Source of the DNA: Xenophilus aerolatus
Lineage (GTDB): Bacteria; Pseudomonadota; Gammaproteobacteria; Burkholderiales; Burkholderiaceae_C
Assembly (NCBI GenBank): GCA_029968055.1
Contig: JASCNX010000003.1
Coordinates: 372,001-436,000, forward strand
Direction: 5' to 3'
Length of the DNA stretch: 64,000 nt
Of the stretch, positions 1 to 64,000 are shown piece by piece. Position numbers and translations under genes: made by a program. Within the stretch, counting starts at the first letter, position 1. Each line of letters opens with the position of its first letter. Under the pieces are notes generated by a model. It searched no databases. It was given only the letters and a program-made list of their open reading frames with translations, and had not been told where the DNA came from.

Positions 1-1
1 G

Positions 2-802
2 GGCGTGATCCCCATCGGCACCGTGCTGCTGAGCCAGGCGGCCGTGGAAGACCCGGACCTCGGCATGGCCGACATGGCGGGCCAGAACCCCGACGTGGCC
101 ACGCTGCGCCGCACGCTGGAGGCCCTGCGGCCGTCGATGGCGCAGATCCTGCACGAGCGTTTCGGTGCACGCCTGTTGGCCGTCTACATCTACCCGGCAC
201 AGATGCTGTTCTGCCAGCGGCCCATCGCCCACCTCGCCGACCTGGCGGGCCGGCGGGTGCGGGTGTCGGGCATGAGCCAGGCCGATTTCGTGCAGGCGCT
301 GAAGGCCACGCCGGTGTTCACGGAATTCGCCGACATCGTGGCCAACGTGCAGGCCGGCAGCGCGGAGTGCGCAGTGACCGGCTCCATGTCGGGGCACAGC
401 CTGGGGCTGGACAAGGTGACGCGGTCGCTCTTCACCATGCCCATCTCCTGGGGCCTGGCGTTGGCGGTGGTGAACGAGCAGAGCTGGAACTCCTATCCGC
501 CGGCGCTCCAGCAGCTGATCGACGCCCAGATGCCGAAACTGGAGGCCGCGGTGTGGGCCGAGTCGGCCCGCGAGACCGAAGTCGGCGTGGCCTGCAACAC
601 GGGCACCGAGGGCTGCGACCGTGCGCGCAAGGGCGGCATGGTCGCGAGCCGGCCCACGGCGGAAGACGAGGCGCGCCGGCGCGAGATCTTCGCGCGCCGT
701 GTGGTGCCCGCCTGGATGAAGCGATGCGGCGCCAGCTGCGTCACGCTGTGGAACCGGACGCTGGCCGCGCAGGCCGGCGTGCGCGCACAAGGACCCGAAT
801 AA
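2..802 (+). CDS. TRAP-type solute-binding protein, DctP family (5' truncated)
   Basis: This is the C-terminal part (about 266 residues) of a periplasmic DctP-type binding protein. The frame is open to the left edge, so the signal peptide and start lie outside the window; an internal GTG at 5 is not a credible start. Family signs are the lobe-crossing segment LADLAGRRVRVSG and the following VQAGSAECAVTGSMSG block, where TRAP binding proteins contact the ligand carboxylate. Extra cysteines occur near the C-terminus (CNTGTEGC, KRCGASC). No TRAP membrane subunits follow. Only 4 bases separate its stop from a GGDEF/EAL gene, so it may feed a sensor rather than a transporter. That role is inference; the ligand is unknown. 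Confidence 0.8.
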   Translation, partial: GVIPIGTVLLSQAAVEDPDLGMADMAGQNPDVATLRRTLEALRPSMAQILHERFGARLLAVYIYPAQMLFCQRPIAHLADLAGRRVRVSGMSQADFVQALKATPVFTEFADIVANVQAGSAECAVTGSMSGHSLGLDKVTRSLFTMPISWGLALAVVNEQSWNSYPPALQQLIDAQMPKLEAAVWAESARETEVGVACNTGTEGCDRARKGGMVASRPTAEDEARRREIFARRVVPAWMKRCGASCVTLWNRTLAAQAGVRAQGPE

Positions 803-806
803 TCCG

Positions 807-3803
807 ATGAGTCGACATCTGCCCCTGCGGGTCAGCGCGGCGCTGTATGGCGGCGCGGCCGCGCTCGTGGTGGCCGTGGCCGTGGCTGCCGCCGCGATGG
901 TCTGGCAGATGCGCGAGAGCGCGCTGGCCGACACCGAAGGGCAGGCCACGCGCTTCGCCAGGGGCGCCGAGGCCGCAATCAATCGCAGCCTGGTGGGCGC
1001 CGACGTCCTGCTGGCCAGCCTGGGCGCCGTCGTGGCCGGCAGCACCGCCGAGCAGATGCGGGGTGAGCCGGTGCGCGGCCGCGTCGTCTCGGCGATGCGC
1101 GAGATGGCGCGCGAGAGCCTGCTGGTGCGGCAGTTCGCGCTTGTGCAGTCCGACGGCCGCGTCCTCGCGCCGGCCACGGCCCAGGGCATGGCGATACCGC
1201 TGGAACTGCCCGACGGCTTCGTGCGCGAGGTGCTGGAGCAGCCGGTGTCGAGCCTGCAGGTGAGCGAGCCGCGCGTGAGCCCGGTGAGCAGCCAGCGGGT
1301 GCTCTACCTGGCGCGGGCCCTGGTCCTGCACGACGGCACGCGGCTGGTGGCGGTGGCCGAAGTCCCCGTGTCCACCTTCACCACCATCCTCACCCAGGGG
1401 GCTGACATCGCCGGCCTCGAGGTGACGCTGGAGCGCAGCGGCGGTGCGGTGCTTGCGAGCATGCCGCCGCGCGACGACCCGGCCGTGCGGGCGGCGCGGC
1501 AGCCGCTGAACGAGCGCGAGGCCGACGGCCATCCGAAGTTCATGGCCTCACGCCTGACCGGCGTGCCGGCCGTGGTGGTGTACCGGCCCACGCTGCACCG
1601 CAACCTGCTGGTGGTGGCCGGCATTCCGCTGGAGGTGGCGCTGGCCGACTGGCAGGTGCAGCGCGACTTCATCATCGGCGTGGCCATCGTGCTCGTGCTG
1701 CTGGTGTTGGCGGTGGCGGCCTTCGCGCTCCACCAGTTGCGCCGGCAGTGGTGGCACCGTGCCAGCCTGCAGCGGTCCAAGGCCACGCTCGACCAGGCGC
1801 TCGACGCCATGAGCGACGGCTTCGTGCTGCTCGATGCCGACGGCCGGGCCCAGGTGTGGAACCAGCGGCTCCTCGACCTCTTTCCCGGCATCGAACCCCT
1901 CGTCGGCGGCACGACGGCGTTCCAGCTGCCCGGCGACGATCCCGCGCGCGCGGGTGCCGGCGCCCTCGGCCTGGGGGACGGCGAGTACGAGCTTCGCCTG
2001 GCCGACGGCCGCCGCATCCTGGCGATGCGCAGCCCCACACCCGACGGCGGCCAGGTCTGCGTGTTCCGCGACGTGACCGAGCGGCTGCGCCAGATCGCCG
2101 AGGTGGTGGAAGGGCGGGCCCAGCTGCAGGCCACGCTCGACGCGGTTCCCGACGCGATGCTGGAGGTGGGACTGGATGGCCTGTGCCATCGCTACCACCC
2201 GCCGCGCACGGCATCGACCACGGCGCCGTTTCCGGGCGACCCGGTCGGGCGCACGCTGGCCGAGCTGTTCACGCCCGACGCGGCGAGCCAGGTCATGAAC
2301 GCGCTGCGCGAGGCCTACCAGCAGGGCCTGTCGGCCGGCCAGCAGATCGAGCGGCGCGCCGAACAGGGCACGGCCTGGTTCGAGCTCTCGGTCTCGCGCA
2401 TGGACGTGGGCGAGGCGCAGGACGCGCGCTTCATCGTCATGCTGCGCGACATCACCGAGCACAAGGCCGCCGCGCAGGAGATCGAGCACCTCGCCTTCTA
2501 CGACACGCTCACCGGCCTGCCCAACCGGCGGCTGCTGCTGCACCGGCTGCAGGCCGTGGTCGAGAACAACGCGCACCGCGGCCGCCAGGGTGCCCTGCTG
2601 TTCCTCGACCTGGACCACTTCAAGACCCTGAACGATGCCCAGGGCCAGGCCATGGGCGACGTGCTGCTGCGCCAGGTGGGCGAGCGGCTGCGCGCGCTGG
2701 TCGGCGTGGGCGACACGGTGGCGCGGCTGGGCGGCGACGAGTTCGTGATCCTGGTCGACAACCTCGGCATCGACCCGGTCCGCGCCGCCGTGCAGACACA
2801 GGCCTTCGGCGAAGGGGTGCTGGCCGACCTGGGCCGGCCCTACCAGCTGGGCAGCTACACCTACCACGGCACCAGCAGCATCGGCGCGACGGTCTTCGGC
2901 GACCGGCCGCAGTCGCTGGACGAGCTGCTCAAGCAGGCCGACATCGCCATGTTCCACGCCAAGCAGGCGGGCGGCAACGGGCTGCGCTTCTTCGAGGCGG
3001 CGATGCAGACCACCATCACCGCGCGCGCCACGCTCGAGAACGAACTGCATGCCGCCCTCAAGGGGCACCAGTTCACGCTGCACTACCAGCGCCAGGTCGC
3101 CGCGGCCGGCGAGATCACCGGCGCCGAGGTGCTGATCCGCTGGCGCCATCCGCACCGCGGCCTGATCCCGCCGGCGGCCTTCATCGACGTGGCCGAGGGC
3201 ACCGGGCTCATCGTGCCGATCGGCATCTGGGTGCTCGAGCAGGCCTGCCGCCAGCTGGAGCAGTGGAGCCACCATCCGCGCCGCCGGCACCTGCAACTGG
3301 CCGTGAACGTGAGCGCGCGGCAGTTCCAGCGCGAGGACTTCGCCGACCAGGTGCGCGAGGTGTTCATCCGCACCGGCGCCGATCCCTCGCGGCTGAAGAT
3401 CGAGCTGACCGAGAGCCTGCTGCAGGACAAGGTCGAGGAAACCATCCGCAAGATGAAGTCGCTGGCCGCCATCGGCGTGCGCTTCGCGATGGACGACTTC
3501 GGCACCGGCTACTCGTCGCTGTCGTACATGGCGCAGCTGCCGCTGCACCAGGTCAAGATCGACAAGTTCTTCGTCGGCGGCATCGGCACCAACGCCAAGC
3601 TCGAACTGCTCATCCAGACCATCATCGGCATGGCCCGCAGCCTCGACCTCGAGGTGGTGGCCGAAGGCGTCGAGACGCCCGAGCAACTGGCCTTCCTGGA
3701 GCGGCACGGCTGCCGCCTGTTCCAGGGCTACCTGTTCGGCCGGCCGCTGGACATCGAGGAGCTGGAGCGCGAGCTCGACGTCGAACTGGTCAGCCCGGGC
3801 TGA
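807..3803 (+). CDS. membrane-bound PAS/GGDEF/EAL diguanylate cyclase/phosphodiesterase
   Basis: A 998-residue c-di-GMP enzyme. A first membrane helix (about residues 10-31) and a second (about 288-308, FIIGVAIVLVLLVLAVAAFA) flank a periplasmic sensor region of about 250 residues. Two PAS-like segments follow, then a GGDEF domain with intact GGDEF at residues 642-646 and an EAL domain. The EAL signature reads EVL (residue 774), but the other catalytic motifs are present: NVSARQF, ELTESLL, DDFGTGYSSL and AEGVET. An inhibitory RxxD site at the usual place before GGDEF is not visible. Synthesis and hydrolysis are both possible; net activity cannot be read. It starts 4 bases after a periplasmic binding-protein gene and is probably co-transcribed with it. 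Confidence 0.93.
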   Translation: MSRHLPLRVSAALYGGAAALVVAVAVAAAAMVWQMRESALADTEGQATRFARGAEAAINRSLVGADVLLASLGAVVAGSTAEQMRGEPVRGRVVSAMREMARESLLVRQFALVQSDGRVLAPATAQGMAIPLELPDGFVREVLEQPVSSLQVSEPRVSPVSSQRVLYLARALVLHDGTRLVAVAEVPVSTFTTILTQGADIAGLEVTLERSGGAVLASMPPRDDPAVRAARQPLNEREADGHPKFMASRLTGVPAVVVYRPTLHRNLLVVAGIPLEVALADWQVQRDFIIGVAIVLVLLVLAVAAFALHQLRRQWWHRASLQRSKATLDQALDAMSDGFVLLDADGRAQVWNQRLLDLFPGIEPLVGGTTAFQLPGDDPARAGAGALGLGDGEYELRLADGRRILAMRSPTPDGGQVCVFRDVTERLRQIAEVVEGRAQLQATLDAVPDAMLEVGLDGLCHRYHPPRTASTTAPFPGDPVGRTLAELFTPDAASQVMNALREAYQQGLSAGQQIERRAEQGTAWFELSVSRMDVGEAQDARFIVMLRDITEHKAAAQEIEHLAFYDTLTGLPNRRLLLHRLQAVVENNAHRGRQGALLFLDLDHFKTLNDAQGQAMGDVLLRQVGERLRALVGVGDTVARLGGDEFVILVDNLGIDPVRAAVQTQAFGEGVLADLGRPYQLGSYTYHGTSSIGATVFGDRPQSLDELLKQADIAMFHAKQAGGNGLRFFEAAMQTTITARATLENELHAALKGHQFTLHYQRQVAAAGEITGAEVLIRWRHPHRGLIPPAAFIDVAEGTGLIVPIGIWVLEQACRQLEQWSHHPRRRHLQLAVNVSARQFQREDFADQVREVFIRTGADPSRLKIELTESLLQDKVEETIRKMKSLAAIGVRFAMDDFGTGYSSLSYMAQLPLHQVKIDKFFVGGIGTNAKLELLIQTIIGMARSLDLEVVAEGVETPEQLAFLERHGCRLFQGYLFGRPLDIEELERELDVELVSPG

Positions 3804-3809
3804 GGCGCC

Positions 3810-5474
3810 TCACGCCGCCGACGCGGGGCGGCGCAACCCGGCCATCGCCTCGGGGCCGAGCGTGCAGACCTTCAGCGCCTGCGTCCGGCCGCGGATCACG
3901 AGGTCCACGCGGGGCTGGCCGTCCAGCCTCAGCCCCGCCTGCGCGGCCGCGAATTCCGAGAGCACCAGCCGGGCGCCCGCGTCCTTGCTGTGGTCCTGCA
4001 GGCGGCTCGCGGTGTTCACCACTTCGCCGACGGCGGTGAGTGTCGTCGTGTCGAGGTAGCCCACCTCGCCCACCGCCGCAGGCCCCGCGTGCAGGCCCAT
4101 CCCGAAGTCCAGTTGCTGGCCGAACTCGGAAGCGAAGCCGGCGCCCCACGCGCCCAGCTCGGCGTCGATGCGCAGGGCCGCATCGACGGCGGCGCGGCAG
4201 GCCGACGGCAGGTCGCTTTGCAGGCCGAAGATGGCCATCACGCTGTCGCCGATGAACTGGTTGGGAACGCCGCCGCTGGCCCGCACGGCCTCGCCCACCA
4301 GCGAGAAGTACCGGTCGAGCACGTAAACCAGGTCGAAGGGCCACTGCCGCTCGGCCAGGCCCGACCAGCGCCGCAGGTCGACGAAGAGGACGGCCACCTC
4401 GCGCTCCGTGCCGAAGCGCCGCGGGGGCAGGGTCGACGGCGGCGCGAACAGCGGCAGCACGTCGATGTCGGCGTTCGGGCGCAGCTGGCACGCCAGGCGC
4501 ACGTCGGGCGCCGCATGCACCCGCGCGAGCGTGCGGGCTTCCTCGGCCGACGGCGCGGGCAGGGCGCCCGCAGCGGCCCGCACGCGCACGCGGCAGGTGG
4601 AGCACCGCGCCCGGCCGCCGCAGACCGACAGGTGCGCGATGCGGTGTGCGCGGCTGGCTTCGAGCACCGACCAGCCGCGCGGCACCGCCACCGTGCGATC
4701 CGGGTAGCGCAATGTGAGCATCGGCGCGCCCGTCACTCGGCCCTTCAGGCCGCGAGCGGCGCGGGCGAGCAGCAGGGCCGCCAGTGCCGCGGCGTACGCC
4801 CAGCGGACCCGTTCCGCGGCGGCGTCGAGTGCTTCGCCCTGTCCGTGGCCCTGAGAGGGCGCCGACGGCGATGTCCAGGCGATCTCGCGTCCCATGGCCA
4901 TGAAGCCCGCGGCGGCCGAGAGCGGCAGCAGCAGCGCCAGGGCGAAGAGCATCGGCGCCGCGCGGCGCCACGGCGCGCGCGACCGCAGCGCCAGGTGCAG
5001 GCCGAGGCAGCCGTGGGCCCAGGCCGCCGTCATCATCGCGAGCTGGAACAGCGCACCGGGCGTGCCCCACAGCCCGCCCACCACGCGCAGGTAGGAGCCG
5101 TCGATGCCGTAGGCCTCGTGCGCCCAGCGCATCGCCGTCAGGTGCGCTGCCAGCAGCAGCGGCAGCGACAGGCCCAGCACCAGGCGCAACGCCTCGATCC
5201 AGGGCATACGCAGCGTGCGGCGCTCCCACAGCGCGGCGACGGCCATGCCGATGTGCACCGACGCCGCGCCATACAGCAGCACCGTGCCCGGCAGGCTGTG
5301 CCAGACGGCGCGGGCCACCGCCAGCACCGCCTCGGCAGCCGCGAGCGACACCAGCCCCACGGCATGGTTGAGCAGATGCAGGCTCACGTAGGCCATCAGC
5401 ACCAGCCCGCTGGCCCACCGCAGGTCGCGGCGCGAAGGCCATGGGGACGGTCGAGGAGGCGGGCCTGCAATCAT
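3810..5474 (-). CDS. class III adenylate/guanylate cyclase with membrane and [2Fe-2S] ferredoxin domains
   Basis: A 554-residue three-part protein. The N-terminal ~235 residues contain about six membrane helices carrying several histidines (HLLNH, SVHIG, AAHLT, WAHG), resembling the haem-b anchors of succinate dehydrogenase/fumarate reductase. A ferredoxin domain follows with C285-x5-C291-x2-C294 and C329. The C-terminal class III cyclase domain has both metal aspartates (D366 in FVDLRRWS, D410 in GDSVMAIFG) and the transition-state Asn/Arg in VNTASRLQ, so it should be active. The layout suggests cyclic nucleotide output controlled by redox state. The start at 5474 is 35 bases from the divergent Crp/Fnr gene. 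Haem binding is inferred, and ATP versus GTP preference is unknown. Confidence 0.9.
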   Translation of the reverse strand: MIAGPPPRPSPWPSRRDLRWASGLVLMAYVSLHLLNHAVGLVSLAAAEAVLAVARAVWHSLPGTVLLYGAASVHIGMAVAALWERRTLRMPWIEALRLVLGLSLPLLLAAHLTAMRWAHEAYGIDGSYLRVVGGLWGTPGALFQLAMMTAAWAHGCLGLHLALRSRAPWRRAAPMLFALALLLPLSAAAGFMAMGREIAWTSPSAPSQGHGQGEALDAAAERVRWAYAAALAALLLARAARGLKGRVTGAPMLTLRYPDRTVAVPRGWSVLEASRAHRIAHLSVCGGRARCSTCRVRVRAAAGALPAPSAEEARTLARVHAAPDVRLACQLRPNADIDVLPLFAPPSTLPPRRFGTEREVAVLFVDLRRWSGLAERQWPFDLVYVLDRYFSLVGEAVRASGGVPNQFIGDSVMAIFGLQSDLPSACRAAVDAALRIDAELGAWGAGFASEFGQQLDFGMGLHAGPAAVGEVGYLDTTTLTAVGEVVNTASRLQDHSKDAGARLVLSEFAAAQAGLRLDGQPRVDLVIRGRTQALKVCTLGPEAMAGLRRPASAA

Positions 5475-5509
5475 GTGCGGCCGAGCATAATCCGCCGCCG
5501 TCGACCCGC

Positions 5510-6247
5510 ATGACCGCCCCGATCCGATCCACCCTCGCCCTGCGCCGCATCGCCCTGCTCGACGGCCTGGACGACGCGCGCCTGGACCGCATCGCCCAGG
5601 CCTGCGCCTGGCACCGCGTGGCGGCAGGCCAGCCCCTGCTGCTGCGCGCGCAGGACCGTGGCGAGGTCTTCTTCCTGGTGGACGGTCGCGTGCGGGTCAC
5701 CACCTACGCGGCCAATGGCCGTCAGGTGACGTTCCGCGACACCGCGGCCGGCGAGCTGGTGGGCGACATCGCGGCGATCGACGGCCAGCCGCGCTCGGCC
5801 GACGTCGTCACGCTGGAGGACAGCGTGGTCGCCGTGCTCGACCGGGCCACCTTCCTCGCGCTGCTGCGCGAGGTGCCCGAGTTGTCGCTGCGCGTCATGC
5901 AGCGGCTCGCGCAACTGGTGCGGCAGCTGTCCGAGCGCGTCATCGACCTGAGCACCCTGGGTGTGCAGAACCGGCTGCATGCCGAGCTGCTGCGCATGGC
6001 GCGGGCGGCCGGTGCGTCGGGCAACACCGCGCGCCTGGTGCCGTCGCCGCGCCATGTGGACCTGGCCGGCCAGATCAGCACCAACCGCGAACAGGTCACG
6101 CGCGAGCTGAACGCGCTGGCGCGCGCCGGGCTCCTGCGCAAGGAGGCCGGCGCGCTCGTGGTCGTCGATGTCTACCGGCTCGCCCGCATGGTGGCCGAAG
6201 TGCGCGGCGAGGCCGCGCCGAGGGCCTCGGGCGACGTGCTCAGTTGA
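5510..6247 (+). CDS. Crp/Fnr family transcriptional regulator
   Basis: A 245-residue regulator with an N-terminal cyclic-nucleotide-binding beta-barrel, a dimerisation helix (about residues 110-135) and a C-terminal winged HTH (recognition region around STNREQVTRELNALARAGLL). The phosphate-binding cassette, GELVGDIAAIDGQPRSADV, keeps the G-[E/D]-x(n)-R-S-A pattern of true cNMP binders. No Fnr-type cysteine cluster is seen. The ATG at 5510 was chosen because domain homology starts just after it; an upstream in-frame ATG at 5441 would overlap the divergent cyclase. A CATAAT box at 5486-5491 could be its -10. The divergent cyclase makes a local signal/receptor pair plausible. The last 8 bases overlap the convergent DoxX gene. 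Confidence 0.9.
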   Translation: MTAPIRSTLALRRIALLDGLDDARLDRIAQACAWHRVAAGQPLLLRAQDRGEVFFLVDGRVRVTTYAANGRQVTFRDTAAGELVGDIAAIDGQPRSADVVTLEDSVVAVLDRATFLALLREVPELSLRVMQRLAQLVRQLSERVIDLSTLGVQNRLHAELLRMARAAGASGNTARLVPSPRHVDLAGQISTNREQVTRELNALARAGLLRKEAGALVVVDVYRLARMVAEVRGEAAPRASGDVLS

Positions 6248-6710
6248 ACCGGCCCTGGGCGCCGCCGATGCCGATGCGGCCCGCGCCCAGCAGCGCGATC
6301 GCCAGCGCGCCGAAGAGGTACAGCCCCTGCAACTCGAGCGCCCAGCCGCCCTGGCCCGTCACGGCGAACAGCTGGCCCATGTGGACGAGGCCGAAGGCGA
6401 AGAGCATGTTGATCACGACGACGCCGGCCGCGGCGCGGGTCCACAGGCCGACGATCATCAGCAGGGGCGCCACGATCTCGCCCACGTAGACCAGGTAGCC
6501 CAGCGCCCCGGGCAGCCCGGCGGCACCGAGCATCTTCATGACGAAGCCCGGCCCCGTGCTCAGCTTGAAGATGCCGTGCAGCAGCACGAGCAGCCCCACC
6601 GACACGCGCAGCACGAGCTTGCCGGCGTCGTCGCGCGTGAAGGCGGTCGCGGAATCCTGCGCGGCGGTGGCCGCGGGCAGCGTGGTGGCGGTCGCCATGG
6701 CCGTGCTCAC
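6240..6710 (-). CDS. DoxX family integral membrane protein
   Basis: A 156-residue protein with four predicted membrane helices: LVLRVSVGLLVLLHGIFKL near residues 31-49, then YLVYVGEIVAPLLMIVGLW, GVVVINMLFAFGLVHMG and LYLFGALAIALLGAGRIGI. Spacing and the early LLHGIFKL motif fit the DoxX family, whose members have been linked to quinone-associated or thiosulfate redox functions; a specific role cannot be read here. Translation probably starts at GTG 6710, which shares a GTGA overlap with the stop of the upstream DUF4148 gene, implying coupled translation. An ATG at 6698 is an alternative. Confidence 0.85.
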   Translation of the reverse strand: MSTAMATATTLPAATAAQDSATAFTRDDAGKLVLRVSVGLLVLLHGIFKLSTGPGFVMKMLGAAGLPGALGYLVYVGEIVAPLLMIVGLWTRAAAGVVVINMLFAFGLVHMGQLFAVTGQGGWALELQGLYLFGALAIALLGAGRIGIGGAQGRFN

Positions 6711-7117
6711 AGGCGGCCGGCGGCGGCCGGCGTGGCGGCTTGCGCGGCGCGCGCGCCGAGGCTGCCGCGCTCGTACTCTGCCGGCACCGTGCTGTTGAAG
6801 AAGGCCTTGCGGTCCAGGTTCTGGTTGGGCGCGTGGGCGGCGGCGACCGCCTCCGCGCGCACGCCGGCGCGGTCGCGGCTGGCGCTCAGCGTGGGCACGC
6901 GGTTCTCGTTGCCCAGCGCTTCACCGGCGCCGAGCAGTTCGCCGCGTTGCGCGGCCTGGGCCAGCCGGGCCTGCACGTCGGCGCGCGACAGCGTGCCGGC
7001 GAAGGGCGTGCGGTTCTGCTGGACGTAGTCGGCCTGCGATTCGGCCAGGGCGGGTGCGGCACCCAGTGCGGCGGCGAGCGCGGCGGCGGCGATGGCGATG
7101 GACTTGGACTTGTTCAT
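6707..7117 (-). CDS. DUF4148 domain-containing secreted protein
   Basis: A 136-residue protein with a clear signal peptide (MNKSKSIAIAAAALAAALGA, cleavage near ALA-ES at about residue 25). The short DUF4148 region follows, including the TPFAGTLSRADVQARL motif, and an Ala/Gly-rich tail. The family is abundant in Burkholderiales and its function is unknown; an exported location is the only supported statement. The start is well placed, with GGAG about 7 bases upstream. A second, shorter member lies at 30233-30520, and the leaders of the two genes are alike. Confidence 0.85.
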   Translation of the reverse strand: MNKSKSIAIAAAALAAALGAAPALAESQADYVQQNRTPFAGTLSRADVQARLAQAAQRGELLGAGEALGNENRVPTLSASRDRAGVRAEAVAAAHAPNQNLDRKAFFNSTVPAEYERGSLGARAAQAATPAAAGRL

Positions 7118-7224
7118 GAGGAGACTCCTGTTTCGAGGGTGGACGGGGAACGCCGGCGGTTGGCTCGAAAGTCCGCCCAGCCGGGGCGATGGGTGAATTC
7201 TGGGCAGCGCCGCCGGGCGCGAAA

Positions 7225-7238
7225 GTGCGTTTACGCAC
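7225..7238. promoter_or_regulatory. perfect 6-bp-arm palindrome (GTGCGT-TT-ACGCAC)
   Basis: A perfect inverted repeat with a 2-base centre lies between the divergent DUF4148 and TauE-family genes. It is close to a possible -10 (GACAAT, 7265-7270) for the rightward gene. It could be an operator, but no regulator can be assigned. Confidence 0.35.
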
Positions 7239-7330
7239 ACCTGCACGCAACTCGCACCCGCCCGCGACAATGCGGGTCCGGCGGCGTGCAGGCGCCACCC
7301 GTCCCTGCGCCCGCTTCCGCTCGTTCCGCC

Positions 7331-8095
7331 TTGATTTCCGGTTTCCCGCTCCTCACCGACCCCGCCTTCTACGCCGTCGCCGTGCCGGCGGTGCTGCTGC
7401 TGGGCATCTCCAAGAGCGGCTTCGGCGCCGGCTTCGGTTCGCTGGCCGTGCCGCTCATGTCGCTGGCCGTGCCGGTGCCGCAGGCTGCCGCGATCCTGAT
7501 GCCGCTGCTGCTGGTGATGGACCTGCTGGGCCTGGCCGCCTTCCGCCGCGACTTCGACGGCCGCCTGCTGCGCTTCCTGGTGCCGTGGGCGCTGGTCGGC
7601 ACGGTGGCCGGCACGCTGCTGTTCCGCGTGCTGCCGGCGCACACCGTGGCGGGCATCGTGGGCGTGTTCACGCTGCTCTTCCTGGCGCAACGGGTGCTGC
7701 GGCCGCCGCGGCCCGACGATCCGCCGCCCTCCAGGCCGCTGGGCGCCCTGCTCACGGTGGTGTCGGGCTTCACGAGCTTCATCTCGCACGCGGGCGGGCC
7801 GCCGCTCAACGCCTACCTGATCCCGCTGCGCCTGTCGCCCCTCGTGTTCACGGCCACCGTGGCCTACCTCTTCTTCGTCGTGAACCTCAGCAAGTGGGTG
7901 CCCTATGCCTGGCTGGGCCTGCTCGACATGCGCAATCTCGCGACCTCGCTGGTGCTGATGCCGCTGGCGCCGCTGGGCGTGTGGGTCGGCGTGCGCGTGG
8001 CGCGGCGCATCGATCCCACCTGGTTCTACCGCTGCGTCTACGCCGGCATGCTGCTCACCGGGCTCAAGCTCGTGTGGGATGGTTTCATCGCCTGA
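7331..8095 (+). CDS. TauE/SafE family permease (sulfite exporter-like)
   Basis: A polytopic membrane protein of about 254 residues with some eight hydrophobic helices. Both family signature regions are present: the N-terminal GISKSGFGAGFGSLAVPLMS repeat and the central SGFTSFISHAGGPPLNAYLI repeat. The family moves sulfite, sulfoacetate or related anions across the inner membrane; the substrate here is unknown. The start is uncertain: TTG at 7331 places the first helix directly after the start, while GTG at 7286 adds 15 residues. No strong Shine-Dalgarno sequence is visible for either. Confidence 0.85.
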   Translation: MISGFPLLTDPAFYAVAVPAVLLLGISKSGFGAGFGSLAVPLMSLAVPVPQAAAILMPLLLVMDLLGLAAFRRDFDGRLLRFLVPWALVGTVAGTLLFRVLPAHTVAGIVGVFTLLFLAQRVLRPPRPDDPPPSRPLGALLTVVSGFTSFISHAGGPPLNAYLIPLRLSPLVFTATVAYLFFVVNLSKWVPYAWLGLLDMRNLATSLVLMPLAPLGVWVGVRVARRIDPTWFYRCVYAGMLLTGLKLVWDGFIA

Positions 8096-8131
8096 CGCTC
8101 TCCTCACCCTCGTCCTTCTCAGGAGCCTTCG

Positions 8132-8887
8132 ATGTCCGACCTCTTCATCCTCACCGGCGCCTCGCGCGGCATGGGCCGCGCCATGGCCGCGCAACTGCTG
8201 CAGCGCGATGGCGTGCGCCTGCTGTGCCTTTCCCGCGGGCGGGACGCCGCGCTGGAAAGCGGCCCCACCGGCGCCGGCAGCCAGGCCGAGCAGTGGCAGG
8301 TCGACCTGGCCGATCCGCTGCCGGCCGCCGAGCGGGTGCGCGACTGGCTCGCGGGGCTGGACGGCACGGGCCTGCGCAGCGCGACGCTGATCAACAACGC
8401 AGGCACGGTGGGCCATCCCGCACCGCTGGCCAAGGCCTCGCTGGCCGAGCTGTCGCAGTCGCTGCGCGTGGGCCTGGAGTCGGCCCTGCTGCTCACGGCG
8501 GCCTTCCTCGGCGCCACCGCCGCGTGGCCAGGCCGCCGCCAGGTGCTGAACATCTCCTCGGGACTGGGCCGCAACGCGCTGGGCAGCCAGGCACCGTACT
8601 GCGCGGCCAAGGCCGGCATGGACCACTTCTCGCGCGCCGTGGCGCTCGAGGAGCAGGCCGAGGGCGGGGCGCGGATCGTCTCGCTGGCGCCGGGCGTGAT
8701 CGACACCGACATGCAGGTCCAGCTGCGCGGCACGGACCCCGCGCTCTTTCCCGACCGCGGCCGCTTCGAGAAGCTCAAGGCCGACGGCCTGCTCGATTCG
8801 CCCGAAGCGGCAGCACGCAAGGTGCTGGCCTGGCTGGAGCGTCCCGATTTCGGCGCCCAGCCGGTGGGGGACGTGCGCCAGCCCTGA
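8132..8887 (+). CDS. SDR family NAD(P)-dependent oxidoreductase
   Basis: A 251-residue classical short-chain dehydrogenase. The Rossmann glycine motif is TGASRGMG (residues 8-15), the NAG motif is INNAGTV, the catalytic serine lies in NISSGLG, and the catalytic Tyr/Lys pair is Y-CAAK (PYCAAKAGMDHFSRAV). Late motif LAPGVIDTDMQ matches the family. The ATG follows AGGAG with 6-base spacing. It is downstream of the TauE permease by 36 bases and may be co-transcribed. The substrate is not predictable; the sequence resembles sepiapterin-reductase/benzil-reductase-like SDRs. Confidence 0.88.
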   Translation: MSDLFILTGASRGMGRAMAAQLLQRDGVRLLCLSRGRDAALESGPTGAGSQAEQWQVDLADPLPAAERVRDWLAGLDGTGLRSATLINNAGTVGHPAPLAKASLAELSQSLRVGLESALLLTAAFLGATAAWPGRRQVLNISSGLGRNALGSQAPYCAAKAGMDHFSRAVALEEQAEGGARIVSLAPGVIDTDMQVQLRGTDPALFPDRGRFEKLKADGLLDSPEAAARKVLAWLERPDFGAQPVGDVRQP

Positions 8888-8970
8888 TGGGCGCCGGACT
8901 ACGCCCGCGCGCGATCCGTTCTGTCCACCCGTTTGCCCGCCCGGCGTTGAAGCACGGAGGAAAATACCGA

Positions 8971-9501
8971 ATGGCGCGCGCACCCCGTCCCGACAAACCC
9001 CCCGCCCTGGACTTCGAAGCCGAACTCGCCCGCCTTCAGGTCGCCACGGCCGATGGCGGCAGCGGCGCGCTGTCGGCGCTGCTGTCGCCGATCCTGCGGC
9101 TGGTGCGCGAACACCTGGGCATGGATGTCGTCTTCGTGGCCCAGTTCGTCGGCGACAACAGCGTGTTCCGCCATGTGGAGGCCCGCCCCGGTCGCCGCGT
9201 GATGGCCGTCGGCGAGGCCTGCGCCCGCGAGCGCAGCTACTGCCAGCGCGTGGTCGACGGCCGCCTGCCGCCGCTCGAACGCAACGTCCCGGCGCGTGAG
9301 GACTTCTCGCGCCTGCCCACCTTCGACTTCCCCATCGGCAGCTACCTCAGCGTGCCGCTGCGGCTGCAGGGTGGCCGCATCTACGGCGTGCTGTGCTGCT
9401 TCAGCTTCGCGCCGAACGAGGACCTGGGCCAGCGGGACCTGCGGCGCCTGGAGATGGCGGCGCAGCTCGCCACGCGGCTGATCGAAGAACTCGGGACCTG
9501 A
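8971..9501 (+). CDS. GAF domain-containing protein
   Basis: A 176-residue soluble protein that is almost entirely one GAF domain (about residues 25-170). Typical features are the LGMDVVFVAQFVGD strand region, a GEACARERSYCQRVV segment and the FPIGSYLSVPLRLQGGRIYG core. No output domain is attached, so it is either a stand-alone sensor or a partner of another signalling protein. The start has a strong Shine-Dalgarno sequence (GGAGGAA, 9 bases upstream). The ligand is unknown. Confidence 0.85.
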   Translation: MARAPRPDKPPALDFEAELARLQVATADGGSGALSALLSPILRLVREHLGMDVVFVAQFVGDNSVFRHVEARPGRRVMAVGEACARERSYCQRVVDGRLPPLERNVPAREDFSRLPTFDFPIGSYLSVPLRLQGGRIYGVLCCFSFAPNEDLGQRDLRRLEMAAQLATRLIEELGT

Positions 9502-9539
9502 GCGCCACGCACGGCATCGACCGTGCAGGCCCCCCTGGC

Positions 9540-10178
9540 TCAGGCGAAGTCCGGCTGGCGCTGCGGCTGCGCAGCCTGGAAGGCGGGGTGCGCAATCGCA
9601 TGCGCGACCACGCGCGTGATGTGCGCGAAGCCATCCGTGTCGCAGCCCATGCGGCGCGCATTGGCCACCTGCGGCACCAGGCAGCAGTCGGCCAGCGTCG
9701 GCGCGTCGCCGAAGCACCAGTCGCCGTGGCCGTGCTGCGCCAGCAGGCGCTCGACCATGGCCAGGCCATCGGCCACCCAGTGGGCATACCAGGCGTCCTT
9801 CTGCTCGGGCGTGACGTGGAGCACGTCCTGCAGGTAGCGCAGCACGCGCAGGTTGTTCACCGGGTGGATGTCGCAGGCGATCACGTTCGACAGCTCCAGC
9901 ACGCGGGCGCGGGCCGCCGTGTCCAGCGGGACCAGTCGCGGCTGCGGGTGCACCTGGTCGAGCCAGTCGATGATGGCCATCGACTGGCCCAGGCGGAAGT
10001 CGCCCTCCACGATCGCCGGCACCGAGGCCGAGGCGTTGACGTCCGCCACGTAGTCCGGCGCGCGGTGGGCCCCCTTGCGGATGTCCACCGGCAGGTAGTC
10101 GTACGGCAGCCCCTTGAGCGCGAGCGCGATGCGCACCCGGTACGAGGTGGAGCTGTTGAAGAAGCTGTGCAGCTGCAT
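9540..10178 (-). CDS. nagL: maleylpyruvate/maleylacetoacetate isomerase (zeta-class GST)
   Basis: A 212-residue glutathione S-transferase. It opens with the zeta-class signature HSFFNSSTSYRVRIALALKG, where SST-SYRVR carries the catalytic serine, followed by the GSH-binding VPAIVEGDFRLGQSMAIIDW. The C-terminal all-helical domain ends with ADCCLVPQVANARR. With the neighbouring gentisate dioxygenase and FAH-family hydrolase, the expected reaction is isomerisation of maleylpyruvate to fumarylpyruvate. By sequence alone, maleylacetoacetate isomerase is equally possible; the gene context decides it. Its ATG overlaps the stop of the upstream hydrolase by one base (TGATG). Confidence 0.87.
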   Translation of the reverse strand: MQLHSFFNSSTSYRVRIALALKGLPYDYLPVDIRKGAHRAPDYVADVNASASVPAIVEGDFRLGQSMAIIDWLDQVHPQPRLVPLDTAARARVLELSNVIACDIHPVNNLRVLRYLQDVLHVTPEQKDAWYAHWVADGLAMVERLLAQHGHGDWCFGDAPTLADCCLVPQVANARRMGCDTDGFAHITRVVAHAIAHPAFQAAQPQRQPDFA

Positions 10179-10876
10179 CACACCACGCGCACCGCGAGTT
10201 CGCCCAGGCGGTCGATGCCCACCTTCATCAGGTCGCCCGCCTTCACCGCACCCACGCCCTCGGGCGTGCCGGTGAAGACCAGGTCCCCGGGCTCGAGGTG
10301 GAAGTAGCGCGACAGGTCGGCGATGGTCTCGGCGACCGACCAGATCAGGTGCGACACGTTGCTGCGCTGGCGGTCGGCCCCGTTCACCGTGAGCCAGATC
10401 GCGGCGTCGGTGAAGTGGCCGACCTCGCTCGCGCGGTGCAGCGGCCCCGTGGGTGCGGAGGCATCGAAGGCCTTGCCGATCTCCCACGGCCGGCCCATCT
10501 CGCGCATCTTCATCTGCAGGTCGCGGCGGGTCATGTCCAGGCCCACGGCGTAGCCCCAGGCATGGTCGAGCGCCCGTTCGGCCGGGATGTCCGCGCCGGC
10601 CTGGCCGATCGCGACGACCAGTTCGGCCTCGTAGTGGTAGTTGGCCGTCTGCGCGGGGTAGGGCAGCTCCAGCGTCTGCCCCTCGGGCACGGGCACGACC
10701 GCATCGGCCGGCTTGCAGAAGAAGAAGGGCGGTTCGCGGTCGGGGTCGAAGCCCATCTCGCGCGCATGCGCCGCGTAGTTGCGGCCGACGCAATAGACGC
10801 GGCGCACGGCGAAGCGGTCGTCGCTGCCGGCGACGGGGAGGGTGACGGGAGCAGGGGCTGGAAAGACGAGGGCCAT
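10178..10876 (-). CDS. nagK: fumarylacetoacetate hydrolase family protein (probable fumarylpyruvate hydrolase)
   Basis: A 232-residue FAH-fold hydrolase. The metal-binding acidic residues are visible in YHYEAELVVAIG and in GYAVGLDMTRRDLQ. Other family blocks are the N-terminal VGRNYAAHAREMG and the C-terminal GDLVFTGTPEGVG. In the gentisate pathway it would cleave fumarylpyruvate to fumarate and pyruvate in the cytoplasm. The ATG at 10876 has AGGA upstream; in-frame sequence further upstream is derived from an intergenic repeat and is rejected. It is followed by the isomerase with overlapping stop/start. Confidence 0.9.
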   Translation of the reverse strand: MALVFPAPAPVTLPVAGSDDRFAVRRVYCVGRNYAAHAREMGFDPDREPPFFFCKPADAVVPVPEGQTLELPYPAQTANYHYEAELVVAIGQAGADIPAERALDHAWGYAVGLDMTRRDLQMKMREMGRPWEIGKAFDASAPTGPLHRASEVGHFTDAAIWLTVNGADRQRSNVSHLIWSVAETIADLSRYFHLEPGDLVFTGTPEGVGAVKAGDLMKVGIDRLGELAVRVV

Positions 10877-10953
10877 GGGGTGTCCTGGCAATGACTGCCG
10901 ATCGATGAAGAAAACGGGATGAACAGGGGAGGACGGACGGTCGTTCCGCCTCC

Positions 10954-11040
10954 ACCGTTCGGGCTGAGCCTGTCGAAGCCCCGCGCAGCGCTTCGACCCT
11001 TCGACAAGCTCAGGACAGGCCAAGCTCAGCGTGAACGGTT
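10954..11040. repeat. intergenic inverted repeat, copy 1 (GCTGAGCCTGTCGAAG family)
   Basis: This imperfect palindrome fills much of the gap between the dioxygenase and hydrolase genes. The outer arms ACCGTTC and GAACGGT pair, as do GCTGAGCcTGTCGAAG and CTTCGACAaGCTCAG. The core CTGAGCCTGTCGAAGCC recurs at 55876-55932. It could form a hairpin between two genes of one operon. Confidence 0.75.
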
Positions 11041-11053
11041 GGGGTGCATCTCC

Positions 11054-12115
11054 CTACAGCCGCTCTTCGCGCAGCAGGTTCAGCGCGGCCTGCACCGGCC
11101 GGTCCGAGTAGCTGAAGAGCACCGCGTCGTCGACCGAGGCGAGCTGCACCGGCTGCCACGAGGGCACGACGAACACGTCGCGCGGCTCGAAGCGGAACTG
11201 CTGCTCGCCGATGCGCGCCGTGCCGTGGCCTTCGACCACGCTGAACACGGTCGCATCGCTGGTGCGGTAGGTCTTGCCCTGGAAGCCCTTGGGCAGGTAC
11301 TGCATGAAGGTCGCCATCGTGGGCATCGGCCAGCCGCCGGTGGCGGGGTTCACGTAGCGCAGCTTCACGCCGTCCCAGGCGTCGAGTTCGCCGCGCTGGT
11401 AGAGCGCGTCGAGCGCCTCGCGCGTGCGGGCGTAGGGGTAGCTGAAGATCGGCGAACTGGGGTCGGTCACGCGGTGCCGCACCGGCGCCATGTTGTGGCC
11501 GAAGCGTGCCCAGCTGCTGCCCTCGGGCCGCACCACCGCCTGGGTGGAGGCGCCGTGGTTCTCGGCGAAGCCCGCATCCAGGTGCTGGATCAGCGGGATG
11601 TCCAGGCCATCGAGCCAGACCACCGGCTCGCCGCCTTCGTCCACCGTGGCATTGCCGTGGTCGTGCCAGTTCCACGAGGGCGTGATGATGAAGTCGCCCG
11701 GATGCATGGTGGTGCGCTCGCCGTTGACGGCCGTCCACGCGCCCTGGCCTTCGACGATGAAGCGCAGCGCCGACTGCGTGTGGCGGTGGCTGGGCGCGAT
11801 CTCGCCCGGCAGGATGAGCTGCAGGCCGGCGTAGAGCGTGGAGGTAATGCTCGAGCTGCCGGGCAGGCCCGGGTTCTCGAGGATCAGCACGCGGCGCACC
11901 GCCTCCTCGGCGCTGATGACCTGGCCCGCCTGCATCACCAGCGGGCGCACCTCGTTCCACTTCCACAGGGCCGCGACGGCCTTCGGGCGCGGGTGCGGGG
12001 GCACCAGGGCGTGCAGCGACTCCCACAGCGGCGCCATGTTCTGGCGGCCGATGCGCTCGTAGTAGGCGGCGCGGCCGTCGCTGGTGGCCGGGGCGATCTT
12101 GGGAAGGGCGGACAT
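11054..12115 (-). CDS. gtdA: gentisate 1,2-dioxygenase
   Basis: A 353-residue bicupin ring-cleavage dioxygenase. The first cupin keeps the iron-binding histidines in [15 protein letters not shown] and the later SWNWHDHGN. The second cupin lies near residues 270-330 ([22 protein letters not shown]). Length and order match gentisate 1,2-dioxygenases, which open gentisate to maleylpyruvate using Fe(II) and O2. Downstream genes supply the next two pathway steps. A promoter (12171-12199) and a LysR-type box (12220-12235) lie upstream, next to the divergent LysR gene, so aromatic induction is expected. Start chosen at MSALPK. Confidence 0.93.
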
Positions 12116-12170
12116 GCGTGAAGTCTCCAGGCGGTGGGCGCATGCAGATGACGCGCGCCCTTTGCCAGCC

Positions 12171-12199
12171 ATTATTCGGCGCGACCCATGCTCCGTAAA
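12171..12199 (-). promoter_or_regulatory. promoter of the gentisate operon
   Basis: Read leftward: -35 TTTACG at 12199-12194, a 17-base spacer, then -10 AATAAT at 12176-12171. The predicted start of transcription is near 12165, about 50 bases before the dioxygenase ATG. The weak -35 fits an activator-dependent promoter. Confidence 0.6.
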
Positions 12200-12219
12200 A
12201 TCATCGTTTCTTCTCGTCC

Positions 12220-12235
12220 ATACGCCAGAACGTAT
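12220..12235. promoter_or_regulatory. LysR-type binding box ATACG-N6-CGTAT
   Basis: A perfect 5-bp inverted repeat containing a T-N11-A pattern in the divergent intergenic region. Its centre is about 62 bases upstream of the predicted gentisate operon start, the usual place for a LysR activator recognition site. It lies between a TAAAAT box (12196-12201) and the LysR start at 12254, so autoregulation is possible. Confidence 0.6.
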
Positions 12236-12253
12236 TGCTTTAAGGGTTAACCC

Positions 12254-13195
12254 GTGAATTGGACCCAGCGCCTGCGCCTGCGGCACCTGCAGATGCTCAT
12301 GAGCCTGGCGCGCACCGGCAACATGAGCCAGTCGGCGCAGGAACTGCACACCACGCAGCCGGGCTTGTCCAAGTGGCTGCGGGAGCTGGAGGACGACATC
12401 GGCCTGCCCCTCTTCGAGCGCCACGCCCGGGGCCTGCACCCCACCGCGCATGGCGAGGCCCTGATCGCGCATGCCCGCCGCATCGAGGCGCAACTCGACA
12501 CCGCGCGCGACGACATGGCGGCGCTGCGCGCGGGCGGCAGCGGCCTCGTGGTGGTCGGCACCTCCGGCGCCTCCGCCTCCGACACCGTGCCCCTGGCCAC
12601 CCTCAAGCTGCTGCAGCAGATGCCGCGTGCGCAGTTGCGCCTGGTCGAGAGCACCATGGACCTGCTGATGGACCGCCTCGCACACGGCGAGCTCGACATC
12701 GTCGTCGGGCGCACGACCACCGAGCACCACCACGAGCAGTTGCGCGCCGAGATGCTCTACATGGAGCCGCTGCACTTCGTCGCCCGGCCGCAGCACCCGC
12801 TGTTCCGCCGCACCGCGCTGGCATGGAGCGACCTCATGGACTACCGCTGGGTCGTGTGGCCGCGCGGCACGCCGATCCGCAACGCGCTGGAGGCGGCCCT
12901 CGCCGAAGCCGGGCAGCACCTGCCGCGCGACCACGTCGAATCGAATTCGGTGGCGGTGAACCTGACGCTCCTGCACAGCAGCCCCATGATCGGCATCGCC
13001 TCGCACCGCACCGCGCAGCGCTTCGCCCGGCTCGGGGCGATGCGCATCCTGCCGCTGCGGCTGTCGGGCTTCGGGTCGGTGTCGATGTACTGGAACGCGG
13101 CAGGCGTGAACCGTGCCGCGGTGGCGGCGATGCTCGACTGCCTGCGCACGGCCGACAGCGAGGTCGATGCCGGCGTGGCCGGCGAGGGGATGTGA
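12254..13195 (+). CDS. LysR family transcriptional regulator (divergent from gentisate operon)
   Basis: A 313-residue LysR protein. The N-terminal winged HTH (residues 6-65) has the recognition block [27 protein letters not shown] and [15 protein letters not shown] substrate-binding domain of the PBP2 type fills the rest ([31 protein letters not shown]). It starts at GTG 12254, 138 bases from the divergent dioxygenase. Position and the inverted repeat between them suggest it activates the gentisate operon with a pathway aromatic as inducer; that is inference. Confidence 0.92.
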
Positions 13196-13213
13196 GCGGC
13201 GCCCGCCGGGCGC

Positions 13214-14299
13214 TCAGCGCCGGCAGATGCCCAGCACCCGCTCCTGCTCGGTGCAGGCGCGCAGGCTCGGCGCAGCCGCGGCGGGCAACGCGGACGACGA
13301 CTGCGCCCGCGCGCTGCGCTCGGCGATGCAGGCGCGCAGCTGCCGTTCCACCGGCGGGTAGTAGACCCAGCCGCGCTGCAGCGCCGGAAGCTCGAGCTTG
13401 ACCTGCTTCCACTTCGGGTGCCCCTCGGCCTGCAGGCGGTCGAAGTTAGCGCACAGCGAGTCGGCGAAGCGCCGCAGGCTGCCCACGGTGGACTGCAGGG
13501 CATAGTCGTAGGAGACGAGATACGCCTTAACGGTGAGCGTGGGGATATCGCCGGCAAGCCATGACGGGTAGCTCGACGCGCGCAGCGTGCCGGGAAAGTA
13601 GGTCCGCTTGGCACGCGCGGTTTCGGGCGCGCTGTCGTCGAGCCGCAGGATCTTGATGTAGTTGCGCGCCTCGGGCTTCATGTCCGCGAAGAGCTTGGCC
13701 GGCTGGCCGGCCACGATGATGGCCACGTCGATGCTCTTGTCGACCGTGAGCTTGGCCAGCGCCTCCTCGTTGCTGAGGTAGTGGGCATTCGAAGGCGCCA
13801 GCGCTTCGCCGAACATGAGCTGGTAGAGGGTGCGCGCGCTCAGCGCCGTGCCGCTGCCCAGGGGCCCGACGCCCAGCGCCTTGCCCTTGATCTGGTGGAT
13901 GGACTCGAGCGGCGAATCGGCACGCACGACGAAATAGATCTCCTCGTCGTACAGCGGCAGCAGCAGGCGCAGCGGCCGGATGATGTTGGCCGCGTCGGCG
14001 TTGCCGGCCTTGGCTTCGTCCAGGAAGGCCTGGTAGACGTCGGACTGCACCAGGGCCAGCTTGACGCCCGGCTCGAAGCGCATGCGGTTGACGTTCTCGG
14101 CCGAGCCCCGGGACTCCAGCACCTCCAGATCGAGGCCGGCCGGCTCCGCCACGAAGCGGGCGAGATCGCGGCCGATCTGGATGTACGTGCCGGCCTTGGA
14201 CGCCGTCACGATCTTGAACTGCGGCCGGGGCGCGGCGGCGGTGGCCACGGAACTGGCTGCAAGCAGCAGCAGGCCGGCGAGGAAGAAGGCGGTTCGCAT
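13214..14299 (-). CDS. TAXI family TRAP transporter solute-binding protein
   Basis: A 361-residue secreted protein. A signal peptide (MRTAFFLAGLLLLAASSVAT, cleavage near ATAAA) precedes a TAXI-type binding domain recognised by FKIVTASKAGTYIQIGRDLA, ESRGSAENVNRM, KLALVQSDVYQAF and GPLGSGTALSARTLYQ. TAXI proteins normally deliver ligands to fused TRAP permeases, but no TRAP membrane subunit is nearby. The C-terminal ~70 residues after the domain are unusual, with two cysteine pairs (ACIAERS..., RACTEQERVLGIC). It is the third gene of a compact cluster with a zinc-ribbon membrane protein and an unrecognised 480-residue protein. Confidence 0.87.
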   Translation of the reverse strand: MRTAFFLAGLLLLAASSVATAAAPRPQFKIVTASKAGTYIQIGRDLARFVAEPAGLDLEVLESRGSAENVNRMRFEPGVKLALVQSDVYQAFLDEAKAGNADAANIIRPLRLLLPLYDEEIYFVVRADSPLESIHQIKGKALGVGPLGSGTALSARTLYQLMFGEALAPSNAHYLSNEEALAKLTVDKSIDVAIIVAGQPAKLFADMKPEARNYIKILRLDDSAPETARAKRTYFPGTLRASSYPSWLAGDIPTLTVKAYLVSYDYALQSTVGSLRRFADSLCANFDRLQAEGHPKWKQVKLELPALQRGWVYYPPVERQLRACIAERSARAQSSSALPAAAAPSLRACTEQERVLGICRR

Positions 14300-14323
14300 G
14301 GGCTCGGTCTCCGGGTCTCGGGT

Positions 14324-15100
14324 TCAGCGGCCGGCCGGTGTGCACAGGGACAGCGCGGCCAGTGCGCCGGGGCAGGCCGTGACGGGCGCCGCGCCCGGCG
14401 AGCCCGCGAACGGATCGGCACCGGGCGGCGGTTGCGGCGCGGTGGCGGGGAGCGCGGCCGGGGCGGGCACCGGAGGCGGCGCGGCGGGCGGCGACGGATT
14501 GGCCGCGACGGGTGGTGCCGGCTCCGCGGACGACGATGGTTGCGTCGGCGCCGCGGACGATGGTGGCGTCGGCGCGGCACGCACCCGCGCAGGCGTGAGC
14601 GGGACCAGCGGCGGCGCAGGCTCCGCCGCGGGTGGCGATGCGGGCGGGGAGGCCGGCGACGGGGCCTGGGCGGCGGGGGCCTGCGCCGGCCGCCCAGGCC
14701 CCTGGGTCGCAGCGGGCTCGGGCGGGGCGTCGGCCAGGGCGAGGTAGACGATGACCGCCGCCAGGGCCACGACCAGCGCCATGAGGGCGATCACCAGCCG
14801 GCGTGCCGGCGCCTGCGGGTCGGCCGGCCGCGGCGCAGGCGCAAGCGGCGCGCCGAGGCCGAGCGCCGGCACGCCGGCATCGTCCGCCGTGCGCAGGGCC
14901 GGCGCCACGACGGCCGGCATCGGCCACGCCGCGGATGGCACCGGCGCGTTCGCCGCAGGCTCCGGCACCGGCGCCGCATCGCCCGGGGTGCCGCAGTAGG
15001 GGCAGAACGCCACCGGCCCCTGCAGCACATGCAGGCAGCGGCCGCACGCCCGCGTCGACGGCCGGTGCGCGGGCTCGAGTTCCAACGGCAGCGCGGCCAT
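14324..15100 (-). CDS. zinc-ribbon, single-pass membrane protein with Pro/Ala-rich tail
   Basis: A 258-residue protein not assigned to a named family. Near the N-terminus is a four-cysteine ribbon, C19-x2-C22-x10-C33-x2-C36 (CGRCLHVLQGPVAFCPYCG), typical of zinc-ribbon_2 domains. After a Pro/Ala-rich stretch comes one strong membrane helix (about residues 105-126, LVIALMALVVALAAVIVYLA), then ~120 residues of low-complexity Pro/Ala that end in ACPGALAALSLCTPAGR. The topology suggests ribbon in the cytoplasm and tail in the periplasm. It sits 2 bases after the 480-residue gene and 24 bases before the TAXI gene. The codon usage looks native despite low complexity. Confidence 0.75.
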   Translation of the reverse strand: MAALPLELEPAHRPSTRACGRCLHVLQGPVAFCPYCGTPGDAAPVPEPAANAPVPSAAWPMPAVVAPALRTADDAGVPALGLGAPLAPAPRPADPQAPARRLVIALMALVVALAAVIVYLALADAPPEPAATQGPGRPAQAPAAQAPSPASPPASPPAAEPAPPLVPLTPARVRAAPTPPSSAAPTQPSSSAEPAPPVAANPSPPAAPPPVPAPAALPATAPQPPPGADPFAGSPGAAPVTACPGALAALSLCTPAGR

Positions 15101-15102
15101 GG

Positions 15103-16545
15103 CTAGGCGGCGCACTGCCAGCCTGGCAGCACGGGGAGTTCGGGGTGGTGCAGGTGCAGGCGCCCCGCATAGAGGAAGGCCTGCGTCGCCCAGGGGCGGC
15201 TCAGGCGCGCCGCGAAGAAGGCCACCGTGTCTTCCCGGGCCAGCTCGAAGGTCGTCATGTGGCTTTCCTTCGTCCCGAAGCCGCTGCTCACGCGCCGGGC
15301 GTCGTCCAGCCGCACGCGCAGCGTCGCGGAACTGGTGGTCGAGGCCAGCAGGGTCGTGCTGCGCTCCCGGGGCGCACCGCCGTCGTCGTCCTCGTCGGGG
15401 TCGTCGCCGGCCGCATCCCGCAGGGTCGGGCCGGACGCGCCGAGCTGCACCGAGACCACCCGCCCGCCCTGCTCGTCGCGCAGGAAGCAGGGCTGCCACA
15501 GATGGCCGGCGGCCAGGCTCGGGCCGCCCAGGTCGAAGCGCGGCGAGACGCCTGGAGGCCAGGGCAGGAAAGAGGCGGTCCCGGCCGGCCCGATGGGCTC
15601 GGCCCGCACCAGCAATTGGCCGCGCGAGCCCATCCAGACGATGCGCTGCGGGTCCGCCACCGGCCGCAGCCAGCGGTGGGCCGCCGGGTCGAGGCCCGCC
15701 ACCGGCATCCGCTCCAGGGCCAGGTCGTCGGGGCGCACCGCCTGCACGAACACCACGCCGTCGCGGTCGATCATGGGCACGTGCACCCGGCCGTGCCACA
15801 GCACCGGCGCGCCGACGCAGGCCGACCCCAGCGTGCGCACCTCGCACTGCCCGGCCAGCAGGTTGATGCCGACCACGGCCAGGCCGTCGTCGCTGGGCAG
15901 GAACAGCCGCATCGTGCCCTGCTGCTCCAGCGCCGCGAGGGACCAGGCATCGTCGCCGAGCGAGCTGGCGCCCAGCCGGGCGCCGCCTGCGCAGGCCAGT
16001 TCGGCCCACTGGCGCGAGTGCGGCAGCCATTGGCTCAGCACCCCCCGCGCCACGTCCAGCGCGACCAGGCGCGATTCGCAGGCCGAGAACGCGGCGACGA
16101 TGAAGTGGCAGGGGCCGTCGCAGGGCAGGGGCAGCTCGTCGTCGGGTTTCGCCTCGGGGCTGAGGCCCGCGGGCAGCGACAGCCGCGCCGAGGTCAGGCG
16201 CAGTCCCTGCAGCCGTTGCGTGCCGTCACGCTCGCCGCCGAAGGGCGGCAGCCAGACCTCGCTGCCCAGGTGCGGCGCGGGCGTGAGCGGCTGCCCGGTG
16301 GCGGGCGAGTAGCGGAACTCGCCGGGAAAGAGCGCCAGCGGCCGGCCGGCGCAGTCCGCGGGGTCGTGGCTGAGCCGCGCGCCCACCAGGCCGGCCCAGT
16401 CCAGCGGATGGGTTGCGGCGGCCGCGGTGCCGAGCTGGCGATAGCCGAGCAGTTCGAACGCGCCCGTGGCCGGATCTCGCGCCCAGAGCTGGTCGCCCAG
16501 GTCCCAGGACTCGTTCTCTCGCTCCGACAGCATCGTCGTGGCCAT
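15103..16545 (-). CDS. conserved hypothetical protein, possible beta-propeller-like fold
   Basis: A 480-residue soluble protein that I do not recognise. It has no signal peptide or membrane helix. Several stretches resemble propeller blades (DQLWARDPATGAFELLGYRQ, VALDVARGVLSQWLPHSRQW, GINLLAGQCEVRTLG, RIVWMGSRGQLLVRAEP), with recurrent W/L-x-D or G turns, but no regular repeat can be proved by eye. An acidic run (GDDPDEDDDGG) lies near residue 393. It is the first gene of a three-gene leftward cluster with the zinc-ribbon and TAXI proteins and starts at ATG 16545. An alternative is a scaffold or sensor of the same system. Confidence 0.7.
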   Translation of the reverse strand: MATTMLSERENESWDLGDQLWARDPATGAFELLGYRQLGTAAAATHPLDWAGLVGARLSHDPADCAGRPLALFPGEFRYSPATGQPLTPAPHLGSEVWLPPFGGERDGTQRLQGLRLTSARLSLPAGLSPEAKPDDELPLPCDGPCHFIVAAFSACESRLVALDVARGVLSQWLPHSRQWAELACAGGARLGASSLGDDAWSLAALEQQGTMRLFLPSDDGLAVVGINLLAGQCEVRTLGSACVGAPVLWHGRVHVPMIDRDGVVFVQAVRPDDLALERMPVAGLDPAAHRWLRPVADPQRIVWMGSRGQLLVRAEPIGPAGTASFLPWPPGVSPRFDLGGPSLAAGHLWQPCFLRDEQGGRVVSVQLGASGPTLRDAAGDDPDEDDDGGAPRERSTTLLASTTSSATLRVRLDDARRVSSGFGTKESHMTTFELAREDTVAFFAARLSRPWATQAFLYAGRLHLHHPELPVLPGWQCAA

Positions 16546-16659
16546 CGGGCCAGTCTAATACGTTCGTTTTCAATGTGGGTGCACAAATGGGGGAGGCACC
16601 GGCCTCGTTGCGTCGCAGGCACGCAGCCCGGGCGCGGGCCCACAGCGGCAGTCCGGCCG

Positions 16660-17148
16660 CTACTGGTAGATCTTCTGCAGCAGGCGGATCAGCGTCTCGC
16701 GCTCCCGCGCGCTGAGCTTGCTGCTGGCTTCCTGCTCCAGCTCGATCACGGCGCGCTCGGCCTCCTTGACCAGCGCCTCGCCGGCGGCCGTGAGGTGCAG
16801 GCCCACCGCGCGGCCGTCGTAGGGGTGCGGCTTGCGCTCGATCAGGCCGCGGCGGTCCATGGCGGCCACGATGTTGACGAAGTTGGGCGGCAGGATGTCG
16901 AGCTTGGCGCACAGCTGGCGCGAGGTGGCGCCGGGGTTGTGGGCCAGCAGCGAGAGCACCGAGAAATCCACCGGCTTGAGCCCGTAGGCCGCCATGCGCT
17001 CCGCGAAGACGGCGCCGATGACGAGGAAGGCGCGCCGGGTGTTGTAGCCGACCAGGCTTTCGAGCACGTGGCTGTCGAGGCGGTCGTTGCCGGGTTCGGC
17101 AGAGGCGGGCTTGGCGCGGCTGCGGGGGCGAGGGGTCGTCGAGGCCAT
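16660..17148 (-). CDS. MarR family transcriptional regulator
   Basis: A 162-residue winged-helix regulator. Central features are the helix FSVLSLLAHNPGATSRQLCAKL, the recognition region PPNFVNIVAAMDRRGLI and the wing RKPHPYDGRAVGLHLTAAGE. It is the last gene of a leftward run of hydroxycinnamate-type catabolic genes, 61 bases after the acyl-CoA dehydrogenase. In sphingomonads a MarR protein (FerC) represses ferulate genes and is released by feruloyl-CoA; the same logic is plausible here, with the inverted repeat at 25376-25406 as candidate site. That link is inferred. Confidence 0.9.
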   Translation of the reverse strand: MASTTPRPRSRAKPASAEPGNDRLDSHVLESLVGYNTRRAFLVIGAVFAERMAAYGLKPVDFSVLSLLAHNPGATSRQLCAKLDILPPNFVNIVAAMDRRGLIERKPHPYDGRAVGLHLTAAGEALVKEAERAVIELEQEASSKLSARERETLIRLLQKIYQ

Positions 17149-17209
17149 TGCGGGCGAGCCTACCGCAGCACGGCGCCTGTCGGCGCAGGGACCTTCCCTG
17201 TGCGTGGCA

Positions 17210-18997
17210 TCACCCCGCGACCGGCGCGATGACCGCCTCGCAGGCCTTCTTGACGATGCCCGCGCGCATCTCGAACTCCGGCAGCACCCAGCGGCGGAAT
17301 GCCGCGGCGCTGGCCGCCTGCGACGCGGTGGCGCCCGGCGCGGCCTCGATGCGGCACCAGGCCCAGGCCAGCATCGCCAGCATCACGATGCGCAGGTAGT
17401 CGTCGGCCACCTCGTAGGGCAGGCGCGGCGCAGCCTGCGCGGCCATGGCGAGCTGCGTGGTGAGGTAGCGCAGCTGCGCGAAGCGCCGCTGTGCGTCGGC
17501 GTCGCTGTCGCGCGAGGCGTCCAGCTCGTCGCGCAGCGCCAGCAGCGTGCGCGCGAAGCCGGCCCCGGCATCGGGCAGCACCTTGCGCACCAGCAGGTCG
17601 ATGGCCTGGATCTCGTTGGTGCCCTCGTAGATCATGGTCACGCGGGCATCGCGCACGATCTGCTCGATGCCCCACTCGCGCACGTAGCCGTGGCCGCCGA
17701 AGACCTGCAGGCAGGCGCTCGCGCCTTCGAAGGCCTGCTGCGTGCAGGCGGCCTTGAGCACCGGCGTGACGTAGCCGCACCACTGCTGCGCGGCGGCGCG
17801 TGCCTTGGCATCGGGGTGGTGGCGGGCCAGGTCAAGCTGCAGGCCCGTGCGGTATGCGATCAGGCGCGCGCCGTCGATCCATGCACGCTGGGTGTCGAGG
17901 ATGCGGGCGATGGCCGGGTGTTCGGCGATGAGGCTGGCGTCCGGGACGGCGGCCCCCGGGCCCGAGGCTGCGCCGGGCCGCCCCAAGCGGCCGAGTCCCC
18001 CTTGGGGGGCGGCGCCGGCAACGCCGGCGGCTGGGGGCGCTGTCATCTGCCGCCGCTCGTCGGCATAGGCGCGCGCCTTCTGCCAGGCGGCGTCGAGCAG
18101 GCCGATGCCCTGCAGCGCCACATGCAGCCGGGCCGAATTCATCATCACGAACATCGCCGCGAGGCCCTGGCCCGGCGCGCCGACCAGCCAGCCGGTCGCG
18201 CCGTCGAAGCGCATCACGCAGGTGGGGCTGCCGTGCAGGCCCATCTTCTCCTCGATGCGTTCGCAATGGACGGCATTGCGCGTGCCGTCCTCCAGCACCT
18301 TGGGCGCGAGCACCAGCGACAGGCCCTTGGGCCCCGCGGGCGCATCGGGCAGGCGGCACAGCACCAGGTGCACGATGTTGTCGGTGAGGTCGTGCTCGCC
18401 GCCCGAGATGAAGATCTTGCTGCCTTCGAGGCGCACGCTGCCGTCGGCTTGCGGCACAGCCTTCGTTCGCACTCGGCCGAGGTCGCTGCCCGCATGCGCC
18501 TCGGTCAGGCACATCGTGGCCAGCCACTCGCCGGTGGCGATCTTCGGCAGGTAGCGCGCCTTGAGGGCGTCGCTGCCATGGTGGCGCAGGCACTCGTACG
18601 CACCGTGCAGCAGCCCGGGCGCCATGGTGAAACCGTGGTTGGCCGCGGCCAGCCATTCGTAGAGCACCGCCTCGAGCACCGCGGGCAGGCCCTGGCCGCC
18701 GTCGTCGGGCGCGGCCGAGAGGCCCGGCCAGCCGGCCTGCCAGAAGGCGTGGTAGGCGTCGGCGAAGCCGGGCGGGGTGGTCACGCGGCCGGCCTCGAAG
18801 CGGCAGCCGCGTTCGTCACCCTCGCGGTTCAACGGCGCGATCACCTCGGCGACGAACTTGCCGGCCTCCTCGAGCACCTGCGCGTGCAGGTCGGCGTCGC
18901 CTTCGGCAAAGGGGGGCAGTGCCTGCAACTGCGCCGGCGCGCCGAGCACGCCGTGGAGCAGGGACAGGACGTCGTCGGGGCGGGGCTGGTAATCCAT
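17210..18997 (-). CDS. acyl-CoA dehydrogenase (DmdC/large subfamily) with a repeat-encoded insert
   Basis: A 595-residue FAD-dependent dehydrogenase of the long bacterial subfamily. Typical segments are MCLTEAHAGSDLGRVRT (flavin/substrate contact), GSKIFISGGEHD, EKMGLHGSPTCVM, QVFGGHGYVREWGIEQIVRD and the catalytic MIYEGTNEIQAIDLL. It would oxidise an acyl-CoA to the 2-enoyl-CoA. An unusual Gly/Ala/Pro-rich stretch around residues 314-345 (AGVAGAAPQGGLGRLGRPG) is encoded by a palindromic repeat (17977-18028) and looks like an in-frame insertion in a loop. It lies between the esterase and MarR genes of the ferulate-type cluster. Confidence 0.92.
   Translation of the reverse strand: MDYQPRPDDVLSLLHGVLGAPAQLQALPPFAEGDADLHAQVLEEAGKFVAEVIAPLNREGDERGCRFEAGRVTTPPGFADAYHAFWQAGWPGLSAAPDDGGQGLPAVLEAVLYEWLAAANHGFTMAPGLLHGAYECLRHHGSDALKARYLPKIATGEWLATMCLTEAHAGSDLGRVRTKAVPQADGSVRLEGSKIFISGGEHDLTDNIVHLVLCRLPDAPAGPKGLSLVLAPKVLEDGTRNAVHCERIEEKMGLHGSPTCVMRFDGATGWLVGAPGQGLAAMFVMMNSARLHVALQGIGLLDAAWQKARAYADERRQMTAPPAAGVAGAAPQGGLGRLGRPGAASGPGAAVPDASLIAEHPAIARILDTQRAWIDGARLIAYRTGLQLDLARHHPDAKARAAAQQWCGYVTPVLKAACTQQAFEGASACLQVFGGHGYVREWGIEQIVRDARVTMIYEGTNEIQAIDLLVRKVLPDAGAGFARTLLALRDELDASRDSDADAQRRFAQLRYLTTQLAMAAQAAPRLPYEVADDYLRIVMLAMLAWAWCRIEAAPGATASQAASAAAFRRWVLPEFEMRAGIVKKACEAVIAPVAG
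17977..18028. repeat. palindromic repeat inside the acyl-CoA dehydrogenase gene
   Basis: Two adjacent hairpins: GCCGCCCCAAG (17977-17987) pairs with CTTGGGGGGCGGC (18001-18013), then GCCGGCAACGCCGGC (18014-18028). A related element with the same order of parts on the opposite strand is at 20777-20832. It is read through in frame. Confidence 0.65.
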
Positions 18998-19060
18998 GGA
19001 GGGTTGCTGGGTCGATGGCTGCCCGCGTCCCGGTCGCCGGGCGCCGCAGGCGAGGAAGAA

Positions 19061-20836
19061 CTAGGGCGGCGCGCAGGCAAAGCTGTCGGCCCGCTCCACA
19101 TCGCCGCCGCGGTAACGCGCGACCTGCGGGAAGGGGCACAGCGGACGGCTGCGCTGGGGCGACCAGGCGGCCGGCACTTCGGGGTTGGGCACCGGGGTGC
19201 CGGCACCGCGCGCGCTGGCCGTCACCGCGACCGGTGCCTGCCCCTGCTCGACCCAGGCCACGAGCGGCGACAGCAGGTCGAACTGGTCGGTGGCCGGTCC
19301 GCCCCGGCAGTGGTTCATGGCGGGCACGGGGTAGTAGCGCGCGAAGGCGGCCGCCCGGCCGCGCTGTGCGGTGTCCAGCTCGCTCCACCAGCGTGCCGTG
19401 TCCAGCGCCGAGAACACGCCGTCGCCGGTGCCGTGGTAGACGATCATCTTGGCGCCGCGGTTGCGCAGCGCCGACAGGTCGCCGGCCGGCGGCCGCATGA
19501 AGTCCAGCGCCGAGGTGCCATAGGGGCCGTCCGTGGCCGCGATGCGTGGCGCGTCGCGGTCCATGTCGAAGCCCAGCGCGAAGGGCAGGCCCTGCGCGCG
19601 ATCGGCCAGCGGCGGCGTGCTGAAGATGAAGGCCACGGCGGCGGCGTCGCGCGTGCCCGGCGAGGCCAGCTTCCAGTCGCGCCAGTCCTGGCCCGACAGG
19701 CCCGGGTCGACGGGGAAGGCGCTGTACAGCGCCTGGCCGCGGCTGTCGCGCGCACCGGCGAACACGCGGGCGAGCGTGTCCTTCTGCGCCGTCGTGAGGC
19801 ACTGGCCGTTGCGCTCGCCGGTGCAGGCGGGCACGTCACGGGCGAAGTCGAACTGCTTCTGGCAGGCCTGCACGTCGCCGACGATGCCGTCGGTCGCGCC
19901 GTCCAACGCATCGCAGCGCGCGCGGATGCGGTCGGCCACGAAGCCGAGTTCCTGCGGCGTGACGGCGGTCTGCAGGTCGGGCAGTCCCGCGGGCGTGCGG
20001 CCGGTCGCGATCCTGGCGTACTGCTGCGCGCCCCACAACTGCGCTACGGCGGCACGCGGCAGCTGGAAGCCGGGGTTGCCGGCCAGCACGCCGTCGTATT
20101 CGCCCGGCAGGCGTGCCGCCGCGACCATGGCATGGCGTCCGCCGTTGGAGCAGCCGGCGATGTACGAGCGGTCCGGGCCGCGGCCGTAGGCCGAGGCGAT
20201 GAGCTGCTTGGCCACCGGCGTGAGCTGCGCCACGGCGGTGTAGCCGTAGTCCAGCCGCGCCTGCGGGTCGAGGCCGAAGCGCGGGTTCTGCGCGCCGCTG
20301 TGGCCGGCGTCGGAGCTCACCACGGCAAAGCCCTGCTGCAGGGCGGTGTGCGTCGGCGCACCGCCGCCGATCTGCCCCATGGCCGGCACCACCGCACCGT
20401 CGAGTCCGCCGTTGACCTGGTGCAGGAAGCGGCCGTTCCACGCGTCGGGCAGGCGCAGCTCGAAGCCGATCGCGTAGCGCTGGCCGTCGACCGGGCTCGT
20501 GCGTTCGTTGAGCTGGCCCTGCACCAGGCAGTGGCCCGGCACGACGACCGGCGCGCCGCCGGCCTGCACCGTGCCTGCGGGCACGGGCTCGACGCGCGTC
20601 AGCCGCGTACCGGCGGGCAGGGCGCCGCGCGCCAGGTCCGCGCAATGCTGCAGCGTGCCCGGCTGGGCCGCCGCCAGGCGCGGCAGGCTGGCGCCGGCGT
20701 CGGGCCGGCCGCCGCAGGCGACCAGGGCCAGTGCCACCGCGAACGCCGTGCCCGCCCTCGCGGGAACCCCGCGGAACCGGCTTTGCCGGCCCGCAGTCGT
20801 CGCCCCCTTGTGGGCGGCCCAACGGGGGGGCGTCAT
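19061..20836 (-). CDS. tannase/feruloyl esterase family lipoprotein
   Basis: A 591-residue alpha/beta hydrolase of the tannase/feruloyl esterase family. The nucleophile serine lies in AGCSNGGRH, preceded by FAVVSSDAGHSGA; the acid/histidine region is near MIVYHGTGDGVFS and PAMNHCRGGP. Paired cysteines and the calcium-binding style segment GATDGIVGDVQAC fit the family. A lipobox LVAC (about residue 40, ALALVACGG) suggests export and lipidation. It would release hydroxycinnamates from esters. The ATG overlaps the upstream Bug gene stop (ATGA), but the first ~25 residues are encoded by a palindromic repeat, so a later start is possible. Confidence 0.9.
   Translation of the reverse strand: MTPPRWAAHKGATTAGRQSRFRGVPARAGTAFAVALALVACGGRPDAGASLPRLAAAQPGTLQHCADLARGALPAGTRLTRVEPVPAGTVQAGGAPVVVPGHCLVQGQLNERTSPVDGQRYAIGFELRLPDAWNGRFLHQVNGGLDGAVVPAMGQIGGGAPTHTALQQGFAVVSSDAGHSGAQNPRFGLDPQARLDYGYTAVAQLTPVAKQLIASAYGRGPDRSYIAGCSNGGRHAMVAAARLPGEYDGVLAGNPGFQLPRAAVAQLWGAQQYARIATGRTPAGLPDLQTAVTPQELGFVADRIRARCDALDGATDGIVGDVQACQKQFDFARDVPACTGERNGQCLTTAQKDTLARVFAGARDSRGQALYSAFPVDPGLSGQDWRDWKLASPGTRDAAAVAFIFSTPPLADRAQGLPFALGFDMDRDAPRIAATDGPYGTSALDFMRPPAGDLSALRNRGAKMIVYHGTGDGVFSALDTARWWSELDTAQRGRAAAFARYYPVPAMNHCRGGPATDQFDLLSPLVAWVEQGQAPVAVTASARGAGTPVPNPEVPAAWSPQRSRPLCPFPQVARYRGGDVERADSFACAPP
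20777..20832. repeat. palindromic repeat at the 5' end of the esterase gene
   Basis: CCGGC-TTT-GCCGG (20777-20789) plus CGCCCCC (20801-20807) pairing with GGGGGCG (20826-20832). It resembles the element at 17977-18028 in inverted orientation and encodes the basic n-region of the esterase leader. Confidence 0.6.
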
Positions 20837-21819
20837 GACTCGGCGGTGAAGCCGATCTGCTTGACCAGCGGACCCCAGCGGTCGTACTCGGCCTTCTGGT
20901 CGGCCGCCATCTCCTGCGTCGTGCTGCCGTGCGCCACCAGGCCCACCAGCGCCAGCGAATCGATGACCGACTTGTCCTTCAGCGCTGCGTTGATCGCGGC
21001 GTTGGCCGAGGCGATGGTGGCGGCCGGCGTCTTGGCGGGCGCGTAGAAGCCGAACCATTCCTCCGAGGTCACGTCGGGGTAGCCCAGCTCGGTGAAGGTG
21101 GGCACGTCGGGCAGGTAGGGCGAGCGCTTCCGGCCCGAGGTGGCCAGCACGCGCACGCGGCCGTTCTTCATGTACTGCAGGTAGTCGCCGCTCGGGTTCA
21201 TCGCCGCGGCGATCTGGCCGCCCACCAGGTCGGTGATGCTGGGCACGGTGCCGCGGTAGGGCACGTGCTTGAGCTCCACGCCCGCGCGCAGGCCGAGCAG
21301 CGCGCCGAGCAGGTGCGGCATCGAGCCGGCACCCGGCGAGCCGTAGCTCGCCTGGCCCGGGTTGGCCTTGGCCCAGGCGAGGAAGTCCTTGAGGGTCTTC
21401 ACCTCGGCCGGCACGGCGGGGCCCACGGCCAGGCCATGGAACATGATCGCGCCGATCGACACCGGCGCCACGTCCTCGGGCTTGTAGGTGAGCTTGGGGT
21501 AGATGTAGGGGTAGACGGCGAGCGCCGACACCGGCGCCAGCGTGAGCACGGAGCCGTCGGCGGGCGAGTTCTTCAGCGTCTCGACCGCGATGCGGCCGCC
21601 GGCGCCGGGCTTGTTCTCGACGAAGGCGCCCTTGGCGTAGGGCGTGCCGGCGATCTTCTCGGCCACGCGGCGGGCCACGCTGTCGCCGGCGCTGCCGGCC
21701 GGGAAGCCGTACATGATCTTGACCTGGTCGATGGCCTGCGCGAAGGCGTTCAGGGGTGCGAGCGCGCCCAGTGCGGCCGCGCCGCCGAGCGTGTGGAGGA
21801 ACTGACGACGGTGTTGCAT
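20833..21819 (-). CDS. Bug family tripartite tricarboxylate transporter substrate-binding protein
   Basis: A 328-residue periplasmic protein. It starts with a Tat-like leader (MQHRRQFLHTLGGAAALGAL, cleavage near NAFAQA) and shows the Bug core: YGFPAGSAGDSVARRVAEKI, VENKPGAGGRIAVETLK, HVPYRGTVPSITDLVGGQI and DVPTFTELGYPDV. Bug proteins bind carboxylated small molecules and are widespread in Comamonadaceae, mostly without linked permeases, as here. Context suggests an aromatic acid such as a hydroxycinnamate. It overlaps the esterase gene by 4 bases and is 29 bases after the SDR gene. Confidence 0.92.
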   Translation of the reverse strand: MQHRRQFLHTLGGAAALGALAPLNAFAQAIDQVKIMYGFPAGSAGDSVARRVAEKIAGTPYAKGAFVENKPGAGGRIAVETLKNSPADGSVLTLAPVSALAVYPYIYPKLTYKPEDVAPVSIGAIMFHGLAVGPAVPAEVKTLKDFLAWAKANPGQASYGSPGAGSMPHLLGALLGLRAGVELKHVPYRGTVPSITDLVGGQIAAAMNPSGDYLQYMKNGRVRVLATSGRKRSPYLPDVPTFTELGYPDVTSEEWFGFYAPAKTPAATIASANAAINAALKDKSVIDSLALVGLVAHGSTTQEMAADQKAEYDRWGPLVKQIGFTAES

Positions 21820-21848
21820 GCTTGTCTCCTTGGGAATCGGGTGGGGGG

Positions 21849-22613
21849 TCAGCGGGGCGCCATGCGCAGCGCGCCATCCAGGCGGATGACTTCGCCGTTG
21901 AGGTGGCCGTTGGTCACGATGTGGCAGGCCAGTTCGGCGAACTCCGACGGCTTGCCCAGGCGCGGCGGGAACGGGATGGACGCCGCCAGCGACTGCTGCA
22001 CCGGCTCGGGCAGCTCCAGCAGCAGCGGCGTGGCGAAGATGCCGGGCGCCACGGTGCACACGCGGATGCCGTGCTGCGCCAGGTCGCGCGCCATCGGCAG
22101 CGTCATGCCGACCAGCCCGCCCTTGGAGGCGCTGTAGGCCTGCTGGCCCACCTGGCCGTCGAAGGCCGCGACCGAGGCGGTGAACATCATCACGCCGCGC
22201 TCGCCGCCCTCGGCCGGTTCCAGATTCGCGCAGCGCGCCGCGAACAGCCGGCTCATGTTGTAGGTGCCGATGAGGTTGACGCGGATCACGCGCTCGAAGT
22301 CCTCCAGCGGCGCGGCGCTGCCGTCCTTGCCGACGATGCGCTTGGCGCTGCCGATGCCGGCCACGTTCATGAGGATTCGCGCCGGGCCGTGCGCCGCCTC
22401 GGCACCGGCAAGCGCCGCTTCGACGCTCGCGGTGTCGGTGATGTCGCAGGCGAAGGCCGCGCCGCCGATGTCGGCCGCCACTTTCTTCGCCTGTTCGATG
22501 TTGCGGTCGAGCACCGCCACCTTCGCGCCCAGGCGCGCCAGTTCGCGTGCGGTGGCTTCGCCCAGGCCCGACGCGCCGCCCGTCACCAGGGCGCTCTGTC
22601 CTTCGATCTTCAT
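21849..22613 (-). CDS. SDR family 3-hydroxyacyl-CoA dehydrogenase-like protein
   Basis: A 254-residue classical SDR. Motifs: ALVTGGASGLGEATARELA (cofactor glycines near residues 12-18), DRN after strand 2 (NAD preference), MNVAGIG in place of NAG, FTASVAAFDG with the catalytic serine, and Y-SASK (QQAYSASKGGLVGMTLPMA). It is close in style to type-10 17-beta-HSD / 3-hydroxyacyl-CoA dehydrogenases. Placed right after the CoA ligase, it would oxidise a 3-hydroxyacyl-CoA in a beta-oxidation-like route of side-chain removal; this is inferred. Confidence 0.9.
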   Translation of the reverse strand: MKIEGQSALVTGGASGLGEATARELARLGAKVAVLDRNIEQAKKVAADIGGAAFACDITDTASVEAALAGAEAAHGPARILMNVAGIGSAKRIVGKDGSAAPLEDFERVIRVNLIGTYNMSRLFAARCANLEPAEGGERGVMMFTASVAAFDGQVGQQAYSASKGGLVGMTLPMARDLAQHGIRVCTVAPGIFATPLLLELPEPVQQSLAASIPFPPRLGKPSEFAELACHIVTNGHLNGEVIRLDGALRMAPR

Positions 22614-22641
22614 GGTGCTTGTCTCCTCGGAATGGATGGAC

Positions 22642-24537
22642 TCATTGCCATTGCGGCTTGAGGGTGAAGGGCAGCGTGTCGCCGTGCAGGGCCTGGACCT
22701 CGGCGTCGCGGTGCTTGAGCACCGCACGCTGGTTGATCGAGCCCTTGTCGGTCACCTCGCCCTTGTCGATGGACGGCGGTTGCGCCATCAAGGCGGCGCG
22801 GGCGATGCGGTTCGCGCTGCCGGTGGCGTCGCCGGCGAGCCGGTCGATCACCTTCTGGAAATGCTGCTGCACCTCGGCGCTCTCGAGCACGTCCTTCAGC
22901 GGGGCGCCGGCCGGCAGGCGCGACAGCTCGCGCACCGCCTGCGTGGGAAAGATCAGCGCGCCGACTTCCTTCAGGTTCAGGCCCGTGAGCACCACGTCCT
23001 GGATGTAAGGCGCGCCGAAGGCGATCACCTTGGCACGCAGCGGCCCCACGCTCACGAAGGTGCCGGTGGCGAGCTTGAAGTCCTCGGCGATGCGGCCGTC
23101 GAAGCGCAGGCCCAGGTGGATGTTGTCCGGGTCGATCCAGGTCACGGCATCGCCGGTCTTGAAGAAGCCCTCTTCGTCGAAGGCGTCGTGCGTGGCCTCG
23201 GGCAGGCGCCAGTAGCCCGGCGTGACGTTCGGCCCGCGGTAGCGGATCTCGACCTTGCCGTCGGTGGGCACCAGCTTGACCTCCATGCCCGGCGTGGGCA
23301 GGCCCAGGTCGCCGGTCTGCACCTCGGGGCGCGTGATGTACAGGCCGAAGGGGCCGGACTCGGTCATGCCCAGGCCGGTGCCCATGACCAGGCGCTCGCC
23401 GACCTCGGCCTCCTGGATGCGATGCAGCTGGTCCCACACGGCCTGCGGCAGGGCCGCGCCGGCGTAGAAGAACATGCGGCAGCGCGACAGCAGCTTCCTG
23501 CGCAGCACCGGGTCCTCTTCCATCGCCTGCGCGACGTACTCGAAGCCGGTGGGCACGTTGAAGTACACCGTGGGCGCGATCTCGCGCAGGTTGCGCAGCG
23601 TCTCGGCGATGCCGGCGGGCGTGGGCTTGCCGTCGTCGATGTAGAGCGTGCCGCCGTTGTCCAGCACGATGCCCACGTTGTGGTTGCCGCCGAAGGTGTG
23701 GTTCCAGGGCAGCCAGTCGACCAGCACCGGCGGCTCGTCGCCCAGCGCGGGGATGGAGGCGCGCAGTTGGGCCTGGTTGGCGCACCACATGCGGTGCGTG
23801 TTGATCACCGCCTTGGGGTTCTTGGTGGAGCCCGAGGTGAAGAGGAACTTGGTGATCGTGCCGGGGTGCGTGCCGTGCATCGCCGTCTCGACCGCGGCCG
23901 TCGGCTCGGCCGACATCAGTTCCGACAGGAGCGTCACGCGGCGGCCCTCGAGCGCACCGCCGCCCAGCACCACCTCGGTGTCGGCCGGCACCGTGGCGGC
24001 GATGGCCGCCGCATAGCGCGTGTCGGACGCGAACACCAGGCCCGGCGTGAGCGTCGCCATCACGTGGCGCAGCTTTTCGAAGTCCTTGCTCACCAGCGAG
24101 TAGGGCGGCGAGACGGGGCAGTGCGGAATGCCCACGTAGAGGCAGCCCAGCGCCAGCATCGCGTGCTCGATGCCGTTCTCGCTCAGGATGGCGACGGGGC
24201 GCTCGGCCGAGAGGCCGCGGTCGAGCAGCGCCTGGCCGATGGCGCGCGCCTTGGCCAGCGCCTCGCGGTAGGTGATGCGCACCCAGTCGCCGGTGCTGCC
24301 GTCGGCATGGCGTGCGCGGCGCGCGATGAAGGTGCGCTCCGGCGCCATGGCCGCCCAGTACACGAGCCGGTCGGTCATGCGGTGGGCATGCGGGCCGAGC
24401 GGCGTCTCGGCGGCCAGGTACTGCACGCCGCCCTCGCCCTCGCGCAGAACGCCGCGCGTCACGCCGAAGGCCAGCGGCCGGTATTTGGGCGCAGCCGCCT
24501 GCGTGCGGCCGGCGGCCGCCATCGTTGTCTCCGTCAT
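22642..24537 (-). CDS. feruloyl-CoA synthase-like acyl-CoA ligase
   Basis: A 631-residue ANL-superfamily ligase. The AMP-binding P-loop reads LFTSGSTKNPKAVINTHRMW, followed by WLPWNHTFGGNHNVG, GTGLGMTESGPF, the hinge GLRFDGRIAEDFKLATG and a C-terminal lysine region (DKGSINQRAVLKHR). The long N-terminal extension and the WNHTFGG motif fit the feruloyl-CoA synthase subfamily rather than short/medium fatty acid ligases. It activates a carboxylic acid with ATP and CoA, here probably ferulate or a related hydroxycinnamate. It is transcribed 32 bases after the crotonase gene. Confidence 0.88.
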   Translation of the reverse strand: MTETTMAAAGRTQAAAPKYRPLAFGVTRGVLREGEGGVQYLAAETPLGPHAHRMTDRLVYWAAMAPERTFIARRARHADGSTGDWVRITYREALAKARAIGQALLDRGLSAERPVAILSENGIEHAMLALGCLYVGIPHCPVSPPYSLVSKDFEKLRHVMATLTPGLVFASDTRYAAAIAATVPADTEVVLGGGALEGRRVTLLSELMSAEPTAAVETAMHGTHPGTITKFLFTSGSTKNPKAVINTHRMWCANQAQLRASIPALGDEPPVLVDWLPWNHTFGGNHNVGIVLDNGGTLYIDDGKPTPAGIAETLRNLREIAPTVYFNVPTGFEYVAQAMEEDPVLRRKLLSRCRMFFYAGAALPQAVWDQLHRIQEAEVGERLVMGTGLGMTESGPFGLYITRPEVQTGDLGLPTPGMEVKLVPTDGKVEIRYRGPNVTPGYWRLPEATHDAFDEEGFFKTGDAVTWIDPDNIHLGLRFDGRIAEDFKLATGTFVSVGPLRAKVIAFGAPYIQDVVLTGLNLKEVGALIFPTQAVRELSRLPAGAPLKDVLESAEVQQHFQKVIDRLAGDATGSANRIARAALMAQPPSIDKGEVTDKGSINQRAVLKHRDAEVQALHGDTLPFTLKPQWQ

Positions 24538-24569
24538 GTCGATCTCCGTCGAATGGGTGGGGGTGCGCG

Positions 24570-25346
24570 TCAGCTCTTGGTGACCTTGCCGGCCTTGCCT
24601 TCGAGGAAGGCGCGCACGCGTTCCTTGGCGTCGGGTGCGTCCTGCACGATGCCGGCCATCAGGGCTTCGGTGAAGAAGCCGTGGTCGGCCGGCTGCTCGG
24701 CGATGCGCGGCAGGGCGTGCATCAGCGCGTAGTTGGTCAGCGGCGCATTGGTGGCGACGCGGCGGGCGATCTCGATCGCCTTGTCCAGTGCCGCGCCCTC
24801 GGGAACCAGGTACTGCGCGAAGTTGGCACGCTCGCCGGCTTCGGCGTCGTAGACGCGCCCGGTCATCATCATGTCGGTCATGCGGGCCACGCCGATCAGC
24901 TTGGGAATGCGCACCGAGCCGCCGCCGCCCACGAAGATGCCGCGCGAACCCTCGGGCAGCGCATAGAAGGTGGAGGCGTCGGCCACGCGGATGTGGCAGG
25001 CGCTCGCCAGTTCCAGCCCGCCGCCGACCACGGCGCCGTGCAGCGCGGCCACCACCGGCACCGGGCCCTGCTCGATGCACGCCAGCGCCTGGTGCCACAT
25101 GCGCGAGTGCATCAGGCCCTGGCCGGCGTCGCGCTCCTTGATCTCCGACAGGTCGAGCCCGGCGCAGAAGTGCGGGCCGTCGCCGTCGATCACGACGGCA
25201 CGCACCGACGCGGGCAGGTTCTGGAAGGTGTCGCGCAGTGCGAGGATGAGTGCGTCATTCAGCGCGTTGCGCTTGCTGGCGCGGGTCAGGCGCACGATGG
25301 CGATGTCGCCCTGGAGGTCGAGGTGGAGATCTGCGGAAGTGCTCAT
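24570..25346 (-). CDS. crotonase/enoyl-CoA hydratase family protein
   Basis: A 258-residue crotonase-fold protein. The oxyanion-hole segments are GDGPHFCAGLDLSEIKER and LHGAVVGGGLELASACHIRV. A glutamate in ALPEGSRGIFVGGGGSVRIPK is at the usual catalytic position, followed by DMMMTGRVYDAEAGE. It is the first gene of the leftward hydroxycinnamate-type operon, so it could hydrate an aryl-enoyl-CoA or act as a feruloyl-CoA hydratase/lyase-like enzyme; sequence alone does not settle this. A near-consensus promoter (25381-25409) covered by an inverted repeat precedes it. Confidence 0.9.
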   Translation of the reverse strand: MSTSADLHLDLQGDIAIVRLTRASKRNALNDALILALRDTFQNLPASVRAVVIDGDGPHFCAGLDLSEIKERDAGQGLMHSRMWHQALACIEQGPVPVVAALHGAVVGGGLELASACHIRVADASTFYALPEGSRGIFVGGGGSVRIPKLIGVARMTDMMMTGRVYDAEAGERANFAQYLVPEGAALDKAIEIARRVATNAPLTNYALMHALPRIAEQPADHGFFTEALMAGIVQDAPDAKERVRAFLEGKAGKVTKS

Positions 25347-25375
25347 GGGGGCGTCATCATTGCGGTCTGGGAGTG

Positions 25376-25406
25376 AATCGATTATGGTTATGGAAAATAA
25401 TCAATT
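25376..25406. promoter_or_regulatory. candidate MarR operator, 10-bp inverted repeat
   Basis: AATCGATTAT (25376-25385) and ATAATCAATT (25397-25406) form 10-bp arms with one mismatch and an 11-base centre. It covers both promoter hexamers of the crotonase operon and a possible rightward -10 (AATAAT, 25396-25401) for the amidohydrolase. A symmetric AT-rich site of this kind is typical of MarR-family repressors; the MarR gene at the end of the operon is the obvious candidate. Confidence 0.6.
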
Positions 25407-25409
25407 CAA
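25381..25409 (-). promoter_or_regulatory. promoter of the crotonase / feruloyl-CoA synthase operon
   Basis: Read leftward: -35 TTGAAT (25409-25404), a 17-base spacer and -10 CATAAT (25386-25381). This is one of the best sigma-70-type promoters in the window, about 35 bases before the crotonase ATG. It is overlapped by the inverted repeat, which predicts repression. Confidence 0.7.
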
Positions 25410-25459
25410 GCGCGGCGCAGCCCTGCCGACTCAGTGTTTACCCTAGCCGGAGACGACCC

Positions 25460-26332
25460 ATGGACATCGACAACCTGATCGCCATCGACATGCACACCCA
25501 TGCCGAGGTGAGCTGCTGGAACCCCTTCGACAACTATGGCGAGGAGTACGACCGCGCGGCCGACAAGTACTTCAAGTCGGGCCGACGCCCGACCATCCAG
25601 GAAAGCATCGACTACTACCGCGAGCGCAAGATCGGCCTGGTGATGTTCATGGTCGACGCCGAGTCGAACATGGGCCGCCGCCGCATCCCGAACGAGGAGA
25701 TCGCCGAGGCGGCGATGAAGAACAGCGACGTGATGATCGCCTTCGGCAGCATCGACCCGCACAAGGGCAAGATGGGTGCGCGCGAGGCGCGCCGCCTGAT
25801 CGAGGAGCACGGCGTCAAGGGTTTCAAGTTCCACCCCACGGTGCAGGGCTACCACCCCTACGACCGCATGGCCTGGCCGATCTACGAAGTGATCGCCGAA
25901 TACAACCTGCCGGCGGTCTTCCACACCGGGCACAGCGGCATCGGTTCGGGCATGCGCTGCGGCGGGGGCCTGCGGCTGGAGTACAGCAACCCGATGCACC
26001 TGGACGACGTGGCGATCGACTTCCCCGACATGCAGATCATCATGGCGCACCCCAGCTTCCCGTGGCAGGACGAGGCGCTGTCGGTGGCCACGCACAAGCC
26101 CAACGTGTGGATCGACCTCTCGGGCTGGAGCCCGAAGTACTTCCCGAAGCAGCTGGTGCAGTACGCCAACACCCTGCTCAAGGACCGCATCCTCTTCGGC
26201 AGCGACTACCCCCTCATCACGCCCGACCGCTGGATGAAGGACTTCGAGGATGCCGGCTTCAAGCCCGAGGTGATGCCCGGCATCCTCAAGGGCAACGCGA
26301 TGCGGCTGCTGAAGCTGGGCGCGGCCGCCTGA
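25460..26332 (+). CDS. amidohydrolase family protein (ACMSD/decarboxylase-like)
   Basis: A 290-residue TIM-barrel amidohydrolase of the amidohydrolase_2 type. The first metal motif is IDMHTHAE, the K/H region is GVKGFKFHPTVQGYHP, then VFHTGHSG, IIMAHPSFPWQDEA and the final metal aspartate in LFGSDYPLITPDRW. The family contains non-oxidative decarboxylases and hydrolases of aromatic-pathway acids. It is divergent from the crotonase operon and shares its regulatory region, so a role in the same aromatic pathway is likely. The start follows GGAGA. The exact reaction is not known. Confidence 0.87.
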   Translation: MDIDNLIAIDMHTHAEVSCWNPFDNYGEEYDRAADKYFKSGRRPTIQESIDYYRERKIGLVMFMVDAESNMGRRRIPNEEIAEAAMKNSDVMIAFGSIDPHKGKMGAREARRLIEEHGVKGFKFHPTVQGYHPYDRMAWPIYEVIAEYNLPAVFHTGHSGIGSGMRCGGGLRLEYSNPMHLDDVAIDFPDMQIIMAHPSFPWQDEALSVATHKPNVWIDLSGWSPKYFPKQLVQYANTLLKDRILFGSDYPLITPDRWMKDFEDAGFKPEVMPGILKGNAMRLLKLGAAA

Positions 26333-26369
26333 GCCTGCGCGCCGCCGCTGGCGGCGTGGGGTACCGCCC

Positions 26370-28235
26370 TCAGGCGCGGACCTCCTTCGTATCGTCCACG
26401 TCGTTGTCCCGCAGGTCCGGGTCCCAGTGGCGACCGGTGCGTTGCCGGCGCTCCTCGCGCTCGCGCGCCATCTGCTCCTCGAACTGGTGGCGGCCTTCCT
26501 TGGCCACCGCGATGAGCTTGGCGCGGTCCTTGTAGTGCGGGTAGCTGGCCTCGGCGATCTTGATGTTCCGCGCCCGAAAGCGCATCGTGGTCTCGCGTGC
26601 CTCGTGCGCCGGCCAGCCCAGCGATTCGAGCACCGAGCGGGCGCTGCGCAGCGAGGATTCGAACACCTCGCGCTCGGCCATCTCGACGCCGCGGTCGCGC
26701 AGCTGGTAGTAGTGGCCCATGTTGCGCGCCCGGGCGACGATGCGGGCCTGCGGGAAGTTCTCGCGCACCAGGTCCACGATCTCCAGCGAGGTCTCGATCT
26801 CGTCCACCGCCACCACGATCACCCGGGCCGAGGCGCCGCCCGCGATGCGCAGCAGGTCCAGCCGCGTCGCGTCGCCGTAGAAGACGCGGAAGCCGAACTC
26901 CCGCAGGCCCTCCACGGTGTCGGGGTCGTGGTCCAGCACCGTGACCCGCATGCCCTGCGACAGCAGCACGCGGCCGACGATCTGGCCGTACCGGCCGAAG
27001 CCGCAGATCAGCACCTTGGCCTCCTGCTGTTCCGAGATTTCCTCGAGATCGGTGGGCGGCTTCTCGCGGTAGCGCACGAGCACGTAGCGGTCGATGGCCA
27101 CCAGCAGCAGCGGCGACACCAGCATCGACAGCGCCACCGCACCGATCAGCAGCGACGTGGTCTCGGCCGGCAGCACCTGCGGGCCGGCTGCCTGGAACAC
27201 GACGAAGGCGAATTCGCCGCCCTGCGCCAGCAGCAGCGTGAACACGGGCCGCTGGTCCTTGGGGATGTCCATCGCCTTGGCCAGGAGGTAGATGACGGCG
27301 AACTTCAGCGCCATGAAGCCGAGCACCAGCCCCGCGATGAGCAGCGGATGCGCCAGCACCACGCCGAAGTCGATGCTCATGCCGACCGCGATGAAGAACA
27401 GGCCCAGCAGCAGGCCCTTGAAGGGTTCGATGTCGGTTTCCAGCTCGCGCCGGTATTCGCTTTCGGCCAGCAGCACGCCCGCGAGGAAGGCGCCCAGTGC
27501 CATCGACAGGCCCACGAACTGCATCAGCGCCGCGATCGCCACCACCAGCAGCAGCGCGGTGGCGGTGAAGATCTCGGGCGTGTTGCTGCGCGCGATCCAG
27601 CGCAGCAGCGGGCGCAGGGCGAGCCGCCCGCCCAGGATGATGCCGGCGATCACGCCGACGATCTTGGCGGCCTCGATCGCGCGGTCGACGGTCGAGATGG
27701 GCGCATGGTCGGTGCTGCCGGCCAGCAGCGGCAGCAGGGCGAGGATGGGAATGGCCGCGACGTCCTGGAAGAGCAGGATCGAGAAGCCGGCCTGGCCGCT
27801 GGCCGTCTTGAGCAGGTTGCGCTCGCCGAAGACCTGGAGCGCGATCGCGGTGGACGACAGCGCCAGCCCCAGCGACGCCACCAGCGAGACGCGCCAGTCC
27901 GCGCCCAGCGCGCAGCCGATGCCGAAGAGCACCAGCGCGCAGCTGAGCACCTGCGCCGTGCCCCAGCCGAAGATGGGGCGCCGCAGGTTCCACAGCCGCT
28001 TGGGTTCGAGTTCCAGGCCGACGAGGAACAGCATCAGCACGACGCCGAACTCGGCGAAATGCAGGACGTCCTCGACGCTCGACACCAGACCCAGTCCGGC
28101 CGGCCCGATCGCGATGCCGGCCACCAGGTAGCCGATGATCGCGCCCAGGCCGAGTGCGCGCGACAGCGGCACCACGATGACGGCGGCGCTCAGGTAGACG
28201 AGGCTGTTGGTCAGCCAGGCGGGTGCGTGTTCCAT
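26370..28235 (-). CDS. kefC: monovalent cation:proton antiporter, KefB/KefC type
   Basis: A 621-residue CPA2-family protein. About 12 membrane helices (residues 8-385; GLGAIIGYLVAGIAIGPAGL and FLVGLELEPKRLWNLR near the start) precede a cytosolic RCK/TrkA-N domain with the nucleotide-binding motif ICGFGRYGQIVGRVLL (about residue 405). A charged C-terminal tail of ~80 residues follows. Such proteins release K+ in exchange for protons during electrophile stress, gated by glutathione adducts. The next upstream gene is a KefF-like oxidoreductase, which in E. coli is the activating partner; the TGATG overlap shows tight coupling. Confidence 0.93.
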   Translation of the reverse strand: MEHAPAWLTNSLVYLSAAVIVVPLSRALGLGAIIGYLVAGIAIGPAGLGLVSSVEDVLHFAEFGVVLMLFLVGLELEPKRLWNLRRPIFGWGTAQVLSCALVLFGIGCALGADWRVSLVASLGLALSSTAIALQVFGERNLLKTASGQAGFSILLFQDVAAIPILALLPLLAGSTDHAPISTVDRAIEAAKIVGVIAGIILGGRLALRPLLRWIARSNTPEIFTATALLLVVAIAALMQFVGLSMALGAFLAGVLLAESEYRRELETDIEPFKGLLLGLFFIAVGMSIDFGVVLAHPLLIAGLVLGFMALKFAVIYLLAKAMDIPKDQRPVFTLLLAQGGEFAFVVFQAAGPQVLPAETTSLLIGAVALSMLVSPLLLVAIDRYVLVRYREKPPTDLEEISEQQEAKVLICGFGRYGQIVGRVLLSQGMRVTVLDHDPDTVEGLREFGFRVFYGDATRLDLLRIAGGASARVIVVAVDEIETSLEIVDLVRENFPQARIVARARNMGHYYQLRDRGVEMAEREVFESSLRSARSVLESLGWPAHEARETTMRFRARNIKIAEASYPHYKDRAKLIAVAKEGRHQFEEQMAREREERRQRTGRHWDPDLRDNDVDDTKEVRA

Positions 28236-28954
28236 CAGCGCACCTCCACGGACGGGCTCTGCGCCGCGGCCTGCGTGTGCTGCAGCGCGCTGGCGAAGGC
28301 CGTGCGGCTCATCGCCGCTTCCTCGTCGTTCGGCCGGTCGGAGTCGGGCACTTCGCAGGTGGGACACGCGTCCAGCCCGTCCATCTCGGGCCAGTCGGGA
28401 TAGCTGGCCAGGCGGTCGGCGAAGGTCTGCACGTGCGCGGCGACCTGGGCTTCGGAGGCGCTGCGGGCACCGTGCAGCACCAGCGGCGGCAGAAAGCGCA
28501 TGCCGCACAGCGCCGCAGTCTGCTCGTAGGGCGGCAGGAAGGCGTCGAAGAAATAGCGGTTGTAGCTGGTGGGGTGGTAGCTGGCCTCGGGGCCGCCGGT
28601 GGTGGCGACCAGCCACAGGTCCTTGCCGCGCAGCGCTTGGCCGCCGTGCCCGTAGGCCCATCCGTAGGTGAGCACCTCGTCGAGCCAGAGCTTCTGCAGC
28701 GGCGGCATCGAATACCACTGGATCGGGTGCAGCATCACCAGCAGGTCGGCCCGCTCGAGCCGGGCCTGCTCGGCCTCGACGTCGATGGCGTAGTCGGGAT
28801 AGGTGGCGTAGAGGTCGTTCACATCCACGTCCGGCACCTCGCGGGCCGCGGCGAGCAGCCGCAGGTTCACGCGCGAGTCGCGCCAGTGGGGGTGGGCGGC
28901 CAGCAGGTAGATGGACGCGCGGCTCCCTGAAGTTTTTGGTGTTGTCGTCGTCAT
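28235..28954 (-). CDS. kefF: NAD(P)H oxidoreductase, KefF/flavodoxin-like
   Basis: A 239-residue flavodoxin-fold quinone oxidoreductase. Diagnostic blocks are YLLAAHPHWRDSRVN, the FMN-binding HPIQWYSMPPLQKLWLDEVL and TTGGPEASYHPTSYNRYFFD. E. coli KefF is about 176 residues; this protein has ~50 extra C-terminal residues (from TCEVPDSDRPNDEE) of low complexity. It probably acts as the ancillary subunit of the adjacent antiporter. Start MTTTTPK at 28954 is preferred; MFAP at 28966 is an alternative. Confidence 0.87.
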   Translation of the reverse strand: MTTTTPKTSGSRASIYLLAAHPHWRDSRVNLRLLAAAREVPDVDVNDLYATYPDYAIDVEAEQARLERADLLVMLHPIQWYSMPPLQKLWLDEVLTYGWAYGHGGQALRGKDLWLVATTGGPEASYHPTSYNRYFFDAFLPPYEQTAALCGMRFLPPLVLHGARSASEAQVAAHVQTFADRLASYPDWPEMDGLDACPTCEVPDSDRPNDEEAAMSRTAFASALQHTQAAAQSPSVEVR

Positions 28955-29056
28955 GGGCGCGAACATAACCGAAGCCGACGGCTTGTGCCGCGCGCGACGG
29001 CGCGGCCCGCTTGCCCCTACCATCGGGCCCCATCGCACATTGCAGGAGTCGCTGCC

Positions 29057-29680
29057 ATGCCGGTCGTTCTGGTCGCCAATCCCAAGGGCGGCGTGGGCAA
29101 GTCCACGCTCGCGACGAACATCGCGGGGTATTTCGCCAGCCAGGGCCATGCCGTGATGCTGGGCGACATCGACCGCCAGCAGTCCTCGCGCCTGTGGCTC
29201 GGGCTGCGGCCACCCGCGGCGGCGCCGATCCGCAGCTGGGAGGCGAATGCCGAAGGCGACCTGCTCAAGCCGCCGCCCGGCACCACCCATGCGGTGCTCG
29301 ATTCGCCAGCGGGGCTGCACGGCCGGCGCCTTAAGGAGGTGCTGGCGCTGGCCGACACCGTGGTCGTGCCGCTGCAGCCCAGCATCTTCGACATCTACGC
29401 CACGCGCGATTTCCTCGACCGGCTGGGCGAGCGCACGGCAGGAACGCGCACGCGCGTCGGGCTGGTCGGCATGCGCGTGGATGCGCGCACGCTGGCGGCC
29501 GAGCGGCTGCGCGAATTCGTCGGCCAGCTCGGGCTGCCGGTGGTGGCCGAACTGCGCGACACGCAGAACTACGTGCAGCTGGCCGCGCGCGGACTGACGC
29601 TCTACGACATCGCTCCGGGCCGCGTGCAGCGCGACCTGGCGCAATGGGAGCCGCTCACGGCCTGGCTGGGCGCGCGCTGA
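29057..29680 (+). CDS. ParA family ATPase (no ParB partner)
   Basis: A 207-residue Walker-type ATPase. The deviant Walker A is NPKGGVGKSTLATNIAGYF at the N-terminus, followed by MLGDIDRQQSSRLW (switch I region) and VLDSPAG (switch II). It is short, without an N-terminal HTH, and no parB or parS-like gene is adjacent, so a role in positioning another cargo or cell-division component is more likely than plasmid partition. The start follows GGAG with 7-base spacing. It is divergent from kefF. Confidence 0.88.
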   Translation: MPVVLVANPKGGVGKSTLATNIAGYFASQGHAVMLGDIDRQQSSRLWLGLRPPAAAPIRSWEANAEGDLLKPPPGTTHAVLDSPAGLHGRRLKEVLALADTVVVPLQPSIFDIYATRDFLDRLGERTAGTRTRVGLVGMRVDARTLAAERLREFVGQLGLPVVAELRDTQNYVQLAARGLTLYDIAPGRVQRDLAQWEPLTAWLGAR

Positions 29681-29751
29681 GGTGAATCCCTAAGCAGGGC
29701 TGTCGCCGCGCCGACATCGCGGCCCGCACGGCCGGCGCCAGAATGCGCCGC

Positions 29752-30213
29752 ATGACCAAGAAGACCTTCCAGACCCTCCAGGACCTGGCCGCCTGCGTCG
29801 GCCAGCAGGTGGCGACCAGCGACTGGATCACCGTGACGCAGGAGCAGGTGAACCAGTTCGCCGACGCGACCGGCGACCACCAGTGGATTCACGTGGACGT
29901 CGAGCGGGCCAAGGCCGGGCCCTTCGGCGCGCCCATCGCGCACGGCTTCCTCACGCTGTCGCTGCTGCCGAAGATCTTCGAGGCCGGGGTGGAGGTGATC
30001 GAGTCGCGCATGGGCGTGAACTACGGCCTCAACCGCGTGCGCTTCATGTCGCCGGTGCCGGTGGGCAGCCGGCTGCGCGGACACATGAAGCTGCTGTCGA
30101 GCGAGCCGATCGACGGCGGCGGCCTGCAGATGGTGTGGGAGACCACCATCGAGCTCGAGGGGGCGAGCAAGCCGGCCTGCGTGGCCGAGTCGGTGGTGCG
30201 CCGCTACCCCTGA
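29752..30213 (+). CDS. MaoC family dehydratase
   Basis: A 153-residue single hot-dog domain protein. The hydratase-2 motif is clear: FADATGDHQWIHVDVERAKA then GPFGAPIAHGFLTLSLLP, with Asp/His catalytic residues in ATGDHQWIH. Such enzymes hydrate (R)-specific enoyl-CoAs. The ATG at 29752 was chosen; an ATG at 29743 adds three residues. It stands alone between parA and a convergent DUF4148 gene, so the pathway is not evident. Confidence 0.9.
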   Translation: MTKKTFQTLQDLAACVGQQVATSDWITVTQEQVNQFADATGDHQWIHVDVERAKAGPFGAPIAHGFLTLSLLPKIFEAGVEVIESRMGVNYGLNRVRFMSPVPVGSRLRGHMKLLSSEPIDGGGLQMVWETTIELEGASKPACVAESVVRRYP

Positions 30214-30232
30214 GGGGCGGCACCGCCACCCC

Positions 30233-30520
30233 TCACATCGGCATGCCGATGGTGCCGTAGCTGGCCGAGCCGCGGCGGGCTGCGGCCACCGCACCGGCGC
30301 GGACGGCCTCGCGGTCCACGTTGCCGGCGCTCGTGCGCTGCACGCCGGTGCCGCCGTTGCTGATCGGCTGCGCCTGGCGCGCCTGGGCCTGCACTTCGGC
30401 GCGCGAGAGCGTCGACTGGAAGGGGGCCGGCGGGTTCGGGTTCTGTTCGCCCTGGAAGGCGTGGGCGCCGGTGGCGGCCAGCAGGGCGAGGGCGGCGAGG
30501 CTGAGGGACATGCGCTTCAT
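30233..30520 (-). CDS. DUF4148 domain-containing secreted protein
   Basis: A 95-residue exported protein: signal peptide MKRMSLSLAALALLAATGAHA, then a DUF4148 core (APFQSTLSRAEVQAQARQA) and a short Gly/Ala tail. Function unknown. GGAG lies upstream of the ATG. The leader matches that of the paralogue at 6707-7117 over roughly 20 bases, including ACAGGAGTC and the complement of GAGGGTGGACG. Confidence 0.82.
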   Translation of the reverse strand: MKRMSLSLAALALLAATGAHAFQGEQNPNPPAPFQSTLSRAEVQAQARQAQPISNGGTGVQRTSAGNVDREAVRAGAVAAARRGSASYGTIGMPM

Positions 30521-30677
30521 GACGGACTCCTGTGAGGGTGGACGACGGGTGTCGTGGCGCACGGTGCGCCACCCTTGTCCATACGCCACAGGGGCCGGCC
30601 CGGATTCAATCGGCGACCGATTTCTCGGGCCGCACCGGCCGGGAGCGCCCGGGTCGATCACGCGAGCGGCTGCGAGC

Positions 30678-31157
30678 TCACGACTCGGGTAGCGGACCGC
30701 CGAAGCCGTTCTGCCGCCAGGCCTCGAACACCGTGACCGCGACGGCGTTCGACAGGTTCAGGCTGCGCTGGCCCGGCCGCATCGGCAGGCGCAGCAGCTG
30801 GGCCGGCGGAAAGCGCTCGCGCAGCTCGGGCGCGAGCCCGCGCGTCTCGGCGCCGAAGACCAGCCAGTCGCCGGGGCGGAAGGCCGTTGCGTGCACGCTG
30901 CCCGTGCCGCGGGTGCTCAATCCGAACACACGGGCAGGATCGGGCCGGCAGGCGGCGAGAAAGGCGTCCCAGTCCGCATGGCGGCGCACCTCGGCGTACT
31001 CGTGGTAGTCGAGCCCGGCACGGCGCAGCAGCCGGTCGTCCATCGAGAAGCCCAGGGGTTCGATCAGGTGCAGGTCGCAGCCGGTGTTGGCGGCGAGCCG
31101 GATCACGTTGCCGGTGTTGGGCGGGATCTCGGGCTCCACGAGGACGATGTGGAACAT
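30678..31157 (-). CDS. trmL: tRNA (cytidine(34)-2'-O)-methyltransferase TrmL
   Basis: A 159-residue SPOUT methyltransferase without an N-terminal domain. Family motifs are the opening MFHIVLVEPEIPPNTGNVIR, then WLVFGAETRGLAPELRE and the knot-forming LRLPMRPGQRSLNLSNAVAV. The length matches TrmL (about 157). It methylates the wobble C/U34 of tRNA-Leu in the cytoplasm. Confidence 0.95.
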   Translation of the reverse strand: MFHIVLVEPEIPPNTGNVIRLAANTGCDLHLIEPLGFSMDDRLLRRAGLDYHEYAEVRRHADWDAFLAACRPDPARVFGLSTRGTGSVHATAFRPGDWLVFGAETRGLAPELRERFPPAQLLRLPMRPGQRSLNLSNAVAVTVFEAWRQNGFGGPLPES

Positions 31158-31212
31158 TGGGCGGGTGCAGGAGGGTGGGGCGCGAAGGATAGCCGCCCGC
31201 GCGGCCCAGGCG

Positions 31213-31926
31213 TCACGGCGCCGGCGTGCGCGCGAGAACCAGGGCGTCGACGTGGCGTGCGCCGGCCTCGCGCAGCACCTGCGCGGCGGCGGCGAGCGAG
31301 GCGCCCGTGGTCATCACGTCGTCGACCAGCAGGACACGGCGCCCGCTGATCTCGGCGCGGCGCAGCGGCTCGAGGGCGAAGGCGCCGCGCAGGTTGCGCA
31401 GGCGCTGCGCGCGGGGCAGGCCGGCCTGCGAGGCGGTGTCGCGCGTGCGCAGGAGCAGCGTGGCGTCGCAGCGTCCGGGGGCCAGCCGGCGCGCGAGCTG
31501 CAGCGCCTGGTTGAAGCCGCGTTCGCGCAGGCGCTGGACATGCAGCGGCATGGGCAGCACGCGGTCGGCCGCCTCCAGCGCGGGCTCCGCCCAGGGCGTG
31601 GCGCGCATCAGCGTCGCCAGCGGGGCGGCCCAGCCGGCCTCGCCCTGGAACTTGAAGCGGGCGATGCAGTCGGTCCAGGGCCAGGCGTAGTCGCAGGCGG
31701 CCAGGCAGTTCTCCAGGGGCGGCGGCTGGCGCAGGCAGGCGCCGCACTGCGCCACACCCGCCGGCACCCGCAGCGCGCAGGTGCGGCAGCGAGGCACCGG
31801 CTGGGCGAAGCGGGCCACGCAGGCATCGCACAGGGTGCGGGCGGGCCAGACGTGGCAGACGGCGCACTGGCTGGGCAACCCGCCGAGCCACGAACGGAAC
31901 AGCCGTGCAGGAGAAAGGGCGTGCAT
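31213..31926 (-). CDS. comF: ComF family phosphoribosyltransferase-like protein
   Basis: A 237-residue protein with the ComF double zinc-finger region (CAVCHVWPARTLCDAC and CRTCALRVPAGVAQCGAC) and a type I PRTase domain. The domain has RGFNQALQLARRLA and the PRPP loop VLLVDDVMTTGAS. ComF proteins support DNA uptake/processing in competent bacteria; enzymatic activity is uncertain. It is divergent from a BioC-like gene with 83 bases between the starts. Confidence 0.92.
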   Translation of the reverse strand: MHALSPARLFRSWLGGLPSQCAVCHVWPARTLCDACVARFAQPVPRCRTCALRVPAGVAQCGACLRQPPPLENCLAACDYAWPWTDCIARFKFQGEAGWAAPLATLMRATPWAEPALEAADRVLPMPLHVQRLRERGFNQALQLARRLAPGRCDATLLLRTRDTASQAGLPRAQRLRNLRGAFALEPLRRAEISGRRVLLVDDVMTTGASLAAAAQVLREAGARHVDALVLARTPAP

Positions 31927-32009
31927 GCCTTCCTATACTGGCGCGCTTTCGCGATGCCGCACGCCGCGCCCTGCGGCTTTCGCCCGGCATTCGTGACCTT
32001 TTTGCCCTC

Positions 32010-32924
32010 ATGCCCACCGAATCTCACCGGCGCCCGCCGACCATCGACCCCGTGGCGGCGCAGCGCTGGGCCGGGCGCGCGCCGGCCCCTGGCTCGCCCT
32101 GGCTGCACGAGGAGGTCGGCCGGCGCATGGAGGACCGGCTGCAATGGATCAAGGCGCGGCCGCGCCATTGGGCCGACTGGTCGCCGCTGCGCGGCGGGCT
32201 GGAGGCGCATGCCCTGGTCGCGCAGCGCTATGCCGACGCGCAGGCCTGGGTCGTCGAGCCGGAACCGGCCTTGCAGCCGGCCACCGCGCAGGCCCTGACA
32301 TCGCCCTGGTGGAGCGCGAAGCGCTGGCGCGGTGGGCGCACGCACCTGTTCGAGCCGCTGCCCGAGGGTGGCGTCGACCTGCTCTGGGCCAACATGGCGC
32401 TGCACATGGCCGCGGACCCCGAGGCGCTCATCGGCCAGTGGCACCGCCAGGTCGCGGTGGACGGCTTCCTGATGTTCTCCTGCCTCGGGCCCGACACGGT
32501 GCGCGAGCTGCGCGCCGTGCACGCCCGGCTGGGCGGCCCGCCCGCCGGCCACGAATTCACCGACATGCACGACTGGGGCGACATGCTGGTCCACGCCGGG
32601 TTCGCCGAGCCGGTGATGGACATGGAGCGCATCGTGCTGACCTGGGGCACGCCCGAGGCGGCGCTGGCAGAGCTGCGCACGCTGGGCCGCAACCTGCACC
32701 CGGCGCGGTTCCCGGCGCTGCGCGGGCGCGGCTGGAAGGCGGCGCTGACGCAGGCGCTGGGCGGCCTCGCCGTGCCCGGCGAGCACGACGGCCGCATCGC
32801 GCTGACCTTCGAGGTCATCTACGGCCACGCCTTCCGGCCGGCCGCCCGGGTGTCGGTGGCGAGCGAGAGTGCGGTCTCGCTGCGCGACATGAAGGCGATG
32901 CTGGGACGCGGCCGGCCCGACTGA
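32010..32924 (+). CDS. BioC-like methyltransferase-fold protein with degenerate SAM motif
   Basis: A 304-residue protein resembling malonyl-ACP O-methyltransferase BioC. It begins IDPVAAQRWAGRAPAPGSPWLHEEVGRRM, as in BioC relatives, and keeps the middle block PLPEGGVDLLWANMALHMAADP and SCLGPDTVRELR. The Gly-rich SAM loop (hhD-x-G-x-G) expected near residue 60 is missing; the region reads HWADWSPLRGGLEAHALVAQ. It may be a non-catalytic or altered member. The start lies at ATG 32010. Homologues in this lineage are often labelled as biotin synthesis proteins; function is unproved. Confidence 0.75.
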   Translation: MPTESHRRPPTIDPVAAQRWAGRAPAPGSPWLHEEVGRRMEDRLQWIKARPRHWADWSPLRGGLEAHALVAQRYADAQAWVVEPEPALQPATAQALTSPWWSAKRWRGGRTHLFEPLPEGGVDLLWANMALHMAADPEALIGQWHRQVAVDGFLMFSCLGPDTVRELRAVHARLGGPPAGHEFTDMHDWGDMLVHAGFAEPVMDMERIVLTWGTPEAALAELRTLGRNLHPARFPALRGRGWKAALTQALGGLAVPGEHDGRIALTFEVIYGHAFRPAARVSVASESAVSLRDMKAMLGRGRPD

Positions 32925-33051
32925 GCGCTCGGGCGGGCGGACACAGGGAAATCCCCGAGAGCGGCCGGCCCCCTGCACGCGGGCGTCGCGCAGCGGACTC
33001 ACGCGCGCCCCGCGCCGGTGCGCGGGTGCCGGGATCGCGGGATGCCCGCGC

Positions 33052-33057
33052 TACAAT
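33052..33057 (+). promoter_or_regulatory. -10 box TACAAT upstream of the DUF2244 gene
   Basis: TACAAT lies in a 232-base intergenic region that otherwise has no gene. The leader after it contains a small hairpin (GGGGA-tgg-TCCCC near 33078). The -35 region is weak. Confidence 0.45.
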
Positions 33058-33156
33058 CCTTCGTTGCGTGAACCTCGGGGGATGGTCCCCTGACCAAAGT
33101 CCCCGGATTCCCGTCCGGCCCGGCTTGGCGCACCACCCGATCTGCTGAACTCGCAC

Positions 33157-33633
33157 GTGCCGAATTCCGTGTTTCGCTTCGCCACCGTCTCGGGCCAGAA
33201 CGTCCACTGGTTCCTGAGGCGCAACTGCTCGATCACGCCGAGCCAGCTGGGCTGGCTGTACGCGTCCTTGTGCGTGGTGTCGATGGGCATCGGGCTGGTC
33301 TTCTGGGTGCACGGCGCCCGCCTCGTGCTTCCTTTCGCCTGGCTCGAACTGGCTGCGGTCGGGTTGGCCTTCATCCTTTACGCGCGCCACGCCACCGATG
33401 GCGAACGCATCGCCCTGGAGCAGGGACGCCTGGTCGTCGAGCTCGAGAACGGCGGGACCGTGGAGCGCGCCGAATTCCTGCAGCACCAGGTCCGGGTGGA
33501 ACCTCAGGCCAGCGACCGTTCGCTGATCGAGGTCTCGGGCCAGGGGCGGTCGGTGCGGGTGGGGCGCTACGTGCGCCCCGAATTGCGTGCTGCGCTGGCG
33601 AGGGAGATTCGCATGGCCCTGCGTGGCGCGTGA
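33157..33633 (+). CDS. DUF2244 domain-containing membrane protein
   Basis: A 158-residue protein with two adjacent membrane helices (about residues 33-52 and 58-77: LGWLYASLCVVSMGIGLVFW, LPFAWLELAAVGLAFILYA) and a C-terminal soluble region (GRLVVELENGGTVERAEF, GRSVRVGRYVRPELR). This arrangement matches DUF2244, often located just upstream of cytochrome oxidase genes in proteobacteria; the function is unknown. Starts at GTG 33157. Confidence 0.87.
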   Translation: MPNSVFRFATVSGQNVHWFLRRNCSITPSQLGWLYASLCVVSMGIGLVFWVHGARLVLPFAWLELAAVGLAFILYARHATDGERIALEQGRLVVELENGGTVERAEFLQHQVRVEPQASDRSLIEVSGQGRSVRVGRYVRPELRAALAREIRMALRGA

Positions 33634-33665
33634 AGCGCCCGGGGGCCCGCGAGCGGCGGAGCCGG

Positions 33666-33676
33666 TGGTTTGATTG
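33666..33676 (+). promoter_or_regulatory. 11-mer TGGTTTGATTG upstream of coxB
   Basis: The same 11 bases occur upstream of coxC at 37521-37531, same strand. Here they lie 24 bases before the coxB ATG. They could be part of a shared promoter or regulator site. Confidence 0.35.
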
Positions 33677-33699
33677 GAAGCCTTGAAGAAGTGAACACG

Positions 33700-34869
33700 A
33701 TGAAGAGCATTTGGACCCAACCGGCAGCGCTTCTGCTGGTGGCCGGCGCAGCGTTCAGCAGTGCGGCCCATGCAGTGAACGACCTGCCCGGTGGCCCGGC
33801 CGTGCGTCAGCTCAACCTTCCGGTGGGCGTGACCAAGATCTCCGAAGAGCAGCACTTCCTGCACAACGCCCTGCTGGTGCTGTGCAGCGTCATCTTCATC
33901 GCCGTGTTCGCGGTGATGTTCTATTCGATCTGGAAGCACCGCAAGTCGGTGGGCCACAAGGCCGCCAACTTCCACGAATCGGTGGTGGTCGAGGTGATCT
34001 GGACCATCGTGCCCTTCATCATCGTGATCCTCATGGCCCTGCCCGCCACCAAGGTGCTGGTGGCCCAGAAGGACACCACCAACGCCGACCTCACGATCAA
34101 GGTGACCGGCTACCAGTGGAAGTGGGGTTACGACTACATCAAGGGCGAAGGCGAGGGCCTGTCCTTCATCTCGACGCTCGACAGCTCGCACCGCGCCATG
34201 TCCGATGCCGGCGCCAAGGGCGACGTGCCGGCCGACTACCTGCTGAAGGTCGACAACCCGCTGGTGGTGCCCGAGAAGCAGAAGATCCGCATCATCACCA
34301 CGGCCAACGACGTGATCCACGCCTTCGCCGTGCCGCAGTTCGGCATCAAGCAGGACGCGATCCCGGGCTTCGTGCGCGACACGTGGTTCCGCGCCGAGAA
34401 GACCGGCGACTACTACGGCCAGTGCCAGGAACTGTGCGGCAAGGAACACGCCTACATGCCGATCCACGTGAAGGTGGTCTCGGCGGCCGACTACAAGGTC
34501 TGGGTCGACGCCAAGAAGAAGGAAGCCGCGGCCAAGCTCGACGACCCGACCAAGGTCTGGACGCTGCCGGACATCCTGGCGCGCGGCGAGAAGGTCTACG
34601 CCGCCAACTGCGCGGCCTGCCACCAGGCCAACGGCAAGGGCGGCGGCCCGATCAAGGCGCTCGACGGCTCGCCCGTGGTGCTCGATGCCGACCACACCAA
34701 GCAGATCCACGTGCTGCTCAACGGCCAGAACAACGGTGCGATGCCGTCGTGGAAGCAGCTGAGCGACACCGATCTGGCGGCCGTGGCCAGCTACACCAAG
34801 AACAGCTGGTCGAACAAGACCGGCCAGCTCGTCCAGCCCGCCGAAGTGCTGGCCCAGCGCGGCAAGTAA
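33700..34869 (+). CDS. coxB: cytochrome c oxidase subunit II with fused cytochrome c domain
   Basis: A 389-residue subunit II of an aa3-type (caa3-like) oxidase. Signal peptide (residues 1-22), two membrane helices (about 53-73 and 95-115), then the CuA cupredoxin domain with its ligands in DVIHAFAVPQFG, the GQCQELCGKEHAYMPIH block (C-x3-C, H, M). A C-terminal cytochrome c domain contains CAACH and a distal methionine in NNGAMPSWKQLSD. It accepts electrons at the periplasmic face. First gene of the oxidase cluster; ctaD follows after 37 bases. Confidence 0.97.
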   Translation: MKSIWTQPAALLLVAGAAFSSAAHAVNDLPGGPAVRQLNLPVGVTKISEEQHFLHNALLVLCSVIFIAVFAVMFYSIWKHRKSVGHKAANFHESVVVEVIWTIVPFIIVILMALPATKVLVAQKDTTNADLTIKVTGYQWKWGYDYIKGEGEGLSFISTLDSSHRAMSDAGAKGDVPADYLLKVDNPLVVPEKQKIRIITTANDVIHAFAVPQFGIKQDAIPGFVRDTWFRAEKTGDYYGQCQELCGKEHAYMPIHVKVVSAADYKVWVDAKKKEAAAKLDDPTKVWTLPDILARGEKVYAANCAACHQANGKGGGPIKALDGSPVVLDADHTKQIHVLLNGQNNGAMPSWKQLSDTDLAAVASYTKNSWSNKTGQLVQPAEVLAQRGK

Positions 34870-34906
34870 GCCGCCCGACGACGAATAGCCAAGGAAGACA
34901 GTCCCC

Positions 34907-36541
34907 ATGAGCGCAGTCCTCGACCCCCACGGCCACGCCGGCCACGGCGACCACGTCCACGACGAGCACCACGACCATCCGCACGGCTGGCGCCGCTGGG
35001 TGTTCGCGACCAACCACAAGGACATCGGCACGCTGTATCTGCTGTTCTCGTTCACCATGCTCATGGTGGGCGGCGTGCTGGCCCTGCTGATCCGCGCCGA
35101 GCTGTTCCAGCCCGGCCTGCAACTGGTGAACCCGGAGCTGTTCAACCAGTTCACCACCATGCACGGCCTGATCATGGTGTTCGGCGCCATCATGCCGGCC
35201 TTCGTGGGCTTCGCGAACTGGATGATCCCGCTGCAGATCGGCGCGTCCGACATGGCCTTCGCGCGGATGAACAACTTCAGCTTCTGGCTGATGATCCCCG
35301 CTGCCCTGATGCTCGTCGGCTCGTTTTTCATGCCCGGCGGCGCGCCCGCCGCGGGCTGGACGCTCTACGCGCCGCTGACGCTGCAGATGGGCCCCTCGAT
35401 GGATGCCGGCATCTTCGCGATGCACATCCTGGGTGCCAGCTCGATCATGGGCTCGATCAACATCATCGTCACCATCCTCAACATGCGCGCCCCGGGCATG
35501 ACGCTGATGAAGATGCCGATGTTCTGCTGGACCTGGCTCATCACCGCGTACCTGCTGATCGCCGTGATGCCCGTGCTGGCCGGCGCGATCACCATGACGC
35601 TGACCGACCGCCACTTCGGCACCAGCTTCTTCAACCCGGCCGGCGGCGGCGACCCGGTGATGTACCAGCACATCTTCTGGTTCTTCGGCCACCCCGAGGT
35701 CTACATCATGATCCTGCCGGCCTTCGGCATCATCAGCCAGATCGTGCCGGCCTTCGCGCGCAAGAAGCTCTTCGGCTACGCCTCGATGGTGTACGCCACC
35801 AGTTCCATCGCGATCCTGAGCTTCATCGTGTGGGCGCACCACATGTTCACCACCGGCATGCCGGTGACGGGCCAGCTCTTCTTCATGTACGCGACCATGC
35901 TGATCGCGGTGCCCACGGCCGTGAAGATCTTCAACTGGATTGCGACCATGTGGCAGGGCTCGATGACCTTCGAGACGCCGATGCTGTTCGCCGTCGGCTT
36001 CATCTTCGTGTTCACGATGGGCGGCTTCACCGGCCTGATCCTGGCCGTGGCCCCGATCGACATCCAACTGCAGGACACCTACTACGTGGTGGCGCACTTC
36101 CACTACGTGCTGGTGGCCGGCTCGCTCTACGCCATGTTCGCCGGCTACTACTACTGGGCGCCCAAGTGGACCGGCGTGATGTACAACGAGACGCGCGGCA
36201 AGATCCACTTCTGGTGGTCGCTGATCTCCTTCAACATCACCTTCTTCCCGATGCACTTCCTGGGGCTGGCCGGCATGCCGCGTCGCTATGCCGACTACCC
36301 CATGCAGTTCGCCGACTTCAACGCCATCGCCACGGTGGGCGCCTTCGGTTTCGGCCTGGCGCAGGTGTACTTCTTCCTGTTCGTTGTCCTGCCCACGATG
36401 CGCGGCAAGGGCGAGCCCGCCCCGCAGAAGCCGTGGGAAGCGGCCGAAGGCCTGGAATGGGAAGTGCCGTCGCCGGCGCCCTTCCATACCTTCGAGAACC
36501 CGCCCAAGCTCGATGCGACCGCCACCAAGGTGATCGGCTGA
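34907..36541 (+). CDS. ctaD: cytochrome c oxidase subunit I
   Basis: A 544-residue 12-helix haem-copper oxidase core subunit. Clear landmarks: [12 protein letters not shown] (haem a ligand region), [43 protein letters not shown] (Cu-B histidine and Tyr cross-link), [12 protein letters not shown] (two Cu-B histidines) and [20 protein letters not shown] (haem a/a3 histidines). Both D- and K-channel type residues fit A-family oxidases. A His-rich N-terminus ([17 protein letters not shown]) precedes the first helix and could bind copper; that is a guess. A strong AAGGAAG Shine-Dalgarno sequence precedes the ATG. Confidence 0.98.
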
Positions 36542-36560
36542 GCCGGAGCACGAGACGTCC

Positions 36561-36671
36561 ATGACGCCCGAGCAGAAGAGGAACAACCGCCGCATGGGGC
36601 TCACGCTGGCTTCCATCGCGCTGATGTTCTTCATCGGTTTCATCGTCCGCATGGTCTGGGTGGGGCATTGA
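36561..36671 (+). CDS. cytochrome oxidase small assembly protein (36 aa)
   Basis: A 36-residue membrane peptide, MTPEQKRNNRRMG followed by one helix (LTLASIALMFFIGFIVRMVW). It lies between ctaD and ctaG and its stop overlaps the ctaG ATG by one base (TGATG). Short proteins of this kind sit at the same place in many Burkholderiales oxidase operons and are annotated as small assembly proteins. Too short for most gene callers, but position, charge pattern and overlap support it. Confidence 0.82.
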   Translation: MTPEQKRNNRRMGLTLASIALMFFIGFIVRMVWVGH

Positions 36672-37288
36672 TGGTGTCCCGCCTGCGCCGCGCCAACGTC
36701 CGCATGGTCGGCAAGCTGGCCGTCGTGGCGGCGGGCATGTTCGCCTTCGGCTATGCGCTGGTGCCGCTGTACCGCGCGATCTGCGAGATCACCGGCATCA
36801 ACGTGCTGGCCCGCTCCGAGCTGGAGGTGCCCGGCGGTGCCAAGGGCGGCGCGCAGGTGAAGTTGCCGGCCAACACGCAGGTCGACACGTCGCGCACCAT
36901 CACCGTCGAGTTCGATGCCAATGCACGGGGGCTGTGGGAGTTCGCCCCGGCGCAGCGTTCGATGCAGGTGCACCCCGGCGAACTGCACACGGTGATGTAC
37001 GAGTTCCAGAACGTGCAGAACCGCCGCATGGCCGCGCAGGCGATTCCTAGCTATGCGCCGCAGCAGGCGGCGCCGTACTTCAACAAGCTCGAGTGCTTCT
37101 GCTTCAACCAGTACACGCTGGATGCCGGCGAGAAGAAGCAGTGGCCGGTCGCCTTCGTGATCGACCCCAAGATCTCGAAGGACGTGAAGACGATCACGCT
37201 GTCGTACACCTTCTTCGAGGTGGGCGGCAAGACGCCGGCGGCGCCGACCGCCGGTGCCGCGCAACTGCCTGCGGAGCCGCGCTCGTGA
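36671..37288 (+). CDS. ctaG: cytochrome c oxidase assembly protein CtaG/Cox11
   Basis: A 205-residue Cox11 protein with one N-terminal membrane helix (about residues 12-34, VGKLAVVAAGMFAFGYALVP) and a periplasmic Ig-like copper domain. The copper-binding motif ECFCFNQYTLDAGE is intact, as is MYEFQNVQNRRMAAQAIPSY. It delivers copper to the Cu-B centre of subunit I. It is translationally coupled on both sides: TGATG with the small protein, GTGA with the DUF2970 gene. Confidence 0.96.
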   Translation: MVSRLRRANVRMVGKLAVVAAGMFAFGYALVPLYRAICEITGINVLARSELEVPGGAKGGAQVKLPANTQVDTSRTITVEFDANARGLWEFAPAQRSMQVHPGELHTVMYEFQNVQNRRMAAQAIPSYAPQQAAPYFNKLECFCFNQYTLDAGEKKQWPVAFVIDPKISKDVKTITLSYTFFEVGGKTPAAPTAGAAQLPAEPRS

Positions 37289-37500
37289 CCCAGGGCGACG
37301 ACAGCACTCCGGCAAAGAAGGCCTCCCTGTGGCGCACCGTGAAGGCGGTCGCCTGGGGCTTCTTCGGCGTGCGCAAGAACAGCGAATACCAGAAGGACAT
37401 CGCCAGCCTGTCGCCCCTGCACATCGTGGCCGTGGGTTTCGTCGCGGTGCTGGTCTTCATCGGCGTGCTGGTCGCACTGGTGAAGTTCGCCGTGGCCTGA
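37285..37500 (+). CDS. DUF2970 domain-containing membrane protein
   Basis: A 71-residue protein starting at GTG 37285, overlapping the ctaG stop (GTGA). A basic N-terminal part (SLWRTVKAVAWGFFGVRKNSEYQKD) leads to one membrane helix (PLHIVAVGFVAVLVFIGVLVALV). This is DUF2970, a small family typically located between ctaG and coxC in betaproteobacteria. Function unknown; an assembly or subunit role is inferred from position. Confidence 0.87.
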   Translation: MTQGDDSTPAKKASLWRTVKAVAWGFFGVRKNSEYQKDIASLSPLHIVAVGFVAVLVFIGVLVALVKFAVA

Positions 37501-37520
37501 GCCGGTGCACAGGTCCGCAA

Positions 37521-37531
37521 TGGTTTGATTG
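37521..37531 (+). promoter_or_regulatory. 11-mer TGGTTTGATTG upstream of coxC
   Basis: Identical to 33666-33676 upstream of coxB. It lies 34 bases before the coxC ATG, inside an otherwise compact operon, and may mark an internal promoter. Confidence 0.35.
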
Positions 37532-37565
37532 AGTCAGAAGAGAAGAGAAAGCCCCAGGAGCTGAA

Positions 37566-38447
37566 ATGAGTTCGACCACCCACGGCGCCACGCCTTACTA
37601 CTTCGTGCCCGGGCCTTCGCGGCATCCGGTGATGGCGGCCATCGGCCTGTTCTTCGTCATCCTCGGCGCCGGCCAATGGATCAACGGCCACACCTGGGGC
37701 GCCTACTCGCTGGGCTTCGGGCTGCTGTGGTGGTGGATGGTGCTCTACCAGTGGTTCGGCGAGGCCGTCCGCGAGAGCGAGAGCGGCCGCTACGGGCACA
37801 AGATCGACCTCTCGTTCCGCTGGAGCATGAGCTGGTTCATCTTCTCGGAGGTGATGTTCTTCGGCGCCTTCTTCACCGCCTTGTGGTGGGCCCGCACCCA
37901 TGCGCTGCCCAACCTCGGCAGCCTGGACAACGCACTGCTCTGGCCCGATTTCAAGGCCGTGTGGCCCAGCATGCAGGCCGGTGCGACGGGCTCGCCCGCA
38001 GGCATCGTCGAGCCCTTCCAGACCGTCGGCCCCTTCTGGCTGCCGACCATCAACACCGCGCTGCTGCTGACCTCGGGCGTGACGCTCACCATCGCCCACC
38101 ATGCGCTGCGTGCCGACCACCGTGCCCAGTGCATCCGCTTCATGTGGCTCACCGTGGCGCTGGGGGTGATCTTCCTCGGCGTGCAGATCTACGAGTACCA
38201 CCACCTGTACACCGAGCTGAACCTCAAGCTCAGTTCCGGCACTTACGGCTCCACCTTCTTCATGCTCACGGGCTTCCACGGTCTGCACGTGTTCGTCGGT
38301 ATGCTGATGCTGCTGTTCATCACCCTGCGGCTGATGAAGGGCCACTTCACGCCCGAGCGCCATTTCGGCTTCGAGGGGGCGGCCTGGTACTGGCACTTCG
38401 TCGACGTGGTGTGGCTGGGCCTGTATGTCCTCGTCTACTGGATGTAA
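37566..38447 (+). CDS. coxC: cytochrome c oxidase subunit III
   Basis: A 293-residue seven-helix subunit III. Landmarks are YYFVPGPSRHPVMAAIGLF, the EAVRESESGRYGHKIDLSFR loop and RWSMSWFIFSEVMFFGAFF. The C-terminal set is TGFHGLHVFVGMLMLLFITL and GAAWYWHFVDVVWLGLY with the conserved Glu/His residues. AGGAG precedes the ATG. A strong terminator follows 23 bases after the stop. Confidence 0.97.
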   Translation: MSSTTHGATPYYFVPGPSRHPVMAAIGLFFVILGAGQWINGHTWGAYSLGFGLLWWWMVLYQWFGEAVRESESGRYGHKIDLSFRWSMSWFIFSEVMFFGAFFTALWWARTHALPNLGSLDNALLWPDFKAVWPSMQAGATGSPAGIVEPFQTVGPFWLPTINTALLLTSGVTLTIAHHALRADHRAQCIRFMWLTVALGVIFLGVQIYEYHHLYTELNLKLSSGTYGSTFFMLTGFHGLHVFVGMLMLLFITLRLMKGHFTPERHFGFEGAAWYWHFVDVVWLGLYVLVYWM

Positions 38448-38470
38448 GCCAAGCGCATGACTCACAACAG

Positions 38471-38496
38471 AAAAAGCGCCGCAAGGCGCTTTTTTT
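38471..38496. terminator. bidirectional intrinsic terminator after coxC
   Basis: AAAAAGCGCC-gcaa-GGCGCTTTTTTT: a GC-rich stem (38474-38480 with 38485-38491), with a T-run after it on the plus strand and an A-run before it. It can end coxC transcription and the convergent DUF2909 transcript. Confidence 0.9.
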
Positions 38497-38540
38497 CATG
38501 GCTCGGTCTTCTGGGCGACAGCGACGCCCATCGCCTGGCC

Positions 38541-38762
38541 TCACTTGCCGACCGGCAGGCCCCCTGGCTGGATGTACCCGAACTTCCACGCCAGCAGGAT
38601 GCACAGGAACAAAAGCACCGACAGGCCGATCCGAACCGTGAGGGCGCGCGCCATGCCGCCCGATTTGGCGCGGCCGTCGCGCCCGTCCTTCAGCATGTAG
38701 AACAGCGCCCAGCCCAGGCTCGCCAGGATGCCGACGAAGGCCAGGGCGACAAGGTATTTCAT
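38541..38762 (-). CDS. twin transmembrane protein (DUF2909)
   Basis: A 73-residue protein with two membrane helices (MKYLVALAFVGILASLGWAL and ALTVRIGLSVLLFLCILLAW) joined by a basic loop, matching DUF2909. It sits antisense to the operon direction between coxC and SURF1, a common arrangement in this lineage. A GATAAT box (38775-38770) lies so close to the ATG that the mRNA may be leaderless. Function unknown. Confidence 0.85.
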   Translation of the reverse strand: MKYLVALAFVGILASLGWALFYMLKDGRDGRAKSGGMARALTVRIGLSVLLFLCILLAWKFGYIQPGGLPVGK

Positions 38763-38798
38763 GATCCCCATTATCGGCCGCAGCCGCAGCCAGACCCC

Positions 38799-39620
38799 AT
38801 GCGCGACCTGCCGCTGACCCCCGCGGACAGCCGCGCGTCGCGCCGCCGCGGCCGGACGCGCTTCTGGATCATGACCTTGGCCACGCTGGCGATGGTCGCG
38901 CTGACGCTGTCGCTCGGGCGCTGGCAGCTGTCGCGCGCGGCCCAGAAGGAAGCGCTGCAGGCGCGCACCGCGGCCCAGGAAGCCTTTCCCCCGCTCGACG
39001 CCTCGGCCTTCCTGTCGGTCGAGGACATGCCCAGCGAACTGCACCGCCGCGTGAAGCTGCGCGGCCTGTGGGTGCCCACGCAGACCGTGCTGCTGGACAA
39101 CCGCCAGATGCACGGCACGCCGGGCTTCTACGTGCTGACGCCGCTGGCGCTCGAGGGCGTCGAGCAGACGGTCATGGTCCAGCGCGGCTGGGTGCAGCGC
39201 AACTTCATCGACCGCACGCAGGTGCCGGCGATCGAGACGCCCGCCGGCCTGGTCGACGTCGAGGCGCGCATCGAACCACCGCCCGCCCACCTGCTGCAGC
39301 TGGGCGCCGATCCGCCGGCGCAGCCGGCTTCCGCCGCCGCGCCGGGGCCGGCGAAGGCGGTCGATGTAGGGGCATCGCGCATCCGGCAGAATCTCGACCT
39401 CGACGCCTTCAAGACCGAGACCGGGCTGCCGCTGCGCACCGACATCTCGCTCCAGCAGGTGGGCGCGGCCTCGGAAGGATTGCAGCGCGAATGGCCGGCG
39501 CCCGCGCTGGGCATCGAGAAGCACTACGGCTATGCCTTCCAGTGGTTCGGCCTGGCGGCCCTCCTGGTCATCCTCTATGTCTGGTTCCAACTCATCGCTC
39601 CCCGCCGCCGCCGTGGCTGA
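38799..39620 (+). CDS. SURF1 family cytochrome oxidase biogenesis protein
   Basis: A 273-residue SURF1 protein. One helix near each end (WIMTLATLAMVALTLSLGRW at about residues 23-42; FQWFGLAALLVILYVWF near the C-terminus) encloses a periplasmic domain. Family motifs: GRWQLSRAAQKEAL, RRVKLRGLWVPTQTVLLDNRQ, GFYVLTPLALEG and VQRGWVQRNF. SURF1 helps insert haem a into subunit I. A Pro/Ala-rich insert near residues 165-185 is unremarkable for this lineage. It starts a second oxidase-assembly operon that runs to sco. Confidence 0.93.
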   Translation: MRDLPLTPADSRASRRRGRTRFWIMTLATLAMVALTLSLGRWQLSRAAQKEALQARTAAQEAFPPLDASAFLSVEDMPSELHRRVKLRGLWVPTQTVLLDNRQMHGTPGFYVLTPLALEGVEQTVMVQRGWVQRNFIDRTQVPAIETPAGLVDVEARIEPPPAHLLQLGADPPAQPASAAAPGPAKAVDVGASRIRQNLDLDAFKTETGLPLRTDISLQQVGAASEGLQREWPAPALGIEKHYGYAFQWFGLAALLVILYVWFQLIAPRRRRG

Positions 39621-40290
39621 CGAACCGCTCGGCCTGACGGTGCATTCCATGCCCACGCCGCGCGAGGCGATGGGTGGGCGCGATGCCGGCCGCCGCACGG
39701 CGCTGGGCCGCTGGAAGATGGTGGCGGTGCTGCTGTGCTGCGCGGCACCGGTGATCGCCTCGTACTTCACCTACTACGTGGTGCGGCCCGAGGGGCGCAG
39801 CGTCTATGGCCAGCTCATCGATCCGCAGCGGCCCGTGCCCTCTTTCGTGGCGCGTGCAGCCGATGGTGCCGAGGTCAATCTGCAGAGCCTCAAGGGCCAG
39901 TGGCTGCTCGTGGCCGTGGCCGACGCCGCCTGCGATGCCGTGTGCGAGCAGCAGCTGTACCTGCAGCGCCAGCTGCGCGAAACCCTGGGCCGCGAGAAGG
40001 ACCGCGTGGACCGCGTCTGGCTGGTGTCCGATGCGGCGCCGATTCCCGATCGCCTGGCCAACGGCCTGCACGGCGCCACCGTGCTGCGCGTGCCGTCCGC
40101 GCAGATCGCGCAATGGCTCGCCCCCGAGGCCGGCCACGCCATCGGCGAACATCTCTACGTCGTCGATCCCATGGGCAACTGGATGATGCGGTTCCCGGCG
40201 CGCATGGACGTGTCCGGTGCGGCCAAGGCCAAGCGCGACCTCGACCGACTCCTGCGCGCCTCGTCGTCGTGGGACGAGGCCGGGCGTTGA
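39613..40290 (+). CDS. SCO1/SenC-like membrane-anchored protein of the oxidase cluster
   Basis: A 225-residue protein with one N-terminal helix (about residues 36-56, MVAVLLCCAAPVIASYFTYY) and a periplasmic thioredoxin-like domain. A C-x3-C pair, DAACDAVCEQQL, sits where SCO proteins have CPDVC; the later HLYVVDPMGNWMMRFP may supply a histidine. The resemblance to SCO copper chaperones is structural rather than close. The GTG start at 39613 overlaps the SURF1 stop by 8 bases; ATG 39649 is an alternative. It is followed by ctaA. Confidence 0.72.
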   Translation: MADEPLGLTVHSMPTPREAMGGRDAGRRTALGRWKMVAVLLCCAAPVIASYFTYYVVRPEGRSVYGQLIDPQRPVPSFVARAADGAEVNLQSLKGQWLLVAVADAACDAVCEQQLYLQRQLRETLGREKDRVDRVWLVSDAAPIPDRLANGLHGATVLRVPSAQIAQWLAPEAGHAIGEHLYVVDPMGNWMMRFPARMDVSGAAKAKRDLDRLLRASSSWDEAGR

Positions 40291-40306
40291 CCGATCGGTC
40301 CCTGCG

Positions 40307-41509
40307 ATGAACAGCGCCCAGCCTCTTTACGACCTCGCGCCGATCGCCTGGCTGCTGGCCGTGGGCGTGCTGCTGGCCCTCGGGCCGGTGGCGTGGGTGT
40401 GGTGGCGCCATGCGGGCACCGGGCCGGCACGCCGGCTGCATGCGCTGACGGTCCTCACGCTGTTCCTGACCTTCGACCTCACGCTCTTCGGCGCCTTCAC
40501 CCGGCTCACCGACTCGGGCCTGGGCTGCCCCGACTGGCCCGGCTGCTACGGCAACGCCAGCCCGATGGGTGCGCGGCACGAGATCGCCATGGCGCAGGCC
40601 GCACAACCCACCGGGCCCGTCACCCATTCCAAGGCCTGGGTGGAGATGGTCCACCGCTACCTGGCCACCGGCGTCGGCGCGTTGATCCTCGTGCTGGCCG
40701 TCGCGACCTGGGTGGCGCGGCGGCGCCAGCGCGTCTCTCCGGTGAGCCATGAGCAGATGACCTTGTCCGCATGGTGGCCTGCAGCCACGCTGGTCTGGGT
40801 CTGCCTGCAAGGCGCTTTCGGTGCACTGACGGTCACCTGGCGCCTCTACCCGGCCATCGTCACGCTGCATCTGCTCGGCGCGGTGGTGCTGCTGGCGCTG
40901 CTGTGCATCCAGGCCGTGCGCTACCGGCAGGCTGCCGAGGGCAGGGCGCCGACGGGGGTGCCGAACGGCCTGCGCAACCTGATGTGGACCGGCGCCGCAC
41001 TGCTGCTGCTGCAGATTGCCTTGGGTGGCTGGGTCAGCACCAATTACGCCGTGCTCGCCTGCACGCAGTTCCCGACCTGCCAGGGAAGTTGGTGGCCGCC
41101 CATGAACTTCTCGCAGGCCTTCGAGGTCTGGCGCGAGCTCGGCGAGACCAAGTCCGGCGTACCACTGGAGTTCGCGGCGCTCACCGCCATCCACTACACG
41201 CACCGCCTCGCGGCCTACCTGGTGTTCGCCGTGCTGGGCGTGCTGGCGTTCAGGCTGATGCGCCTGCCTGCGCTGCGTGCCCAGGGCCGCTGGCTGGCCG
41301 GGCTGGCACTGCTGCAACTGGCCACCGGCCTGGGCAACGTGCTGCTGGGCTGGCCGCTGGTCGCCGCCGTGCTGCACACCGGCGGCGCGGCGGCCATGGC
41401 CGTGGTGCTGACCTGGACGCTGTGCGAGAGCCGGCGCGAAGCCGCGGGCGCGCGTTCGCCGCTCTCTCATGTGCCGCCGCCCACGCGCCGGCTGGAGGCT
41501 GCACGGTGA
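40307..41509 (+). CDS. ctaA: haem A synthase (COX15/CtaA)
   Basis: A 400-residue eight-helix protein. Signature parts: [22 protein letters not shown] near residue 65, [20 protein letters not shown] with a haem-ligand histidine, [34 protein letters not shown] and [14 protein letters not shown]. The duplicated four-helix halves with histidines match COX15. It oxidises haem O to haem A for subunit I. GTGA overlap with ctaB. Confidence 0.95.
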
Positions 41510-42408
41510 GCGCCCCCCTCGCCCACAGCACCCCCATGGCCAGCGTGCTGCGCCAGTTCTACGCGCTTACCAAGCCGCGGGTGGTCCAGCTCATCGTCTT
41601 CTGCGCGCTCATCGGCATGGTGCTCGCCGTGCCGGGCGTGCCTTCGATGGACGATGTCTGGCGCGCCTTCATCGCCTGCTTCGGCATCTGGCTGGTGGCG
41701 GGTGCCGCCGCGGCCTTCAACTGCCTGGTCGAGAAGGGCATCGATGCCAAGATGAAGCGCACCGCCTGGCGCCCCACCGCGCGCGGCGAGCTGAGCGACC
41801 GGCAGACGCTGCTGTTCTCGGCCGGACTGTGCCTGGCCGGCTCGGCCATCCTGTGGTTCGCGGTCAATCCGCTGACCATGTGGCTGACCTTCGCCACCTT
41901 CGTCGGCTATGCCGTCATCTACACCGTCGTGCTCAAGCCGCTGACGCCGCAGAACATCGTGATCGGCGGCGCCTCCGGCGCCATGCCGCCGGTGCTGGGC
42001 TGGGCGGCGATGACCGGCGAGGTCGGGCCCGAGGCGCTGATCCTCTTCCTCATCATCTTCCTGTGGACGCCGCCGCACTTCTGGGCACTGGCGCTGTACC
42101 GCGTCGAGGACTACCGCAAGGCCGGGTTGCCCATGCTGCCCGTCACGCACGGCAACGAGTTCACGCGGCTGCAGATCCTGCTCTACACGCTGATCCTGTT
42201 CGCGGCCTGCCTCATGCCCTTCATCTACGGCATGAGCGGCTGGCTCTACCTGGCCGTGGCCTTCGCCGTGAGCATCGGCTTCTGCGGCTACGGCGTCGCA
42301 CTGTGGCGCCGCTACTCCGATGCGCTGGCGCGCAAGACCTTCCGTTTCTCTCTGATCCACCTGAGCGTGCTCTTCGCCGCGCTGTTGATCGACCACTACC
42401 TGCGCTGA
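41506..42408 (+). CDS. ctaB: protohaem IX farnesyltransferase (haem O synthase)
   Basis: A 300-residue UbiA-type prenyltransferase starting at GTG 41506. About seven to nine helices; motifs [37 protein letters not shown] (Asp-rich, substrate binding), [19 protein letters not shown] and [20 protein letters not shown]. It attaches farnesyl to haem B to give haem O, the substrate of CtaA encoded just upstream with a 4-base overlap. Confidence 0.96.
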
Positions 42409-42415
42409 CACTCCC

Positions 42416-43042
42416 ATGCACAAGCGAAATGCTCTTAAATTGATCGCTGGCGCCGCAGGCTGGGCGGGCGTTGCAGGCCTTTCCGGCCTGAGTCTCGCGG
42501 GCTGCACGGAATCCAAGCCCACCTTCAATGCGGTCGACCTCACGGGCGCGGAGTACGCCCGCGACTTCAAGCTCACCGACATGAACGGCCAGGTGCGCAC
42601 CCTGGGCGACTTCAAGGGCAAGGTGGTGGTCGTCTTCTTCGGCTACGCCCAGTGCCCCGACGTGTGCCCCACCACCATGACCGAGATGGCGCAGGTCAAG
42701 CAGAAGCTGGGCAAGGACGGCGACAAGCTGCAGGTGGTGTTCATCACCGTCGACCCCGAGCGCGATACGCCCGAGATCATGAAGGCATACATGGGCGCCT
42801 TCGACCCGGCCTTCGTCGCCCTGATTCCCACGCCCGAGCAGCTCGCCGCCGTGGCGAAGGACTTCAAGGTCTATTACAAGAAGGTCGACGGCAAGACGCC
42901 CACCAGCTACTCGATGGACCATTCGGCCGCGCAGTACCTCTACGACCCCCAGGGCCGGCTGCGCCTGTATGCGCGCTATGGCGCCGGCGTCGACCCGATG
43001 GTGGCCGACATCAAGGCGCTCCTGGCGTCCAGCGCGGCTTAA
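42416..43042 (+). CDS. SCO family copper chaperone lipoprotein
   Basis: A 208-residue SCO1/SenC protein. Signal with lipobox (GLSLAGC, Cys about residue 30) indicates a membrane-anchored lipoprotein. The copper site is complete: C-x3-C in YAQCPDVCPTT and the distal histidine in SYSMDHSAAQYLYDP. The fold is thioredoxin-like (GKVVVVFFGYAQCPDVC, FITVDPERDTPEIM). It supplies copper to the CuA centre of CoxB and ends the assembly operon. Confidence 0.96.
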   Translation: MHKRNALKLIAGAAGWAGVAGLSGLSLAGCTESKPTFNAVDLTGAEYARDFKLTDMNGQVRTLGDFKGKVVVVFFGYAQCPDVCPTTMTEMAQVKQKLGKDGDKLQVVFITVDPERDTPEIMKAYMGAFDPAFVALIPTPEQLAAVAKDFKVYYKKVDGKTPTSYSMDHSAAQYLYDPQGRLRLYARYGAGVDPMVADIKALLASSAA

Positions 43043-43095
43043 GCCGTCAGCGCCCGGCGCCACATCGTCACGTGCGGGCGTCGGGCATTGAAATG

Positions 43096-43210
43096 CGGGC
43101 AGCCGAACGCAGAGGGCGCAGAAGCTACGCAAAGGACGCAGAGGAATCCTTTCGAATTTCTTTTCTGCGTCCTCTGCGAGACCTTTGCGCCCTCTGCGTT
43201 CGGCTGCCCG
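43096..43210. repeat. long palindromic element, copy 1
   Basis: A 115-base element with perfect 24-base inverted arms (43096-43119 and 43187-43210). The interior is also nearly self-complementary and built from short CGCAGAGG/CGCAAAGG units at 9-11 base spacing. It lies between the sco stop and the rpoH terminator. A second copy with the same arms is at 52756-52881. Confidence 0.88.
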
Positions 43211-43215
43211 AATTG

Positions 43216-43240
43216 AAAAAGCCCGGCACAGGGCCGGGCT
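43216..43240 (-). terminator. intrinsic terminator of rpoH
   Basis: Read leftward: AGCCCGGC (43240-43233), a 5-base loop, GCCGGGCT (43227-43220), then a T5 run. It is 24 bases after the rpoH stop. Confidence 0.85.
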
Positions 43241-43264
43241 CTTGAAGCAACGCGCAGGCTTCGA

Positions 43265-44206
43265 TCAGGCGTACGCCGCCAGCGCCTTCTTCATCTTCTT
43301 CATCGCCGCCGACTCGATCTGGCGGATGCGCTCGGCCGACACGCCGTAGTCGGCCGCCAGTTCGTGCAGCGTCATGCCGCCCGAGCCATCGTCATTCACC
43401 TTGAGCCAGCGCTCCTCGACGATGCGGCGGCTGCGGTCGTCCAGCGCTTCCAGCGCGGTCGCGATGCCGTCGCTCGACAGCCGGTCGCGCTGGCGCGACT
43501 CGAGCTGCGCGGTCGGCTCCTGCGAGGCGTCGGCCAGGTAGGCGATCGGGCCGTACGCGTCCTCGCCGTCGTCGGCCGGACCGGGATCGAGCACCACATC
43601 GCCGCCCGACAGGCGGGTCTCCATCTCGACCACTTCCTCGGGCTTGACGTTCAGCTTGCGCGCCACCTCGCCGATCTCGTCGGTGTTCAGCGTCTCACGG
43701 TGCGTCTCGGCATCCGCCGCGGCGGCGTCGGCCTTGAAGCCCTGCTTCATCGAGCGCAGGTTGAAGAACAGCTTGCGCTGGGCCTTGGTCGTCGCGACCT
43801 TGACCATGCGCCAGTTCTTCAGGATGTACTCGTGGATCTCGGCCTTGATCCAGTGCATGGCGTAGCTCACCAGCCGCACGCCCTGGTCCGGGTCGAAGCG
43901 CTTCACGGCCTTCATCAGGCCGACGTTGCCCTCCTGGATCAGGTCGCCGTGCGGCAGCCCGTAGCCCAGGTACTGGCGCGAGATCGAGATGACCAGCCGC
44001 AGGTGCGACAGGATCAGCGCCCCGGCAGCTTCCAGGTCGTTGTGGTCACGCAGCCGGCGCGCGAAGCCCTGTTCTTCCTCGAGGGTGAGCAGAGGCAGCC
44101 GGTTGGCGGCAGAAATGTAGGCGTCCAGATTGCCAAGCGAGGGCACCATGGCCCACGGGTTGGCCACGGCCAACTGGTTGGCAGAAGATCCAGACAGGCT
44201 TGTCAT
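43265..44206 (-). CDS. rpoH: RNA polymerase heat-shock sigma factor RpoH
   Basis: A 313-residue sigma-32. Region 1.2/2 has LPLLTLEEEQGFARRL and LILSHLRLVISISRQYLGYG followed by LIQEGNVGLMKAVKRFDPDQGVRLVSYAMHWIKAEI. The RpoH-specific box QRKLFFNLR is present. Region 4.2 is LHELAADYGVSAERIRQIESAAMKKM. The start MTSLSG at 44206 has AAGGAG 8 bases upstream; an ATG at 44233 lies within the promoter/CIRCE region and would precede the predicted transcript start. A CIRCE element and promoter overlap upstream, so HrcA control is expected. Confidence 0.96.
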   Translation of the reverse strand: MTSLSGSSANQLAVANPWAMVPSLGNLDAYISAANRLPLLTLEEEQGFARRLRDHNDLEAAGALILSHLRLVISISRQYLGYGLPHGDLIQEGNVGLMKAVKRFDPDQGVRLVSYAMHWIKAEIHEYILKNWRMVKVATTKAQRKLFFNLRSMKQGFKADAAAADAETHRETLNTDEIGEVARKLNVKPEEVVEMETRLSGGDVVLDPGPADDGEDAYGPIAYLADASQEPTAQLESRQRDRLSSDGIATALEALDDRSRRIVEERWLKVNDDGSGGMTLHELAADYGVSAERIRQIESAAMKKMKKALAAYA

Positions 44207-44231
44207 AGGGGAAACTCCTTGGTTGGCATTC

Positions 44232-44261
44232 ATATTAGCACTCGGTTAGAGGGAGTGCTAA
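44232..44261 (-). promoter_or_regulatory. rpoH promoter overlapped by CIRCE
   Basis: Read leftward: -35-like TTAGCA (44261-44256), an 18-base spacer and -10 TAATAT (44237-44232). The predicted transcript start is near 44225, about 19 bases before the chosen ATG. Both hexamers fall in or beside the CIRCE arms. Confidence 0.55.
44235..44261. promoter_or_regulatory. CIRCE element (HrcA operator) upstream of rpoH
   Basis: TTAGCACTC-N9-GAGTGCTAA: both nine-base arms match the CIRCE consensus exactly with the canonical nine-base spacer. HrcA binds this sequence and represses heat-shock genes. Its position over the rpoH promoter predicts direct HrcA repression of sigma-32. Confidence 0.95.
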
Positions 44262-44313
44262 AGCGGGAGTTCCCAATAAAACGTATCGAGTCGATAGTTT
44301 TTAACGAATCCGG

Positions 44314-44781
44314 TCAGCCCCGTATCCCCAGCTTCGCGAGTCCCAGTTCGGCAACGAACAGCGGGCCCACGTAGAGGTATTGGAGGTCCTCGAAGAAGGA
44401 AGGTTTCCTGCCTTCGATCTTGTGGCCGATGAACTGGAAGATCCAGCCGACCACGAAGATGGCCGCCGACACCGGCAGCACCAGGCTGCCCAGCGCGTGG
44501 ACGGCGGCCAGCAGCACGGCGGTCCAGGCCAGCATCACGGTGAAGAACAGCGGCGAGCGCAGCAGCGCGTAGTACAGCAGGCTGGCCGCCACGAAGGCGT
44601 AAGCCACCCAGGGGTGGATGGCGAACAGCAGGCCGACGATGCTCAGCATGATCGCCGGGATGGCCACCACGTGGATCAGTTCGTTGGCCGGATGGCGGTG
44701 GCTCTCGGCGTAGTGCGCCAGCAGGCGGTCCACCCGGCGTTGCGGGGCGGCGTCTTCCAGGGGGGCGGCGATGGTGTCCAA
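44314..44781 (-). CDS. Mpo1-like protein (DUF962/YGL010w family)
   Basis: A 155-residue membrane protein. The family opening is HYAESHRHPANELIHVVAIP, where conserved histidines are thought to hold iron in the yeast Mpo1 dioxygenase. Hydrophobic segments follow, and the end is VVGWIFQFIGHKIEGRKPSFFEDLQYLYVGPLF. The start is chosen at TTG 44781 because CAGGAG lies 8 bases before it; an ATG at 44856 lacks a Shine-Dalgarno sequence and falls in a likely promoter (TTGACG at 44866-44861). A lipid alpha-oxidation role is possible but unproved in bacteria. Confidence 0.83.
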   Translation of the reverse strand: MDTIAAPLEDAAPQRRVDRLLAHYAESHRHPANELIHVVAIPAIMLSIVGLLFAIHPWVAYAFVAASLLYYALLRSPLFFTVMLAWTAVLLAAVHALGSLVLPVSAAIFVVGWIFQFIGHKIEGRKPSFFEDLQYLYVGPLFVAELGLAKLGIRG

Positions 44782-44963
44782 GGGGGTGTGCTCCTGAAAC
44801 GGTGGCGCGACCGTCAATTCATCACGCTGCCGGCCAAATGTGAAACTAAAGACCACATTTCGTCAACTATTCACTCGCGGTGCCGGCCCGCCGGGCGCAC
44901 AGTACGCCTCGCCGGCAGCGGACACAAGTCCTTCATCTCCGGCGACACCTGAGGAGCATGGGC

Positions 44964-45305
44964 GTGGACGCAATCGTGGACAAGTTGATCGTTACCAGCC
45001 GGCACGGCGGCCGCAGGCTGATCGACCTGGATCGGCCCCGCATGACCATCGGCCGCGCGCCAGGCAGCGACCTGCCGGTCGAGACGCCCCTGGCCAGCCG
45101 TGTGCATGCCCTGCTGTCCGCGCGCAGCGACGGCGTCTACGTGAGCGACCTGGACAGCTTCAACGGCACCTTCGTCAACGGCCGCAAGATCGAGCGACAG
45201 CTGCTGCGCCACCGGGACGTGATCCGTGTCGGCGACTGGGACATCCGCTACATCGACGGCAGCGTCGAACCCCAGCGCGAGACGACGATCGCCCCGGCGC
45301 TCTGA
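44964..45305 (+). CDS. FHA domain-containing protein
   Basis: A 113-residue protein consisting of one FHA domain. Phosphothreonine-binding motifs: MTIGRAPGSDLPV (GR), LASRVHALL (S-R-x-H), DLDSFNGTFVNGRKI (N-G-T-x-V-N-G). The N-terminal KLIVTSRHGGRRLIDL is typical. GAGGAG at 44951-44956 best fits GTG 44964; an ATG at 44958 adds two residues. No Ser/Thr kinase is nearby, so the phosphorylated partner is unknown. It converges on ftsY. Confidence 0.88.
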   Translation: MDAIVDKLIVTSRHGGRRLIDLDRPRMTIGRAPGSDLPVETPLASRVHALLSARSDGVYVSDLDSFNGTFVNGRKIERQLLRHRDVIRVGDWDIRYIDGSVEPQRETTIAPAL

Positions 45306-45348
45306 GCCGCTCCGGCGCGGCGCGCCTGCGCGCGGCCCAACCTCGTCG

Positions 45349-46710
45349 TCAACCCACCAGCGCCTGCGCGAACTCCCGCGCATCGAAGGTTTCCAGGTCT
45401 TCCAGCTTCTCGCCCACGCCGATGAAGTAGACCGGCACCGGCTTCTTGCCGGGTTGCGCCTTGGCCCGCTCGACGCCCCACTGCGCGATGGCGCACAGCA
45501 CGCCACCCTTGGCGGTGCCGTCGAGCTTGGTCACGACCAGGCCGGTGAGGTCCAGCGCCTCGTCGAAGGCCTTGACCTGCGACAAGGCGTTCTGCCCCGT
45601 GTTCCCATCGATGACCAGCAGCACCTCGTGCGGGGCCGTGGCATCCGCCTTGGTCACCACGCGCTTGATCTTCTTCAGCTCGTCCATCAGGTGCAGCTGT
45701 GTCGGCAGGCGCCCGGCGGTGTCGACCAGCACCACGTCCTTGCCGCGCGCCTTGCCGGCGTTCACGGCGTCGAAGCTCACGGCCGCCGGGTCACCGCCTT
45801 CCTGGCTCACGATCTCGACCAGGTTGCGGTCGGCCCACACGGCGAGCTGCTCGCGCGCCGCGGCCCGGAAGGTGTCGGCCGCGGCCAGCAGCACCGTGCA
45901 GCCTTCGTTGGCCAGGTGCTTGGTCAGCTTGCCGATGGACGTCGTCTTGCCGGCGCCGTTCACCCCCGCGACCATGATCACCGTCGGCGTGTGGCGGCCG
46001 ACCTCGAGCGGCTTCTCGAGCGGCTTGAGCACCTCGGCCACGGCGTCGACCAGCAGCGCGCGCACCTGCTCGGGCCGGGTCGCGCTGGCGGCCCAGACGC
46101 GGTCGCGCAGGTCCTGCAGGATGTGGGCGGCCGCGGGGATGCCGGTGTCGGCCATCAGCAGGGCGTCCTCGAGCTGCTCGTACAGCTCGTCGTCGATGGT
46201 GGCGTTGACGAACACCGCCTGGATGCCGCTGCCGGTCTTCTTGAGGCCCGACTTGAGCCGGTTCATCCAGCCCTGGCGTTCGGGCGCTGGCGCAGGGGCG
46301 GGCACCGGGGCCGGCGCGCGGGCCGGGGGGGGCGCCAAGGACGCGGAGGGGGCGGCGACCGGCGCCGGCGTCGGCGTTGCGACCGGCGCAGGTGCGGGTG
46401 AGACTGCGGGTGCAGGCGCAGGCGCAGGCGCAGGCGCTGGTGCAGGTGCCAGGCTCGGCGTCGCCACCGGCGCTTGAGCTGGCGCCACCACCGGTGCGGG
46501 AGCCGGCGCCGGAACGGGAGCTGCCGCCGGCACCGGCACCTCGGCCGCCTTGCCGCCCCCGAACCAGCTCGATGGCGAAAACACGGAGCGCGTGGCAGGC
46601 GCGTCGGCCGGGGCGACCGCGGGCGGGGCAGGCGCATCCGTTGACGGGACTGGCGCGGGTGGCGAGGGGGCCTCGGCCGGCGGCGCCTTTTTCTTGAAGA
46701 AACTGAACAT
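45349..46710 (-). CDS. ftsY: signal recognition particle receptor FtsY
   Basis: A 453-residue SRP receptor GTPase. After a short N-terminal membrane-targeting segment ([11 protein letters not shown]) comes an Ala/Pro/Val low-complexity linker of ~120 residues (roughly 12-145), replacing the acidic A domain of E. coli. The NG domain follows with P-loop [34 protein letters not shown] and [10 protein letters not shown]. It docks ribosome-SRP complexes at the inner membrane. It is divergent from the M16 pair with 30 bases between the starts. Confidence 0.96.
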
Positions 46711-46740
46711 TCGGGGGATTTCTAGAATCCGATCGATTCT

Positions 46741-48201
46741 ATGAAACACCCCTCGCCACGCCGTTTCTCGGCCGGCGTGGCGCTGCTGACGGCCCTGGCC
46801 GGTCCGCTGGCGTCCGTCGCGCTCGCCCAGGCCCCGTCGCCGCTGCCGACGCCGGCCGCCCCGTCGTCCCTCCCCACTGCGTCCGTCAAGCCCGTCCAGT
46901 ACACCCTGGCCAACGGCATGACGCTGATCGTGCAGCCCGACCGGCGCGCGCCCACGGCCGTGCAGATGCTCTGGGTGCGCGTGGGTTCGGTCGACGAGGT
47001 CGACGGCACCTCGGGCGTGGCCCACGTGCTGGAGCACATGATGTTCAAGGGCACGGCCACCCTCAAGCCGGGCGAGTTCTCGCGCCGTGTGGCTGCGCTC
47101 GGCGGCCGCGAGAACGCCTTCACCACCCGCGACTACACCGGCTACTACCAGCAGATCCCGGCCGAACGCCTGGAAGAGGCGATGAAGCTGGAATCCGACC
47201 GCTTCGCCCACAACCAGTGGCCCGACGACGAGTTCAAGCGCGAGCTCGAGGTGGTGAAGGAAGAGCGCCGCATGCGCACCGAGGACCAGCCGCGCGCCCT
47301 CCTGGGCGAGCAGCAGAACGCGGCCGTCTTCATGGCCTCGCCCTATCACCGCCCCGTGGTGGGCTGGATGAGCGACCTCGACGCCATGACGCCGCAGGAT
47401 GCGCGCGCCTTCTTCCAGCGCTGGTACGTGCCGGCCAATGCGGCCGTCGTGGTCGCGGGCGACGTCGATCCCGAGCGCGTGCGCGCCCTGGCCGAGAAGT
47501 ATTACGGCGGCATCCCCGCCCGCGCGGTGCCCGAGCGCAAGCCGCGCACCGAGCCGACGCAGCGCGGCATCCGCCGCATCGAGTTCAAGGCGCCAGCCGA
47601 GCAGGCCTACGTCTCGCTCGCCTTCCGCGTGCCGCAGATGGAGCAGCTCGACAGCCCGACCGACGCCTGGGCGCTGGTGGTGCTGTCGGCCGTGCTCGAC
47701 GGCTACACCGGCTCGCGCCTGGACCGCACGTTGACCCAGGGCCCGGGCCGCGTGGCCGACAGCGTCGGTGCCGGCTACGGCTTCGCCGGTCGCGGGCCGC
47801 AGCTGTTCCAGCTGGTGGGCGTGCCCGCCGCCGGCCAGACCACCGAGACGGTGGAAGCCGCGCTGCGCGCACAGGTCGCGCGCATCGCCAGGGAGGGCGT
47901 CGGCGCCGCCGAGCTGGCCCGCGTCAAGACGCAATGGGTGGCCAGCGAGACCTACAAGCGCGATTCGGTGATGGCGCAGGCGCGTGAACTTGGCAGCAAC
48001 TGGGTGCAGGGCCTGCCGCTGGATGCGAGCGAACGCATCGTCCAGCACCTGCTGGCCGTCACGCCCGAGCAGGTGCAGGCCGTGGCCGGCAGGTACTTCG
48101 GCGACGACCAGCTCACCGTCGCCACCCTGCGGCCCCTGCCCATCGACCCCAAGGCCCGGCGCGGCCGCGGCTTCGCCGCCCCGCAGGGAGAAATGCGATG
48201 A
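46741..48201 (+). CDS. M16 family zinc metallopeptidase (active subunit)
   Basis: A 486-residue pitrilysin/processing-peptidase-type protein with a signal peptide (about residues 1-30, ending ALAQA). The inverted zinc motif H-x-x-E-H is intact (H95-V-L-E98-H99 in [13 protein letters not shown]), and the downstream glutamate lies in [13 protein letters not shown] second M16 domain begins near residue 230 ([20 protein letters not shown]). It is probably periplasmic and degrades or processes peptides. Its stop overlaps the next M16 gene by 4 bases, so the two form a heterodimeric pair. Confidence 0.94.
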
Positions 48202-49643
48202 ACCGCCTCATGCCTTCGTTCGCCATGAAAAAAATAGCCGTATCCGCAGCGCTGGCGGGCGCTGCAGCCCTTGTCGGCCTGAGTGCGCAGGCCGGCGTGC
48301 CGATCGAACGCTGGCAGCTGCCCAACGGTGCGCAGGTCTACATGGCCGCCACCGACGCGCTGCCCATCGTCGATGTGCAGATCGACTTCGACGCCGGCAG
48401 CCGGCGCGATCCGCCCGCACAGGCGGGCCTGGCCGGCGTGACGGCCGGCATGGTCGAGAAGGGCGTGCGCGCCGAAGACTGCCCGTCCTCGGCCGAGCGC
48501 AAGAACACCTCGCCGTTCGACGGCGACGGGTGTCGCGTGCCGGCCCTCGACCAGAACCAGCTCGGCGAAGCGTGGGCCGACCTGGGCGCGGAGTTCGACG
48601 TCGGCGCCAGCGCCGACCGCATGAGCTTCACCCTGCGCAGCCTGGCCGATCCGGCGTTGCTGGCCAAGGCCGTGGCGCTGGCCGCGCGCGAGATCGGCGA
48701 ACCCTCCTTCCCCGACGATGTGTGGCAGCGCGAACGCGAGCGCCTGTCGGCCGCCATCCGCGAGAGCAACACCAAGCCGGGCACCCTCGCCAGCCGCGCC
48801 TTCGGCCGCGACGTCTACGGCGGCCACCCCTATGGCGACGACGCGACCGAAGCCACGCTGGCGGCCATCTCCACCGCCGACATGCGCGCGCGCTACGCCC
48901 AGACCATTCTGCCGTGCCGGGCCAAGCTCACCGTGGTGGGCGCCGTCACCCGCGCGCAGGCCGACCGCATCGCGTCCGACCTGCTGGCACGCCTGCCCGC
49001 CTCGGTGTCGAATGCTTCCGGCGCCTGCCCCGCGCTGCCACCCGTGGCCGAGGTGCCGCCGCTGGCCAGGGCCGTCACCGAGCGCATTCCCTTCGACTCG
49101 GCCCAGGCCCACGTGCTGATCGGCCAGCCCGGCTATGCGCGCCGCAACCCCGACCACTTCGCACTCACGCTGGGCAACTACATCCTGGGCGGCGGCGGCT
49201 TCGTCTCGCGCCTCACGGACGAGGTGCGCGAGAAGCGCGGCCTGGCCTACAGCGTCTACAGCGGCTTCTCGCCGGGGTTGCACGCGGGCGCCTTCCGGGT
49301 CGGCTTCCAGACCCGGCCCGACCAGGCCGACGAGGCCGTGAAGGTGGCGCGGGACGTGCTCGCGAAGTTCGTCGCCGACGGGCCGACCGAGGCCGAACTC
49401 AAGGCCGCCAAGGACAACCTCATCGGCGGCTTCCCGCTGCTCATGGACAGCAACCGCAAGCTGCTGGGCAACGTGGCCAACATCGCCTGGAACGACCTGC
49501 CGCTGGACTACCTCGACACCTGGACGGCGAAGATGAATGCGGTGACGGTGTCCGACATCAAGGCCGCGTTCGCACGCACCCTGCAGCCCGAGAAGATGGT
49601 GACGGTGGTGGTGGGCGGTGCCGAACCGGCGGCCAAAAAATGA
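48198..49643 (+). CDS. M16 family peptidase-like protein (non-catalytic partner)
   Basis: A 481-residue M16 paralogue with a signal peptide (cleavage near AQAGV, about residue 35). In place of H-x-x-E-H it reads [13 protein letters not shown], so zinc is not bound. The R/Y substrate-binding features remain in the C-terminal half ([32 protein letters not shown]). This is the pattern of bacterial two-subunit M16 enzymes, where one subunit supplies the zinc site and the other the binding residues. An extra cysteine-containing stretch (residues ~92-114, [20 protein letters not shown]) appears inserted after the degenerate motif. Confidence 0.9.
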
Positions 49644-49834
49644 CGGCCCATTCGGCGCTTCTTCAGCATAGGCAGGCTTTGGCGTCCGCGCGACGGGCGC
49701 AGCCGGCGGCCCGTCGGCGCCATGGTTCGCCCGGCCTCCGGCCGGGTCACTGCGCGATGCCGGCATCCGGCCCACGATGCCGGCCGGCACTGGCTGCGAG
49801 GCGGGTGGTGCGCGCGCTGGCTTAAGCTTGCCGC

Positions 49835-50455
49835 ATGCCCCGTTCCTCCCCGCCTGCCGCCAAGAGCGCCCGTCCGCACGAGGTCCGCATCATCGGCGGC
49901 CAGTGGCGCCGCACCCGCCTGGCTGTCGCCGACAGGCCCGGCCTGCGCCCCACGCCCGATCGCGTGCGCGAGACCCTGTTCAATTGGCTCGCCAGCCTGG
50001 CCGGCGCCACGGGCGGCGAGCTGCCGGGCTGGCATTGCATCGACGTCTTCGCCGGCACCGGCGCGCTGGGCTTCGAGGCGGCCTCGCGCGGCGCCGCCGT
50101 GGCCCTGCTGTGCGAACAGGACCCGGCCCTGGTCGCCCAGATGAAGGCGACGCGCGAAAAGCTGCAGGCCGATGCCGTGCGTGTCGAGCGCGGCGATGGC
50201 GTGGCGCAGCTCGAGCGCGCCGGTGCCAGGCTCTGGCATGCGGTGTTCATCGATCCACCCTTCGACCAGGCCGCCCTGTACGAGCGCAGCCTGCGCGCCG
50301 TCGCCCGCGCGCTGCGGCCCGGCGGCGTGGTGTACCTGGAAGCCGCACGGGCCTGGAGCGACGAGGAACTGGCCCCCTTCGGCCTGTCGGTCTACCGGCA
50401 CCTCAAGGCCGGCGTGGTGCATGCGCACCTGCTGCGCGGTGCAGGTGCTGCCTGA
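49835..50455 (+). CDS. rsmD: 16S rRNA (guanine(966)-N2)-methyltransferase RsmD
   Basis: A 206-residue class I methyltransferase. RsmD signatures: [14 protein letters not shown] near the N-terminus, [15 protein letters not shown], the SAM loop [19 protein letters not shown] and the catalytic DPPF motif ([12 protein letters not shown]). It methylates G966 of 16S rRNA. A 191-base gap with no gene precedes it. coaD follows 77 bases later, the usual pairing in many proteobacteria. Confidence 0.95.
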
Positions 50456-50532
50456 ACGCCGCGGCGAAGCCCGCGCGGCGCGCCGTACATAATGCGCCCG
50501 ACATCGAACCCGGTCCCCAGCAGGAGGAACCC

Positions 50533-51036
50533 ATGACATCCAACGTGATCGCGGTCTATCCCGGCACTTTCGATCCCATGACGCTCGGTCACGAGGACGT
50601 GGTGCGGCGTGCGACGCAGTTGTTCTCCAAGGTGATCGTGGCAGTGGCCGCCGGCCACCACAAGAAGGCGCTGTTCACGCTGCAGGAGCGCATCGACATG
50701 GCCCGCGAGGTCGCCCGGCCCTATGGCGAGGCGGTGACCGTCGAGAGCTTCTCGGGCCTGCTGCGCGACTTCGTCGTCGCACGCGGCGGCAAGGCCATGG
50801 TGCGCGGTCTGCGTGCCGTGACCGACTTCGACTACGAGTTCCAGCTCGCCGGCATGAACCGTACGCTGATGCCCGAGGTCGAGACGGTATTCCTCACGCC
50901 CCAGGACAAGTACCAGTTCATCTCCAGCACCTTCGTGCGCGAGATCGCCGTGCTCGGCGGCGAGGTCGGCAAGTTCGTCTCGCCGCACGTCGAGCAGCGG
51001 CTCGCGGCCAAAGTGCGCAGCCTCGGGCGGGAGTGA
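50533..51036 (+). CDS. coaD: phosphopantetheine adenylyltransferase
   Basis: A 167-residue nucleotidyltransferase. Motifs: [18 protein letters not shown] (T-x-G-H ATP-binding), [20 protein letters not shown] and the ISSTFVRE signature. It transfers AMP to 4'-phosphopantetheine in CoA synthesis. An excellent Shine-Dalgarno sequence (CAGGAGGAA) precedes the ATG. The stop overlaps the pxpB start (GTGA). Confidence 0.97.
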
Positions 51037-51713
51037 GCTTGGCCGACCGCACGGCCGGCCCCGCGCCGCGCGTGCATGCGCTGGGCGACGCAGCGCTGCT
51101 GGTCGAGCTGCCGCCGCCCGCCACCCTCGCGGTCCAGCGCCGGGTCTGGGCGCTCGGCCAGGCCGCGCAGGCCTGGCCCGAGGTGGGCGAGGTGCTGCCG
51201 GGCATGAACAACCTCACGCTGCTGTTCGATCCCGAGCGGATCGATGCCGGCGAACTGGAACTGCGCGTGCTCACGCTCTGGCCCGAACTGGGCGAGGGCG
51301 CGACGGGCGACGCCCGCACGGTCGAGATCCCGGTTGCCTACGGCGGCGAGCACGGCCCCGATCTGCACGACGTGGCCCGCCACACGGGCCTGCCCGCCGA
51401 CGAGGTGGTGCGCCGGCACGCCGCGGGCGATTACGTGGTGTACCTGCTGGGCTTCCTGCCCGGCTTCGCCTTCATGGGCGGCCTGGCGCCGGGACTGGCC
51501 ACGCCGCGCCGCCGCGAGCCACGCACCGCGGTGCCGGCGCGTTCGGTCGGCATCGGCGGCGCGCAGACGGGCATCTACCCGCTGGTGTCGCCGGGCGGCT
51601 GGCAGCTCATCGGCCGCACGCCGCTGGCGTTGTTCGATCCGCAGGCGGCCGAGCCGACCTTGCTGCGTCCGGGTGACCGCGTGCGCTTCCTCGTGGAGAG
51701 CATCGCGCTGTGA
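51033..51713 (+). CDS. pxpB: 5-oxoprolinase subunit PxpB
   Basis: A 226-residue PxpB/KipI protein. It opens with [16 protein letters not shown] and carries [33 protein letters not shown] and [20 protein letters not shown], the hallmark of the family. With PxpC and PxpA it forms the ATP-dependent 5-oxoprolinase that opens pyroglutamate to glutamate. GTG start overlaps coaD; its own stop overlaps pxpC (GTGA), showing tight translational coupling. Confidence 0.94.
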
Positions 51714-52744
51714 GCGGCACGCTTCTCGTCCACAAGCCCGGCATGCTCGCCTCGGTCCAGGACCTGGGTCGCGAGGGCCTGCGCCAGCTCGGCATCTGCC
51801 CCGGCGGCGCGCTCGACACACTGGCGCTGCGCTTGGCCAACCGGCTGGTCGGCAACGTCGAAGGCGCAGCGGGGCTGGAGCTGACGATGGGCAACGCCGA
51901 ACTGCGCTTCGACGCCGACACGCGCATCGCCTTCCTGGGCAGCGACTTCGACGCGCGCCTGGACGACCAGCCGCTGCACCCCGCCTGGAGCGTGCCCGTG
52001 CGCGCCGGCCAGCGGCTGCGCTTCGGCGGCGCCAACCGCGTGGCGGGCTCGGCCGGCCTGCGCACCTGGCTCGCGGTGGCCGGCGGCATCGACGTCGCGC
52101 CCATGATGGGCTCGCGCAGCACCGACCTGAAGGCCGGCTTCGGCGGCCTCGAGGGCCGGGCGCTCAGGAAGGGCGACCGGCTGCCCCTGGGCGCCTCGCC
52201 GCTGACCGACGGGCAGCGCACGCGCCGTGCGTTCGGCGTGCGCGGCCCCGACCGCTCGCGCGACGAGGGCGCCGATGCGGCCTGGGCGCCTGCCCCGGAC
52301 GACGGTGCGACCGTGCTGCGTGTGATGGCCGGCCCCGAGGCGCACCAGTTCACCCATGCGTCGCGCACTACCATCCACGCCGCGGCCTGGCGCATCACGC
52401 CGCAGAGCAACCGCATGGGCAGCCGCCTCGACGGCCCGGCGCTGCAGCGCGAGGCGGCGGGCGACATGCTCTCGGCCGGCGTCGTGCCCGGCACCGTGCA
52501 GGTCCCGCCCTCGGGCCAGCCCATCATCCTCATGGGCGACGCGCAGACCACGGGCGGCTACCCCCGCATCGCCGTTGTCATCCGCGCCGACCTGTGGAAG
52601 CTCGCGCAGGCGCCCCTGGGCGGTCTGCTGCGCCTGGTCGAGGTCGATGCCACGGCCGCGTTGGCCGCCTGGCAGGCGCAGAAGCGCTATCTCGCGTCGG
52701 TCGACCAGGGGCTGGCGGCGATGGGGTGGCCGTCGCAGAATTGA
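51710..52744 (+). CDS. pxpC: 5-oxoprolinase subunit PxpC (biotin-dependent carboxylase-like)
   Basis: A 344-residue PxpC/KipA-type protein. Family blocks: VHKPGMLASVQDLGREGLRQ, GGALDTLALRLANRLVGN, GAAGLELTMGNAELRF, SNRMGSRLDGPALQRE and the end PIILMGDAQTTGGYPRIAVV. It partners PxpB in ATP-dependent 5-oxoproline opening. The PxpA gene follows, separated by the second copy of a long palindromic repeat. Confidence 0.94.
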   Translation: MSGTLLVHKPGMLASVQDLGREGLRQLGICPGGALDTLALRLANRLVGNVEGAAGLELTMGNAELRFDADTRIAFLGSDFDARLDDQPLHPAWSVPVRAGQRLRFGGANRVAGSAGLRTWLAVAGGIDVAPMMGSRSTDLKAGFGGLEGRALRKGDRLPLGASPLTDGQRTRRAFGVRGPDRSRDEGADAAWAPAPDDGATVLRVMAGPEAHQFTHASRTTIHAAAWRITPQSNRMGSRLDGPALQREAAGDMLSAGVVPGTVQVPPSGQPIILMGDAQTTGGYPRIAVVIRADLWKLAQAPLGGLLRLVEVDATAALAAWQAQKRYLASVDQGLAAMGWPSQN

Positions 52745-52755
52745 CCGCCTGAAAG

Positions 52756-52881
52756 CGGGCAGCCGAACGCAGAGGGCGCGAAGGATTCGCAGAGGTCGCA
52801 GAAAAGGCTGAAATTGTTCTTTTCAGCGGTCTTCTCTGCGCCCTTTGCGCAACCTCTGCGCCCTCTGCGTTCGGCTGTCCG
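52756..52881. repeat. long palindromic element, copy 2
   Basis: A 126-base element with the same 24-base left arm as 43096-43119 (here 52756-52779) and a right arm with one mismatch (52858-52881). The interior again contains CGCAGAGG-type units. It occupies almost the whole gap between pxpC and pxpA inside one functional gene set. Confidence 0.88.
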
Positions 52882-52911
52882 TTCCCGTCTCCTCTCTGCA
52901 CAAACCCTTCC

Positions 52912-53652
52912 ATGCAAATCGACCTCAACGCCGACCTCGGCGAAGGCGCCGGCAACGACGAGGCGCTGCTTGCGCTCGTCAGCTCGGCCAACATTGCCTG
53001 CGGCTGGCACGCCGGCGACGCGAAGACCATGCGCCAATGCGTGCGCTGGGCCATCGACAACGGCGTGGCCATCGGCGCGCACCCCAGTTTTCCCGACCGG
53101 GAGAACTTCGGCCGCAGTGCCATGCACCTGCCGCCCGATGAAATCGTCGCCAACATGCTCTACCAGATCGGCGCCCTGGCCGCGATCGTCAAGGCCGAGG
53201 GCGGCACGCTGGCCCACGTGAAGCCGCACGGCATGCTCTACAACCAGGCCGTGAAGGAGCCCGAGCTGGCCGCGGCGCTGTGCGAGGCGGTGCGCAAGTT
53301 CGACCCCTCGCTCAAGTTTTTCGGCCTGGCCGGCAGCGGCATGATCGAGGCCGCCCGCCGCGCCGGCCTGACGCCGGTGGAAGAAGTCTTCGCCGACCGC
53401 GGCTACATGCCCGACGGCAGCCTTGTGCCGCGCAGCCAGCCCGGCGCGCTGATCGAGGACGAAGAGGCCTCGCTGGCGCAGACGCTTTCGCTGGTGCGCG
53501 AGCACCAGGTCACCGCCATCGACGGCAGCACGGTGGCGGTGAACGCCCAGAGCGTGTGCCTGCACGGCGACGGCGCCCACGCGCTGGCCTTCGCCAAGCG
53601 CATCCGCGAACGGCTGACGGCCGAGGGCATCGCGATCACGCCGCTGGCCTGA
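52912..53652 (+). CDS. pxpA: 5-oxoprolinase subunit PxpA (LamB/YcsF family)
   Basis: A 246-residue PxpA. Landmarks: [67 protein letters not shown] and [17 protein letters not shown]. It is the third component of 5-oxoprolinase. The start has only a weak Shine-Dalgarno sequence because the palindromic repeat ends 30 bases upstream; whether the repeat affects translation is unknown. pcp follows after 5 bases. Confidence 0.95.
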
Positions 53653-53657
53653 GACCC

Positions 53658-54305
53658 ATGCCGCGCGTCCTGCTCACCGGCTTCGAGCCCTTCGATGGCG
53701 AGGCGGTCAACCCCTCGTGGGAGGCGGTGCGCGCGCTCGACGGCTGGCGCGTGGGCGAGGCGACGGTGCATGCGCGCCGCATCGCCTGCGTGTTCGGCCA
53801 GGCGCTGCGCGAACTCGATGCCGCCATCGACGAACTGCAGCCCACCCTCGTGATCGCCGTCGGCCAGGCGGGCGGGCGGGCCGAGATCACGCCAGAGCGC
53901 GTCGCCATCAACATCGACGACGGCCGCATCTGCGACAACGCCGGCTGCCAGCCCATCGACGAGCCGGTGGTGGCGGGCGCGCCGGCGGCTTACTTCTCGA
54001 CCCTGCCCATCAAGGCCATCGTGCGCGACCTGCGCGCCGCGGGCCTGCCGGCCTCGGTGTCCAACAGCGCGGGCACCTTCGTGTGCAACCACCTGTTCTT
54101 CGGACTCATGCACCGGCTTGCGGCCCGCGGGGCAGGAGTGCGGGGCGGCTTCGTCCACATCCCCTTCCTGCCCGAGCAGGCGGCGCGCTGGCCGGGGCAG
54201 CCCAGCATGGCGCTGGCGGCGGTGATCGAGGCGCTGCGCATCGTGGTGGGCACCTCGCTCGCCGTGCACGAGGACCTGCGCGAGACCGGCGGCGCGCTCC
54301 ACTGA
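53658..54305 (+). CDS. pcp: pyroglutamyl-peptidase I
   Basis: A 215-residue C15 cysteine peptidase. Catalytic triad regions: Glu in [20 protein letters not shown], Cys in [18 protein letters not shown] and His in [11 protein letters not shown]. The opening [20 protein letters not shown] is diagnostic. It removes N-terminal pyroglutamate from peptides; the released 5-oxoproline is the substrate of PxpABC encoded just upstream. Confidence 0.96.
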
Positions 54306-54353
54306 GCCCGCGGCGCGCGCCGGACTGCGGTGTTCGCCGGGCGTCGCGTGCCG

Positions 54354-55067
54354 CTAGGCAATCGACGGCAGGAGCCGGCGCAGCCAGTCGCCCAGGAACG
54401 CGTTAACGGTGCCCGGCTTTTCCAGCGTCAGCATGTGGCCGCAGGCCGGGACCCAATGCAGCTCGGCGTGCGGCAGCAGAGCCGCGATCTCGCGCGAGGC
54501 GGCCGGCGGCGTCAGGCGGTCGCTGTCGCCGCACATCACCAGCACCGGACACTGCAGCCGGCCCAGGTGCGCGCGTGCGTCGGGGCGCTGCATCACGGCG
54601 CGGTTCTGCCGGATCAGCTGGGCCGCGCCGGCGTCGAGGATGATGTCCAGGTAGCGCCGCGTCAGTGCCCGGTCGGCCGCCTGCGCCGGGTGGAAGGCGA
54701 AGACGATGTTGGGCTCGATCACGTCGCGCACGTCGCCCTGCTCGAACAGCTCGATGGCCGAGGCGCGCAGCTCGTAGGTCTCGGGCGTTTCGGGCGCGGC
54801 ATTCGTGCCCAGCAGCGCCAGCCCGGCGATGCGTTCCGGGGCCTGGCGCGCCGCCTCCATGGCCACCATGCCGCCCATCGAGGCGCCGCACAGCACCAGG
54901 GGGCCGGCCGTCTCGGCGAGCACGGCAGCCGCCATGGTCTCGATGCTGGCATGGCGCATGTGCGCATCGCTCACGAGCGGGTCGAGCGCGGGCGGAACGA
55001 TGGGCAACTGGGCTTCCCACAGCCGGGCATCGCAGGCCAGGCCGGGGAGAAAGACGAGGCGGGGCAT
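54354..55067 (-). CDS. alpha/beta-fold hydrolase
   Basis: A 237-residue single-domain hydrolase. Nucleophile elbow GASMGG (about residue 62), catalytic aspartate in VMCGDSDRLTPP and histidine in PACGHMLTLEKPG. No lid-domain signature reveals the substrate; family members include esterases and ring-cleavage product hydrolases. It converges on pcp and is divergent from the phosphatase gene. Confidence 0.88.
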   Translation of the reverse strand: MPRLVFLPGLACDARLWEAQLPIVPPALDPLVSDAHMRHASIETMAAAVLAETAGPLVLCGASMGGMVAMEAARQAPERIAGLALLGTNAAPETPETYELRASAIELFEQGDVRDVIEPNIVFAFHPAQAADRALTRRYLDIILDAGAAQLIRQNRAVMQRPDARAHLGRLQCPVLVMCGDSDRLTPPAASREIAALLPHAELHWVPACGHMLTLEKPGTVNAFLGDWLRRLLPSIA

Positions 55068-55180
55068 GGCTGCATTCTGTCATCCGGCGGCGCTGGCGTG
55101 ACGCCGGCGTGGCGACCGAATCGCCCGGCCTTGCGCGGCGTCATCCATGCAGCGCGTGCGTGTGGACAATGGCGGGGTCC

Positions 55181-55849
55181 ATGCCCACCGACCTGATCCT
55201 CATCCGCCACGGCGAGACCGACTGGAACCGCGAACTGCGGTTCCAGGGCCACATCGACGTCCCCCTCAACGACACCGGCCACGAGCAGGCGCGCCGCCTG
55301 GGCCTGCGCCTGGCGGGCGAGCGCGTGGCGCACATCGTGTGCAGCGACCTGCTGCGCACCCAGCAGACCACCGCGCCGGCCGCGCAGCAGCTCGGCCTGC
55401 CGGTGCAGACCACGGTGACGCTGCGCGAGCAGAACTTCGGCGTCGGCGAAGGGCTGCGTGGCGACGAGATCCAGGCGAAGCACCCGCGCGCTTGGGAAGA
55501 CTGGCTGCTCTTCCAGGCCGACCGCGCGCTGCCCGGCGGCGAGAGCACGCGCGAGTTCCATGCGCGCGCCATCGCGGCGCTGGGCAGCATCGCGGCCCGG
55601 CATCCGGATGCGACGGTGCTGGTGGTCACGCACGGCGGCGTGCTCGACATGGTCTGGCGCACGGTGCACGGCCTGGGACTGGACGGCCCGCGGCAGAGCG
55701 ACATTCCCAACGCGGGCATCAGCCGCGTGCGCTTGGCGGACCCGTCTCAGCCCGAAGCCATCGAGATCCTCGACTGGGCCGACACCGCGCACCTCGTGGG
55801 CCTGGGCCCGCAGCCGACCTACGACCAGACGCGGCACCTGAAGGACTGA
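55181..55849 (+). CDS. histidine phosphatase family protein (phosphoglycerate mutase-like)
   Basis: A 222-residue branch-1 histidine phosphatase. RHG motif LIRHGETDWNRELRFQGHID at the N-terminus, SDLLRTQQTTAPAA, catalytic Glu region LREQNFGVGEGL and the second histidine VVTHGGVLDMV. It resembles cofactor-independent phosphatases (PhoE/CobC-like) more than glycolytic mutases. A GACAAT box (55165-55170) suggests a very short leader. ATG 55169 is an alternative start. Confidence 0.9.
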   Translation: MPTDLILIRHGETDWNRELRFQGHIDVPLNDTGHEQARRLGLRLAGERVAHIVCSDLLRTQQTTAPAAQQLGLPVQTTVTLREQNFGVGEGLRGDEIQAKHPRAWEDWLLFQADRALPGGESTREFHARAIAALGSIAARHPDATVLVVTHGGVLDMVWRTVHGLGLDGPRQSDIPNAGISRVRLADPSQPEAIEILDWADTAHLVGLGPQPTYDQTRHLKD

Positions 55850-55875
55850 CACCGGCCCCCGATCAACAGCCGTGC

Positions 55876-55932
55876 GGACTGAGCCTGTCGAAGCCTTGCG
55901 CAGCGCTTAGAAGGCTGCAGCCCGAACGGTTC
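55876..55932. repeat. intergenic inverted repeat, copy 2 (CTGAGCCTGTCGAAG family)
   Basis: GGACTGAGCCTGTCGAAGCC followed by GCGCAGCGCTT and a CCCGAACGGTTCG end shares its core with the repeat at 10954-11040. This copy is more degenerate and lies between the phosphatase and the convergent small gene. Confidence 0.6.
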
Positions 55933-55988
55933 GCGTGGTTGAACGCCATCCGGCAGGAGCAACACCGCCGGCGTGCCGCAGGGCTGTA

Positions 55989-56222
55989 TCAGCGCTGCAG
56001 CGCCTGCCCCGCGTCCTCGCACCAGAACTGCGCCGCGGCGTAGAAGCCGTCCCACACGCAGCCGTTGCAGCCGCGCCCGCAGCAGGTCGTCGGTTCGGGC
56101 GGCGGCGCACGCAGTGCCACGCCCTGTGCCGCGGCCCGCGCCTGCCAGGCGGCGAAGCAGGCGCGCGTGTGGTCCAGGTCGCCGGCGCGCGGTGACAGGG
56201 TGAGAGGCCGGCGGTGCTGCAT
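55989..56222 (-). CDS. oxidoreductase-like domain-containing small protein
   Basis: A 77-residue Cys-rich protein. Its C-terminal half, PPEPTTCCGRGCNGCVWDGF, matches the oxidoreductase-like (Oxidored-like/OXLD1) domain, a short motif of unknown function also found in eukaryotic proteins; four cysteines could bind a metal. The start at 56222 is supported by a TACACT box just upstream; an in-frame ATG at 56264 adds 14 residues. Confidence 0.72.
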   Translation of the reverse strand: MQHRRPLTLSPRAGDLDHTRACFAAWQARAAAQGVALRAPPPEPTTCCGRGCNGCVWDGFYAAAQFWCEDAGQALQR

Positions 56223-56324
56223 GACTCGGCGCAGTGTAGAGGCCCCCCGAAGCGCTTGATCCACCGGCGCCGATCGGGTCAGGGCGCGTGCGACGGCTGG
56301 GCAGGATGCGGTTGCCGGCCTGGC

Positions 56325-57071
56325 TCAGTGCCGTGCATGGTGCCGTTCGTACAGCTCGAGCACGATGTCCTTCACACCGCTCACATGGGCGGCCACCGCG
56401 CGTGCGGCGGCCTCGGGGTCGCCCTGGCGCAGCGCGGCCACGATGGCCCGGTGGTCCTCGTTGGAGCTGCGGTTGAAGCCCGCTAGCGACAGCTGCATGA
56501 AGGACATGCGCTGGATGTGGCCCTGCAGCATCGCGAGGATCTGCTTGGACAGCGGCCGCTCGGCGGCGCGGTAGAGCAGGTCGTGGAAGCGCCCGTTCAG
56601 CTCGCTGAAGGCCCAGGCCGTGGGCGCGTCGTCCATCGCGGCCACCAGGCGCTCGGCCTCGTCGAGGTCGGCGGCCGTGAGCAGCGGCGCGGCGATGCGC
56701 ATGAGGTGGGGCTCGACCATCGTGCGCAGCTCGAAGGCATCGCGCAGCTGCGCCAGCGTCAGCTCCTTGACCAGCGCGCCGCGGTTGAGCAGCAGCTCCA
56801 CGAAACCGTGCGCCTCCAGCGTGCGCAGCGCCTCGCGCACGGGGATCTTGCTGACGTGGAACAACGCGGCCAGCTCGTCCTGGCGCAGCGCGCGGCCGGG
56901 CGCGAGCAGCCCGCGCACGATGGCCTCGTGCAGCACGCGCACGATGTCGTCGGTCGACAGGCGTCCGCCGGCCGCCGTGCGGCGCTCGCGCACCAGGCGC
57001 TGCAGCGGCGTCTCGCCGGGCGCGGTGGCGGCCTCAGCGGGATTCGGCGCGTCGGCTGTCGTGGCCTTCAT
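56325..57071 (-). CDS. GntR family regulator, FadR/FCD subfamily
   Basis: A 248-residue regulator. Winged HTH at about residues 38-105 (LHEAIVRGLLAPGRALRQDE, SKIPVREALRTLEAHGFV) and an FCD ligand domain (RDAFELRTMVEPHLMRIA, FHDLLYRAAERP, SSNEDHRAIVAALRQGD) with the metal-binding Asp/His pattern. It is the last gene of a leftward operon, overlapping the ABC ATPase gene by 38 bases, and probably controls that operon, with CGTATACG at 60501-60508 as a candidate site. Confidence 0.9.
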   Translation of the reverse strand: MKATTADAPNPAEAATAPGETPLQRLVRERRTAAGGRLSTDDIVRVLHEAIVRGLLAPGRALRQDELAALFHVSKIPVREALRTLEAHGFVELLLNRGALVKELTLAQLRDAFELRTMVEPHLMRIAAPLLTAADLDEAERLVAAMDDAPTAWAFSELNGRFHDLLYRAAERPLSKQILAMLQGHIQRMSFMQLSLAGFNRSSNEDHRAIVAALRQGDPEAAARAVAAHVSGVKDIVLELYERHHARH

Positions 57072-57885
57072 GGATCTTCTCGCGCACGAAGGCGCAGATC
57101 TCGTTGAACAGCGGGTGCTCCTGCATCTGCGCGCGCCGCGGCCGCTCGAAGGGCACGCGGATGTCGGCCACGATGCGCGAGGGCCGCGCGTTCATCACCA
57201 GCACGCGGTCGGACAGGAACACCGCCTCCCGGATGCTGTGGGTGATGAACACGGCGGTCTTGTGCACCTGGTCCCAGAGCTGGGCCAGCATCAGGTTCAT
57301 GTCGTCGCGCGTGATCGCGTCCAGCGCCGAGAAGGGCTCGTCCATCAGCAGCAGGCGCGGGTCGTTGACCAGGCCGCGGCATATGGCGACGCGCTGGCGC
57401 ATCCCGCCCGACAGCTCGGCCGGCCGCTTGTCGCGGAAGTCCCAGAGCCCCGTGAGCCTGAGCAGCCGCTCGGCCTCGGGCCGGTGGTCGGCGAGCACGC
57501 GCTTCTGGGTGCGGATCGGGAAGAGCACGTTGTCCATCACGCTCTTCCAGGGCAGCAGCGTGGCGTCCTGGAACACGTAGCCGAAGTCGCGCCGCGGCCC
57601 GTCCACCGCGCGGCCGTCGACCGCGATGCGGCCGGCGGTCGGCAGCTCGAGGCCGCCGATCATCGACATCAGCGTGCTCTTGCCGCAGCCGCTCGGGCCG
57701 ACCAGGCTGACGAAGTCGCCCTCGTCGATGTCGAAGTCGGCGCGCTCCACCGCGTGCACGTCGCCGTTGCGGGTGGCGTAGGTCTTGCCGACCTGCTGGA
57801 CGGTGAGGTAGCTGCGTTCGCGTTCGGGCGCGGTGCTGTGCGGCAGCAGCCAGGCGGGTGCGGGGTTGTTCAGCGTCGGGTCCAT
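57034..57885 (-). CDS. ABC transporter ATP-binding protein (nitrate/taurine/pyrimidine type)
   Basis: A 283-residue ATPase. Walker A GPSGCGKSTLM (about residue 66), Q-loop FQDATLLPW, signature LSGGMRQRVAICRGL, Walker B LLLMDEPFSALD and H-loop FITHSIREA. The family serves importers with SsuA/NMT1-like binding proteins. It starts 5 bases after the permease stop and completes a three-part importer with the genes at 57891 and 59329. Confidence 0.94.
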   Translation of the reverse strand: MDPTLNNPAPAWLLPHSTAPERERSYLTVQQVGKTYATRNGDVHAVERADFDIDEGDFVSLVGPSGCGKSTLMSMIGGLELPTAGRIAVDGRAVDGPRRDFGYVFQDATLLPWKSVMDNVLFPIRTQKRVLADHRPEAERLLRLTGLWDFRDKRPAELSGGMRQRVAICRGLVNDPRLLLMDEPFSALDAITRDDMNLMLAQLWDQVHKTAVFITHSIREAVFLSDRVLVMNARPSRIVADIRVPFERPRRAQMQEHPLFNEICAFVREKIHEGHDSRRAESR

Positions 57886-57890
57886 GGTGC

Positions 57891-58649
57891 TCAGGCCCCG
57901 AAGGCGTGCCGGGTCCAGCGCTCCAGCAAGGCCACGATGCCGTAGAAGCCCAGGCCGAAGACGCACAGCACCGTGATGGCGGCCAGGATCAGCGAGGTGT
58001 CGGCCTGCGAGGACGCGAAGAGGATGAGGTAGCCCAGCCCCGCCTGCGAGGTGATGAACTCGCCGACGATCACCCCGATGATGGCGAAGGTGGTCGCGAT
58101 CTTCATGCCGCTGAACACGTAGGGCAGCGCGTGCGGCAGGCGCACCGACACGAACACCTGCCAGCTCGAGGCCGTGAGCGCCCGGCACAGGCGCAACAGC
58201 GATCTGTCGACATGGTCCAGCCCGGCCAGGGCCGCGATCACCACCGGGAAGAAGCTGATGAAGACCGAGAAGGTCAGCCGCGACTGGAAGCCGATGCCCA
58301 GCCAGACGATGAACAGCGGCGCCAGCGCGATCTTGGGGATCAGCTGGAACAGCACCACGTTGGGATAGAGCATGCTGCGCATCAGCCCCGAGGCGCTCAG
58401 CAACGCTGCCAGCGCCACGCCCAGCAGCGAGGCGATCGCGAAGCCGGCCACGCTCTCCCACACGGTGGGCCAGGCATGCTGCATCAGCAGGGGAAAGGTC
58501 TCGACCAGGCGCTGCGCGATCGCGCTGGGCGTGGGCAGCAGCACCTCGCGGATGCCGAAGGCGCGCACCACGATCTCCCACAGCACCAGTGTGCCGACGG
58601 CGAACGCGAGCGGCAGGCCGATGCGCTGCAGTGGGCCGGCCCCGTTCAT
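57891..58649 (-). CDS. ABC transporter permease (SsuC/TauC-like)
   Basis: A 252-residue six-helix permease. The helices are spread from LPLAFAVGTLVLWEIVVRAF to ILAAITVLCVFGLGFYGIVA. The EAA-type coupling loop lies around SSWQVFVSVRLPHALPYVFSGM. It overlaps the upstream hydrolase gene (58646-58649, ATGA). Substrate inferred only from context. Confidence 0.93.
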   Translation of the reverse strand: MNGAGPLQRIGLPLAFAVGTLVLWEIVVRAFGIREVLLPTPSAIAQRLVETFPLLMQHAWPTVWESVAGFAIASLLGVALAALLSASGLMRSMLYPNVVLFQLIPKIALAPLFIVWLGIGFQSRLTFSVFISFFPVVIAALAGLDHVDRSLLRLCRALTASSWQVFVSVRLPHALPYVFSGMKIATTFAIIGVIVGEFITSQAGLGYLILFASSQADTSLILAAITVLCVFGLGFYGIVALLERWTRHAFGA

Positions 58650-59329
58650 GGCGCGGGCAGGCCGTCGAGCAGGGCCACGATGTCGTCGGTGCCGGTGGTC
58701 CAGCCGAAGAATTTCTCGATGTTGAACACGCTGGCCTCGAAGATCGACGGCGGGCCGGCCTGCAGCGTCGCGTCGGCCACCATGACGGCGAAGAACTCGC
58801 GGTGGAAGGCGTCGCGCACGGCCGTCTCCACGCACACGTTGGTGTTCACGCCGACGAAGACCAGCGTGGTGATGCCGTGTGCGCGCAGCAGCATCTCGAG
58901 GTTGGTACCGGCAAAGGCGCTGTAGCGCGGCTTGTGCACCACGGGCTCGTGGGGCAGGGGCTGCATCGCATCGACGATGGCGTGGTCCCACGAGCCGCGG
59001 ATCAGCAACTGGCTGCCAGGGTGCGCCCGCATGTACTTGAGCGGGTTGGACTTGTGCCACATCGGCGAGGTCGACGGGCCGGCTTCGGCGAGGCTCCCGC
59101 TCCAGCCGTTCTGCGCATGCACGACCATCAGGCCGGCCCGGCGTGCGGCCTGCAGCACGCGGGCGGCGCGGGCGATCACCGGTGGCGTGCCCGAGATGTC
59201 GAAGCCGGCGAGGTCGAGGTAGCCGCCCGGCGAGAGGTAGCCGTTCTGCATGTCGATCACCACCAGCGCGGTCTGCGCCCGCGTGGCCTGCAGCGGCTCC
59301 GGCCGGGCCGGGATCGCGAAGGACACCAT
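58646..59329 (-). CDS. isochorismatase-family cysteine hydrolase (RutB-like)
   Basis: A 227-residue cysteine hydrolase. Catalytic triad: Asp in LVVIDMQNGYLSPGG, Lys in VVHKPRYSAFAGT and Cys in VGVNTNVCVETAVRDAF. Overall layout resembles RutB, which cleaves ureidoacrylate in uracil breakdown, but other carbamate or amide substrates are possible and no other rut genes are present. It is embedded between the binding-protein and permease genes, with overlaps on both sides, so it probably acts on the imported compound. Confidence 0.88.
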   Translation of the reverse strand: MVSFAIPARPEPLQATRAQTALVVIDMQNGYLSPGGYLDLAGFDISGTPPVIARAARVLQAARRAGLMVVHAQNGWSGSLAEAGPSTSPMWHKSNPLKYMRAHPGSQLLIRGSWDHAIVDAMQPLPHEPVVHKPRYSAFAGTNLEMLLRAHGITTLVFVGVNTNVCVETAVRDAFHREFFAVMVADATLQAGPPSIFEASVFNIEKFFGWTTGTDDIVALLDGLPAP

Positions 59330-60435
59330 CAGGCGCCGCTCACCATCCTGCTGTAGGGCGCGACGTTCTTGCGGATGGCGTCCCACTCGGCGTTGCCGAG
59401 CTTGATCTTGCCGACGAAGCGGTTGGTGGCGAGGTCTTCGGGCACCAGCGGCTTGGCATCGGCCTTCAGCGCGCCGGCGCGGGCGGCCAGCGAGATCATG
59501 CCGGCCAGCTTGGGGATGCTGCTGTAGCCCATGCCGTGCTCGATGGCCTCGGGCGCCACCATGGTGGCCTGCGCGAGGCCCTGCGACAGCCTGGCGTTTT
59601 CCTTGCCGCCCTTGGCCAGCGCGATCTCGGGCTGCGCCTTGTAGAGGATCTCGAGCGACTCGTCGGGCTTCTTGAGCGTGTAGACCACCGACTCCAGGAT
59701 CCCGTCGACCATGGCCTGGCACAGGCCGGGGTCGGCGTTGATGGTCTCGGTGCGCGCGATGACCTGGGCCGCATAGAGCTCGATGCCGGACTTCGCCCAG
59801 GGGATGAAGCGCGTCTTCACGCCCAGCGAGTCGAGCACCGGGATGCTCGACGAACCGATGGCCGTGATCGCGTCGACCTGCTTGTCCATCAGCGCGCGCT
59901 CGATCAGGCGCGCGTCGAGCTGCTGGCGCGTGACCTTCGACAGGTCGATGCCCGTCTTCTCGGCGAAGGCCGTCCAGTAAGGCGATTCGGCCGAGGTGGC
60001 CACGGTGCCGACGCGCTTGCCCTCGAAGTCCTTGGGGCTGCGGATGGGCGAGTCGGCCAGCACCAGGTTGCCCATGAGCGAGTCGTAGCCGATGGTGGCC
60101 AGCGCCTGCAGCGGCAGGCCGCGCGCCATGTTGACCAGGGTGCCGCCGAAGAAGACCACGCCCAGGTCGAACTGCTTGTTGGCCACCGCCTGCGCGGCGG
60201 CCACCGAGCCGTTGCCGCGCGAGACGGTGAGGTCGATGCCACGCTTCTTGAAGTAGCCCAGTTCCTTGCCCACCATGGGCCAGTAGTTGGAGCCGTTGAC
60301 CACCCAGGGCAGCGTGATGCTGATGGCGCGCGTCTGCGCGAAGGCGGGCAGGGCGAGGGCGCTGCCGGCGGCAGCGGCACCGGCCGCCTGCAGCAGTCGG
60401 CGGCGGGACAGGGCGGGCGGGGTGCGAGGGGACAT
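59329..60435 (-). CDS. ABC transporter substrate-binding protein (NMT1/SsuA-like)
   Basis: A 368-residue periplasmic protein with a Tat-like leader (SRRRLLQAAGAAAAGSALAL, cleavage at AFAQT). The binding domain shows ISITLPWVVNGSNYWPMVGK, GYFKKRGIDLTVSRGNGSVA, FDLGVVFFGGTLVNMARGLP and FEGKRVGTVATSAESPYWTA, typical of NMT1/THI5-like binding proteins for pyrimidines, sulfonates or nitrate. Start MSPRTPP has CGGAG upstream. Stop overlaps the next ATG by one base. Confidence 0.92.
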   Translation of the reverse strand: MSPRTPPALSRRRLLQAAGAAAAGSALALPAFAQTRAISITLPWVVNGSNYWPMVGKELGYFKKRGIDLTVSRGNGSVAAAQAVANKQFDLGVVFFGGTLVNMARGLPLQALATIGYDSLMGNLVLADSPIRSPKDFEGKRVGTVATSAESPYWTAFAEKTGIDLSKVTRQQLDARLIERALMDKQVDAITAIGSSSIPVLDSLGVKTRFIPWAKSGIELYAAQVIARTETINADPGLCQAMVDGILESVVYTLKKPDESLEILYKAQPEIALAKGGKENARLSQGLAQATMVAPEAIEHGMGYSSIPKLAGMISLAARAGALKADAKPLVPEDLATNRFVGKIKLGNAEWDAIRKNVAPYSRMVSGA

Positions 60436-60500
60436 GGCGGACTCCGGGAGGCCGTTCGGGTCCATCGCGGTGCAGCACGGCCGGGCGCGATGCACCAAAA

Positions 60501-60508
60501 CGTATACG
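60501..60508. promoter_or_regulatory. candidate GntR/FadR-type operator CGTATACG
   Basis: A perfect 8-bp palindrome in the 143-base gap before the ABC binding-protein gene, followed by a related half-site ATACGAAAA (60516-60524); ATACGAAA repeats twice. FadR-type regulators often bind GTATAC-centred palindromes. The operon ends in such a regulator. Confidence 0.45.
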
Positions 60509-60578
60509 AAAGAAGATACGAAAAGTGCGAACAGCCCGGTTCACGCAGTTTGCGTGCCAAGCGGCGCGCCGCGGGTGC

Positions 60579-61295
60579 TCAGCCGCGCAGGCCCCAGCCG
60601 CCGTCCACCGCCTGCAGCAGGGGCGAATCGAACACGCCGACCAGGCGCGCCGCGCGCTCGGGCCCGAGTGTCCGCACCCAGCGGCGGCCCTGCCGCATCG
60701 CGACGCCGCAGGCCAGCACCTCGGCACCGAGCGACTCGATGAGCGTCCAGGGCGCCCCCAGCGTGCTGCCGCTGCTCACCGCGTCGTCGACCAGCACCAC
60801 CCGTTTTCCTCGCACCAGCGGCAGCAGGTGGGGGTCGAGGTAGACCCGCTTGCCGGCCGTGGGCGTGGTGATCGACTGCACGGCGCCCGACAGCGCCTCG
60901 TCGTACCAGAACTTGCGCGAGTAGCCCATGGGCACGTAGCGGCTGTGGCCCAGGTGGCGCGCGACCACGGGCGCGAAGGTCAGGCCCAGCGTCGGGATGC
61001 CGATCACCACCTCGGGCTGCAGCGGCGCGAGGCACTCGGCCAGCATGCGGCCCAGGGTCTCGACGACCTCCAGCGAGGCCTGGTTGCAGATGAGCGACGC
61101 GACGGCGTGCGTCGGCTCGCTGTCCAGTGCGCGGATGGGCAGCACCAGCACGCGGCCGTCGGGCAGGCGCGCGGGGTAGCCGAACTGCCAGGGTCCGTCT
61201 GCGGGGGCGGCCGGATCGGCGTCGACGATGCGCTGCCAGTAGGCCGTGGTGGGCTCGGTGAAGGGGGCCGAAGGCGTCGGCGTGGGGGTCGTCAT
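60579..61295 (-). CDS. phosphoribosyltransferase (type I PRTase fold)
   Basis: A 238-residue PRTase. The PRPP loop is RVVLVDDAVSSGSTLGA (about residue 155-171), preceded by VVIGIPTLGLTFAPVVARHL and YVPMGYSRKFWYDEALSG, similar to adenine/orotate-type transferases. It lies 143 bases upstream of the ABC importer on the same strand. Nucleobase salvage of an imported pyrimidine/purine analogue is plausible but inferred. Confidence 0.87.
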   Translation of the reverse strand: MTTPTPTPSAPFTEPTTAYWQRIVDADPAAPADGPWQFGYPARLPDGRVLVLPIRALDSEPTHAVASLICNQASLEVVETLGRMLAECLAPLQPEVVIGIPTLGLTFAPVVARHLGHSRYVPMGYSRKFWYDEALSGAVQSITTPTAGKRVYLDPHLLPLVRGKRVVLVDDAVSSGSTLGAPWTLIESLGAEVLACGVAMRQGRRWVRTLGPERAARLVGVFDSPLLQAVDGGWGLRG

Positions 61296-61367
61296 CCGAG
61301 GGTCTTGGAAAGGAGTGGCTGAAGCGCTCGCCGGGCCTGTGCGAGCAGCGTTGAATTCAACGGCGGA

Positions 61368-62726
61368 TCAAGGCGCTGCCGGCAGCGTCGGCAGGCCCAG
61401 CCCCGCATACACCGTGCCGGCCAGCCGCCGCAGCCGCTTCGACTCGGGCTGTCCGTTGAGCTGCTGCTGCACGATGCCCTGGGCGCCCGTGAGCGCGGAC
61501 CGCGTGCCGCTTTGCACCAGCGCATCGAGGTACACCTGCTCGAAGAGATCGCGCTGCGCATGGCTGCCGCCGATCTCGACCATGCGCGGCAGCGCCGTGC
61601 CCAGGCCGTCGATGGCAGCGGCGTGGTCGCCGCGCGCGTGCGCCAGCAGCCCGCGCGCGGCTGGCACGCACACGCGTTCCCAGGCATGGCGTGTGGCGGC
61701 CGGTGCGGTGGGGGCGTAGGCCTCGATGTGGCGCAGCAGCGTGTCGGCCTCGGGCCGGCCGGCGCGCGCCAGGCCGTAGAGGTACTGCAGGTCGAGGAAG
61801 GGCAGCACGTGGTCGGCGGTGCGGCCGGCCAGGTGCGTGGCCACGTCCTGCCAGCGCTCGCCCACCTCGATGCCCGCCAGCTCCAGCCGCGCCAGCAGCG
61901 ACACGGCGCCGATCTGGTCCTGCGAGTAATCCTTGACGGCGCCCCAGCAATGGCGGTCGTACACCGCCAGCGCTTCGTCGTCGCGACCCAGGTCGATGAG
62001 GAAGAGCGCGAGGTGCCACCAGTTGTGCGTGAGCATGAAGGAGTTCAGCCCCGTCCAGGTTTCGCTCACGTCCTCCATGAAGGCCAGGCCCTCGGTGAGG
62101 CGGCCCTCGGTCAGCATCACGTGCGCCAAGGCGTGGTGGGCCCACGGCTCCTTGCGCTCCATCGCGATGGCGCGGCGCGCGCTGGCCTCGGCCTCGCGCA
62201 TCAGGTGGCACTGCTCGTAGCCGAAGGCCAGCATGCCGTGCAGGTAGGGCACGTCGGCCGCATGCGGCGCGGCCGCGAGCGCCAGGCGCAGCATGCCGGG
62301 ACAGTCGCCGAGGTTGAAGCAGTGGTACTGGCCGAGCTTGAGCGACACCAGGTCGCGCGGGAATTCCCGCGCCTGCTCTTCGTGCAGACGGATCGCCTCG
62401 CGGATGTCGCCCTCCACCCAGGCCGCCACCGCCGCGATGTAGCGGCGCTCGCGCGGCGTGGCGCGCGCGGCCCCGGCCTGGGCCCGCGCGATGAACGGAC
62501 GGGCGTTGGCCACCGCGTCGGCCGACTCGGCGAACATCTGCAGCGTCGCGCAGTAGGCCTGCACCAGCGGGTCGGCGTCCTCATGCGGCGTGAGCGCCAG
62601 GTTGGCGGCGCGCGCCTCGCAGGCGATGAAGCCGCCCACGAAGTCGTCGACCAGGCGCCGGCTGGTGCTGTCGGTCAGGGTGAGCGGGTTGCCGAGCGGG
62701 TCGGTGGCGGGGCTGGGTTGCGGCAT
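61368..62726 (-). CDS. tetratricopeptide repeat protein, TTC38-like
   Basis: A 452-residue soluble alpha-helical protein. It begins DSTSRRLVDDFVGGFIACEA and has TPR-like stretches such as RRYIAAVAAWVEGDIREAIR, ALAAAPHAADVPYLHGMLAF and AIAMERKEPWAHHALAHVML. WTGLNSFMLTHNWWHLALFL is characteristic of the TTC38 family found in bacteria and eukaryotes. Function unknown. No signal peptide. It precedes the PRTase gene by 72 bases and could share its transcript. Confidence 0.87.
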   Translation of the reverse strand: MPQPSPATDPLGNPLTLTDSTSRRLVDDFVGGFIACEARAANLALTPHEDADPLVQAYCATLQMFAESADAVANARPFIARAQAGAARATPRERRYIAAVAAWVEGDIREAIRLHEEQAREFPRDLVSLKLGQYHCFNLGDCPGMLRLALAAAPHAADVPYLHGMLAFGYEQCHLMREAEASARRAIAMERKEPWAHHALAHVMLTEGRLTEGLAFMEDVSETWTGLNSFMLTHNWWHLALFLIDLGRDDEALAVYDRHCWGAVKDYSQDQIGAVSLLARLELAGIEVGERWQDVATHLAGRTADHVLPFLDLQYLYGLARAGRPEADTLLRHIEAYAPTAPAATRHAWERVCVPAARGLLAHARGDHAAAIDGLGTALPRMVEIGGSHAQRDLFEQVYLDALVQSGTRSALTGAQGIVQQQLNGQPESKRLRRLAGTVYAGLGLPTLPAAP

Positions 62727-62769
62727 GCGGCCATTCTGCCGCGCAGTGCCGCGCCCGCGCGTCCCGGCT

Positions 62770-63168
62770 TCAGACGCCCGCTGCCTGGTGGCGGTACTCC
62801 TGCGTCCGCCCGCCGTAGCCGTAGGCCGCGGCACGGGCATCGATCACGTGCACGTAGCTCACCTCGTGCAGGTCGGGCCGCAAGCGCGCGAAGGCGGCGT
62901 GCACCTCGGCCAGGTAGCGCGCCTTCTCGGCCTTGGTGTTCGTCTCGTCGGTGATGCTGATGTCGAGGTGGAAGGCGCTGCGCTGCTGCTCGGCCAGCGA
63001 ACGGCCGCCGATGAACCACAGCGCGGCCGGGATGAATTGAACGGTGGTGGCGATGACCTCGGGCTTCTTGCCGAGCACGCGCTGCGTGAGCTCTCCGACG
63101 GTGGCAACCGCTTCGCGGGCCAGGGCGGCATCGGGTTCGCCGGACAGGTGGATGACGATATGGGGCAT
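62770..63168 (-). CDS. tautomerase family protein
   Basis: A 132-residue member of the 4-oxalocrotonate tautomerase superfamily. Met-Pro start (MPHIVIHLSG) exposes the catalytic Pro1. About twice the length of a 4-OT monomer, it probably represents a fused beta-alpha-beta pair; KKPEVIATTVQFIPAALWFI is in the middle. AGGAG precedes the ATG. It is divergent from a LysR gene with a motif-rich region between, suggesting inducible expression. Substrate unknown. Confidence 0.87.
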   Translation of the reverse strand: MPHIVIHLSGEPDAALAREAVATVGELTQRVLGKKPEVIATTVQFIPAALWFIGGRSLAEQQRSAFHLDISITDETNTKAEKARYLAEVHAAFARLRPDLHEVSYVHVIDARAAAYGYGGRTQEYRHQAAGV

Positions 63169-63232
63169 GGCGGATCTCCTTGGGGATGGAATGACGATGG
63201 GGTCATTCTGGGCACCGGACAGCCATCGGTAA

Positions 63233-63272
63233 AACGGGAATCGATAATGGAATCCATCGAAATTGCCGATGG
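63233..63272. promoter_or_regulatory. LysR-type inverted repeats between tautomerase and LysR genes
   Basis: CCATCGG (63233-63239) pairs with CCGATGG (63266-63272); inside lie TCGAT (63241-63245) with ATCGA (63256-63260) and CCATCG (63255-63260) with CGATGG (63267-63272). A GATAAT (63243-63248) on the plus strand and CATTAT on the minus strand are possible -10 boxes. Confidence 0.5.
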
Positions 63273-63279
63273 ATGAGCG

Positions 63280-64000
63280 ATGCAGGGATTCGACCTCGAA
63301 CAGTTGCGCACCCTGGTCGCGGTGGTCGATGCGGGCAGCGTCACCGGCGGCGCGCCGCGCGTGTTCCTCTCGCAGTCGGCCGCGAGCGAGCAGCTGCGCA
63401 AGCTCGAGGAGCGCGCCGGCCAGGTGCTGCTCCACCGCGGCAAGGCCGGCGTGTCGCCGACGCCCGCGGGCGATCGCCTGCTGGCCCATGCCCGCCGGCT
63501 TCTCGCGCTGAGCGACGAGGCCTGGCGCGACCTGCATGGCGTGGCGCTGCAGGGCGAGCTGCGCCTGGGGATCACCGACTACTACCGGCCGGCGGACCTG
63601 GCGCGGATGCTGGCGCGGCTCGGCGCACAGTACCCGCGGGTGCGGCTGCACGTCACGGTGCGCAAGAGTGGCGAGGTCGAGGCCGCCTACGCGCAGGGCG
63701 ACCACGACGTCGGCGTGTCGATGCGCATCGTGGGGGAGGGCGCACCGATGCGAGCGCCCGGGGCCTTGCTGCGGCAGGAGGCCCTGCGATGGATGGCGGC
63801 CCCCGGCGTGCGGCCGACGCGCGGCGAGCCGCTGCGCCTGCTGGCGTTGCCCGACAGCTGCGCATTGCACCAGTTCACCGTCGGTCTGCTGCGCCGGCGC
63901 AAGGTGCCGCACAGCGTCGTGCACGTGGCCTCGGGCGTGGCCGGGCTGCAGTCGGCGCTGGCGGCGGGGCTCGGCATCGCCTGCCTCAACGAGTCGGCGC
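63280..64000 (+). CDS. LysR family transcriptional regulator (3' truncated by window edge)
   Basis: The first 240 residues of a LysR protein; the frame is open to the right edge. HTH: FDLEQLRTLVAVVDAGSVTG and VFLSQSAASEQLRKLEERAG. The effector domain opens GELRLGITDYYRPADLARML. It is divergent from the tautomerase gene, with nested inverted repeats between the starts, so it is likely its regulator. Start ATG 63280 fits the usual distance to the HTH. Confidence 0.9.
   Translation, partial: MQGFDLEQLRTLVAVVDAGSVTGGAPRVFLSQSAASEQLRKLEERAGQVLLHRGKAGVSPTPAGDRLLAHARRLLALSDEAWRDLHGVALQGELRLGITDYYRPADLARMLARLGAQYPRVRLHVTVRKSGEVEAAYAQGDHDVGVSMRIVGEGAPMRAPGALLRQEALRWMAAPGVRPTRGEPLRLLALPDSCALHQFTVGLLRRRKVPHSVVHVASGVAGLQSALAAGLGIACLNESA

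Follow-up and report, generated by a model that had tools for sequence, protein, structure and literature searches.

A CyaC-type redox cyclase gene and a divergent Crp-family regulator gene in Xenophilus aerolatus as a candidate redox-to-transcription module

Class IIIb nucleotide cyclases in which a ferredoxin lies between a six-transmembrane (6TM) anchor and the catalytic domain have been described as a cluster (30 sequences from alpha- and beta-proteobacteria), with four intramembrane haem histidines and two predicted haems (eLife 2016, PMC4821796). CyaC of S. meliloti is described as a quinone-responsive adenylate cyclase with two haem b and a [2Fe-2S] cluster (PMC10463352; PMC9552081); the residues given for it in print are K410, T484, N491 and R495, its gene neighbours are the TetR gene cycR and the LysR gene smc01817, and Clr, the CRP that serves it, is encoded elsewhere (PMC10463352). 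Clr is reported to respond to both cAMP and cGMP and to contact its ligand through G85, E86, R95, S96, T140 and T141 (PMC10127613), and in Rhodospirillum centenum gcyB, gcyC and cgrA are described in one cluster, with CgrA responding to cGMP (PMC4681086). The CyaC authors also raised the question of how the many cyclases that share one messenger keep their signals apart (PMC10463352).

Here, a CyaC-like cyclase gene adjoining a divergent crp gene was analysed in a 64,000-nucleotide stretch of a Xenophilus aerolatus contig (the window). The preferred reading, to which a probability of about 0.68 is assigned, is that the two genes form a dedicated module running from respiratory redox state through a cyclic nucleotide to transcription, of which the anatomy, the residue conservation and the pairing were observed and the chemistry would follow that of CyaC and Clr.

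Layout and occurrence of the gene pair

The open reading frames, Pfam matches and models agree with the earlier note in placing at 3810-6247 a 6TM/[2Fe-2S]/class III cyclase gene divergent from a Crp-family regulator gene, and the 35 bases it gave between them are exact (Table 1). An alternative ATG for crp at 5441 overlaps the cyclase gene; the N-termini of the orthologues align from 5510. On the other side, a gene for a PAS-GGDEF-EAL protein of 998 aa (window 807-3803) is convergent with the cyclase gene, and at one related locus (L006) a gene comparable in size and position alone adjoins the pair. A near-identity search for plasmid copies returned two records, which match the EAL neighbour gene only, and no record spanning the cyclase-crp pair.

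Table 1. Positions of the cyclase, the regulator and their parts in the window.
Feature	Position	Strand	Basis
CyaC-like 6TM-haem / [2Fe-2S] / class III nucleotide cyclase, 554 aa, ATG at 5474	3810..5474	-	ORF, Pfam, alignment, AlphaFold model
Class III cyclase domain, residues 356-539, D366/Q406/D410/T480/N487/R491	3858..4409	-	Pfam, model, alignment
Fer2 [2Fe-2S] domain, residues 260-333, C285-x5-C291-x2-C294-x34-C329	4476..4697	-	Pfam, alignment
Membrane domain, residues 15-247, putative diheme-b anchor, His33/His37/His74/His111/His154 on four helices	4734..5432	-	model, His counts, hydropathy
Divergent intergenic region, 35 bp	5475..5509		sequence
CGAGCATAAT, instance of shared (T/C)GAGCATAA(T/G) element, contains -10-like CATAAT	5482..5491	+	intergenic comparison
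Crp-family transcription regulator, 245 aa, ATG 5510	5510..6247	+	ORF, Pfam, alignment, AlphaFold model
Putative phosphate-binding cassette, residues 81-101, G85/D86/R95/S96/A97	5750..5812	+	alignment, Clr contacts as described in PMC10127613
HTH_Crp_2 DNA-binding domain, residues 155-227, recognition helix R193-E194...R198	5972..6190	+	Pfam, alignment, model

Related loci were taken from genome contigs (27) and from surveys of the family, the order and the phylum, in which the cyclase was matched in 21 of 250 genomes (18 over most of the protein and 3 within residues 10-293 only), 11 of 399 genomes (5 of which also belong to the family set) and 50 of 398 genomes, respectively. From the phylum survey 25 new full-length loci were used; another 14 full-length matches, and 8 that cover the ferredoxin-cyclase part only, were left out. 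Near copies (L009, L010, L020 and L025) and duplicate records (L011 = L038 and L042 = L023) were excluded before counting. Cyclase alignment A1 comprised 25 paired and 20 unpaired sequences, and the later alignment 25 paired and 45 unpaired ones (n=70). In the tree, the cyclase of a record titled Frankia sp. RB7 (L022) falls with Bradyrhizobium-type relatives, and the label may be wrong.

Conservation of the gene pair, which the earlier note had named as a check, was observed in 28 distinct records, where crp is adjacent and divergent to the cyclase gene with gaps of 15-379 bp by the start choices made; the paired relatives include Comamonadaceae bacterium ALPHA2B, a Pseudomonadota MAG, Pseudacidovorax, Paracidovorax and Acidovorax. 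The pair accompanies 13 of the 18 near-full-length cyclase matches among the 250 family genomes (9 genera) and 17/27 genome-contig loci, the remaining 10 being of alphaproteobacterial type. Five family genomes carry a full-length cyclase without crp, seven carry unpaired Crp homologues only, and a second, unpaired Crp homologue is present in 3 of the 13 paired genomes. The pair is rare and patchy (13/250 family genomes), but it is kept together where present. A Crp profile search detected no Crp-family ORF in the flanks of the 46 other full-length cyclase loci (0/46), which reached about 2-6 kb to either side for 21 loci (apart from L112, where the contig stops at the 3' end of the cyclase gene) and 1.5 kb to either side for the other 25; the same profile detected all 12 own-genome cNMP loci tried, the window Crp included.

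In the cyclase tree the paired rows form one clade with support 100/99, present in 100% of 200 bootstrap trees. Its sister (fork 98/80) consists of four unpaired rows (L097, L098, L099 and L108) with broken catalytic residues, and L113, which has intact catalytic residues and no Crp nearby, falls outside both clades. In the Crp tree 24/25 paired rows group together (92/90), L044 lies in an unresolved fork, and monophyly of the paired rows was recovered in just 46% of bootstrap trees. The cyclase and Crp distance matrices are correlated (r 0.83; 0/2000 permutations as high), as shared species ancestry would likewise give. That a CyaC-type cyclase gene and a Crp-family gene came to lie side by side by chance would accord with the 46 relatives in which no such neighbour was found, indicating that the family needs none; this explanation is disfavoured and very improbable, as the divergent arrangement is kept in 28 distinct records and in 9 genera among the 250 family genomes, the pair falls in one clade (100/99), and an intergenic element is common to 20/25 loci.

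Several side observations were made among the relatives. The four sister-clade proteins keep the haem histidines and the Fer2 cysteines, with degenerate cyclase residues among positions 366, 406, 487 and 491. In two of them, from one genus (L097:4561-7070 in G223 and L099:3608-6052 in G139), a divergent ECF-type sigma-70 gene adjoins the 6TM-ferredoxin-pseudocyclase gene, the two being 67.5% identical to each other; no such match was found in L098 and L108 among their available ORFs. In the former two, the redox protein may conceivably have been reused together with a sigma factor. Proteins of about 250 aa that are homologous to the membrane domain and have no ferredoxin or cyclase part were seen at L100:4912-5667, L101:4443-5192 and L102:4855-5610, and their scanned neighbours are mutually unrelated. 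At L104:2970-9000, about 2.4 kb separate an unpaired Crp homologue, which has an R-S-T cassette, from a SAM-cyclase-AAA protein of at least 912 aa, which is open at the end of the stretch.

Membrane anchor, ferredoxin and catalytic domain of the cyclase

The AlphaFold model of the cyclase (mean pLDDT 86.7, pTM 0.67) exhibits six membrane-length helices (residues 15-39, 61-84, 92-122, 139-163, 167-201 and 210-247) and an additional short helix (44-58), followed by ferredoxin-like and then class III cyclase parts. Since the six helices are only modestly hydrophobic (best 19-residue means of 1.24-2.12), the count of six spans rests on the AlphaFold model and on the described family. His33, His74, His111 and His154 are histidine in 70/70 aligned cyclases and His37 in 68/70, and the four Fer2 cysteines (C285, C291, C294 and C329) are cysteine in 70/70, so the His-rich six-helix domain that the earlier note had described is upheld by the model and these counts, as is its C-x5-C-x2-C...C ferredoxin. 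Pfam Fer2 matches the window cyclase above cut-off (E 1.5e-7) and was also matched in 45/45 members of A1 (E up to 1); the nearest solved ferredoxins are an adrenodoxin homologue and putidaredoxin. As for a relation of the anchor to the cytochrome b of succinate dehydrogenase or fumarate reductase, Sdh_cyt was matched in 1/45 members of A1 (E 0.82), and a PDB sequence search with residues 1-198 gave zero matches at E up to 10, so that neither search gave a significant match to succinate dehydrogenase cytochromes; the best 50 matches of a fold search were dominated by the cyclase domain.

Pfam Guanylate_cyc covers residues 358-498 (E 2.3e-10). Among the 25 paired cyclases the metal aspartates D366 and D410 and the transition-state residues N487 and R491 are invariant, and the class IIIb threonine position 480 holds Thr in 20 and Ser in 5. 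The catalytic domain, called intact in the earlier note, thus keeps D366, D410, T480, N487 and R491, but the place of the ATP-selecting lysine is taken by Gln406, as in 25/25 paired cyclases. Because Gln stands there also in 24 of the 45 unpaired relatives (Lys in 17 and other residues in 4), Gln406 is not special to the pair, and its absence of lysine is a sequence difference from CyaC that does not define the CyaC-type cluster overall; two Rhizobium relatives (L024 and L029) carry Lys at the aligned place. With Gln in place of Lys, ATP selection as in CyaC cannot be assumed. Guanylyl cyclases usually carry Glu at the base-selecting position, and mycobacterial Rv0386 has Gln there and is mainly an adenylyl cyclase. 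Among the best 50 matches of the fold search, the closest solved relatives of the domain are cyanobacterial CyaC, Cya2 (labelled guanylyl cyclase) and photoactivated cyclases.

The Crp-family regulator and the intergenic region

The regulator matches cNMP_binding (PF00027, E 3.9e-18) and HTH_Crp_2 (PF13545, E 4.1e-9), both over cut-off, and its AlphaFold model (mean pLDDT 89.6) shows the Crp fold, with Mycobacterium CRP, GlxR and Clr as the best PDB matches, Clr being third by E-value (TM 0.80). By sequence, Clr is the best solved relative (7pza, E 2.1e-19). At the positions of the described Clr contacts the window Crp has G85, D86, R95, S96, L140 and S141. Among the 25 paired Crps G85, R95 and S96 are invariant, the ribose-contact position 86, Glu in Clr, holds D in 18, L in 4, E in 2 and V in 1, the base-contact position 140, Thr in Clr, is Leu in 25/25, and position 141 is S in 17 and T in 8. 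Of the unpaired Crp homologues (n=10), 4 retain R95, 5 retain S96, 10 retain G85 and 8 have L140; Leu140 is therefore not specific to the pair. As 56/245 columns are invariant among the paired Crps, and 15 of these 56 are kept in at most 5/10 of the more divergent unpaired Crps, the invariance of R95 and S96 is weak evidence when taken alone. The phosphate grip looks constrained in the paired Crps, and the ribose and base contacts are altered. The cassette of true cyclic-nucleotide receptors that the earlier note had seen is thus present as R95-S96-A97 with G85, but Asp86 replaces the ribose-contact Glu and Leu140 the base-contact Thr, which weakens the statement that the protein is a cAMP receptor and not the statement that it would work like one. 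The mutation T127L, at the E. coli CRP equivalent of position 140, is described as frequent in CRP* alleles, presumably lowering the need for cAMP (PMC2743635), and the paired Crp, with Leu140, could therefore be partly ligand-independent.

The same module may use cGMP, or both nucleotides, instead of cAMP, a tentative possibility that overlaps with the preferred reading, so that the odds of the two are not additive. It is favoured by the invariant Gln406 and Leu140 of the paired proteins and by the presence of Cya2 among the closest solved domains in the best 50 matches; neither substitution is pair-specific in the counts above (24/45 and 8/10), and both the Glu of typical guanylyl cyclases and the mainly adenylyl cyclase Rv0386 tell against it. 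The described receptors fit it, since Clr takes both nucleotides and CgrA takes cGMP (PMC10127613, PMC4681086). Given Gln406 in the cyclase and D86/L140 in the Crp, either cAMP or cGMP may be the ligand.

The genome itself has 5 Guanylate_cyc matches (4 beyond the window cyclase) and 13 cNMP_binding matches (12 beyond the window Crp), and, of 12 loci of this genome aligned to the Crp profile, the RSA cassette is carried by three (L085, L087 and L089) in addition to the window Crp. These numbers, together with the published CyaC working with an unlinked CRP, Clr (PMC10463352), would suit an arrangement in which other Crp-like proteins read a general cAMP pool supplied by the cyclase, with the neighbouring Crp regulating only the cyclase gene, or an unrelated regulon through another cue. 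This arrangement is unlikely in view of the pair staying divergent within one clade and of R95 and S96 being invariant in the paired Crps.

Between the two genes, the (T/C)GAGCATAA(T/G) element was found with at most one mismatch to TGAGCATAAT in 20/25 paired intergenic regions, in those always oriented toward crp; its core (T/C)GAGCATAAT is common to the same number of loci, which are related and hence do not represent 20 independent conservations. It was not found in the intergenic regions of L035, L040, L043, L044 and L045. Within the window GAGCATAATC (up to one mismatch) was found once, as against a mean of 1.30 in shuffles; as this frequency is no rarer than chance, only conservation supports the element. 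GAGCATAATNNNC is unique in the genome, at this locus. The shared element may form the core of a promoter, either that of crp or a shared one. No standard sigma-70 promoter was found in 5300-5650, where CATAAT stands without a recognisable -35. Two further candidates were rejected: as a regulon motif, TGAGCATAAT with at most one mismatch gave 45 genome matches, mostly TGAGCATGAT or TGAGCATCAT, vs 11 for the reversed control, and no regulon is derivable from them; as a canonical autoregulatory Crp palindrome, TGTGA-N6-TCACA reached at best 5-7/10 positions per region (n=25), with no shared site.

The candidate circuit and its relation to known systems

In the proposed circuit, the membrane domain would bind two b haems through the conserved histidines and pass electrons to and from both the quinone pool and the [2Fe-2S] domain. 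This redox exchange would determine how active a dimeric class III cyclase is, and the cyclase would form a 3',5'-cyclic purine nucleotide, most probably cAMP. The Crp from the divergent gene would bind this nucleotide through its R95/S96 cassette and, when ligand-bound, alter transcription, perhaps including that from the 5475-5509 promoter region. For the window pair we infer the haems, the cluster, the quinone response, the cyclase activity and the ligand binding from S. meliloti CyaC and Clr. Counted for the circuit were the His and Cys ligands (70/70), the catalytic residues (25/25), the divergent pairing in 28 records, the single paired clade with its correlated distances, R95/S96 (25/25), Clr as the best solved relative by sequence and the Crp-less sister clade of four rows with its broken catalytic residues; counted against it were Gln406, D86/L140, the weakness of R95/S96 when taken alone, the lack of a canonical Crp site, the absence of a significant match of the membrane domain to succinate dehydrogenase cytochromes, the patchiness, the 5/18 family cyclase matches without crp, possible cross-talk with other cyclases and Crp-family proteins, and the 46% monophyly in the Crp tree. 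The self-contained redox-to-cAMP/cGMP-to-transcription circuit of the earlier note is supported in part, by its conserved ligand and catalytic residues, its divergent pairing within one clade and its CyaC homologue; its self-containment is made uncertain by the 4 further Guanylate_cyc and 12 further cNMP-domain matches.

A bolder form of this reading, which is rather doubtful, would make the pair an insulated one-to-one redox circuit, driven by the quinone redox state, of a cyclase with non-canonical base selection (Gln406) and a co-inherited Crp with a non-canonical D86/L140 pocket, with cGMP, both purine nucleotides or another cNMP as messenger; the sister lineage without the pair would have lost the catalytic residues and retained its redox protein in some other function. 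A lineage that keeps a redox-sensing cyclase next to its putative receptor provides a compact two-gene system for studying insulation, the choice of ligand and the sensing of quinone, with the sister clade and its broken catalytic residues as a natural contrast to the paired clade.

Compared with known systems, the domain order described for S. meliloti CyaC matches that of the window cyclase, and by printed residue numbers K410/T484/N491/R495 have the spacing of Q406/T480/N487/R491; the two differ in the base-selecting residue, Lys in CyaC and Gln here, and in their surroundings, with TetR and LysR neighbours and an unlinked Clr in the CyaC account and an adjoining divergent crp in the window. 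The ferredoxin-linked 6TM class IIIb cluster 1 shares the haem-His 6TM anchor and the ferredoxin before the catalytic domain, whereas a Crp neighbour, present here, is unmentioned in the consulted portions of PMC4821796. Clr (7pza/7pzb, CRP cluster G, a receptor of cAMP and cGMP) is like the window Crp in its described G85, R95 and S96 contacts at identical numbering, and unlike it in having E86, T140 and T141 in place of D, L and S; nor do the accounts of Clr cited here describe it as encoded beside cyaC, as the window crp is beside its cyclase gene. As described, the R. centenum gcyB-gcyC-cgrA locus likewise unites guanylyl cyclase subunit genes with a dedicated CRP-type cNMP receptor, which controls cyclase gene expression (PMC4681086), and compared by description only it is an operon-like cluster, unlike the divergent window pair. 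Searches of openly licensed literature yielded no account of a CyaC-type cyclase that has a divergent Crp gene as its partner; the architecture of the CyaC-type cyclase is already known, and its pairing with its own receptor gene looks new. The window locus combines two ideas, the CyaC-type redox cyclase of S. meliloti and the genetically dedicated Crp of gcyB-gcyC-cgrA.
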